From Rubrivivax sp. (GTDB taxonomy: Bacteria; Pseudomonadota; Gammaproteobacteria; Burkholderiales; Burkholderiaceae_C), in contig JAHCKS010000046.1 in NCBI GenBank assembly GCA_026125665.1, positions 1 to 36,851 on the forward strand: DNA of 36,851 nucleotides. Reading direction: 5' to 3'. The translations under genes were made by a program, and so were the position numbers. This document shows, one piece after another, positions 1 through 36,851 of the stretch. The notes under the pieces were generated by a model that worked only from the letters and a program-made list of their open reading frames with translations, made no database searches and was not told the origin of the DNA. The number at the start of each line of letters is the position of its first letter. The stretch's first letter is position 1.

Positions 1-2487
<2,487 letters not shown>

Positions 2488-2554
2488 GTCGGACTCCAGG
2501 TCTGCGGGCGCAGGAACGGCGAAGGCTATCGCAGCGCAGCATTGTGGGCAACGG

Positions 2555-2627
2555 ATTAAAACAGGGTCAGAACACTATATGGAGGTACCCATCCGTTCGA
2601 GATGATTTATTGGGGACACATGACAGC
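2555..2627. repeat. AT-rich segment with RAYT-type flank remnants
   Basis: This stretch is clearly richer in A+T than the surrounding DNA. It carries the short motifs AAAACAGGGTCAGA (from about 2559) and TTGGGGACACATGAC (from about 2610). Motifs of the form GGGGTCAGA / GGGGACAGA are, from memory, common beside REP-associated tyrosine transposase genes in proteobacteria, and the RAYT-like gene ends about 100 bp away. The reading as decayed flanks is an inference from similarity. The segment also overlaps the probable gltB promoter. Confidence 0.35.
2574..2602 (-). promoter_or_regulatory. Candidate gltB promoter (-10 TATAGT)
   Basis: On the minus strand a -10-like TATAGT (2579 to 2574) lies in the only AT-rich stretch upstream of gltB, giving a leader of about 80 nt. 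No good -35 hexamer is present at 16-18 bp, so this is weak. An alternative pair is TTGAGC (2633-2628) with ATAAAT (2610-2605), 17 bp apart. Confidence 0.3.
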
Positions 2628-2704
2628 GCTCAACCGGTGCGATAGCACCGGGATCGACGCGCTTCGGGGCGGCCGTGAACCGCCGTGGAGCGTCAGCCGG
2701 AGCT

Positions 2705-2728
2705 TGACCGGGAGCGCGGGCCCGGTCA
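2705..2728 (-). terminator. 8-bp GC hairpin over the RAYT-like stop codon
   Basis: TGACCGGG (2705-2712) and CCCGGTCA (2721-2728) form a perfect 8-bp inverted repeat with an 8-nt loop. The right arm contains the stop codon of the RAYT-like gene. No T tract follows on the minus strand, so it is at best a weak or stabilising structure. Confidence 0.3.
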
Positions 2729-3391
2729 GGCAGCGCGGCGCGGGCGACCACGCGGCCGCGGCGTGGGCAGGCGCCTGCCCGGCAAGGTCAGGCCCTTGAT
2801 GAAGGCCGCCTCGCCGCACACCCAGCCGCCGTCGACACAGCGCTCGAGGCGCTGGACCGCGGCTGCCGGGAGCGGCTCGGCCAGCTGGAGCGCGTAGGCG
2901 CGTTCGCGTTCGAATGGGGTGTTGCCGAGCGACCAGTACTCGGGCGGATCGACGAGCGGCCAGTCGCGGCTGCCGCCGCATCGCTGCCGCCCGCTCGTGG
3001 CGGAGGGGTCACCCGGGGCCGCGCCGTCGACGTAGCGCAGGGCCCGCAGCGTCCACGCACCGGGCTGGAGCGGCGCGCATCTGAAGCGGCCGGCCCACAA
3101 CGTCCCGACGCGACCGTGCCGGCGGTTGAAGGCGCCGACATAGCGCCGGCCGGTCGTCTGGACCCAGTGCGACAGCGCCTGCGCTGCTGCAGGTGTGGCC
3201 AGGAGTCGCACTTCGCCCGGCAGGGTGGCGTACGCGTGCCACTGCACGGTGCTGCCGGCCGAGGCGTCATGCAGGATCTCGAGGAACCGCTGCCGGTCGT
3301 CCCACGTGGGGCAGGGGTGCACGCCGGTCAGCGCGCGCAGCACCACCAGGTGCGCCAGGCCGGGCAGGACGAGGCGTGACTGGCGAGCCAC
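2726..3391 (-). CDS. REP-associated tyrosine transposase-like protein with degenerate HUH motif
   Basis: A 221-residue Y1-transposase (IS200/RAYT) family protein. The fold signature is present: MARQSRLVLPGLAHLVVLRA at the start (family pattern: LPGxxHHVxxRG), WHAYATLP before the HUH site, GRRYVGAFNRR and GTLWAGRF. At the place where active enzymes have NHVHLL this protein has GEVRLL: Glu60 and Arg62 stand where the two metal-binding histidines should be. Tyr84 in GRRYV may be the former nucleophile. The C-terminus ends in RPRGRPRRAA, which matches the AT-hook core (GRP flanked by Arg). The GTG start lies 4 bp after the dgt stop, so it is translated as part of the aroK-aroB-dgt unit. The frame is intact over its full length. 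My reading is a domesticated, probably non-transposing DNA-binding protein; the actual function is unknown. Confidence 0.8.
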   Translation of the reverse strand: MARQSRLVLPGLAHLVVLRALTGVHPCPTWDDRQRFLEILHDASAGSTVQWHAYATLPGEVRLLATPAAAQALSHWVQTTGRRYVGAFNRRHGRVGTLWAGRFRCAPLQPGAWTLRALRYVDGAAPGDPSATSGRQRCGGSRDWPLVDPPEYWSLGNTPFERERAYALQLAEPLPAAAVQRLERCVDGGWVCGEAAFIKGLTLPGRRLPTPRPRGRPRRAA

Positions 3392-3395
3392 GGGG

Positions 3396-4604
3396 TCACA
3401 GCGCGGGAAAGGCGCGCCGCCCGCTGAGCCGTTCGTGCTCGCGCAGCGCGAACCGATCGGTCATGCCGGCGATGTAGTCGGCCACGGCGCGCGGGCGGTC
3501 TGCGGCGCCGGCGAAGTCGGGCGGCATCTCGGTGGGCCGACCGACGTAGGCGCGGAAGAGCTCCGCGACCACGTCGCGCGCCGTCGCCGTCGTCTGCTCG
3601 ACCTGCGGGTGGCGATAGAGGGCCTGGAAGAGGAAGCGCTTGAGCTCGTCGAGCGCGGCCCGGCAGGCCGGCGAGAAGCCCACCAGCGGCTGCGCCAGGC
3701 GCCGCACGTCGTCCACGTCGGCCGGACGCACCGCCCGCAAGGCCGCTTCGCTGTGCTGCACGACGTCGGCGACCAGGTGCGCGAGCAGCCGGCGAAGCGT
3801 CTCGAAGACGAGCCGGCGGCCGGCACCCGCGGCGAGCCCGGCCGGCCGCCGTGCCAGCGCCTGCGCATGCGCGCGCTCGAACAAGGGCACCTCGCGCAGC
3901 GCTTCCACCCGCAGCAGGCCGGAACGCAGGCCGTCATCGATGTCGTGCGTGCAGTAGGCGATCTCGTCGGCGAGGTTGACCAGTTGTGCCTCGAGCCCCG
4001 GCTGGCCGCCGTCGACGAAGCGGCGTGCCGGGCCGTCGGGCTCGGCGGCGAGAAGACGCCGGGCGTTGCGCGGCGAGCAGTGCTTGAGGATGCCTTCCCG
4101 GGCCTCGAAGGTCAGGTTCAGGCCGTCGAAGGCGAAGTAGCGCTGCTCCAGCCCGTCGACGACGCGCAGGCTCTGGAGGTTGTGCTCGAAGCCACCGTGC
4201 TCGGCCATGCAGGCGTGCAGCGCGTCCTGGCCCGCGTGGCCGAACGGCGTGTGGCCGAGGTCGTGCGCCAGCGCGATGGCCTCGGCCAGGTCCTCGTGCA
4301 GGCGCAGCTCGCGCGCCGCCGAGCGGGCTACCTGCGCCACTTCGAGCGAGTGCGTCAGTCGCGTGCGGAACAGGTCGCCTTCGTGGTTGACGAAAACCTG
4401 CGTCTTGTAGACGAGGCGCCGGAAGGCCGTGCTGTGCACGATGCGGTCGCGGTCGCGCTGGTGCTCGTTGCGCGTCGGCGCAGGCGGCTCCGGCACGCGC
4501 CGGCCGCGCGAGGCCTGCGGCGCGCAGGCCCACGGCGCCAGGGCCGGTGGAGTGATGAGGAGTGGCGGCGAGGCCGATGCCTGCGGGCCGCCCGGCGTGT
4601 TCAC
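3396..4604 (-). CDS. dgt: Deoxyguanosinetriphosphate triphosphohydrolase-like HD protein
   Basis: A 402-residue HD-superfamily dNTP triphosphohydrolase, which splits dGTP or other dNTPs into deoxynucleoside and triphosphate. Visible family motifs are [33 protein letters not shown], the HD pair in [13 protein letters not shown] and the late metal-site Asp in [14 protein letters not shown]. The start chosen is the GTG at 4604, which overlaps the aroB stop as GTGA; it is the only early start codon in frame and implies translational coupling. The N-terminus is Pro/Ala-rich for about 35 residues before the family core. The length fits the shorter Dgt-like group of Burkholderiales rather than the 505-residue E. 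coli enzyme. Substrate preference cannot be read from sequence. Confidence 0.92.
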
Positions 4605-5788
4605 GCCGGCGGCGGGCCGCCCGGCCCCGTCGCGCTGTGGCGGCGGATCGCGGCCAGCACGCGTTCGTCGGGCGCCGCCCGCACGACGGCGTGCCCTGGA
4701 CGGTCGACGAGCACGAAGCGGATCTCGCCGGCCTCGGCCTTCTTGTCGTGGCGCATCAGCTCCAGCCAGCGCTCGGAGGGGAAGGCCGGCGCGGCCGTCG
4801 GCAGGCCGGCGCGCTGCACGAGGCGGCGCATGCGCTCGACGAAACCGCCCGGCACCAGGCCGAGGTCGGCCGACAGCTGGCTGGCCAGCACCATGCCGCA
4901 GCCCACGGCCTCGCCGTGCAGCCAGCGGCCGTAGCCCAGTGCGGCTTCGATGGCGTGGCCGAAGGTGTGGCCGAAGTTCAGGATGGCGCGCAGCCCGCTC
5001 TCGCGCTCGTCGGCGCCGACGACCTCGGCCTTGATCTCGCAGGAGCGCTGCACCGCACGCGCGAGCGCTGCAGGCTCGCGCGCGAGCAGCGCATCGAGGT
5101 TCGCCTCGATCCAGCCGAGGAAGCCCTCGTCGTGGATCGGGCCGTACTTGATGATCTCCGCCAGGCCGGCCGCGAACTCGCGCGCGGGCAGCGTGGACAG
5201 CGTGTCCAGGTCGCACAGCACCCGCACCGGCTGGTGGAAGGCGCCGATCATGTTCTTGCCGAGCGGGTGGTTGATGGCCGTCTTGCCGCCGACCGAGCTG
5301 TCCACCTGGGCCAGCAGCGTCGTGGGCACCTGCACGAACGGCACGCCGCGCATGTAGGTGGCCGCCGCGAAGCCGGTGATGTCGCCGACGACGCCGCCGC
5401 CCAGGGCGTAGAGCAGCGTCTTGCGGTCGCAGCCGGTGCGCAGCAGGTGGTCGTAGATCGTCTGCAGCGAGCTCCAGTCCTTGTGTTCCTCGCCGTCGGC
5501 GAGCAGCACGTGCGTGACCTGGCGATGCCGTGGCGCGATGGCCGCGCAGAGCGCCGGCCCGTGGATCGGCCAGACGGTCGTGTTGCTGACGATCACGCCG
5601 TCGGCGGCGGCAGGCAGTCCCGCCCACGAGCCGGGCTCGGCGAGCAGGCCGCGGCCGATGCGGATCTCGTAGCGGCTGGCTGGCGTGGTGACTTCGACCA
5701 CGCAGCGCCCCGTGGATCCGTCGTGCGGCGGCGGCCCGGCCGTCAGGAGCGACGGGTCCTCGGCGGCTGCGGGGGCGTGAGGCGCCAT
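4601..5788 (-). CDS. aroB: 3-dehydroquinate synthase
   Basis: Second step of the shikimate pathway: DAHP to 3-dehydroquinate, using NAD and a divalent metal. The protein is 395 residues; the usual length is about 360. The extra is an N-terminal stretch of about 28 residues ([15 protein letters not shown]...) before the family start at [15 protein letters not shown]. Motifs seen are [11 protein letters not shown] (NAD site), [19 protein letters not shown], the lysine-rich [15 protein letters not shown] and the metal-binding [14 protein letters not shown] later GTG near the VEVTT segment is a possible alternative start. It lies 48 bp after aroK and overlaps dgt by 4 bases. The order aroK-aroB after pilQ is conserved in beta- and gammaproteobacteria. 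Confidence 0.96.
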
Positions 5789-5836
5789 GACTGCGGCAGT
5801 GTACGGCGCGGCAGGCCACCCCCGGCCGCACCGCGC

Positions 5837-6412
5837 TCAACGCGGCGGGCCACCCGGGCCAACCGGCGAAGGCACCCGCTCGGGGCTGACGAGGCCGGCG
5901 AGCTCGAGCTGCATCAACACCATGCCGACCAGCGCCCCGACCGACGGGCGAGCGGCCTCGACGACGAAGTGCGCTGTCTTGCGGTACAGCGGGTCGCGCT
6001 CGCGGTACAGGTCGCGCAGCCGGCGCAAGGGGTCGGCAACCTGCAGCAGGGGCCGCTGCGTGTCGTGGCGCAGCCGCCGGTGCAGGTCCTCCGGTGTGGA
6101 GCGCAGGTAGAAGACATGCGTGCGGGAGTGCAGCGCGTCGCGATTGCTCGGGCGCAGCACCGCGCCACCGCCAGTGGCCAGCACGCAGCCGCCCGCCTGT
6201 GTCAGCTCATCGATGACGTCTGCCTCGGCGTCGCGGAAGGCGGGTTCGCCCTGCACGGCGAAGAACTCGCGGATCGGCATGCCAAGACGGCGCTCGATCT
6301 CGTGGTCGCTGTCGAGGTAGCGCAGCCCGAGATGCCGCGCCAGCTGCCGCCCGACAGTGGACTTGCCGCAGCCGGGCATGCCGACGAGGGAGAGGGCGAG
6401 GGGCGCGGTCAC
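5837..6412 (-). CDS. aroK: Shikimate kinase
   Basis: Phosphorylates shikimate at the 3-hydroxyl using ATP. The protein has 191 residues. The Walker A loop is GMPGCGKST (Gly11 to Thr19); shikimate-binding residues sit in LDSDHEIERR and in FRDAEADVI; LATGGGAVL is the family's GGG segment; the lid region is RHDTQRPLL. The C-terminus adds a Pro/Gly-rich tail (SPVGPGGPPR) not found in the usual 175-residue enzymes. The start is GTG at 6412; no in-frame ATG precedes the P-loop. It follows pilQ by 76 bp containing a strong hairpin and is followed 48 bp later by aroB. Confidence 0.95.
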   Translation of the reverse strand: MTAPLALSLVGMPGCGKSTVGRQLARHLGLRYLDSDHEIERRLGMPIREFFAVQGEPAFRDAEADVIDELTQAGGCVLATGGGAVLRPSNRDALHSRTHVFYLRSTPEDLHRRLRHDTQRPLLQVADPLRRLRDLYRERDPLYRKTAHFVVEAARPSVGALVGMVLMQLELAGLVSPERVPSPVGPGGPPR

Positions 6413-6447
6413 GCCCGCAGTATCAGGCCAGAGGCCGACTCCCCGGT

Positions 6448-6472
6448 CCGGCCGCCAGCACTTGGCGGCCGG
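6448..6472 (-). terminator. 10-bp GC hairpin between pilQ and aroK
   Basis: CCGGCCGCCA (6448-6457) and TGGCGGCCGG (6463-6472) form a perfect 10-bp stem with a 5-nt loop, 17 bp after the pilQ stop. No T tract follows, so it may be a partial terminator or an mRNA 3'-end stabiliser separating pil from aro expression. Confidence 0.45.
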
Positions 6473-6488
6473 GGCTGCCCGCGCCAGG

Positions 6489-8669
6489 TCAGCGCGCAGC
6501 GGAGCGGTCGGTCACGATCTTCGGCGTGATGAACACGAGCAGCTCGGTCTTGTTCGTCGAGCGCACCTTGTTCTGGAACAGGTAGCCGAGGATCGGGATG
6601 TCGCCCAGCAGCGGCACCTTGTTGATGGTGTCGCGCTCGTTCTGCGTGAAGATGCCGCCGATCACCACCGTGCCGCCGTTCTCCACCAGCACCTGCGTGC
6701 GCACGTGTTTGGTGTCGATGGCGAAGCCGGCCACGGTGGCGATGCCGACGCTGTCCTTGTTGACGTCCACGTCGAGGATGACGTTGCCCTCGGGCGTGAT
6801 CTGCGGCGTGACCTCCAGCTTCAGGTTGGCCTTGCGGAAGGCGATCGACGTGGCACCGCTGGAGGTGGCCTGCTGGTAGGGCAGCTCGGTGCCCTGCTCG
6901 ATCAGCGCCTTCACCTGGTCGGCGGTGATGACGCGCGGGCTGGAGATGATCTTCCCCCGGCCCTCGGACTCGAGCGCCGACAGCTCCAGGTTGAGGAAGC
7001 GGTTGAGCGACGAACTGAACAGCGACACCGCGAAGTTCCCGGCCGCCGCGCCGCCGAAGGCCGCGCCGGAGACGTTGGCCGGCAGGTTGACGAACTGCGT
7101 GTCGTTGTATGCCGCCGCGGCGCCAGGCTGGCCGGTCGTCGCGCCGATGGCCGCGTAGTTGCCGCCGACGGCAAAGCGCGCATCCCCGCCCAGCGCGTTG
7201 CCGGGAACCGGCAGGCGGCGGTCGTTGACGCCGAACTTCACGCCGAGCGCCCGCCCGAACGTGTCGTCGGCCTCGACGATGCGCGCCTCGATCAGCACCT
7301 GCCGCACCGGGATGTCGATCTTGGCGATGAGGGCCTGGATCTCCTCCAGCTTCGACGGGATGTCGTTGACGAAGAGCTGGTTCGTGCGCGCCTCGTAGAT
7401 GATCGAGCCGCGCGGCGAGAGGATGCGTGTCGTCGTGGCGCCAGCGCCGCCCGCGCCGCTCTGCGCGGAGCTCGTGCCGAGCAGGCCGCGTGCCACCTCC
7501 TCGGCTTTCGTGTAGTTGAGCTGGAACGCCTGCGTGCGCAGCGGCTCGAGCTCGGCCACCTTCTTGCGCGCCTCGAGGTCGGCCTGCTCCTTGGCGGCCA
7601 GCTCGTCCTTCGGCGCGATCCACAGCACGTTGCCGTTCTTGCGCACCCCCAGTCCCTTGCTCTGCAGGATGATGTCCAGCGCCTGGTCCCAGGGCACGTC
7701 CTTCAGGCGCAGCGTCACGCTGCCGGTGACGGTGTCGCTGGTGACGACGTTGAAGTTCGTGAAGTCGGCGATGACCTGCAGCAGCGCGCGCACCTCGATG
7801 TTCTGGAAGTTCAGCGACAGCTTCTCGCCCTGGAACCCCGGCCCCTGCACGAGCTTGTTCGGGTCCACCACCATCGGCCGGACCTCGAGCACGAACTGCT
7901 GGTCGGTCTGGTAGGCGCTGTGTTCCCACGCGCCGGTGGGCTCGACGACCATGCGCACGCGGTCGCCGCTCTGGAAGGTGGAGACCGTGCGCACCGGCGT
8001 GCCGAAGTCGGTGACGTCCAGGCGCCGCCGCAGGTTCTCCGGCAGCGTCGAGCGCAGGAACTCGACGACCAGGTTCTGGCCCTGCTGGCGGATGTCGACA
8101 CCCACCTGGTTGCTCGGAAGATTGACGATGACGCGGCCGGCGCCGTCGGTGCCACGGCGGAAGTCGATGTCGCGAAGGGCCTGCGGCGTCGTGTTCTGCG
8201 GCGGGGCGAACTGCGTGCTGGGTGCGGCGCCGGGCGTCGCGGCGGGTGCGGCCGCGACGGGCGTGCCGCCGCCGGCGTCGAGCACCAGCAGCAGCGTGCG
8301 GCCCTGGATCTGGGCGTTGTAGCCCGAAGCCTGCTTCAGGTTCAGCACCAGCCGCGTGCGGTCGCTGCCCTGCGCCACGCTCACCGAACGCAGGTTGCCG
8401 ACGTTGACCTCGACGCTGTTGCGCCCCATCGCGTTGCCCACGCCCGGCAGGTCGATGGCGATGCGCGGCGGTTGCTGGATCGAGAACCCCGTCGGCACCG
8501 CGGGCAGCGGCTCCGAGAGCTCGATGCGCACGACGTCGGCCCCGGCCTGCTGCGTCGTGGTGATCGACTGGATCGCGTTCTGTGCCCAGGCACCCGGCGC
8601 CCAGCCCGCCAGCACCGTGGCCAAGGCGGTGGCAAGGGCAGCCCGTGCGGCTCGCCAGCGGTAGGTCAT
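6489..8669 (-). CDS. pilQ: Type IV pilus secretin PilQ
   Basis: Outer-membrane secretin through which the type IV pilus emerges. From the ATG at 8669 the protein has 726 residues and starts with a signal peptide ending near AWA-QNA (about residue 29). In order: AMIN domains (about 30-290), a secretin N-terminal/STN domain (NFQNIEVRALLQVIADFTNFNVV), an N1 domain (FQLNYTKAEEVARGLLG), and the secretin core with VLIEARIVEADDTFGRALGV, SSPRVITADQVKALIEQGTE and VPLLGDIPILGYLFQNK. GAGGAG lies 8 nt before this ATG. An alternative ATG at 8720 overlaps the pilP stop as ATGA and would add 17 residues before the signal peptide. Last gene of pilMNOPQ. Confidence 0.96.
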   Translation of the reverse strand: MTYRWRAARAALATALATVLAGWAPGAWAQNAIQSITTTQQAGADVVRIELSEPLPAVPTGFSIQQPPRIAIDLPGVGNAMGRNSVEVNVGNLRSVSVAQGSDRTRLVLNLKQASGYNAQIQGRTLLLVLDAGGGTPVAAAPAATPGAAPSTQFAPPQNTTPQALRDIDFRRGTDGAGRVIVNLPSNQVGVDIRQQGQNLVVEFLRSTLPENLRRRLDVTDFGTPVRTVSTFQSGDRVRMVVEPTGAWEHSAYQTDQQFVLEVRPMVVDPNKLVQGPGFQGEKLSLNFQNIEVRALLQVIADFTNFNVVTSDTVTGSVTLRLKDVPWDQALDIILQSKGLGVRKNGNVLWIAPKDELAAKEQADLEARKKVAELEPLRTQAFQLNYTKAEEVARGLLGTSSAQSGAGGAGATTTRILSPRGSIIYEARTNQLFVNDIPSKLEEIQALIAKIDIPVRQVLIEARIVEADDTFGRALGVKFGVNDRRLPVPGNALGGDARFAVGGNYAAIGATTGQPGAAAAYNDTQFVNLPANVSGAAFGGAAAGNFAVSLFSSSLNRFLNLELSALESEGRGKIISSPRVITADQVKALIEQGTELPYQQATSSGATSIAFRKANLKLEVTPQITPEGNVILDVDVNKDSVGIATVAGFAIDTKHVRTQVLVENGGTVVIGGIFTQNERDTINKVPLLGDIPILGYLFQNKVRSTNKTELLVFITPKIVTDRSAAR

Positions 8670-8716
8670 GGTGCGCGTCTCCTCGGGTGTCTCGGTGCAG
8701 GTGGGTCGGCCGGCGT

Positions 8717-9328
8717 TCATCGTCCCCTCTCCAAAAGCTGCAGCGTCGCCGGGCGCTCGATCCACTCGCCGGCGGCGTCCTGCACGATCTCGCGCAGCGC
8801 GATCTCGGTCTCGCCGATGCGCGTGATGCGGCCGTAGTTCTGGCCGAGATAGTCGCCCACCTTCACCTGGTACAGCAGGTTGTCCACGCGCAGCAGCGCA
8901 TACGGGCGGCCCTGCCGGTTGACGCTTCCGACCATGCTCATCGAATCGAGCGGGAAGGCCTCCAGCGGCTCGCGCCGCCGGTTCAACTCGGCCGCGAGCA
9001 GCGAGTTCGGCTGCCGCGCTTCCTGCTTGAGGGCGACGCTCAGCTTCTGCTGGCTGAAGGGGTCCACGGCCTGCAGGCTGCCGTAGGGCTGCGGGTTGAA
9101 CCGCTTGGGCGGCGACAGCGGCGTGACGTTCGGCTTGACCTCGCGCCGCTGTTGCTCCATCCACTGCTGCAGTTCTTCGTGCTCGGCACCGCAGCCCGCC
9201 AGCAGGGCCGCGGCCAACAGGCCGGCCACCAGCGGCCGGCCGGCCAACGAGGGCGGGCCGCCGCGCAATGACGAACCACCGCGCCGCGCGCCACGGCGCG
9301 AGGCCGCCGGAGGGCCGAGCGGGCTCAC
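8717..9328 (-). CDS. pilP: Type IV pilus assembly lipoprotein PilP
   Basis: Inner-membrane lipoprotein that links the PilMNO platform to PilQ. With the GTG at 9328 it has 203 residues. The lipobox is LLAGC at about residue 46, so the part before it is much longer than a normal 16-25 residue lipoprotein signal. The first 25 or so residues are Arg/Gly/Pro-rich (SPLGPPAASRRGARRGG). Later in-frame TTG codons, about 26 and 19 residues before the Cys, are plausible true starts. The GTG overlaps the pilO stop as GTGA. The C-terminal half (VDPFSQQKLS, SMVGSVNRQGRPYALLRVD, YLGQNYGRITRI) matches the PilP fold. The first 15 bases of the coding strand resemble the repeat before gspI (31900-32019). Confidence 0.92.
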   Translation of the reverse strand: MSPLGPPAASRRGARRGGSSLRGGPPSLAGRPLVAGLLAAALLAGCGAEHEELQQWMEQQRREVKPNVTPLSPPKRFNPQPYGSLQAVDPFSQQKLSVALKQEARQPNSLLAAELNRRREPLEAFPLDSMSMVGSVNRQGRPYALLRVDNLLYQVKVGDYLGQNYGRITRIGETEIALREIVQDAAGEWIERPATLQLLERGR

Positions 9329-10014
9329 GGTTTCGCCCCCGGCTTGGCGGCCGCCTGCTTGGCCTTCTGCTGTTCGGCCACTTCCGCAGCGTCAAGGTAG
9401 CGGTACGTGCGGGCCGTGGCGTCCATGGCGAGCGAGCCGTCGCGTGCCGGCAGGATGTTCAGGTTGTGCAGCGTCACGATGCGCGAGAGGTTGGCGATGT
9501 CGGCCGTGAACGCGCCGATGTCGTGGTAGCGGCCGCTGACGCGGATGGAGATGGGCAGTTCGGCGTAGTAGTCCTTCACCTGCACCTGCCCGGGCCGGAA
9601 AAGCTCGAACAGCAGGCCGCGGCCCAGGCCCGCCTGGTTGATGTCGGACAGCAGCGCGTCCATCTCGGCCTTGCCCGGGAGCTGCTTCTCCAGCTGCGTC
9701 ACGTACTCCTGCACCTGCAGCTTCTGCTTGCGCAGCTCGGCCAGGTTCACCGCCTGCCCCAGCCGGTTGCGGTAGGTGGCCTTGAGCTGCGGCTCCTGGG
9801 CACGAGCGCCGTCGAGCTCTTCCTGCGCCGCGCGGAGCAGGAACCACCAGCCGACGATGACCACCGCGATCACCGTGACGAACCACAGCGCCAGCTTGGG
9901 CAGCGTCGGCCACTGCCCCGGCTCGTTGACGTTGAGGTTGCGGAACTGGCCCGCGGCCTGGTCGAAGAGACTGGTCAGCTCGAAACCGAGGGTCGACGCC
10001 TTGTTCGTTGCCAT
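9325..10014 (-). CDS. pilO: Type IV pilus inner-membrane protein PilO
   Basis: PilO pairs with PilN in the inner membrane, with coiled-coil and ferredoxin-like domains in the periplasm. The protein has 229 residues, with one membrane segment (LALWFVTVIAVVIVGWWFLL, about residues 35-54), then a coiled coil (NLAELRKQKLQVQEYVTQLEKQ) and the domain with YYAELPISIRVSGRYHDIGAF, typical of PilO. The ATG at 10014 was chosen because GAGGGG lies about 6 nt upstream and the family starts here; the frame stays open to 10119 but that part is Arg/Pro-rich and lies inside pilN. It begins 10 bp after pilN and overlaps pilP by 4 bases. The C-terminal tail is Ala/Lys-rich. Confidence 0.95.
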   Translation of the reverse strand: MATNKASTLGFELTSLFDQAAGQFRNLNVNEPGQWPTLPKLALWFVTVIAVVIVGWWFLLRAAQEELDGARAQEPQLKATYRNRLGQAVNLAELRKQKLQVQEYVTQLEKQLPGKAEMDALLSDINQAGLGRGLLFELFRPGQVQVKDYYAELPISIRVSGRYHDIGAFTADIANLSRIVTLHNLNILPARDGSLAMDATARTYRYLDAAEVAEQQKAKQAAAKPGAKP

Positions 10015-10024
10015 GTCGGGCCCC

Positions 10025-10657
10025 TCAGGAAGACCGCGTCGCGGCGGCCGAGGCGCCACCGGCCGGCGCCGACGCCGCGCCGGTGGGTGCTTGCGCCGGC
10101 GGCCGCTTGAGCGTGACACGCATGGAGAACTCGAACAGGCGCCGCTGTTCCCTGTTCGGCCCGCTGACAGTGGTGGCCTTGATCTCCACCAGCTCCGGCC
10201 GCTCGAGCCAGGGCGAGTTGTAGAGCGTGTTGCGCAGGTACTCGGAAACGCGCTCGTTGGTCTGCGCCACGCCGCTGACGGCGATGACCTGGTTGGTCTG
10301 CCGCACCGCCGTCAGGTACACGCCCTCGGGCGTCTGCCGCACCAGTTCGTCCAGCAGGTGCACCGGCAGGTTGCGGTCGGTCTGCAGGTTCTCCACCGCG
10401 GCCTGTCGAGCCTTCAGCGCCTCGATCTCGGCGCGCAGGTTGGCGATGTCGCGGATCTGCGCGTCCAGGCGCGCGATCTCGGCCTTCAGGAAGTCGTTGC
10501 GCGACTGCTGGGCCGAGGTCATCTGCTGCAGCACCGAGTACCACAGCCCCACGACGACCGCGCCGCCCAGGGCGGCGGCGCCGAGACCGACGAAGAACGC
10601 GCGCTTGCGCTGGCGGCGCTTTTCCTCGCGGTGCGGCAGCAGGTTGATGAGGATCAC
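10025..10657 (-). CDS. pilN: Type IV pilus inner-membrane protein PilN
   Basis: PilN binds PilM in the cytoplasm through its N-terminal peptide and PilO in the periplasm. The protein has 210 residues. The diagnostic N-terminus is ILINLLPHREEKRRQRK (family consensus INLLPWR), followed by one membrane helix (about 20-42), a coiled coil (about 50-92) and the periplasmic domain with TPEGVYLTAVRQTNQVIAVSG. The last 25 residues are Ala/Pro-rich and look disordered. The start is GTG at 10657, which overlaps the pilM stop as GTGA. Confidence 0.95.
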   Translation of the reverse strand: MILINLLPHREEKRRQRKRAFFVGLGAAALGGAVVVGLWYSVLQQMTSAQQSRNDFLKAEIARLDAQIRDIANLRAEIEALKARQAAVENLQTDRNLPVHLLDELVRQTPEGVYLTAVRQTNQVIAVSGVAQTNERVSEYLRNTLYNSPWLERPELVEIKATTVSGPNREQRRLFEFSMRVTLKRPPAQAPTGAASAPAGGASAAATRSS

Positions 10658-11733
10658 TGCATGAACCTCCGCATCGCCAGCCCGCAGGCCGTGAGGTAGG
10701 ACGGCGCCTCGCGCCGCAGCCTGCCTTCGCGCACGCTGGAGCCCAGTTGCATGTGCTCGAACGGGTTGACCACGTTCGAGGCGAAGCCGGTGAGGTCGGT
10801 GACGCGGTCCTTCAGTCCGGGCAGCGTGGCCGTGCCGCCGGCCAGCATCACGTAGTGCACCTTGTGATGCGGCGTGCTGGTGAAGAAGTACTGCAGCGCG
10901 CGACCGATCTCCTGGGAGAGGCTGTCGACGAAGGGTCCGAGAATCGCCGCCTCGTAGTCCTCGGGCAGGTCGCCGGACAGCTTCTTGTGCTCGGCTTCCT
11001 CGAACGAGAAGCCGTACTGGCGGCTGATGAGCTGCGTGAGCTGGGCGCCGCCGAAGGCCTGGTCGCGGTCGTACAGAAGGTCGTCGTCCCGCAGGACCTT
11101 GAGGCTCGTCGTGTCGGCGCCGATCTCGAACAGCGCCACAAGAGCGTCGCGCCCCTCGTTCGGCAGGCTCGCGACGACGCGGCTCATGGCCAGGCGGGAC
11201 GCGTGCGACTCGATGTCCAGCACGACCGGCTTCAGGCCGGCGGCTTCCGCCAGACCCTGGCGGTCCTGCACGCGGTCCTTGCGGCTGGCGGCGATCAGCA
11301 CCTCGACGTCGCCGGCCGAAGTCGGGCTCGGGCCGATGACGCAGAAGTCCAGGCTCACCTCGTCGAGCGAGAAGGGGATGTACTGGTTGGCCTCGCTTTC
11401 GACCTGCAGCTCCATCTCCTCTTCGCGCAGGCCGGCGGGCAGCATGATCTTCTTCGTGATGACGGCCGACTGCGGCATGGCCATGACGACGTTCTTCGTC
11501 TTCGTGCCGCTCTTCTGCACGACGCGCCGCACGGCGCCAGCGACCTCGTCGAACTTCTCGATCTGGCCGTCGGTGATCCAGCCCTTCTCGAACGGCTCGG
11601 AGGCGAAGCGCTCGAGCACGAAGTCGCCGGATTTGCTCTGCGCGAGCTCCACCAGCTTGACGCTGGACGAGCTGATGTCCAGGCCGATCATCGCGGGGTG
11701 CTTGCGCCCCAGCAGCGTGTCCAGAAAGCCCAA
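10654..11733 (-). CDS. pilM: Type IV pilus assembly ATPase-like protein PilM
   Basis: Actin-like cytoplasmic protein of the pilus alignment complex; it binds ATP and the PilN tail. Motifs: IGLDISSSSVKLVELAQ (phosphate-1 loop), NVVMAMPQSAVITKKI, ALVALFEIGADTTSLKVL (phosphate 2) and YVMLAGGTATLPGLKDRV (adenosine site). I place the start at the TTG at 11733, because AAGGAG lies 8 nt upstream and the resulting protein (359 residues) has the family length and begins close to LGRKHPAMIGLD. A GTG at 11742 touches the same Shine-Dalgarno and is too close; the ATG at 11790 would add an unrelated leader. First gene of pilMNOPQ, divergent from the PBP1A gene. Confidence 0.93.
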   Translation of the reverse strand: MGFLDTLLGRKHPAMIGLDISSSSVKLVELAQSKSGDFVLERFASEPFEKGWITDGQIEKFDEVAGAVRRVVQKSGTKTKNVVMAMPQSAVITKKIMLPAGLREEEMELQVESEANQYIPFSLDEVSLDFCVIGPSPTSAGDVEVLIAASRKDRVQDRQGLAEAAGLKPVVLDIESHASRLAMSRVVASLPNEGRDALVALFEIGADTTSLKVLRDDDLLYDRDQAFGGAQLTQLISRQYGFSFEEAEHKKLSGDLPEDYEAAILGPFVDSLSQEIGRALQYFFTSTPHHKVHYVMLAGGTATLPGLKDRVTDLTGFASNVVNPFEHMQLGSSVREGRLRREAPSYLTACGLAMRRFMQ

Positions 11734-11823
11734 CTCGATCACTCCTTGGGCCGCCCGGGAGGTGCCGGCGACCCTGTCCGCCGTGCCCACCCTCCCGTCA
11801 CGGCTTGTTAAGAAGTTACTTCA

Positions 11824-11852
11824 ATGCTAGCAGTAAACCCCTTGTGGTCCAA
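11824..11852 (-). promoter_or_regulatory. Candidate pilM operon promoter
   Basis: On the minus strand TTGGAC (11852-11847) and TAGCAT (11829-11824) are separated by 17 bp, inside the only AT-rich part (about 11805-11860) of the 361-bp gap between pilM and the PBP1A gene. Predicted leader about 85 nt. The match is moderate and alternatives exist in the same stretch (TTTACT with TTCTTA). The rest of the gap, 11853-12062, is GC-rich with no gene visible. Confidence 0.35.
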
Positions 11853-12062
11853 AGAAAAACGGCCGGTCAGCGGTAAGGGGTCGTTGCTGCGGGCCGACGT
11901 GCGCGGGGTGGATTGAAACAACCTCCGCCGGTGCTGGCGCGCGGGCGTGGCGGGCACGAGCCAGGGGCACGTGGAGGACTTCACGGCGCCCCCAGGGCGC
12001 GGACGGGGCCCCCGCCGGTCGACGTGTGCCGCGGCGCGGGGCGCCCGGCGAGGGCCCCTTCC

Positions 12063-12068
12063 TATAAT
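12063..12068 (+). promoter_or_regulatory. -10 element of the PBP1A gene promoter
   Basis: A perfect TATAAT stands 26 nt before the PBP1A start codon, with an AGGGGA ribosome-binding site between. No recognisable -35 lies 16-18 bp upstream. Confidence 0.45.
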
Positions 12069-12094
12069 CGCCGCTCCCTGCGCAGGGGACCCTC

Positions 12095-14464
12095 ATGGCC
12101 CACGACGAGCCCGAGCCCCATTCCAAGTCCGCTGCCTCGGGGGGCCGCGGGCCGGCCTGGCTGCGCGCCGGTGCCCGGTGGGCGGCCTGGGCCCTGGGCG
12201 GGCTGGGGGCGGGCGCGCTGGTCGTGCTGCTGCTGGTGGGCATCTCGCTCGCCGTGGCCTACCCGAACCTGCCGGAGGTTTCCGCCCTCACCGACTACCG
12301 GCCGAAGCTGCCGATGCGCGTGTTCTCGGCCGATGGCGTGCAACTGGGTGAGTTCGGCGAGGAGCGTCGGCACTTCACGCCCATCGCCGACATCCCGCAG
12401 GTGATGAAGGATGCCGTGCTCGCCGCCGAGGACACGCGCTTCTACCAGCACAGCGGCGTCGACTTCAAGGGCGTGCTCCGCGCGGCGCTGGAGAACCTGC
12501 GCGATGCACGCAGCCAGGGCGCCTCGACCATCACGATGCAGGTGGCGCGCAACTTCTACCTCTCCACGGAGAAGACCTTCACGCGCAAGATCTACGAGAT
12601 CCTGCTGGCGCTGAAGATCGAGAGCCTGCTCACGAAGGACCAGATCCTCGAGCTGTACATGAACCAGATCTTCCTCGGGCAGCGGGCGAACGGCTTCGCC
12701 GCCGCGGCGGAGATCTACTTCGGCAAGAAGCTCAGGGACCTGACGATCGCCGAGTCGGCGATGCTGGCCGGCCTGCCGAAGGCGCCGTCGGCCTACAACC
12801 CGGTCAACAACGAGAAGCGGGCGACAGCGCGCCAGCGCTACATCATCGACCGCATGTTCGAGGCCGGCTTCATCACCGAGGGCCAGCACGAGCAGGCGCT
12901 GGCCGAGCCGCTTCGCTACCGCATCGCCAGCGACGCGCTGGCGCACTCGGAGTTCGTCGCCGAGGCGGCGCGCCAGCTCGTCTATGCGCAGTACGGCGAC
13001 GAGGCCTACACGCGCGGGCTGAACGTGCACGTCACGGTCAGCGCCGCCGAGCAGGCGGTCGCCTGGCGGGCGCTCAGGCGCGGCCTCATCGACTACGAGC
13101 TGCGGCAGGTGTACCGCGGCCCCGAAGCCTTCGTCGACCTGCCGGCCGACGCCGCCAAGCTCGATGCGCGGGTCGCCGACGCGCTGGCGGACTACCCGGA
13201 CAACGGCGAGCTGCGCGCCGCGGTCGTGCTCGAGGCCTCGCCGCGCAAGGTCGTGGCGATGCTCGGCAACGGCGAGTCGATCACCGTCACCGGCGAAGGC
13301 CTGCGGCCGGTGACCTCGGGCCTGGCCGAACGCGCCGGCGCGACCAAGCGCATCCGCCGCGGTGCCGTCGTGCGCGCGCTGAAGGGCGCCCGCGGCGCCT
13401 GGTCGCTGAGCCAGCTGCCCGAGGTGCAGGGCGCCGTCGTCGCGCTCGACCCGCGCACCGGCGCGCTGCGCGCGCTGGTCGGCGGCTTCGACTTCGGCAA
13501 GACGAAGTTCAACCGTGCCACGCAGGCGTGGCGGCAGCCCGGCTCGAGCTTCAAGCCGTTCATCTACTCGGCGGCGCTGGAGGCCGGCTTCACGCCGGCG
13601 ACGGTGGTCAACGACGCGCCGCTCTTCTTCGACGCCGCCGAAACGGGCAGCCAGCCCTGGGAGCCGAAGAACTACGACAACGAATTCGCGGGCCCGTTGC
13701 CGCTGCAGACGGCGCTGGCCCGTTCGAAGAACATGGTGTCGATCCGTGTGCTGCAGTACATCACGCCGTACCGTGCGCAGCAGTGGCTGCCGGCATTCGG
13801 CTTCGCGCCGGAGAAGCACCCGCCGTTCCTGACGATGGCGCTGGGTGCCGGTTCGGTGACGCCGCTGCAGATGGGCGTTGCGTACAGCGTGTTCGCCAAC
13901 GGCGGCTACCTCGTGCAGCCGACGCTGATCCAGCGCATCACCGACCACAAGGGCAAGCTGCTGCTCGAGGTGAAGCCGCCCGAGCTCGACGAGAGCATGC
14001 GCTCGCTGCCGGCGCGCAACGCCTTCGTGATGACGAGCCTGCTGCAGGAAGTGGCGCGCTCGGGCACGGCGGCGCGCGCCAGCGCCACCCTGAAGCGCCC
14101 CGACATCTTCGGCAAGACGGGCACGACGAACGACTCGATGGATGCGTGGTTCGCCGGTTTCCACCCGACGCTGACGGCGGTGGTGTGGATCGGTCACGAC
14201 TCGCCGAAGAAGCTCGGCTCCAACGAGACGGGCGGTGGCCTGGCGTTGCCGGTGTGGATCGAGTACATGCAGTACGCGCTGCGCGGGGTGCCGCAGGCGA
14301 CGCTGACGCCGCCCCCCGGTGTGGCCGGCGAGGGCGGGTACTGGATGTTCGAGGAGTTCACCGGCGGTCGCGGCGTCATCAGCCTCGGCCTGGACGACCC
14401 GCTGCCGCCGAAGGTGCCTTCGACCGAGGAGCGCAGCAGCATCCTCGACCTGTTCCGCCGCTAA
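12095..14464 (+). CDS. mrcA: Penicillin-binding protein 1A (bifunctional murein polymerase)
   Basis: A class A PBP of 789 residues: it polymerises glycan strands and cross-links them at the outer face of the inner membrane. One membrane anchor lies at about residues 28-53. The glycosyltransferase (GT51) domain has Glu112 in AAEDTRFYQH, GASTITMQVARNFYLS, and ELYMNQIFLGQRANGF. After an OB-like insert comes the transpeptidase domain with the SxxK box at Ser484 (SSFK), SKN at 544-546 and KTGTT at 674. The ATG has AGGGGA a few bases upstream. The divergent arrangement with pilM is conserved in beta- and gammaproteobacteria. The gene is complete, with all catalytic residues present. The symbol ponA is also in use. 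Confidence 0.96.
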   Translation: MAHDEPEPHSKSAASGGRGPAWLRAGARWAAWALGGLGAGALVVLLLVGISLAVAYPNLPEVSALTDYRPKLPMRVFSADGVQLGEFGEERRHFTPIADIPQVMKDAVLAAEDTRFYQHSGVDFKGVLRAALENLRDARSQGASTITMQVARNFYLSTEKTFTRKIYEILLALKIESLLTKDQILELYMNQIFLGQRANGFAAAAEIYFGKKLRDLTIAESAMLAGLPKAPSAYNPVNNEKRATARQRYIIDRMFEAGFITEGQHEQALAEPLRYRIASDALAHSEFVAEAARQLVYAQYGDEAYTRGLNVHVTVSAAEQAVAWRALRRGLIDYELRQVYRGPEAFVDLPADAAKLDARVADALADYPDNGELRAAVVLEASPRKVVAMLGNGESITVTGEGLRPVTSGLAERAGATKRIRRGAVVRALKGARGAWSLSQLPEVQGAVVALDPRTGALRALVGGFDFGKTKFNRATQAWRQPGSSFKPFIYSAALEAGFTPATVVNDAPLFFDAAETGSQPWEPKNYDNEFAGPLPLQTALARSKNMVSIRVLQYITPYRAQQWLPAFGFAPEKHPPFLTMALGAGSVTPLQMGVAYSVFANGGYLVQPTLIQRITDHKGKLLLEVKPPELDESMRSLPARNAFVMTSLLQEVARSGTAARASATLKRPDIFGKTGTTNDSMDAWFAGFHPTLTAVVWIGHDSPKKLGSNETGGGLALPVWIEYMQYALRGVPQATLTPPPGVAGEGGYWMFEEFTGGRGVISLGLDDPLPPKVPSTEERSSILDLFRR

Positions 14465-14466
14465 CG

Positions 14467-14483
14467 GGCCGGCGAGGCCGGCC
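14467..14483. terminator. GC hairpin between convergent PBP1A gene and cyaY
   Basis: GGCCGGC and GCCGGCC form a 7-bp stem with a 3-nt loop directly after the PBP1A stop codon and 23 bp beyond the cyaY stop. No T tract; possibly bidirectional. Confidence 0.35.
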
Positions 14484-14506
14484 GCCGTTACGTCAGAACC
14501 AGGCGG

Positions 14507-14875
14507 TCAGAAGACGAGCTCGCGGCCGCCCTGCGCGCTCGCCTGGCGCGAGAGCATCTGCAGCAGCTCGTGCCCGTCGCGCGTGTCGCGCCAGCAGCGG
14601 CCGTCCCAGCCGTAGTGGAAGCCGCCGGCGCGCGCCGCCACCCACATCTCGTGCAGCGGCGGCTGCGTGTTGACGACGATCCTGCTGCCGTCGGGGAACA
14701 CCAGCTCGAGCAGGCCGCCCGTGCGGTGCGTGTCGACGTCGATGACGTCTTCCTGCAGCCAGCGATCGCATGCGGCCTCGACGCGAGCGAGCAGGGCCTC
14801 GGTCTCGCGCCGGTACTGGGCGTCGGTCAGTGCAACCCGCTGCGGGGGAGTGGTGGCCGGGGCAGGGGTGCTCAC
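14507..14875 (-). CDS. cyaY: Iron donor protein CyaY (bacterial frataxin)
   Basis: Frataxin homologue of about 122 residues that binds iron and modulates IscS-dependent iron-sulfur cluster assembly. Family features: DAQYRRETEALLARVEAACDRW (acidic helix 1), the strands ELVFPDGSRIVVNTQPPLHEMWVA, and FHYGWDGRCWRDTRDGHELLQML. The start is placed at the GTG at 14875; an ATG five codons upstream (14890) is also possible but touches the divergent lptM start. The pairing cyaY / lptM-lysA, head to head, is a standard proteobacterial arrangement. Confidence 0.94.
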   Translation of the reverse strand: MSTPAPATTPPQRVALTDAQYRRETEALLARVEAACDRWLQEDVIDVDTHRTGGLLELVFPDGSRIVVNTQPPLHEMWVAARAGGFHYGWDGRCWRDTRDGHELLQMLSRQASAQGGRELVF

Positions 14876-14881
14876 TAGAAT
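14876..14881 (+). promoter_or_regulatory. -10-like TAGAAT in front of lptM
   Basis: TAGAAT ends 7 nt before the lptM ATG, which would place the transcription start on or next to the start codon. No Shine-Dalgarno is present between them. No clear -35 was seen at 17 bp. Confidence 0.35.
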
Positions 14882-14888
14882 GCCTCGC

Positions 14889-15095
14889 ATGAATCGCAAT
14901 GCCGGGCGCCGCAGCAGTGTATCGGGGCGCTCGGCGTGTGCCGCCGCCATGGTCTTGGCCGTGGGAGGGGGGTGGGCCGCGGCCGGCTGCGGGCAGAAGG
15001 GTCCGCTCGTGCTGCCCGGTGCCTCGGCTGCTCCGGCGGCGACGGCGGCATCCCGGCCCGCGGCGACGGGCCCGGCCTCGGCGCCCGCACGATGA
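14889..15095 (+). CDS. lptM: Small lipoprotein LptM (YifL family)
   Basis: A 68-residue lipoprotein. The signal region ends in AAAGC with Cys34, followed by GQKGPLVLP, the hallmark of the LptM/YifL family (usual form CGQKGPLYLP). In Escherichia coli LptM assists disulfide formation and maturation of the LptD-LptE outer-membrane LPS translocon. The rest is a low-complexity Ala/Pro tail. The ATG at 14889 lacks a ribosome-binding site; a second in-frame ATG at 14949 would leave a very short signal. The gene overlaps lysA by 4 bases (ATGA), the usual lptM-lysA pairing. Confidence 0.85.
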   Translation: MNRNAGRRSSVSGRSACAAAMVLAVGGGWAAAGCGQKGPLVLPGASAAPAATAASRPAATGPASAPAR

Positions 15096-16402
15096 GCGCG
15101 CAAGACGTCGCGGGCGCCGTCACCAGCCGCTCGCTGCCCGGTGCGCCGCACCTCGCGTGGCGCGACGAGGAGCTCGTGCTCGAGGGGCATGCGCTCGCCG
15201 AGCTGGCGCGGCGCTTCGGCACCCCGCTGTACGTGTACTCGCGCGCGGCGATGCGCACCGCACTCGCCGCCTATGCACGGGCGCTCGCGGGCCGCCGGCA
15301 TCTCGTGTGCTACGCGATGAAGGCGAACTCGAACCTCGCCGTGCTGCAGACCTTCGCTGCGGCCGGCTGTGGCTTCGACATCGTTTCCGCGGGCGAGCTG
15401 GCGCGTGTGCTCGCCGCCGGGGGCCGGGCGTCGCGCACCGTCTTCTCGGGTGTCGGCAAGCGCCGTGGCGAGATGGCCACCGCGCTCGAGGCCGGCGTGC
15501 GCTGCTTCAACGTCGAGAGCGTCGGCGAGCTGCAGGTCCTGGATGAAGTGGCCCGCGCACACGGTGTGCGCGCGCCGGTCAGCCTGCGCGTCAACCCCGA
15601 TGTCGACGCCGGCACGCACCCCTACATCTCCACCGGCCTGAAGAGCAACAAGTTCGGCGTCGCGCACGCCGAGGCGCTGGCCACGTACCGCCGCGCGGCG
15701 GAGCTGCCGGGCCTGCGCGTCGAAGGCATCGACAGCCACATCGGCTCGCAGATCACGCAGGTCGAGCCGTACCTCGACGCACTGGACCGGCTGCTCGATC
15801 TCGTCGAGGCGGTGGAGGCCGAGGGCATCCCGCTGCACCACGTCGATGTCGGCGGCGGGCTCGGCATCACCTACACCGACGAGGCGCCGCCGGCGGCCGA
15901 CGTGCTCGTGTCGCGGCTGCTGGCGCGCATGGACGCGCGCGGCCACGGCCACCGCGAGGTGCTGCTCGAGCCCGGCCGCTCGCTGGTGGGCAACGCCGGC
16001 GTGCTGGTGACCGAGGTGCTGTACCTGAAGCCCGGCGAGGTGACGAACTTCTGCATCGTCGATGCGGCGATGAACGACCTCACCCGGCCGGCGCTGTACG
16101 ACGCCTACATGGCCATCGAGCCCTGCGTGGTGCGTCGCCACCTTCCGCCGCGGCGCTGGGACGTCGTCGGGCCGGTGTGCGAGTCGGGCGACTGGCTCGG
16201 CCGCCAGCGTGATCTGGCCGTGCACGTGGGCGACCACCTTGCCGTGCTGTCGGCCGGAGCCTACGGCATGGCGATGGCGAGCAACTACAACACGCGGCCG
16301 CGGGCGGCCGAGGTGATGGTCGACGGCGACGCCGTGCACCTGGTGCGAGAGCGCGAGCGGGTGGCTGAGCTCTTCGCCGGCGAGCGGCTCATCGAGACCT
16401 GA
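15092..16402 (+). CDS. lysA: Diaminopimelate decarboxylase
   Basis: PLP enzyme catalysing the last step of lysine synthesis, meso-diaminopimelate to lysine. The protein has 436 residues. The PLP lysine is Lys77 in CYAMKANSN. Other alanine-racemase-fold motifs are HIGSQITQ, VDVGGGLGI (phosphate loop) and EPGRSLVGNAG; the C-terminal domain has AAMNDLTRPALY and CESGDWLG, whose Cys comes from the partner subunit in the family. The ATG at 15092 overlaps the lptM stop (ATGA), so translation is probably coupled; the frame is open further upstream only inside lptM. Confidence 0.97.
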   Translation: MSAQDVAGAVTSRSLPGAPHLAWRDEELVLEGHALAELARRFGTPLYVYSRAAMRTALAAYARALAGRRHLVCYAMKANSNLAVLQTFAAAGCGFDIVSAGELARVLAAGGRASRTVFSGVGKRRGEMATALEAGVRCFNVESVGELQVLDEVARAHGVRAPVSLRVNPDVDAGTHPYISTGLKSNKFGVAHAEALATYRRAAELPGLRVEGIDSHIGSQITQVEPYLDALDRLLDLVEAVEAEGIPLHHVDVGGGLGITYTDEAPPAADVLVSRLLARMDARGHGHREVLLEPGRSLVGNAGVLVTEVLYLKPGEVTNFCIVDAAMNDLTRPALYDAYMAIEPCVVRRHLPPRRWDVVGPVCESGDWLGRQRDLAVHVGDHLAVLSAGAYGMAMASNYNTRPRAAEVMVDGDAVHLVRERERVAELFAGERLIET

Positions 16403-16406
16403 GCCG

Positions 16407-16423
16407 CCCGCGCGAGCCGCGGG
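16407..16423. terminator. Hairpin between convergent lysA and the ABC transporter operon
   Basis: CCCGCG and CGCGGG form a 6-bp stem with a 5-nt loop, 4 bp after the lysA stop and 28 bp beyond the stop of the dppF-like gene. No T tract in either direction. Confidence 0.3.
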
Positions 16424-16451
16424 TGGGCGCAGGGCGGCGGCCGGTGGCGCC

Positions 16452-17459
16452 CTAGATCCGCCCTTCCTCCACGGCGTGGCAGGCCACGCGCGCGCCCTGG
16501 ATCTCCTTCAGTGCCGGCCGTTCGGCCGAGCAACGTGCGTTCGCGTGCGGGCAGCGCGGATGAAAGGCGCAGCCGCTCGGCGGATTCAGCGGGTTGGGCA
16601 CCTCGCCCTGCACCGGCGTGCGCTGGCGGCCGGTCATGTGGATGTCGGGAATGGCGTCCAGCAGCATGCGGGTGTACGGGTGCCGCGGCCGCGCGAAGAG
16701 CGCACCCTTGTCCGCGATCTCCACGAGCCGGCCGAGGTACATCACGCCGACTTCGTCGGCGACGTGGCGCACGACGGCCAGGTTGTGCGAGATGAAGAGG
16801 TACGTGAGGCCGCGGCTCTTCTGCAGGTCCTTCATGATGTTGAGGACCTGTGCCTGCACCGAGACGTCGAGTGCCGAGGTCGGCTCGTCGCAGACGAGGA
16901 ACTCCGGCTGCGTGGCGAGCGCGCGCGCGATGCTGATGCGCTGGCGCTGCCCGCCGCTGAACTGGTGCGGGAACTTCTCGGCGTCCGCCGGCGCCAGGCC
17001 GACGCTCTCCAGCAGCTCGCCGACGCGTGCGTGCAGCGCGTCGTCGCCGCCGGCCAGGCCGTGCTCGAGCAGCGGCTCGCCGACGATCTGCAGCACCTTC
17101 CAGCGCGGGTTCAGGCTCGCGTAGGGGTCCTGGAAGATCATCTGCATGCGCCGGCGCAGCGTGCGCAGTTCGGTGCCGGCGAGGTCGGCGGTGCGCTGGC
17201 CGCCGAAGACGACCTCGCCGCGCGTGGGCGTGTACAGGCCGACGAGCAGCCGCGCCACGGTGCTCTTGCCGCAGCCCGACTCGCCCACCAGCGCCAGCGT
17301 CCTGCCCTTCTCGATGGCGAACGACACGCCGTCCACCGCATGCACGAACTGCCGAGGCTTGCGCTCGACGACGCGGTTCAGCCAGGGCGCGGAGACGTCG
17401 AAGGTCTTCGCGAGGTCGCGCACCTCGACCAGCGTGCCGCCGCCCATGTCTCCACTCAT
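16452..17459 (-). CDS. dppF: Peptide ABC transporter ATP-binding protein, DppF/OppF type
   Basis: One of the two ATPases of a peptide/nickel-type importer, 335 residues. Walker A is [12 protein letters not shown], the Q-loop region is [14 protein letters not shown], the ABC signature is [10 protein letters not shown], Walker B is [12 protein letters not shown], and the switch His is in [10 protein letters not shown]. The C-terminal oligopeptide-transporter domain has [15 protein letters not shown] with its cysteines. The ATG at 17459 overlaps the dppD stop (ATGA). Last gene of a dppBCDF-like operon. Dpp and Opp types cannot be told apart by eye, so the symbol is provisional. Confidence 0.9.
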
Positions 17460-18445
17460 GCCACCGCCACCTTGCGTTCCTCGACCCGCCAGCAGGCGGC
17501 GCGCGTCGCGCCGGCCGGCATCAGCTCGGGCCGTTCGCTGCGGCAGCGCTCCATCACCTGCGGGCAGCGCGGGTTGAACGCGCAGCCGCGCGGGATGGCG
17601 GTGAGGCGCGGCATCGCGCCCTCGATCTGCGCCAGGCGGTCGCGGTCCTCGTCCATGGCCGGGATCGATCCCATCAGGCCCACGGTGTAGGGGTGAGCCG
17701 GCACGTTGATGACGTCGTGCACCGGGCCGATTTCGGCGATGCGCCCGGCGTACATCACGGCCACGCGGTCGCAGGTTTCGGCGATGACGCCCATGTCGTG
17801 CGTCACGAGCATCACCGCCGCGCCGTGCTCCCTGCAAAGGCGCTTGAGCAGCGAGATGATCTGCGCCTGGATCGACACGTCGAGCGCCGTGGTCGGCTCG
17901 TCGGCGACGATGAGCTTGGGCTCGGCGGCGAGCGCGAGCGCGATGACGACGCGCTGGCGCATGCCGCCGGAGAACTGGTGCGGGTACTGGTCGATGCGCT
18001 GCTCGGCGGCCGGGATGCCCGTTTCCTGCAGCAGCCGGATGGCGCGCCGGCGCGCCTCGTCGGCGCTCACCGGCAGGTGTGTCTGGATGGTCTCTGTGAG
18101 CTGGCGGCCGATCGTGTACAGCGGGTTGAGCGAGGTGAGCGGGTCCTGGAAGATGGCGCCGATCTTGCGCCCGCGGATCGCACGCATCTGCTCGTGCGGC
18201 AGGTTGTCGATGCGCTGGCCTTCGAGACGGACCTCGCCGGCGGCAATGCGCCCCGGGGGTTCCAGCAGGCCGATGATGGCCGCGCCGGTGAGCGACTTGC
18301 CGGCGCCGGACTCGCCGACGACGCCGAGCACCTCGCCCGGGGCGATCGAGAACGAGATGTCGTCCAGGGCCAGCAGCGTGCCGCGCCGCGTGGGGAACTC
18401 CACGCGCAGGTTCTTCACTTCGAGCAGGGGGGAGGGGGCGTCCAT
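17456..18445 (-). CDS. dppD: Peptide ABC transporter ATP-binding protein, DppD/OppD type
   Basis: Second ATPase of the importer, 329 residues. Walker A is [11 protein letters not shown], then [16 protein letters not shown], the signature [10 protein letters not shown], Walker [13 protein letters not shown] and [10 protein letters not shown]. The C-terminal domain carries [15 protein letters not shown]. It follows the dppC-like gene by 9 bp and overlaps the dppF-like gene by 4 bases, so the two ATPases are probably made in equal amounts. The substrate is not readable from sequence. Confidence 0.9.
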
Positions 18446-18454
18446 CGCGGTGCT

Positions 18455-19396
18455 TCAACGCAGGCGGGGGTTGAGCGCGTCGCGCAACCAGTCGCCGAGC
18501 AGGTTCACGCTGAGCGCGATGAGCACGAGCATGACGCCCGGGAAGATGGTGATCCACCACTCGCCGGAGAACAGGAAGTCGTTGCCGATGCGGATCAGCG
18601 TGCCGAGGGACGGCGAGGTCGGCGGCACGCCGACGCCGAGGAACGACAGCGTCGCCTCGGTGAGGATGGCGGCCGCCACCTGGATGGTGGCCAGCACGAG
18701 CACCGGCCCCATGACGTTGGGCAGCACGTGACGGAACATGATGCGCCACGGCGCCACGCCGATGACCCGCGCCGCCTGCACGTACTCCTTGTGCCGCTCG
18801 ACCATCGTCGAGCCGCGCACCGTGCGCGCGTACTGCACCCAGCCCGAAAGCGCGATGGCGAAGATCAGCACGCCGAAGGCGAGCGTGTCGTGCGCGTTCG
18901 GGAACATCGCACGGCCGACCCCGTCGATCAGCAGCGCGATGAGGATCGACGGGAAGCTCAGCATCACGTCGCACACGCGCATGATGAAGGCGTCGATCTT
19001 GCCGCCGGCGAAGCCGGCGAGCAGGCCGAGCGCGACGCCGGCCACCACCGACAGCAGCACCGACGCCAGCCCCACGGCCAGCGAGATGCGCGCACCGTAG
19101 AAGAGGGCCGAGAGGATGTCGCGGCCCTGGTCGTCGGTGCCGAGCGGATAGCGCATCCGGCCCTCGGCGGCCCACGCCGGCGGCAGGCGTGCGTCGGCGA
19201 GGTTGAGCGAGGCCAGGTCGAAGGGGTTGTGCGGCGCCACCCACGGCGCGAAGGCGGCGCAGAAGACGCAGACGAAGGCGATGGCGGCGGCCAGCATCGC
19301 CACCGGCGAGGTCTTGAAGCTGTGCCAGACGTCGCCGTCGAAGAAGCGCTGCAACGCCGAAGGGGCCTTGGGTGCCGGGGTGGCCGAGGTGTTCAC
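18455..19396 (-). CDS. dppC: Peptide ABC transporter permease, DppC type
   Basis: Inner-membrane permease of 313 residues. It has an N-terminal cytoplasmic segment, one helix ([20 protein letters not shown]), then the DppC signature [24 protein letters not shown] and the BPD_transp_1 core with about five more helices. The EAA loop facing the ATPases is [24 protein letters not shown]. The start is GTG at 19396, 29 bp after the dppB stop; no strong Shine-Dalgarno is visible, but earlier codons in frame lie inside dppB and are not permease-like. Confidence 0.9.
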
Positions 19397-19425
19397 GGTC
19401 TCAGGGGAGCTGCAGTGCAGGTGCG

Positions 19426-20418
19426 TCAGTGCCCGCCCGCCGGGCGCTCGATGCGCAGGCGCGGGTCGACGGCGAAATAGAGCAGGTCGACGACGAGGTT
19501 GACGAGCACGAAGATGAGGGCGATCAGGCACAGGTACGCCGCCATCACCGGCACGTCGGCGAACTGCACCGCCTGGATGAAGAGGAAGCCCATGCCCGGC
19601 CACTGGAACACCGTCTCGGTGATGATGGCGAAGGCGATCAGCGAGCCGAGCTGCAGGCCGGTGATCGTGATCACCGGCACGAGCGTGTTCTTCAGCGCGT
19701 GGCCGAAGTAGACGGCGCGGTCCTGCAAGCCCCGCGCACGCGCGAACTTCACGTAGTCGGTGCGCAGCACCTCCAGCATCTCGGCACGAACGAGCCGCAG
19801 GATCAGCGCCAGCTGGAACACCGACAGCGTGATCGCCGGCAGCACGAGGTGCTTCCAGCCGTCCAGGGTCAGCAGGCCGGTCGTCCACGCGCTCGACCCG
19901 AAGAGGGCCACGGTCTCGCCGCGGCCGAAGCTCGGCAGCCACTTCAGCAGCACGGCGAAGAAGAGGATGAGAAGGATGCCGATGAGGAAGGTGGGCAGCG
20001 ACACCCCGAGCAGCGACAGCGTCATCACCACCTGCGAGCCGAAGCTGCCACGCCTGAGCGCCGCGTAGACGCCGAGCGGCACGCCGACGACGAGCGCGAT
20101 GACCGCCGCCGCCAGCGCCAGCTCCAGCGTGGCCGGGAAGCGCTCGGCGATCAGCGTCGAGACCTTGCGGCCCTGGCGCAGGCTCAGCCCGAACTCGCCT
20201 TGCACCGCGTTGCCGACGAACTTCGCGAACTGCACCGGGAACGGCTGGTCGAGGCCGAGGTCGCGGCGCAGCTGCTCGCGCTGCTCCTGCGTGGCGTCCT
20301 GGCCCAGCAGGCTCGTCACCGGGTCGCCGACGTACTGGAACAGCATGAAGGCGAGGAAAGCCACCGTCAGCATCACGACGATGGCTTGCAGCAGGCGGCG
20401 AAGGACGAAGGCGAGCAT
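19426..20418 (-). CDS. dppB: Peptide ABC transporter permease, DppB type
   Basis: Inner-membrane permease of 330 residues. Helix 1 is at the N-terminus (LRRLLQAIVVMLTVAFLAFM), followed by the periplasmic segment with GDPVTSLLG and FGLSLRQGRKVSTLIAERFPAT, then five core helices. The EAA loop is YVKFARARGLQDRAVYFGHALKN and the C-terminal part has ITETVFQWPGMGFLF, both typical of DppB. First permease of the operon. No substrate-binding protein gene lies next to it: the gene upstream encodes a DUF3047 lipoprotein instead, so the binding protein must be elsewhere. Confidence 0.92.
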   Translation of the reverse strand: MLAFVLRRLLQAIVVMLTVAFLAFMLFQYVGDPVTSLLGQDATQEQREQLRRDLGLDQPFPVQFAKFVGNAVQGEFGLSLRQGRKVSTLIAERFPATLELALAAAVIALVVGVPLGVYAALRRGSFGSQVVMTLSLLGVSLPTFLIGILLILFFAVLLKWLPSFGRGETVALFGSSAWTTGLLTLDGWKHLVLPAITLSVFQLALILRLVRAEMLEVLRTDYVKFARARGLQDRAVYFGHALKNTLVPVITITGLQLGSLIAFAIITETVFQWPGMGFLFIQAVQFADVPVMAAYLCLIALIFVLVNLVVDLLYFAVDPRLRIERPAGGH

Positions 20419-20458
20419 GGATGCGGATCGCCCCGCGTTTGCCGGCGGAGCCAGGGCG

Positions 20459-20476
20459 CTGCCCCGGACGGGGCAG
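20459..20476 (-). terminator. GC hairpin between the DUF3047 gene and dppB
   Basis: CTGCCCC (20459-20465) and GGGGCAG (20470-20476) form a 7-bp stem with a 4-nt loop, 2 bp after the DUF3047 stop. No T tract; it may lower transcription into dppB rather than end it. Confidence 0.35.
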
Positions 20477-20478
20477 GC

Positions 20479-21231
20479 TCAGTGCAGGGTCACGTCCCCG
20501 TACCAGGCGAGGGCGCTCGAGCGGGTATTGTCGCTGTCGCTCATCACCGCGATCGAGTCGAGCGGCCCAGGGTCTTCACCGAAGGCGCGGCGGAAATCGG
20601 CGGCGAGATCGCGCCGATGATCGCGCCAGCGCTTCAGCTTCATCGGCCCGGAGTCGACGACGATCTTGCGCACGCGGTCGCTGCGCGGGTTGACGATCAC
20701 CGTGCCCACGGGGGCGTTGGCGTCCCACACGTACATCAGCGTCGCGTAGGGCGGGCGCTCGCCGCTCAGTGCTTCGGCCAGGTCGAACAGCAGCCGGGTG
20801 CGCGCCGGCAGGCGGCGCTCGTCGCCGGCGAAGGCGAACAGCACGCGCGCCGGGGCGTCCTCGCGGTCGATGTCGGCCACGCTGGCACCGGCGACGAGGT
20901 CGTCCACCCACCAGGAGAAGCTGACTTCGCCGAGCCGATCTGCCGGCACGCGCAGTCGCTTTCGCAGCAGGCTCGCCGATCGCTCGGAACGGGCCACCAC
21001 GGCCTCGCGCCCGTCCTTGCGCTCCTGGCTGTAGCGCGTGCGCACCTTGCCGGGCAGCGCGACCGGATGCCAGCCCTCGCCCGCCGCGATCGGCTCGTGC
21101 CGGAAGGCGCAGCCGCCGGTGACCAGCGCGCCCGCCAGCAATGCCGCTAGCGGCCGGCACCAGCGACGACCGACCAGCGTCGGTGTACTGGTCGCGCCTG
21201 GGGCGGCGTGGTGGAGCTGGCGACGGGTCAT
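20479..21231 (-). CDS. DUF3047-family putative lipoprotein
   Basis: A 250-residue secreted protein. The N-terminus is long and basic, then a hydrophobic stretch (PLAALLAGALVTGGCAF) with a possible lipobox Cys at about residue 41; Thr at -3 is unusual, so lipidation is uncertain. The body matches DUF3047 as I remember it: SFSWWVDDL, DREDAPARVLFAF, LMYVWDAN, NPRSDRVRKIVVDSG, and the C-terminal end DSIAVMSDSDNTRSSALAWYGDV. The function of this family is not established. It lies 60 bp upstream of dppB on the same strand and takes the place where a peptide-binding protein gene would be expected. Its start codon is only 38 bp past the porin terminator, with no obvious promoter between. Confidence 0.75.
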   Translation of the reverse strand: MTRRQLHHAAPGATSTPTLVGRRWCRPLAALLAGALVTGGCAFRHEPIAAGEGWHPVALPGKVRTRYSQERKDGREAVVARSERSASLLRKRLRVPADRLGEVSFSWWVDDLVAGASVADIDREDAPARVLFAFAGDERRLPARTRLLFDLAEALSGERPPYATLMYVWDANAPVGTVIVNPRSDRVRKIVVDSGPMKLKRWRDHRRDLAADFRRAFGEDPGPLDSIAVMSDSDNTRSSALAWYGDVTLH

Positions 21232-21257
21232 GGCAGCATCACTCGAACGCTTCTACC

Positions 21258-21289
21258 CAAGAAGAACAACGGCCGCCCGAGGGCGGCCG
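21258..21289 (-). terminator. Intrinsic terminator of the porin gene
   Basis: On the minus strand CGGCCGCC-CTCG-GGCGGCCG forms an 8-bp stem with a CTCG tetraloop (21289-21270), followed at once by the T-rich TTGTTCTTCTTG. It lies about 50 bp after the porin stop. A second, weaker inverted repeat (AGGGG...CCCCT, about 21303-21325) lies between. Confidence 0.75.
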
Positions 21290-21337
21290 CTAGGATGTCG
21301 TGAGGGGCGCCGGTGGCCAACCCCTCTTGCCGGTCCG

Positions 21338-22345
21338 TCAGAACGTGTGGCGCACGCCCACTTCGTAGCCGGTCGACTTGCGGCCGGCACCCGGGACACC
21401 CGAGCCACCACCGATCGCGTACGTCGCCGAGCCCTTGTTGGAGATGCTGGCGTAGTTGCCGTACAGCGCCGTGCGCTTGGACAGGTCGTACTGGTAGCCG
21501 AGAGCGATCTGCGTCGCGTCGCGCGTGGCGATGGCGCCGTCGCCTTCGGACTTCACGTACGAGGCCTTCAGCGTGCTCGCGCCGAAGGGCAGCACGCCGC
21601 CGATCACGTACTGCGTGATCTCCTGCGTCTGGAACTCGCTCGTGTTGTACTGCAGCATCAGCGTGAACGGGCCCATGCGGAACGAGCCGGCCACGCCGAC
21701 GCGCTCCCAGTCGTCGGCCGAGGTGATCTCGGTCTTGCCGAACGCCGCGGCGATGTTCACCGGGCCACCCGCCCAGCCGATGCGGCCGGCCGTGTGCTTG
21801 TTGCCCGCCACGCCTTCACCGGCCGACACCATCGCCTGACCGTACAGGCCACCCAGCGACGGCAGGAAGTAGCCGATGCTGTTGTTCGAACGCACCAGCG
21901 TCGTCGCGCCGCCGAGCGCCGAGAACACGTTCACCGACGAACCGACGCCGTTCGTGCCGAACGGATCGAAGATCGTGTGGTTCCAGAAGTCCGGCACGTA
22001 GTCGCGGCCGAGACGCAGTTCACCGAAACCGCCCATCAGGCTGACGGTGCTGCGGCGCTGCCAGGTCTGACCACCGGGGGTGCCGGTGTCGGGATTGATC
22101 GCGCCTTCGATCCAGAAGCCGGCACGCAGGCCGCCGCCGAGGTCTTCGACGCCACGGAAGCCGAGGCGGCTGGAGGCGATGCCGTCCTGGCTCATCGTCT
22201 TCAGCGAGGTCGAGCCCGTCGCGGTGTTGTGCTTCACGTTGCGCGCGTTCAGGTCGACGATGCCGAACAGCGTCACCGACGATTGCGCGTACGCCGCACC
22301 GGCGAACGCCGTCAGCGCAGCCAGGGCGAGCAGAGATTTTTTCAT
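21338..22345 (-). CDS. Outer-membrane general porin (Burkholderia type, Porin_4 family)
   Basis: A trimeric 16-strand porin type for passive entry of small hydrophilic solutes. 335 residues, with a classic signal peptide MKKSLLALAALTAFAGAAYA cut before QSSVTLFGIVDLN, the typical first strand of Burkholderiales porins. Other family segments: SRLGFRGVEDLGGGLRAGFW, FGELRLGRDYVP, and the C-terminal VGVRHTF with the terminal Phe needed for outer-membrane insertion. AAGGAGA lies about 8 nt before the ATG at 22345. Codon choice is more A/T-tolerant than that of its neighbours, as expected of a highly expressed gene. It has a long leader (more than 100 nt) with a hairpin and ends in an intrinsic terminator. 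Confidence 0.93.
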   Translation of the reverse strand: MKKSLLALAALTAFAGAAYAQSSVTLFGIVDLNARNVKHNTATGSTSLKTMSQDGIASSRLGFRGVEDLGGGLRAGFWIEGAINPDTGTPGGQTWQRRSTVSLMGGFGELRLGRDYVPDFWNHTIFDPFGTNGVGSSVNVFSALGGATTLVRSNNSIGYFLPSLGGLYGQAMVSAGEGVAGNKHTAGRIGWAGGPVNIAAAFGKTEITSADDWERVGVAGSFRMGPFTLMLQYNTSEFQTQEITQYVIGGVLPFGASTLKASYVKSEGDGAIATRDATQIALGYQYDLSKRTALYGNYASISNKGSATYAIGGGSGVPGAGRKSTGYEVGVRHTF

Positions 22346-22418
22346 TGCAAGGTTCTCCTTGGGTTGAAACAAGAGGTCCCGATCGGGGAGGTCACCCGGC
22401 CGCATCGACTTTTCCGGG

Positions 22419-22438
22419 CATCGGAGCGGGATCCGATG
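22419..22438 (-). promoter_or_regulatory. Inverted repeat in the porin 5' leader
   Basis: CATCGGA (22419-22425) and TCCGATG (22432-22438) form a perfect 7-bp inverted repeat with a 6-nt spacer, about 75 bp before the porin start codon. It could be an operator or a leader hairpin. The 306-bp gap 22346-22651 holds no gene; it must contain both the porin and coq7 promoters. A small dyad (TGTTG-TCTGG-CAACA) lies near 22555-22568. Confidence 0.35.
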
Positions 22439-22637
22439 AAGAGAACCGACGGGCCCCTGGGCTGATCAGGCCAACCTCCTCAGCGGAAGTTGAAGGTATT
22501 GCACCAGAGCACCGTGGCGGTTGCCAGCCGACGGGCCGGAAAAGCGGCGGGGATGTTGTCTGGCAACAACGGGAAACATCGGCCCCCCGTGAGAACCCCG
22601 ACCCGGCGGGGTGGCCGGCACAAGGCGGGTTCTGGGC

Positions 22638-22643
22638 TATCCT
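22638..22643 (+). promoter_or_regulatory. -10-like TATCCT in front of coq7
   Basis: TATCCT ends 8 nt before the coq7 ATG, so transcription would begin at or next to the start codon. Only a weak GGA lies between. No clear -35. Confidence 0.3.
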
Positions 22644-22651
22644 GGATTGAC

Positions 22652-23284
22652 ATGAATGCGATGGATCGCCTGCTCTCCGCGGCCGATGCCGCCTTGCGCA
22701 CCGTGGCCGGCAGCGCGCACAGCGCTCGCCCTTATCCGGCCGCGGCGATGCCCCTGGCCGACGAGGCGCTCGATGCGTCGGCCCGCCGCGTGAGCGGCGC
22801 GCTCATGCGCGTGAACCATGTCGGTGAAGTGTGTGCGCAGGCGCTCTATCAGGCGCAGGCGCTGACGGCTCGCAGCGAGCCCTTGCGCCGCCAGATGGAG
22901 CAGGCGGCGCGCGACGAGACCGACCACCTGGCATGGACCGAGCAGCGCCTGCGCGAGCTCGGCGACCGTGCGAGCCTGCTGAACCCGTTGTGGTACGCGG
23001 GCGCCTTCGGCATCGGCCTCGTGGCCGGTCGCATCGGCGATGCGCTGAGCCTGGGGTTCGTCGTCGAGACCGAACGCCAGGTGGAAGAACACCTCGCCGG
23101 CCACCTGGGGCGCCTTCCAGAGGCGGACCAGCGTTCGCGCGCCATCGTCGCGCAGATGAAGGAAGACGAGCGCCGTCACGCGGACGAGGCGTTTGCCGCC
23201 GGGGCGCGTGCGCTGCCGCTGCCGGTTCGCGGGCTGATGCGGCTGGCGGCACGCGTCATGACGGGCACCGCCCACTACGTCTGA
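22652..23284 (+). CDS. coq7: Demethoxyubiquinone hydroxylase (Coq7 family)
   Basis: Membrane-associated di-iron monooxygenase that hydroxylates 2-polyprenyl-3-methyl-6-methoxy-1,4-benzoquinone in ubiquinone synthesis. 210 residues. The iron ligands fit the Coq7 pattern: Glu in [15 protein letters not shown], ExxH-like DETDHLAW, Glu in [17 protein letters not shown], and [10 protein letters not shown]. The hydrophobic segment [23 protein letters not shown] is the membrane-binding helix region. The first 50 residues are less conserved. The ATG at 22652 was chosen because the -10-like element sits just before it and the family starts here. Confidence 0.94.
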
Positions 23285-23293
23285 GCGCCTCCA

Positions 23294-23326
23294 GGGCCGG
23301 GCCAGCCCGGCCCGCCCCCGCGGGGG
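23294..23326. terminator. Two adjacent GC hairpins after coq7
   Basis: GGGCCGGG/CCCGGCCC (23294-23301 and 23306-23313, 4-nt loop) is followed by the palindrome CCCCCGCGGGGG (23315-23326), 10 bp after the coq7 stop. No T tract. Probably the 3' end structure of coq7. Confidence 0.45.
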
Positions 23327-23446
23327 TTCAAGTTGCCCGGTGAAGCCGGATCAACTCGGGAGCATCCCGGGCCCGTGACTGCGCCCGGCGTTCGCGAAGA
23401 AGCTGCGGGCGCCCCCCGATCACGGCGCGCCGGGCCGATGCCGTGG

Positions 23447-23539
23447 GGCCGCTCAGGGCATGGCACCCGAACACACGACGAAGGTCCGAGCGAGCGTCAC
23501 CGTCGCCGCCGCGCCTCGGGTGCCATGCCCTGAGTGGCC
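23447..23539. repeat. 24-bp inverted repeat between convergent coq7 and osmC-like gene
   Basis: Arms 23447-23470 and 23516-23539 are complementary over 24 bp with a single mismatch, which would be a G-U pair in one RNA strand. They enclose a 45-nt loop rich in CG and CGC triplets. The right arm starts 17 bp beyond the osmC-like stop. The core of each arm is GGGCATGGCACCCGA or its complement. No T tract follows on either side, and no flanking direct repeat was seen. It could act as a bidirectional transcript end or be a non-autonomous repeat. Confidence 0.7.
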
Positions 23540-23555
23540 GCGGCTCCCCTGCGCG

Positions 23556-23978
23556 TCAGGCCTCGACGACCTCGACGCTCGTCTCGACCTTCGCCGTCTT
23601 CAGCAGCATGGCGGTCGCCGAGCAGTACTTCTCGTGCGACAGCGCCACGGCCCGTTCGACGGCCGCCACCGGCAGGGCGCGCCCGCTCACCGTGAAGTGC
23701 ATGCGGATGTGCGTGAAGACCTTCGGGTCCTCGCTCGCCCGTTCGGCGTCGAGCTTGACGCGGCAGCCGCGCACGTCGTGCCGGCCGCGCTTGAGGATCA
23801 GCACCACGTCATAGGCGGAGCAGCCGCCGGCGCCTGCCAGCAGCGTCTCCATCGGGCGAGGTGCGAGGTTGCGGCCGCCGCCATCGGGCGAGCCGTCCAT
23901 CGTCAGCACATGGCCGCTGCCCGTCTCGGCCACGAACCCCATGCCCAGGCCCGTGGCCCAATGCACCGTGCATTCCAT
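23556..23978 (-). CDS. OsmC/Ohr family protein (YhfA-like)
   Basis: A 140-residue OsmC-fold protein. This family includes thiol peroxidases for organic hydroperoxides. The two reactive cysteines expected of the fold are present in LLAGAGGCSAYDVVLILKR and HEKYCSATAMLL; an extra Cys lies in DVRGCRVKL. MDGSPDGGGRNLAPRPMETLL matches the YhfA-like subgroup, whose role is not settled, so no gene symbol is given. The ATG at 23978 has AAGGGG about 10 nt upstream; the frame is open further (a second Met at about 24038), but the family starts at this point. Convergent with coq7 and divergent from the putative sRNA. Confidence 0.88.
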   Translation of the reverse strand: MECTVHWATGLGMGFVAETGSGHVLTMDGSPDGGGRNLAPRPMETLLAGAGGCSAYDVVLILKRGRHDVRGCRVKLDAERASEDPKVFTHIRMHFTVSGRALPVAAVERAVALSHEKYCSATAMLLKTAKVETSVEVVEA

Positions 23979-24039
23979 TCCGCTCACCCCTTCACTGCCC
24001 AAGCGCCCCGATCGAACCGCGGATGTTGCATCCGACATA

Positions 24040-24067
24040 TTGCACCGCAGCAAACGAGTGATAGACT
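24040..24067 (+). promoter_or_regulatory. Candidate promoter of the putative sRNA
   Basis: TTGCAC (24040-24045) and TAGACT (24062-24067) are 16 bp apart in a locally AT-rich stretch that also holds a small dyad GGATG-TTG-CATCC (24021-24033). Predicted transcription start is about 24074. Confidence 0.4.
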
Positions 24068-24073
24068 GCGCCG

Positions 24074-24167
24074 CAAGGATGCTTCGAGCGTGGCATCCGC
24101 CGATTGTCTCCTCCACCTCCAACAAGGGTGGTTCAAGGCCCGAGCCGCGAGGTTCGGGCCTTTTTTT
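24074..24167 (+). ncRNA. Putative trans-acting small RNA with anti-Shine-Dalgarno tract
   Basis: A stand-alone transcription unit of about 93 nt is suggested by a promoter-like pair upstream and a strong intrinsic terminator at the end, with no gene of the same strand in the 790 bp before it. Predicted structure: hairpin 1 with a perfect stem GGATGC (24077-24082) / GCATCC (24093-24098); a pyrimidine-rich linker ATTGTCTCCTCCACCTCC (about 24103-24120), which carries repeated complements of the Shine-Dalgarno sequence; a possible short pairing CCACC/GGTGG; then the terminator with seven T, a typical Hfq-binding tail. This layout is that of trans-acting sRNAs that mask ribosome-binding sites. A translation of the same stretch (MLRAWHPPIV...) shows no run of regulatory codons, which argues against an ilvA leader peptide. 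The exact 5' end is a guess. Confidence 0.6.
24135..24167 (+). terminator. Strong intrinsic terminator (sRNA 3' end)
   Basis: AAGGCCCGA (24135-24143) and TCGGGCCTT (24154-24162) form a perfect 9-bp stem with a 10-nt loop, running into a T7 tract (24161-24167). This is the clearest intrinsic terminator of the window. Confidence 0.9.
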
Positions 24168-24218
24168 GCCCCGTTGCGGTGCGTCGGGCGACCTGGTGGC
24201 ACCCGCCGGGCGCGCGCC

Positions 24219-24224
24219 TATGAT
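24219..24224 (+). promoter_or_regulatory. -10-like TATGAT upstream of ilvA
   Basis: TATGAT lies past the sRNA terminator and about 80 bp before the ilvA start codon. It supports a promoter for ilvA separate from the sRNA. No clear -35. Confidence 0.35.
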
Positions 24225-24303
24225 CCCCGCCCCGTGCCACTGCCGCGCACGCCAAGGCCGGCGTGCGTGAGCGCACCACCATCGCCCCGCGAAGCCCGCA
24301 TCC

Positions 24304-25896
24304 GTGCCGACCCGTTCCACGTCCCGTGCCGACACCGCCGATGGAGTCGGCCCGCCGCCGCCACTCACGCCCAAGGCGCGGCGCATCGCCGCGGCCTACC
24401 TGCAGCGCATCCTGACCGCCCGCGTCTACGACGTGGCACGCGAGACCGCCCTCGAGCCGGCGCGTGCGCTGTCGCGACGCCTGGGCAACCACGTCCTGCT
24501 CAAGCGCGAGGACCAGCAGCCGGTCTTCAGCTTCAAGCTGCGCGGTGCCTACAACAAGATGGCGCGGCTGGATGCGCAGGCGCTGGCGCGCGGCGTCATC
24601 TGCGCGTCGGCCGGCAACCACGCGCAGGGCGTCGCGCTGGCCGCGCGGCGGCTGTCGTGCCGCGCCGTCGTCGTGATGCCGGTGACGACGCCCAAGCTGA
24701 AGGTCGATGCGGTGCATGCGCTCGGCGGCGAGGTGGTGCTGCAAGGCGACAGCTATTCCGACGCCTACGCGCATGCGCTGCAGCTGCAGGCGAAGCAGCG
24801 CCTCACCTTCGTGCACCCGTTCGACGACCCCGACGTCATCGCCGGCCAGGGCACGGTGGGCATGGAGATCCTGCGCCAGCACCAGGGAGCGCTCGACGCG
24901 GTGTTCGTGGCCATCGGCGGTGGCGGGCTTGCCGCCGGTGTCGCCGCCTACGTGAAGGCGCTGCGCCCGGAGGTGAAGGTGATCGGCGTGCAGACGGTGG
25001 ACTCCGACGCGATGATCCGCTCCGTCAGGGGCGGCCGGCGGGTCGTGCTCGGCGACGTCGGCCTGTTCTCCGACGGCACGGCGGTCAAGCAGGTCGGGGG
25101 CGAGACCTACCGCATCGTGCGCGAACTGGTCGACGACTTCGTCGCCGTGGACACCGACGCCGCCTGCGCGGCGATCAAGGACGTCTTCCAGGACACGCGC
25201 AGCGTGCTCGAGCCGGCCGGCGCCATCGCGGTGGCGGCGATCAAGCAGTACGCGGAGGCGCACAAGCTCAAGGGCCGCACCTTCGTGGCCGTGACCAGCG
25301 GTGCGAACATGAACTTCGACCGCCTGCGCTTCGTCGCCGAGCGGGCCGAGGTCGGCGAGCACCGCGAGGCGCTCTTCGCGATCACCGTGCCAGAGGAACG
25401 CGGCTCGTTCCGCCGCTTCTGCGAGCTCATCGGCCCGCGCTCGGTGACCGAGTTCAACTACCGCATCAGCGACGAGCGCGTCGCGCACCTCTTCGTGGGC
25501 CTGACGATCAGCCGGCGCGACGAGGCCGGACGCATCGCGCGCCACTTCGACCGGCACGGCTTCGCCACCGTCAACCTCACCGACGACGAGCTCGCCAAGG
25601 AGCACGTGCGGCACATGGTGGGCGGGCGCAGCGAGCTGGCGCGTGACGAGCGCCTGTTCCGCTTCGAGTTCCCCGAGCGGCCTGGCGCACTGATGCGCTT
25701 CCTCGCCGCGATGCACCCGGGCTGGAACATCAGCCTCTTCCACTACCGCAACCAGGGTGCCGACTCCGGCCGCGTGCTCGTGGGGCTGCAGGTGCCCGCA
25801 GCCGACGACCGCGCCTTCGCCGGGTTCCTGCGCACGCTCGCGTACCCCTTCGTCGAGGAGACGGACAACCCGGTGTACCGTCTGTTCCTGCGCTGA
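24304..25896 (+). CDS. ilvA: Threonine ammonia-lyase, biosynthetic
   Basis: PLP enzyme that deaminates threonine to 2-oxobutanoate, the first committed step of isoleucine synthesis. 530 residues, the length of the long, feedback-regulated form. The PLP lysine is Lys78 in FSFKLRGAYNKM; CASAGNHAQGVALAA and AIGGGGLAAGVAAYV (phosphate loop) follow. Two ACT-like regulatory domains are visible at the C-terminus, beginning near EALFAITVPEERGSFRRFC and RLFRFEFPERPGALMRFLA; in the family they bind isoleucine and valine. The GTG at 24304 is the first start in the open frame, with a poor ribosome-binding site. The gene is preceded by the terminator at 24135-24167 and followed 36 bp later by the CobT-like gene. 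Confidence 0.95.
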   Translation: MPTRSTSRADTADGVGPPPPLTPKARRIAAAYLQRILTARVYDVARETALEPARALSRRLGNHVLLKREDQQPVFSFKLRGAYNKMARLDAQALARGVICASAGNHAQGVALAARRLSCRAVVVMPVTTPKLKVDAVHALGGEVVLQGDSYSDAYAHALQLQAKQRLTFVHPFDDPDVIAGQGTVGMEILRQHQGALDAVFVAIGGGGLAAGVAAYVKALRPEVKVIGVQTVDSDAMIRSVRGGRRVVLGDVGLFSDGTAVKQVGGETYRIVRELVDDFVAVDTDAACAAIKDVFQDTRSVLEPAGAIAVAAIKQYAEAHKLKGRTFVAVTSGANMNFDRLRFVAERAEVGEHREALFAITVPEERGSFRRFCELIGPRSVTEFNYRISDERVAHLFVGLTISRRDEAGRIARHFDRHGFATVNLTDDELAKEHVRHMVGGRSELARDERLFRFEFPERPGALMRFLAAMHPGWNISLFHYRNQGADSGRVLVGLQVPAADDRAFAGFLRTLAYPFVEETDNPVYRLFLR

Positions 25897-25918
25897 CGCA
25901 CGTCCGCGTCGCCCTCGC

Positions 25919-25924
25919 TAGACT
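25919..25924 (+). promoter_or_regulatory. -10-like TAGACT in front of the CobT-like gene
   Basis: TAGACT ends 8 nt before the ATG, with no ribosome-binding site between. No -35 at the usual distance (CTGACG is 20 bp upstream). Confidence 0.25.
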
Positions 25925-25932
25925 CGGCGCCC

Positions 25933-27063
25933 ATGTCTGCCGCCCGCTCCCTCGTCAACCCGACCTCGAACCCGGCGCTCGAGCGGGCGCTGCGCGACAA
26001 GCTCGTGCGCCGGCAGGAGGTCGAAGGCGGCCTCGGCGAGCTCGAGCCGCTGGCCATCCGCATCGGCCTGATGCAGAACACGCTGCGGCCGCGCTTCCGC
26101 GAGCCGCAGCTGATGGTGTTCGCCGCCGACCATGGCGTGGCCGTCGACGGCGTCGACACCGCCGCCGGCGTGCAGGCCCGCAGCACGGCCCAGACGGTGC
26201 AGCGCATCCTCACGCACCAGCTGCCGCTGACCGTGTTCGCGCGCGCGCAGCAGATGCGTGTCACGGTCGTCGACTGCGGACTCGCCGACAACCCGCCAGT
26301 GCACGACCGGCTGCTGCTGCGCAAGATCGCGCACGGCACGCGCAACACGCGCGTCACGATGGCCATGTCGCTCGAGCAGGCCCATGCGGCGATGCGTGCC
26401 GGCATGGAGATCGGCGACAAGCTGCGCGGCAACGCCACCGTGCTCGCCGGTGTGGGCGTTGGGTCGCACGAGAGCGCCGCGCTCGTGCTCGCGCGGCTGT
26501 CCGACAGCCCGATCCGCGACCTCGTCATCAGCGGCCCGGACATGGACACCGGGCGCCTGACGCACCTGATGGCGGTGGTGATGGGCGCCCAGGCGCGGCA
26601 CCGCGACATCAGCGAACCGGTGGAGGTGCTGGCCGCCTTCGGCGGCTTCGAGGTGGCGGTGATGGTCGGCGTGATGCTGATGGCGGCGAGCAAGCGCCAC
26701 CTGCTGATGATCGACGGCGTGCCCGCCTGCGCGGCACTGATGGTCGCCTCGCGCATCGCGCCGGCGGTCACCGACTACTGCGTGTTCTGCCGCAGCCACC
26801 ACCACCGCGGTCTCGACCAGGCGCTCAACCTGTTCAGCGCCTCCGCCCTGCTCGAGCTGGGCATGGAAGCGACCGACGGCACCGGTGCCGTGCTCGCATG
26901 GCCGCTGGTGCGCAGCGCCGCGGCGCTGCTCACCGAGGTCGCCGACGGCGAGGAGGCCGGTCCGTCGATGTTCGATGCGTTCGACGACGAGCCCGAGCCT
27001 TTCGCGCCGGAGTCCGAGGCACAGGCCGACCTCTCGGCGATCTTCGGGCCGAAGCTCTACTGA
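25933..27063 (+). CDS. CobT-like protein with altered catalytic residues
   Basis: A 376-residue homologue of nicotinate-nucleotide:dimethylbenzimidazole phosphoribosyltransferase (CobT). Fold signatures are clear: FAADHGVAVDGVDTAAGVQ (family CADHGV), LAAFGGFEVAVMVGVML (family GGFDLVGMTGVML), LLMIDGVPACAALMVASRIAPAV (family LLDGFLSYSAALAACQIAPAV). Both catalytic glutamates known from Salmonella CobT look lost: the GVGELGMANTT segment (Glu174) reads GVGVGSHES here, and the LGEGSGA segment (Glu317) reads ATDGTGA with Asp315. The C-terminus has an acidic extension (FDDEPEPFAPESEAQ). No other cobalamin gene lies nearby. It may be a paralogue with a different base substrate, another reaction, or a binding role; a plain cobT label would be unsafe. 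Expression is possibly from its own promoter. Confidence 0.85.
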   Translation: MSAARSLVNPTSNPALERALRDKLVRRQEVEGGLGELEPLAIRIGLMQNTLRPRFREPQLMVFAADHGVAVDGVDTAAGVQARSTAQTVQRILTHQLPLTVFARAQQMRVTVVDCGLADNPPVHDRLLLRKIAHGTRNTRVTMAMSLEQAHAAMRAGMEIGDKLRGNATVLAGVGVGSHESAALVLARLSDSPIRDLVISGPDMDTGRLTHLMAVVMGAQARHRDISEPVEVLAAFGGFEVAVMVGVMLMAASKRHLLMIDGVPACAALMVASRIAPAVTDYCVFCRSHHHRGLDQALNLFSASALLELGMEATDGTGAVLAWPLVRSAAALLTEVADGEEAGPSMFDAFDDEPEPFAPESEAQADLSAIFGPKLY

Positions 27064-27129
27064 CCCTCCGCGGCTTCGCGTTCGGGCGGACCCGCCCCCC
27101 GTCGACGGCCTGTCCTGCCCAAGCGAGCG

Positions 27130-27296
27130 CTCAGAAGCTGTGAATGAACCGGCCGCGCCCGAGCGGCACGCCAAACGGCGCCCGATCTAGGCGCAAAGCG
27201 CAGCCATAGCTCGGGCTATGGCGAGCATTTGCAACGACGAGCGGGCGTCGTTTGGCGTGACGAGCGGGCGTGGAGGGTTCGTTCACAGCTTCTCAG
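27130..27296. mobile_element. MITE-like palindromic element with terminal inverted repeats
   Basis: A 161-bp element with nested symmetry and no coding capacity. Outer arms 27133-27150 and 27276-27293 are complementary with one mismatch (start AGAAGCTGTGAATGAACC). Inner arms 27167-27184 and 27242-27259 are also complementary with one mismatch (CACGCCAAACGGCGCCCG). The centre is a perfect hairpin GCCATAGC-TCGG-GCTATGGC (27203-27222). CTCAG occurs at both edges (27130-27134 and 27292-27296) and is a likely 5-bp target-site duplication. The right copy contains the stop codon of the exonuclease gene, so insertion would have kept that gene intact. It also sits between two convergent genes and may act as a transcript end. 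Confidence 0.75.
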
Positions 27297-27976
27297 GAGA
27301 CCCAGCGCCTCGCCGCCGCCAGTTTCGAGAGCTCGGCCGCCGTCGGCGCGGCGCCACCGGTCTCGCGCGCCAGACGGGGCCACAGGCGCAACAGCAGTTC
27401 GGCCGTCGCCAGCGTGTCGGCGATGGCCCGGTGCCGCTGCAGGCACGGGATGCGGAAGTGCGTCAGCCACTCGTCCAGCGCGCGCGCCTTCACCTCCGGG
27501 TGCGTGACGGCGGCCAGCGGTTCGAGGTCGATCCAGGTGGCGGGCTGCACCGCGCCGAGATGCTCGCGCTCGCATCGTTCGATGAGCACGCGGTCGAAGG
27601 CGACGTGAAAGCCCAGCCGCGGCGCGTCGCCGGCCCAGGCGGCGAAGGCGCGCAGCACGACGGCGGGGGCATGCCCCGCGCGCATCGAGCCGACGCCGAT
27701 GCCGTGCACAAGGATGTTCGCCCGGGCCTGCGGGTCGGGCTGCGCCGCGTCGTGCTGCAGCACCGCGTCGAAGCTGTCGGCGAGTTCCACCTGCGGCCGC
27801 CCGCCGATCAGTCGCACGGCGATGGCGGCGATCGCCAGCAAGCGGTCGCTCTTCGGGTCGAGGCCCGTGCTCTCCACGTCGAGCACCACCCAGCGCGTGT
27901 CCGATCCCGCCCCGGCCGCCCCGCGCGTCGCGCGCCGGGGCAGCCAGCGGCCGGCGAAGGTGTCGCGCAGGCTCAC
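27293..27976 (-). CDS. DEDDh 3'-5' exonuclease (DnaQ/RNase T superfamily)
   Basis: A 227-residue exonuclease-fold protein. All motifs are present: Exo I DVESTGL (Asp and Glu metal ligands), Exo II FHVAFDRVLIE (Asp), Exo III HRAIADTLATAELL (His and Asp), which makes it the DEDDh type. The first 30 residues are basic. The GTG at 27976 overlaps the stop of the upstream CBS-domain gene (GTGA), so the two are coupled. In other proteobacteria such exonucleases, often labelled PolC- or DnaQ-like, are found beside cNMP/CBS/nucleotidyltransferase genes; substrate and role are unknown. Its stop codon lies in the flank of the MITE-like element. Confidence 0.88.
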   Translation of the reverse strand: MSLRDTFAGRWLPRRATRGAAGAGSDTRWVVLDVESTGLDPKSDRLLAIAAIAVRLIGGRPQVELADSFDAVLQHDAAQPDPQARANILVHGIGVGSMRAGHAPAVVLRAFAAWAGDAPRLGFHVAFDRVLIERCEREHLGAVQPATWIDLEPLAAVTHPEVKARALDEWLTHFRIPCLQRHRAIADTLATAELLLRLWPRLARETGGAAPTAAELSKLAAARRWVS

Positions 27977-29901
27977 CCGGGGTAGTCCAGAGCGACCCGC
28001 TGCTGCAGCTCGCGCGCCGCGTGCAGCGCGTCCTTCAGCAGGCGGCGGTCGATCGCCGTCAGGCGACGGATGTCCACGCGGTTGGGCTCCTGCACGCTGG
28101 CGTCGGGGCGCACCTGCTGGCGCAGACGCATGAGCTGCAGCACCTCGAATGCGCTGGCCTGTCCCTCGGCCTCGTCCGGCGCCTGCCCGCGCGCCGCCGC
28201 CGCGGCGAGCAGCCGCTCGCGCGTGCCGGTGACGGCCACGCCCTCGGCAAGCGCGGCGAGGCGCGCCGCGTCGACGAAGATCGCCGTGCCGCCCATCTTC
28301 AGGTCGATCCACGCCGCGTCGCCTTCTTCCTTCGGCTCGAGGGCGCCGCGCCAGTTGAGTGCCGGGCGGGCGCGCAGCGCGTTGTCGGCGAGCTGCTTGC
28401 GGAAGCGGGGCAGCGCCCGCGCGCGCCGCGTGATGTGCTCGCGCAGCGGCGCGACGAGCGACGACGTGCCGGCCAGCGGGCGCATGTCGAAGTAGATGCT
28501 GGCGGCCAGCAGGTCTTCCGGGGCACCGTGCTCCATCCAGTGATCGAAGCGCGCCAGCCAGTCCCGCTGCCGCAGGCAGCACTTCGCGTTGCCGGCCATG
28601 ATGCCGCCCTTGCACAGCGGGTAGCCGCAGGCGTCGAGCGTGCGGTTGACCTCCTCGCCCATGCGCCGCCACGCCTCGCGCTCGTCGTCGCCCGTGTCGT
28701 CGGCGAGCACGAGGCCGTTGTCCTGGTCGGTGGCGATGGTCTGTTCCGATCGCCCTTCGCTGCCGAAGGCCACCCAGGCGGCACGCGTGAGCTCGAGGCC
28801 GTGCGCCCGCGCGGCCAGCACGACGATGCGCTCGGTCAGCAGGTCGTTCAGGTGCGACAGCATCTCGGTCAGCGAGCGCGCCGAGAGCCCCTGGGTCAGC
28901 AGGTGTCGCGCGAGGCGCCGGATGGCCTGTCCGCAGGCCACCAGCGCAGCCTCGTCGCCGGCGGCGCGGATCATCCCGCTCACGTGCTTCAGCGACAGGC
29001 GCTGCAGCGCGAACAGGTCGCGTTCGCTGACGATGCTCGCGACACGACCGCCCTCGTCGGTCAGGGGCAGGTGCCGCACGCCGTGGCGTGACATCGCCAG
29101 GGCGGCCTGCTGTGCCGTCGCCCGCAGCGGCAGCGTGAGCACCGGCGTGGACATCACGGCGTCGATCGGCGTGCCCTCGGGCGGGCGCGCCAGCGCCACG
29201 CGCTCGAGCACGTCGTGGCGCGTCAGGATGCCGACGGCGCGGCCGGCGTCGTCGAGCACCAGCACCGAGCCCACGCGCTGCGCGTGCATGCGCTGCAGTG
29301 CCTCGGTGAGTGGCGTGCCCGGCGCGCAGGCGACCGGCGTCTTGCGCGGCAGGTTGGCCAGAGGCGACTCGAGCGACTGCTCGGCCAGGGCCTCGGCCCC
29401 TTGTTCGGCCTGCAGCGCCGCGAGCGAGAGCTCGAGCAGCCGCTGTGCGCGCCGCGCCAGGAAGTCGGCCCATGGCGCGCTGCGCAGCGCGAGCTGCCTG
29501 GCAGTCTCGGCATCGATCGCCAGGCAGAACAGGTCCTCCACGGCTTCGTAGGTGGCGGTGACCGGCCGCGCGCCGGCCACCGCGGCCGCCGGGAACAGGT
29601 CGCCGGCGTCGAAATGCATGCCGCCCTCGGCGAGGTCGGCCACGCCGCCGCGCGCGCTCACCGCGCCGCGGCGGATGAACAGCAGCCGCGGCGCCGGGCC
29701 GTCGGCGGGGCTGGCCACCGTCTCGCCCGGGGCGTGGTACGTCTGGCGGGCCGCGCCGACGAAGGCGGCGACATCGGCCGGGTCCATCTGCGCAAAAGGT
29801 GCGTGCGCTCGCAACTCGGCGGCCAGCTGCGCCAGCAGCTGGCTGGCCGGGCTGAAGCTCGCGTCCGGGGCGGCGGCGGTCGTGGATGGGGATTTGGGCA
29901 T
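27973..29901 (-). CDS. cNMP-binding / CBS-pair / DUF294 nucleotidyltransferase-like signalling protein
   Basis: A 642-residue multidomain cytoplasmic protein. In order: a cyclic-nucleotide-binding-like domain (about 25-165; YHAPGETVASPADGPAPRLLFIRRGAV), two CBS motifs (about 190-320; MHAQRVGSVLVLDDAGRAVG and MSRHGVRHLPLTDEGGRVAS), a DUF294 domain with the nucleotidyltransferase-type AFGSEGRSEQTIATDQDNGL (about 400-425), and the DUF294 C-terminal domain. The GSxxRxEQ and DxDNG pattern recalls GlnD/KNTase enzymes, so it may modify a partner protein, but activity is not proven for the family. The ATG at 29901 is used; upstream Met codons (29943 and 29967) extend it by a basic stretch of doubtful reality. 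Ribosome-binding site weak. Confidence 0.88.
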   Translation of the reverse strand: MPKSPSTTAAAPDASFSPASQLLAQLAAELRAHAPFAQMDPADVAAFVGAARQTYHAPGETVASPADGPAPRLLFIRRGAVSARGGVADLAEGGMHFDAGDLFPAAAVAGARPVTATYEAVEDLFCLAIDAETARQLALRSAPWADFLARRAQRLLELSLAALQAEQGAEALAEQSLESPLANLPRKTPVACAPGTPLTEALQRMHAQRVGSVLVLDDAGRAVGILTRHDVLERVALARPPEGTPIDAVMSTPVLTLPLRATAQQAALAMSRHGVRHLPLTDEGGRVASIVSERDLFALQRLSLKHVSGMIRAAGDEAALVACGQAIRRLARHLLTQGLSARSLTEMLSHLNDLLTERIVVLAARAHGLELTRAAWVAFGSEGRSEQTIATDQDNGLVLADDTGDDEREAWRRMGEEVNRTLDACGYPLCKGGIMAGNAKCCLRQRDWLARFDHWMEHGAPEDLLAASIYFDMRPLAGTSSLVAPLREHITRRARALPRFRKQLADNALRARPALNWRGALEPKEEGDAAWIDLKMGGTAIFVDAARLAALAEGVAVTGTRERLLAAAAARGQAPDEAEGQASAFEVLQLMRLRQQVRPDASVQEPNRVDIRRLTAIDRRLLKDALHAARELQQRVALDYPG

Positions 29902-30060
29902 CGGCTCGCTCGTGGTTCGGGTCGGCTGCAGCGGAACCATCATGTGCCGCAACCGACGTGCAAGCATCGCGCACCCTGCCCGCGGCTCCTTGACGCCCGT
30001 CAGGATGGCCAGGGAAGCGCGCGGGGCGCCCCACGACGCCGGCGCCTGCCGAGGGCCGGG

Positions 30061-30192
30061 TCAGCGGATCTGCGGCTGCGCCGAGCCGGGCGCCGCTTGC
30101 AGCGGGCGCAGCGGCGTGGCCGGCGGCGGTGCGGGCGTCGCGGGTCCTGCGGGCGCGACGCCACCGTCGAGGCGCGTGGCGGCCGGGGCCGG
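30061..30192 (-). pseudogene. Probable detached 3' end of gspC
   Basis: On the minus strand this stretch reads as a Pro/Ala-rich tail (LPAPAATRLDGGVAPAGPAT... to RPLQAAPGSAQPQIR, stop at 30061). Its composition continues that of the gspC C-terminus, which breaks off in an AT-rich block just upstream. I infer that it was the original end of gspC; it now has no start of its own apart from weak codons inside the block. The remainder of the gap, 29902-30060, holds no gene that I can support; it contains the short dyad TTGACG-CC-CGTCAG near 29990-30003. Confidence 0.4.
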
Positions 30193-30275
30193 TAAGTGAT
30201 CTGAAAAATATTTATGGAGCAAGAAGGCAAGGATAGCGCAGAAGTGCAATAATGTAAATCGTAATACAAAAAGCT
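30193..30275. other. AT-rich block interrupting the end of gspC
   Basis: 83 bp with about 34% G+C (my count: 28 of 83) between regions of about 75%. The reading frame of gspC enters it and takes on a hydrophobic, alien end (TAFCITIYIIALLRYPCLL) before a TAA stop at 30212. No terminal inverted repeats or flanking direct repeats were found by eye, and it matches no element I know. It carries a promoter-like sequence on the minus strand. Confidence 0.7.
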
Positions 30276-30820
30276 GTCGGAAGCGGCAATCCTCGCCCGG
30301 CGGTCAGCGCGCCGTGCGTCGGCGGGGCGGGCCTCGCGACGCCGCTGCTCGCATCGGGCAGCGTGCCGGTGGCCGGCGGGGCCGGCGGCGGGATGTTCAG
30401 CGCCACCACCACCTTGCCGCCCGCCGGGCCGAGATCGGCACCGCGCGCGCGCACCGCCTGCAGGACGTTCTCGCCGTCGACCACGGCGCCGATGCGGTAG
30501 GCCTTCGGCGGCTTGCCGTCGACGGCGATCAGGGCGACACCGCCGCGCGCCGTCTCGCTGCCGCGCGGGGCCACCACACCGACGAGCTGGAAGCGGGCAT
30601 CACCTTGCGCCCCTTCGAGCGACTCGCCGGCGCTCGGGTCCACCGGTGGCGCGTCGGCGCCGAGCACGCGCGTGATGTCGCCGCGCGGCAGCTGCGACTG
30701 GCCGGCCACGGCCACCTGCGGCGGTGCGGACGGCGCGGTCACGAACAGTTTCAAACCCCACGCCGCCGCACTCGCGGCCACGAGGGCCCAGACGAGGAAA
30801 GTGGCCCAGCGCGCAGACAT
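30212..30820 (-). CDS. gspC: Type II secretion protein GspC, altered C-terminus
   Basis: GspC spans the inner membrane and contacts the secretin GspD through its periplasmic HR domain. 202 residues: one membrane helix near the N-terminus (WATFLVWALVAASAAAWGL), then an HR domain (about 58-140; DARFQLVGVVAP, GVALIAVDGKPPKAYRIGAVV) and a Pro/Ala-rich tail. No PDZ domain, as is usual in this group. The last 20 or so residues are hydrophobic and read from an AT-rich block, unlike any GspC tail I know; the expected tail seems to lie at 30061-30192. The ATG at 30820 lacks a ribosome-binding site but has GATAAT 6 nt upstream. Divergent from gspG. Confidence 0.85.
   Translation of the reverse strand: MSARWATFLVWALVAASAAAWGLKLFVTAPSAPPQVAVAGQSQLPRGDITRVLGADAPPVDPSAGESLEGAQGDARFQLVGVVAPRGSETARGGVALIAVDGKPPKAYRIGAVVDGENVLQAVRARGADLGPAGGKVVVALNIPPPAPPATGTLPDASSGVARPAPPTHGALTAGRGLPLPTAFCITIYIIALLRYPCLLAP
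30230..30258 (-). promoter_or_regulatory. Promoter-like sequence in the AT-rich block
   Basis: On the minus strand TTTACA (30258-30253) and TATCCT (30235-30230) are exactly 17 bp apart. This is the best sigma-70 pair in the window (5 of 6 and 4 of 6 matches). It faces the CBS/exonuclease gene pair, with a leader of about 320 nt. Confidence 0.55.
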
Positions 30821-30858
30821 GCGGCCATTATCATTCACGCCCCTGCGGCCGCGGCGTG

Positions 30859-30873
30859 GCATCGTGACGATGC
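30859..30873. promoter_or_regulatory. Palindrome between divergent gspC and gspG
   Basis: GCATCG-TGA-CGATGC is a perfect 15-bp dyad with a 3-bp centre, midway in the 92-bp gap between gspC and gspG. It is well placed to be an operator for both directions, though it could be chance in GC-rich DNA. Confidence 0.35.
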
Positions 30874-30912
30874 GTGCATGCCGCCATCGTGGCCCGGCTC
30901 TCCCACCGCACC

Positions 30913-31395
30913 ATGCCCCACACCCTGCATCGCCCGTCGCGCGGGCTCTTGCCGCTGCGTGCCTTCACACGCGGGCTCGCACGCGGCCACACCCGCGGCT
31001 TCACGCTGATCGAGCTGATGGTCGTGCTCGTCATCATCGGCGTGCTCGGCGCGTTGATCGTGCCCAACTTTCTCGAGCGCGCCGACGAGGCCCGGGTCAC
31101 CGCGGCGCGCACCGACGTCAACAACCTGATGCAGGCGCTGAAGCTGTACCGCCTGGACAACCAGCGCTACCCGAGCACCGAGCAGGGCCTCGATTCGCTG
31201 GTGCGCAAGCCGACGGCCGGGGCCATCCCGCCGAACTGGAAGCCCTACCTCGACAAGCTGCCGGCCGACCCCTGGGGCCGCCCGTACCAGTACCTGAACC
31301 CCGGCGTGAAGGGCGAGATCGACGTCTTCAGCTTCGGCGCGGATGGCCAGCCCGGAGGCGAGGGCAAGGATGCCGACGTGGGTTCGTGGCAGTGA
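30913..31395 (+). CDS. gspG: Type II secretion major pseudopilin GspG
   Basis: Main subunit of the type II secretion pseudopilus. The prepilin peptidase site is HTRG-FTLIELMVVLVIIGVLG, with Glu at +5. The mature part has the family hallmarks DNQRYPSTEQGLDSLV, DPWGRPYQYLNPG and the calcium-binding end FSFGADGQPGGEGKDADVGSW. With the ATG at 30913 the leader is 29 residues, longer than the usual 5-15; a TTG at about 30949 or the ATG at 30874 are alternatives. No good ribosome-binding site is seen at any of them. First gene of the plus-strand gsp operon; overlaps gspH. Confidence 0.94.
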   Translation: MPHTLHRPSRGLLPLRAFTRGLARGHTRGFTLIELMVVLVIIGVLGALIVPNFLERADEARVTAARTDVNNLMQALKLYRLDNQRYPSTEQGLDSLVRKPTAGAIPPNWKPYLDKLPADPWGRPYQYLNPGVKGEIDVFSFGADGQPGGEGKDADVGSWQ

Positions 31396-31903
31396 GGCCG
31401 CGGCCCGCCGCGCTCGCCCGGCCACGGGCACGCGGCGCGGCTTCACGCTGATCGAGCTGCTCGTCGTCCTCGTGCTGGTGGCCATCGGCGCCAGCGTCGT
31501 CAGCCTGGCGCTGCGCGACGGTACGGCGACGCGGCTGGAGGAAGAGGGTGCGCGCCTGGCGGCCCTGCTCGAAGGCGCCCGCGCCGAGTCGCGCGCCGCC
31601 GGTGTGCCGGTGGTGTGGGTGCCCGGCGACAGCGAAGAACGCCCGGGCCTCTCGGTCGAAGCCACCGGCGAGCCGCGCGACGGCTTCCGCTTCGTCGGTC
31701 TGCCGGTCAGCGTGCACATGCCGCGCCACTGGCTGGAGCCGCGCGTCACCGCGCAGATCGTCGGCGGCAGGTCGCTCGTGCTCGGGCCCGACGCCATCGT
31801 GCCGCCGCAGCGCGTGGTGCTGAGCCTGGACGACCGGCGCATCGAGATCGCCACCGACGGCCTGGCGCCCTTTGCCGTGCAGGCGCCGGAAACGCCGCCA
31901 TGA
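31370..31903 (+). CDS. gspH: Type II secretion minor pseudopilin GspH
   Basis: Minor pseudopilin of 177 residues. Prepilin site TGTRRG-FTLIELLVVLVLVAIGA after a 24-residue leader, Glu at +5. The body is a GspH-type domain (RLAALLEGARAESRAAGVPVVW). The ATG at 31370 overlaps the gspG end by 26 bases and has GGCGAGGG upstream; no other start lies closer to the cleavage site in frame. The stop codon TGA at 31901-31903 coincides with the first bases of the repeat that separates it from gspI, so the gene's end may have been supplied by that repeat. Confidence 0.9.
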   Translation: MPTWVRGSEAAARRARPATGTRRGFTLIELLVVLVLVAIGASVVSLALRDGTATRLEEEGARLAALLEGARAESRAAGVPVVWVPGDSEERPGLSVEATGEPRDGFRFVGLPVSVHMPRHWLEPRVTAQIVGGRSLVLGPDAIVPPQRVVLSLDDRRIEIATDGLAPFAVQAPETPP

Positions 31904-32019
31904 GCCCGCCCGGCCGCCCGAAGGGCTCATGCCGGAGCGCGCAGCGCGAAGGTACCCCAATGAGCCCGCCCGGCCGCCCGAAGGGCATGTGCCGGAGCGC
32001 GCTGCGCGAAGGCTTGGCG
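31900..32019 (+). repeat. 60-bp tandem repeat (two copies) between gspH and gspI
   Basis: Copies 31900-31959 and 31960-32019 differ at only a handful of positions, clustered at the unit ends. Each begins with ATGAGCCCGCCCGGCCGCCC and ends with a GCGAAGG Shine-Dalgarno-like sequence followed by 7 nt and a start codon (ATG at 31960, GTG at 32020). In frame with gspI they encode SPPGRPKG and CRSA followed by REG, twice. Copy 1 has an internal inverted repeat TGAGCCC / GGGCTCA. From memory, SPPGRPKG-type peptides at the start of annotated proteins are frequent in Rubrivivax/Leptothrix-like genomes, which suggests a dispersed repeat family. Confidence 0.85.
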
Positions 32020-32400
32020 GTGAACGCGGCCCGCCGGGCGACCGCGCGCCGGCGCGGCTTCACGTTGCTCGAGGTGCTGGTCTCGCTGGCCATCGTCGCC
32101 ATCGCGCTGGCCGCAGGGCTGCGTGCCGCGGGCGTGCTGACCGACAACGCCGGGCGGCTGGCGGACGTCATCGCCGCCCAGTGGTGCGCCGACAACCAGC
32201 TGACCGCCCTGCGCCTGGCGCGCGCCTTCCCCGGCGTCGGCGACGCCGATTTCCGCTGCGAGCAGCTCGGGCGCACCTACGAAGGCGTGCTCGTCACGCG
32301 GCCGACGCCGAACCCGAACTTCCGGCGCGTCGATGCGGTGATGCTCGACGAGGCCGGGCGGCCGCTGGTCACGATCTCCACCGTGCTGGGGCGCCTGTGA
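32020..32400 (+). CDS. gspI: Type II secretion minor pseudopilin GspI
   Basis: Minor pseudopilin of about 126 residues. Prepilin site TARRRG-FTLLEVLVSLAIVAIALAAG with Glu at +5, then ADNQLTALRLARAFPG, typical of GspI. I place the start at the GTG at 32020, because the leader is then 13 residues and GAAGG lies 7 nt upstream. The frame is open back to the ATG at 31900, which overlaps the gspH stop (ATGA), but that would add 40 residues made of the tandem repeat. Which start is used matters for prepilin processing. Overlaps gspJ by 4 bases. Confidence 0.9.
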   Translation: MNAARRATARRRGFTLLEVLVSLAIVAIALAAGLRAAGVLTDNAGRLADVIAAQWCADNQLTALRLARAFPGVGDADFRCEQLGRTYEGVLVTRPTPNPNFRRVDAVMLDEAGRPLVTISTVLGRL

Positions 32401-33056
32401 GGCGGCGCAGGCAGGGGCCGGGCAGGCGTGCGGCACAGCGCGGCTTCACGCTCGTCGAGGTGCTGGTGGCCATGCTCATCATGGCGTTGCTGTCGATGGT
32501 CACCTGGCAGGGGCTGGACGGCATCCTGCGCGCGCGCGACGGCAGCAAGGCGGCGCTGGATCGCACGCAGCGCCTGGCCACCGTCGTCGTGCAGTGGGAA
32601 CAGGACCTGCAGGCGCTGCACGAGTCGCGCGCCGTGCCGGCGCTGCACTTCGACGGCCGCACGGTGCGCATGACCCGCCGCGTCGACGGCGGCGTGGCGC
32701 TCGTCGCCTGGTCGCTGCGCGACGGCCGCTGGCAGCGCTGGGTCGGCCCGGCGTTCACGCGCCTGGTCGACCTGCAGGAGTCGTGGATCGCGAGCCAGGG
32801 CCTGCTCGGCAACGAGCCCGGGCACCTCACGCTCGCCGAAGGGGCGAGCGAGTGGCACATCTACTACCACCGCGGCGGCGCGTGGACGAACGCACAGTCC
32901 ACCGGCGACGTGGCGGCTGCGCCCTTCACGCCCGGTGCTGCGCCGGGCGCCGCACCGGCCGCGCTGGAGGCGCTGCCGACCGCGGTGCGCATGGTCATCA
33001 CGCTCGACGGCCGCACGCTCACGCGCGACATTGCGCTGGGCCCCTCGGGTGGATGA
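32397..33056 (+). CDS. gspJ: Type II secretion minor pseudopilin GspJ
   Basis: Minor pseudopilin of 219 residues; with GspI and GspK it forms the pseudopilus tip. Prepilin site RAAQRG-FTLVEVLVAMLIMALLSM, Glu at +5, leader 16 residues. Further GspJ features: VQWEQDLQAL and the strand-rich body (RVDGGVALVAWSLRDGRWQRW). The GTG at 32397 overlaps the gspI stop (GTGA). The C-terminal part contains an Ala/Pro-rich insert (PFTPGAAPGAAPAALEALP). Confidence 0.92.
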   Translation: MRRRRQGPGRRAAQRGFTLVEVLVAMLIMALLSMVTWQGLDGILRARDGSKAALDRTQRLATVVVQWEQDLQALHESRAVPALHFDGRTVRMTRRVDGGVALVAWSLRDGRWQRWVGPAFTRLVDLQESWIASQGLLGNEPGHLTLAEGASEWHIYYHRGGAWTNAQSTGDVAAAPFTPGAAPGAAPAALEALPTAVRMVITLDGRTLTRDIALGPSGG

Positions 33057-33062
33057 GCGCCG

Positions 33063-34055
33063 ATGCGCCTGCGCACCGCATCGTCGTCTCCGCGCCGCGG
33101 CGCCGCGCTGCTGCTGGCCATGGTCATCATGACCATCGTCGCCACCATCGCCTCGGGCATGGTGTGGCAGCAAAGCCGCGCCATCCAGGTCGAGGCAGCC
33201 GAACGCGCGCGCACGCAGTCGGCCTGGATCCTCGCCGGCGCGCTCGACTGGGCGCGCCTCATCCTGCGCGAGGACGACCGCGTCAATCAGCAGCGCCAGC
33301 GCACCGGCCAGCTGCCCTACGACGGGCTGGACGAACCGTGGGCGACCCCGCTGGCCGAGGCCCGTCTGTCGGCCTTCCTCGCCGCCGACCGCGACAACAA
33401 CGCCGAGGACGCCGGCCCCGAGGCGTTCCTGTCCGGCAGCATCGTCGACGCGCAGTCGCGCTGGAACCTGCGCAACCTGGTCGGCGCCGACGGCAAGATC
33501 GTGCCGGCCGAGATGGAGGCGCTGCGCACGCTGGTGGACCTGGCCGGCGCGCCGGTGGACGCGGCCGAGCGCATCGCCGGCGTGCTGCGCGACGCCTGGG
33601 CGCCGCCCACCCCCGAGGCGGCGGCGGTGCGCACGCGGCCGGTGTCGCCGGCGCGCCTGTCGGACCTCGCCTGGCTCGGCATCGAGCGCGAGACGCTGGC
33701 GCGGCTGGACGGCTCGGTGACGCTGCTGCCCGTGCGCACGCCGGTGAACGTGAACACCGCGTCGCGCGAGGCCATCGCTGCGGCCATCGACAAGCTCGAC
33801 CTCGGCACCGCCGAGCGCCTGGTGCAGCAGCGGCAGCGCCAACCCTTCGAGTCTCTCGAGGCGGTGCGCGCGCACCTGCCGCCGGGCACGCCGCTGGACG
33901 CGGCGCGACTGTCCGTCACCTCGCGCTGGTTCGTCGTCTCCGGCCGGCTGCGCCTGGACGAACGCGTGCTCGAGGAGCGTTCGCTGGTCGAGCGACGCGA
34001 CGCCGACGTGGTGGTGCGCCAGCGGGAACGGATCAACTTGTCGGAGCCGCGTTAG
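33063..34055 (+). CDS. gspK: Type II secretion minor pseudopilin GspK
   Basis: Large minor pseudopilin of 330 residues that caps the pseudopilus. Prepilin site PRRG-AALLLAMVIMTIVATIASG, without Glu at +5, as is characteristic of GspK. Family segments: SIVDAQSRWNLRNLV, VNVNTASREAIAAAI (helix-hairpin-helix-like alpha domain), and the C-terminal SRWFVVSGRLRLDERV. The ATG at 33063 is 6 bp after the gspJ stop, with GGATGAG as ribosome-binding site. It ends with TAG, and a 108-bp gap to gspL follows that contains CACAAT (34118-34123), a weak -10 candidate. Confidence 0.93.
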   Translation: MRLRTASSSPRRGAALLLAMVIMTIVATIASGMVWQQSRAIQVEAAERARTQSAWILAGALDWARLILREDDRVNQQRQRTGQLPYDGLDEPWATPLAEARLSAFLAADRDNNAEDAGPEAFLSGSIVDAQSRWNLRNLVGADGKIVPAEMEALRTLVDLAGAPVDAAERIAGVLRDAWAPPTPEAAAVRTRPVSPARLSDLAWLGIERETLARLDGSVTLLPVRTPVNVNTASREAIAAAIDKLDLGTAERLVQQRQRQPFESLEAVRAHLPPGTPLDAARLSVTSRWFVVSGRLRLDERVLEERSLVERRDADVVVRQRERINLSEPR

Positions 34056-34163
34056 TTCGTTCGCGCCCGGTGACCTCGCCTCACAAGTCCGCCGGTCCCG
34101 GTGCGGGCCCCCGCCGCCACAATACGCGGTCGCCCGGGCCACGCCGCCCATCCCACCCGAGCC

Positions 34164-35408
34164 ATGTCCGTCCTTGCCATCGTCCTCCCACCGCGTGAGC
34201 GGCTCACCGCCCAGGCGGGCGGCGACGGCGTCGCGGGTGCGCGCGCGCCGGACGACTACTCGTTCGTCTTCAGCGCCGACGGCACCGTCGTCACGCAGGT
34301 CGGGCGCACCGCGGCATCGCTGCTGCCGAAGGCCGACCGTGTCATCGTCGTGCTCGCCGATGCCGACGTCAGCTGGCACCGCATCAAGGTGCCCAAGGCG
34401 CCGCCGGCGCGCATGCGCGCCGCGCTGATGGGCATGCTCGAGGAGACGCTGCTCGACGACGAAGGTGCGCTGCACGTCGTGCTGGCGCCCGGCGGCCAGC
34501 CGGGGCGCACCGGATGGGTGGCGGTGGCGCACAAGCCCTGGCTCACGGCGGTGCTCAACGCGCTGGAGTCGGCCGGCACCGATGTCGAGAAGGTGGTGCC
34601 TCTCAGTGCCCCGGTGGCCCAGCCGGTGGGCCACTTCTGGCTCGACGAGGCCGGCGACGGCAACCTCGGCAGCGTCTGGCTGGTCTTCGCGCGCAAGGAC
34701 GGGGTCAACTGCGTCAACCTCGACGGCAACCTCGCCAAGAGCCTCATCGTCGGTGCCGGCGAGCTGGCGCGCTGGACAGCAACGCCGGCCGCCGCGGCGC
34801 ACGCCGAGCGCTGGCTCGGCTCGCGCGTGTCGGTGCTCACCGAGGCCGAGCGCGCGATGCTCGCCTGCCGGGGCGCCACCAACCTGCGCCAGTACGAGCT
34901 GGCGCCGCGCCACCGCGGCATGCGCGCGCTGCGCGAGGTGGGCCGGCGCTTCATGCTGCCCGAGTGGCGGGCCGTGCGCTGGGGCGTGGCCGCGCTGGTG
35001 GCCATGCAGCTCATCGGCTTGAACGCCCATGCCTGGCACCAGGAGCGTGTGCTCCAGCGCAAGCGCGAGGCGATGAACGAGACGCTGCGCAGCACGTTCC
35101 CGGGCGTGCGCACCGTGCTCGACGCGCCGCTGCAGATGCAGCGCGAGACCGACCGGGCGCGCGCGCTGGCCGGGCGCGCCGGCGACGCGGACTTCGAGTC
35201 GCTGCTCGGTGCCGCCGCCGCTGCCTGGCCCGATGGCGCCGGCCCGGCGCCGACCGTGCGCTACGAACCGGGCAAGCTGACGCTCGCCGCGCCCGGCTGG
35301 GGCGAGCCGCAGGTGCGCCAGCTGCGCGAGCGGCTGGCCGCCGCGGGCCTCGCCGCCGAGTTCGCCGAGGGGCGCGTGGTGGTCACCCGCCGCGCCGGCC
35401 CGCGTTGA
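34164..35408 (+). CDS. gspL: Type II secretion inner-membrane protein GspL
   Basis: Platform protein linking the GspE ATPase in the cytoplasm to GspM in the membrane. 414 residues: an actin-like cytoplasmic part (about 1-265; RVIVVLADADVSWHRIKVPK, TGWVAVAHKPWLTAVLNALE), one membrane helix (WGVAALVAMQLIGLNAHAW, about 273-291) and a small periplasmic ferredoxin-like domain (PTVRYEPGKLTLAAPGWGEP). The ATG at 34164 is the family start. The frame is open back to 34101, but that part is Arg/Pro-rich and not GspL-like. It follows gspK by 108 bp and precedes gspM by 13 bp. Confidence 0.92.
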   Translation: MSVLAIVLPPRERLTAQAGGDGVAGARAPDDYSFVFSADGTVVTQVGRTAASLLPKADRVIVVLADADVSWHRIKVPKAPPARMRAALMGMLEETLLDDEGALHVVLAPGGQPGRTGWVAVAHKPWLTAVLNALESAGTDVEKVVPLSAPVAQPVGHFWLDEAGDGNLGSVWLVFARKDGVNCVNLDGNLAKSLIVGAGELARWTATPAAAAHAERWLGSRVSVLTEAERAMLACRGATNLRQYELAPRHRGMRALREVGRRFMLPEWRAVRWGVAALVAMQLIGLNAHAWHQERVLQRKREAMNETLRSTFPGVRTVLDAPLQMQRETDRARALAGRAGDADFESLLGAAAAAWPDGAGPAPTVRYEPGKLTLAAPGWGEPQVRQLRERLAAAGLAAEFAEGRVVVTRRAGPR

Positions 35409-35421
35409 GGAAGGGACGGCC

Positions 35422-35958
35422 ATGAGCAGCGGCACCCTCGACGAGCGCGATGCACCGGCCCCCGCCCCCGGCGGGCTGAACCTGCCGCGGGAATGGGTGC
35501 GCCAGTGGTGGCGCGGCCTGGCGGCGCGCGAGCGGCGGCTGATCGGCACCGCCGTTGCCGTCGTGGCGGTGGCGCTGCTGTGGTGGGTCGGCCTCGCCCC
35601 GGCGCTGCGCACGCTGCAGCGCGCGCCGGCGCAGATCGATGCCGCCGAGGCGCAGCTGCAGACGATGCAGCGGCTGGCGGCGGAGGCGCGCGAGCTGCGC
35701 GGCGTGACGCCGGTGTCCAACGAGCAGGCGGCCAACGTGCTGAAGGCGGCCACGGCGCGCCTGGGCGACAAGGGGCGCCTGGCGGTGCAGGGCGACCGCG
35801 CCGTGCTGACGGTGGCCAACGTCCCGAGCGTCGCGCTGCGCGACTGGCTGGCCGAAGCGCGCTCGGGTGCGCGCGCGCGCACGATCGAAGCCAACCTGTC
35901 GCGCGGAACCTCCGGCCTGACAGGTACCGTCGTCGTCGGCATGGGGCCGGCCCAGTGA
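35422..35958 (+). CDS. gspM: Type II secretion inner-membrane protein GspM
   Basis: Partner of GspL in the inner-membrane platform. 178 residues: a short cytoplasmic start with LAARERRLI, one membrane helix (LIGTAVAVVAVALLWWVGLAPAL), a periplasmic coiled coil (APAQIDAAEAQLQTMQRLAAEA) and a ferredoxin-like domain. GAGGAAGG is present just upstream of the ATG at 35422. Overlaps gspN by 4 bases. Confidence 0.92.
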   Translation: MSSGTLDERDAPAPAPGGLNLPREWVRQWWRGLAARERRLIGTAVAVVAVALLWWVGLAPALRTLQRAPAQIDAAEAQLQTMQRLAAEARELRGVTPVSNEQAANVLKAATARLGDKGRLAVQGDRAVLTVANVPSVALRDWLAEARSGARARTIEANLSRGTSGLTGTVVVGMGPAQ

Positions 35959-36740
35959 AGCGCTGGCTCGCCTTCGGCCTGGCCAGCGGAGTGCTGGTCG
36001 CGCTCGTGGTCTTCGCACCGGCGGCCTGGCTGGCCGGCGCGGTGTCGCGCATGAGTGCAGGCTACTTCCTGCTTTCCGACGCGCGCGGCAGCGTCTGGTC
36101 GGGGTCCGCCGTGCTCGTGCTGACCGCGGGCGAAGGCAGCCGCGATGCGAGCGCGCTGCCCGGGCGGCTGCACTGGCGCGTCGGCCTGGACGGCCTCGCC
36201 ATCGCGGTCAGGCTGCGGCACGCCTGCTGCCTGTCGGGCGAGCAGCGGCTGCGCATCGTGCCCGGGCTCGCGCGGCTGCGCATCGAGCTTCTGCCCTCGG
36301 GCAGCGGCGGGCCGCTGGGGCAGTGGCCGGCCGCCTGGCTCAGCGGCCTGGGCACGCCGTGGAACACGCTGCAGCTCACCGGCGCGCTGCAGCTCAGCAC
36401 GCCGGGCATCGTGCTCGAGTCGGCGAGCGGGCGCTGGACCTTCACCGGCCGCGCCGACCTCGAGCTGCAGTCGCTCGCCTCGCGCATCTCCACGCTCGAC
36501 ATGCTCGGCAGCTACCGCCTCACGCTGGCCGGCGACGGCGCGCAGCGCGAAGGCACGAGTGTGCTGCTGACCACCACCACCGGCGCGCTGCAACTGAGCG
36601 GCAACGGCCAGTTCGCGGCCGGCCGCTTCCGCTTCCGCGGCCAGGCGAGCGCCGCGCCAGGCTCCGAGGCGGCCCTGAACAACCTGCTGAACATCATCGG
36701 GCGGCGCCAGGGGGCGCAGTCCGTCATTTCGATCGGATGA
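35955..36740 (+). CDS. gspN: Type II secretion protein GspN
   Basis: Accessory type II secretion protein of 261 residues with an N-terminal membrane anchor (WLAFGLASGVLVALVVFAPAAWL) and a periplasmic strand-rich body (YFLLSDARGSVWSGSAVLVL, LHWRVGLDGLAIAVRL, LTLAGDGAQREGTSVLLTT). The end matches GspN (EAALNNLLNIIGRRQ). Only some species carry GspN, and its exact role is not settled. The GTG at 35955 overlaps the gspM stop (GTGA). A CC pair in RHACCLSGEQ could form a disulfide. Confidence 0.9.
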   Translation: MKRWLAFGLASGVLVALVVFAPAAWLAGAVSRMSAGYFLLSDARGSVWSGSAVLVLTAGEGSRDASALPGRLHWRVGLDGLAIAVRLRHACCLSGEQRLRIVPGLARLRIELLPSGSGGPLGQWPAAWLSGLGTPWNTLQLTGALQLSTPGIVLESASGRWTFTGRADLELQSLASRISTLDMLGSYRLTLAGDGAQREGTSVLLTTTTGALQLSGNGQFAAGRFRFRGQASAAPGSEAALNNLLNIIGRRQGAQSVISIG

Positions 36741-36851
36741 TCATGAACCGACGCACGCCCCCTCCGACCGCTCACCGCCGCCATCGTGGCCGCCCGGCCG
36801 CGCCGGCGGCCCGGCCGCCGCGGCCCGGCGGGCACATCGCGCTTGCGTGGG
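36737..36851 (+). CDS. gspD: Start of a further gsp gene, probably the secretin gene gspD (cut by window edge)
   Basis: An ATG at 36737 overlaps the gspN stop (ATGA), and a second in-frame ATG follows at 36743. The 38 residues visible are Arg/Pro-rich (MNRRTPPPTAHRRHRGRPAA) and end in GGHIALAW at the window edge; they could be a long n-region before a signal peptide. The product cannot be recognised from this part. gspD is inferred only from position: it is the main missing structural gene and follows gspN in several Burkholderiales. Confidence 0.4.
   Translation, partial: MIMNRRTPPPTAHRRHRGRPAAPAARPPRPGGHIALAW

Follow-up and report, generated by a model that had tools for sequence, protein, structure and literature searches.

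The sRNA family RF02278 (Betaproteobacteria toxic sRNA) was reportedly discovered through its effect on Escherichia coli. The Bordetella pertussis RNA S17, which its authors place close to the RF02278 "toxic sRNAs", adjoins coq7 and is transcribed from a promoter with the -35 element TTGCAT and a 17-nt spacer (PMC11722255). S17 is described as Hfq-dependent, and a cut by RNase E at the start of its CU tract yields a 67-nt form. Target repression proceeds through Site 1 at the 5′ end, as compensatory mutations indicate, with the long form repressing less (PMC11722255). Growth inhibition of E. coli is reported for relatives; the short form, S17S, causes only a modest slowing at entry into stationary phase (PMC11722255). 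Burkholderia cenocepacia has four RF02278 "double-hairpin" RNAs that are strongly expressed in biofilms; levels are raised in glucose medium for each of the three that were measured, and cells overexpressing ncS27 grow more slowly (PMC5688073).

PhaR of Ralstonia eutropha, for which a 2025 paper deduced the palindrome YTKNTGCRNYGCANMAR, acts as a repressor of the phasin gene phaP1, and PHA granules draw it off as they grow (PMC12849132). The riboregulation of PHB in Cupriavidus necator was called undeciphered in a 2021 review (PMC8401924). A literature search, covering articles without their supplements, found no paper that links RF02278 with PhaR, phasin or phaC, and no co-mention of "toxic small RNA" and "phasin" in the searched texts; neither "phasin" nor "polyhydroxy" occurs in the main text on S17 (PMC11722255).

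Here we describe an RF02278 double-hairpin sRNA encoded in a 36,851-nt stretch of Rubrivivax sp. DNA (the window). Three computed observations are new: a PhaR-like box at the sRNA promoter, diverged copies linked to phasin genes, and complementarity to phaC. From these sequence comparisons we consider it likely that the sRNA has a PhaR-operated promoter and feeds back on PHB synthesis and carbon use.

Results

An RF02278 sRNA at a conserved coq7-osmC-ilvA locus

The locus comprises the following features:

22490..23284, + strand: coq7 (ubiquinone biosynthesis), first codon uncertain; Pfam COQ7, 147 bits; marks the locus that also holds Bordetella S17 (PMC11722255)
23556..23978, - strand: OsmC-family gene, divergent from the sRNA; Pfam OsmC, 65.8 bits
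24075..24167, + strand: predicted full-length sRNA of about 93 nt; start inferred 7 nt past the -10, end at the T-run; fold z -4.27
24105..24167, + strand: RF02278 core, the predicted processed form of 63 nt; cmscan match; fold z -4.52
24219..24224, + strand: TATGAT, likely the ilvA -10, 3′ of the sRNA terminator; found by promoter scan, with the same hexamer in other loci of the family
24304..25896, + strand: ilvA-type threonine dehydratase; Pfam PALP and Thr_dehydrat_C

The original prediction, made from the letters of the window, was of an independent sRNA that acts in trans through an exposed anti-Shine-Dalgarno tract and might already be an Rfam family. Both suppositions are supported. 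A cmscan search matched RF02278 over the full model length at 24105-24167 on the + strand (51.6 bits, gathering score 50, E 1.1e-7), the sole match in the whole window above a curated threshold. The window copy has the UGUCUCC start, the two hairpins and the U-rich end of the family, and the sRNA region folds more stably than shuffled sequences (z -4.1 to -4.5). Both the RF02278 membership and the independent role in trans can be taken as firm. As an RNA the sRNA is not new, RF02278 being the family of Bordetella S17 and the Burkholderia NcS27 double-hairpin RNAs. The strand was also correctly said to be free of genes for 790 bp upstream: about 790 bp separate the end of coq7 (23284) from the predicted start.

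Several other candidates were set aside. Further Rfam matches at the sRNA site (AgvB, ncS037, Pseudomon-1/ErsA, anti-hemB) lay far under their own thresholds. A leader peptide was discarded, the frame with the leader ATG running without a stop before the terminator (ORF 23869-24270). The RNA ncS35 was dropped as a Burkholderia relative, no Rfam match being reported for it in the available text of the ncS35 paper.

Within the window's family, 104 of 120 genomes have an RF02278 match at E <=0.001, and in 82 it lies above the cut-off. All 136 places were examined. At 98 of them the sRNA adjoins osmC and/or ilvA as in the window (class A); another 17 are found no more than 400 nt past a phasin gene (class B), and the remaining 21 have other surroundings (class C). 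The flanks as fetched gave matches to both osmC and ilvA at 86 class A loci and to coq7 at 82. At the order level RF02278 was matched in 80 of 120 genomes. Either osmC or coq7 lay within 450 nt at 23 of the 69 other-family loci examined, osmC lay farther off at six, and 40 had neither neighbor. The coq7 neighborhood of the window is that expected of an S17/NcS27 orthologue, S17 itself adjoining coq7 (PMC11722255).

Some matches stand apart from this pattern. Two genomes of one other family (G126 and G174; L280 is among their loci) hold nine and eight RF02278 matches, the most in the order-level list, and two of those in G126 are about 400 nt apart. Records titled as Singulisphaera, Methylotenera and Bordetella parapertussis MAGs (L204, L184 and L170) carry the same coq7-osmC-sRNA-ilvA locus and are probably mis-binned or mis-named Burkholderiales contigs. 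Four weak RF02278 matches (L053, L063, L064 and L065; 30-33 bits) consist of a short GUCUCCU and a terminator, 23-222 nt after one type of ORF, whose C-terminus we take to be that of the ammonium transporter AmtB.

In most of the family ilvA follows the element directly and in the same orientation, and the 3′ end of the element is a terminator, as would hold for an ilvA leader whose hairpins and terminator respond to isoleucine supply. We regard such an attenuator as extremely improbable. It would always be linked to ilvA, with no separate ilvA promoter past the terminator. TATGAT is present within 150 nt past the terminator at 38 of 90 family loci (at 21 of the first 51, against a shuffle mean of 0.49 and maximum of 3), and none of the 69 order-level loci has an ilvA match in the fetched flank. 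The RF02278 match likewise argues for a stand-alone sRNA, as does the finding that the best-kept part of the element is the anti-Shine-Dalgarno tract.

Structure and seed

Folding and alignment gave the following elements of the transcript:

24077..24098, + strand: 5′ leader hairpin; from the fold, position kept in relatives
24104..24105, + strand: putative RNase E cleavage point, placed by comparison with S17, whose short form S17S starts at a T near the start of the C/U-rich loop (PMC11722255)
24105..24114, + strand: Site 1 seed UGUCUCCUCC, with complementarity to GGAGGAGACA ribosome-binding sites; the fold of the processed form leaves its first 8 nt unpaired
24113..24131, + strand: hairpin 1, with a second CU-rich stretch, CACCUCC, diverging from the family loop; from fold, alignment and covariation
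24135..24167, + strand: Rho-independent terminator; terminator scan, with 9 of 11 helix-2 pairs covarying

The terminator helix (24135-24162) has 12 pairs including one G-U; its outer nine are Watson-Crick and T7 follows at 24161-24167, in agreement with the perfect 9-bp terminator originally described. A single site of this kind is about what chance would give in 3.2 kb (mean 1.0) in the terminator scan. In the covariance analysis, a check that had been proposed, the named structure was paired in 96.8% of cells versus 83.7% after shuffling, with 74 doubly changed cells versus 19.0, almost all of them in the terminator helix. Ten pairs covary, nine of them in the terminator and one in hairpin 1, so that covariation speaks mainly for the terminator, and hairpin 1 rests on invariance. 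The stem of this middle hairpin, which had been overlooked, pairs 24113-24118 with 24126-24131. Its loop is CUCCAAC in the window and in the genus mate L091, versus CUCCUCC in most relatives; thus over the 27-nt 5′ region that spans Sites 1 and 2, Site 1 is kept, and the loop has diverged in these two copies from the Rfam consensus and the relatives.

The C/U-rich tract had been described as 18 pyrimidines holding CTCCTCC and CCTCC. Both motifs are present (24108-24114 and 24116-24120), but the run is 14 nt long (24107-24120) and is interrupted by one A at 24115. The seed UGUCUCCU occurs in 97 of the 98 class A copies. Their first ten letters are UGUCUCCUCC in 88, UGUCUCCUCU in eight and UGUCUCCUCA in one, and the seed is broken in one (L068). 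The first 11 alignment columns, UGUCUCCUCCA, are invariant in 31 copies, a figure that overstates invariance because the alignment consists of the window and the 30 best-scoring copies.

A 5′ hairpin, predicted at 6 bp, is found at 24077-24098 with seven pairs, but its stability alone (-11.5 kcal/mol, z -1.86) was equaled in 12 of 200 shuffles. Among predicted leaders drawn from the first 57 class A loci, 43 of 47 have at least five consecutive pairs (mean z -1.34). The leader hairpin is weak evidence on its own, kept in position and not in sequence. In the fold of the full-length RNA (24074-24167) the leader partly pairs with the CU seed, an arrangement that could keep the precursor less active before cleavage.

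A PhaR-operator-like box over the sRNA promoter

Upstream of the predicted start lie three elements:

24037..24053, + strand: PhaR-operator-like palindrome ATATTGCACCGCAGCAA, over the -35; two mismatches to the published YTKNTGCRNYGCANMAR
24040..24045, + strand: -35 TTGCAC; from sequence, near-fixed spacing recurring in orthologues
24062..24067, + strand: -10 TAGACT, after a 16-nt spacer; orthologues were searched for TANNNT, TACACT and TATACT being commonest

The promoter-like pair of the original prediction, TTGCAC-16-TAGACT, is present. It was absent from the output of a simple sigma-70 scan, which flagged only the ilvA promoter; what makes it credible is that relatives have the same arrangement. 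The palindrome had been overlooked. It overlaps the promoter and lies within the three mismatches to YTKNTGCRNYGCANMAR that we allowed, both of its mismatches falling in outer positions of the 17-mer; nucleotides 24041-24052 read TGCACCGCAGCA. The centre of the published palindrome, the 13-mer TTGYNNYGCARCA, is found with at most one mismatch in 87 of 96 class A upstream regions (shuffle mean 2.6, maximum 7), two class A loci with too little upstream sequence being omitted. The core TGCRNYGCA is found within 150 nt upstream at 89 of 96 (shuffle mean 4.7, maximum 10) and in the control region from -450 to -300 at 2 of 95; these and the other shuffle tests ignore relatedness among loci. In the first 57 class A loci, on which all spacing and leader counts are based, the core stands 12-14 nt from the sRNA -10 at 48 of 49 (search window 10-16). 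The first TANNNT after the 13-mer follows at 10 nt in 34, 9 nt in eight and 11 nt in three of the 50 boxed loci among the first 56.

In class A the box lies between osmC and the sRNA, and it could in principle be an operator of the divergent osmC that adjoins the sRNA by accident. We consider this very unlikely, given that the spacing from the core to the sRNA -10 is nearly fixed, whereas the estimated distance to the osmC start varies from 29 to 265, and that loci without an adjacent osmC also carry the box. The OsmC neighbor had been taken as a hint of a link to stress; nothing was found in support of this, and the conserved upstream element matches instead the operator of PhaR, a regulator of PHB storage.

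Beyond the window's family, where osmC or coq7 lies within 450 nt, the core is present at 20 of 23 loci (mean 0.87, maximum 4; control region, 0 of 23) and at one of six with osmC about 1 kb upstream (21 of 29 combined). At L248, a coq7-linked locus of another family, the box holds a -35 TTGCAT, and a 17-nt spacer separates it from TATGAT, much as reported for P_S17. A gapped pattern of box, -10 and sRNA start matched at least 119 records in a scan of 84,980 species; having been built from family loci, it tests spread and place and not the motif itself. Among the matches listed, 115 are at the osmC/ilvA locus, and named hosts include Variovorax, Rubrivivax, Ideonella, Roseateles, Sphaerotilus, Polaromonas and Pandoraea. 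Of the other four listed, L140 (a cyanobacterial MAG) seems to be a chance match, L153 and L168 seem to be copies of the sRNA at other places, and the record of L224 ends near the match.

The same data might also describe an ordinary RF02278 sRNA that is not under PhaR control, with the box serving as a strong -35 region or binding a different regulator. We judge this unlikely, although likelier than the other alternatives. TTGCAN sits at the -35, so conservation of the box is partly conservation of a promoter. The box is missing from most loci outside the coq7/osmC/ilvA setting, being present at 4 of 20 class C loci and at 10 of 40 other-family loci with neither osmC nor coq7, and the available text of the Bordetella work names no repressor (PMC11722255). 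Against it, the conservation is palindromic and takes in the right half-site, GCARCA, beyond the -35; five other-family copies without an osmC neighbor (L274, L276, L278, L281 and L292) keep the box 37-38 nt before the RNA start; and the one perfect motif of the genome marks a phasin promoter.

In the window's own genome, sites with at most two mismatches to the 17-mer number 992 versus 726 for the reversed pattern, and the perfect 17-mer, with one site per strand versus two, is no commoner than its reversed control, so the window box counts only through its conservation and place. A PhaR gene is nearly universal, occurring in 117 of 120 family genomes including the window's own. Control of the sRNA promoter by PhaR is a prediction well supported by comparison.

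PhaR-like cores were also found past the sRNA terminator (+64 to +214 from the sRNA start) at 17 of 98 class A loci (mean 2.4, maximum 8), among them L003, L009, L019, L026, L030, L084, L086 and L089. Enrichment is thus not confined to the promoter, and these cores are perhaps a second operator near the ilvA promoter.

Diverged copies downstream of phasin genes

The window's own genome has one other RF02278 match, below the cut-off, which begins 123 nt past the stop codon of a phasin gene (Pfam Phasin_2, 106 bits):

L002:1499-1573 (contig C1:60782-60854), - strand: phasin-linked RF02278-like RNA; Phasin_2 neighbor, match of 31.2 bits

This copy shares the UUGUCUCCUC start with the window sRNA and has two hairpins (fold z -4.87). 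None of the 17 class B copies reaches the RF02278 cut-off, and the 16 genomes without a strong match contain four more phasin-linked copies, for a total of 21 (20 besides the window genome's own). The perfect PhaR 17-mer occurs in the genome (6.28 Mb, 88.6% complete) at one place, the promoter of this phasin; as the reversed pattern yields two per strand, it is the place of the site and not its number that speaks. A PhaR site with at most one mismatch lies upstream of 15 of the 17 phasins that have a downstream copy (mean 0.17, maximum 2). Directly before the class B RNAs themselves, a PhaR core was found in 0 of 17, which suggests that they are cut from the phasin mRNA. The phasin-linked RNA is probably a product of the 3′ end of that message.

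phaC as a candidate target

We searched the window's own genome for GGAGGAGAC followed within 2-10 nt by ATG and found ten sites; the reversed pattern gave none. One is the antisense of the sRNA itself. Others head the class I PHB synthase gene phaC, a FadB/FadJ-like enzyme, an FAD-dependent oxidoreductase, an ABC ATPase and a ketosteroid-isomerase-like protein, and the remainder head short or internal frames and are probably chance. PhaC is full-length and scores over its family cut-off. The FadB/FadJ-like label is the best family match, below the cut-off on a 501-aa fragment. The oxidoreductase is presumably an ETF-ubiquinone oxidoreductase; NCBIfam gives FAD-dependent oxidoreductase families only.

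Seed complementarity of at least 7 nt near a candidate phaC start was found in 38 of 60 genomes, with GGAGAC in 35. The corresponding counts were 17 of 353 and about 3 of 318 for control genes, which were drawn from the fetched loci and are not random genes, the 318-gene set repeating the same few neighbors. Up to seven start candidates were tried per gene, on average somewhat more for phaC than for controls. By gene, ORFs beside phaC (9 of 65, within the set of 353) stood above the other controls, and osmC and ilvA gave 8 of 54 and 5 of 50. The phaC duplex has a predicted energy of -23.0 kcal/mol, below all 58 background genes. No difference in the frequency of phaC pairing was found between genomes that have a strong RF02278 match and those that lack one (32/48 versus 6/12; Fisher p 0.23), the latter group being impure: four of the 16 genomes without one hold a phasin-linked copy, and three of these four are among the 12 compared. 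Hfq is present in the window's own genome. Taken as a target of the sRNA, phaC is a good prediction.

Discussion

The family membership, the conserved locus, the conserved box with its near-fixed spacing, the phasin-linked copies and the conserved phaC complementarity, all computed here, can be joined into a regulatory loop. When PHB is absent, PhaR would sit on the palindrome over the -35 and the sRNA would be off. Under carbon excess, the PHB granules that form would draw PhaR onto themselves, releasing the sRNA together with the phasin. RNase E would then cut the transcript of about 93 nt before UGUCUCC, leaving a 63-nt product held by Hfq, whose 5′ end would pair with GGAGGAGAC-type ribosome-binding sites and block translation. 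Through the predicted targets (phaC, the FadB/FadJ-like beta-oxidation enzyme, the FAD-dependent oxidoreductase and the ABC ATPase, among others) the sRNA would limit storage by negative feedback and restrain carbon use. The diverged copy downstream of the phasin gene, which probably derives from the 3′ end of that gene, would be a second source of this seed. RNase E processing, Hfq dependence, repression through Site 1 and repression of a phasin by PhaR are carried over from published work in relatives; PhaR binding at the window box, repression of phaC and the loop as a whole we infer.

A broader proposal, to which we give even odds, is that RF02278 is the riboregulatory arm of PHB storage in Burkholderiales. 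Titration of PhaR by granules would switch on both the stand-alone sRNA and the copy in the phasin mRNA, and their shared seed would silence the mRNAs of PHB synthase and of carbon uptake and catabolism. If true, this would name the repressor proposed for Bordetella P_S17 and explain why the double-hairpin RNAs accumulate in glucose medium. With the PhaR link, a widespread Burkholderiales family would gain stored carbon as its signal, a known repressor as its switch and phaC as a conserved candidate target. Each of these could be tested in ordinary bioplastic producers, in which control of PHB is of practical interest.

Among described systems, S17 shares with the window sRNA a coq7-linked locus, a factor-independent terminator and a -35 beginning TTGCA. 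The short form of the window sRNA, like that of S17 (67 nt), is predicted to begin near the start of the C/U-rich tract. The S17 long form is 190 nt and hence has a longer leader, and the 27-nt region called fully conserved in that work is not kept in the window, where the loop is CUCCAAC; the available text on S17 draws no link to PhaR (PMC11722255). NcS27/bdhR1, ncS03, ncS05 and ncS62 of B. cenocepacia are likewise RF02278 double hairpins with CU-rich anti-RBS stretches. NcS27 has a 92-nt form that is cut to a shorter one, as predicted for the window sRNA, and three copies have a common upstream motif that is unnamed in the text consulted (PMC5688073). The Neisseria NmsR sRNAs, a tandem pair aimed at TCA-cycle genes, also direct two CU-rich unpaired stretches at ribosome-binding sites (comparison in PMC5688073). 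MmgR of Sinorhizobium meliloti is an sRNA whose gene is repressed by PhaR/AniA through a palindrome in the promoter; it differs from the window sRNA in being alphaproteobacterial and in acting on phasin expression (PMC8401924, PMC12542648). The mmgR promoter site, tested by gel shift with binding listed as "Efficient", contains TGCACCGCAGCA, the same 12 letters as the window (PMC12542648).
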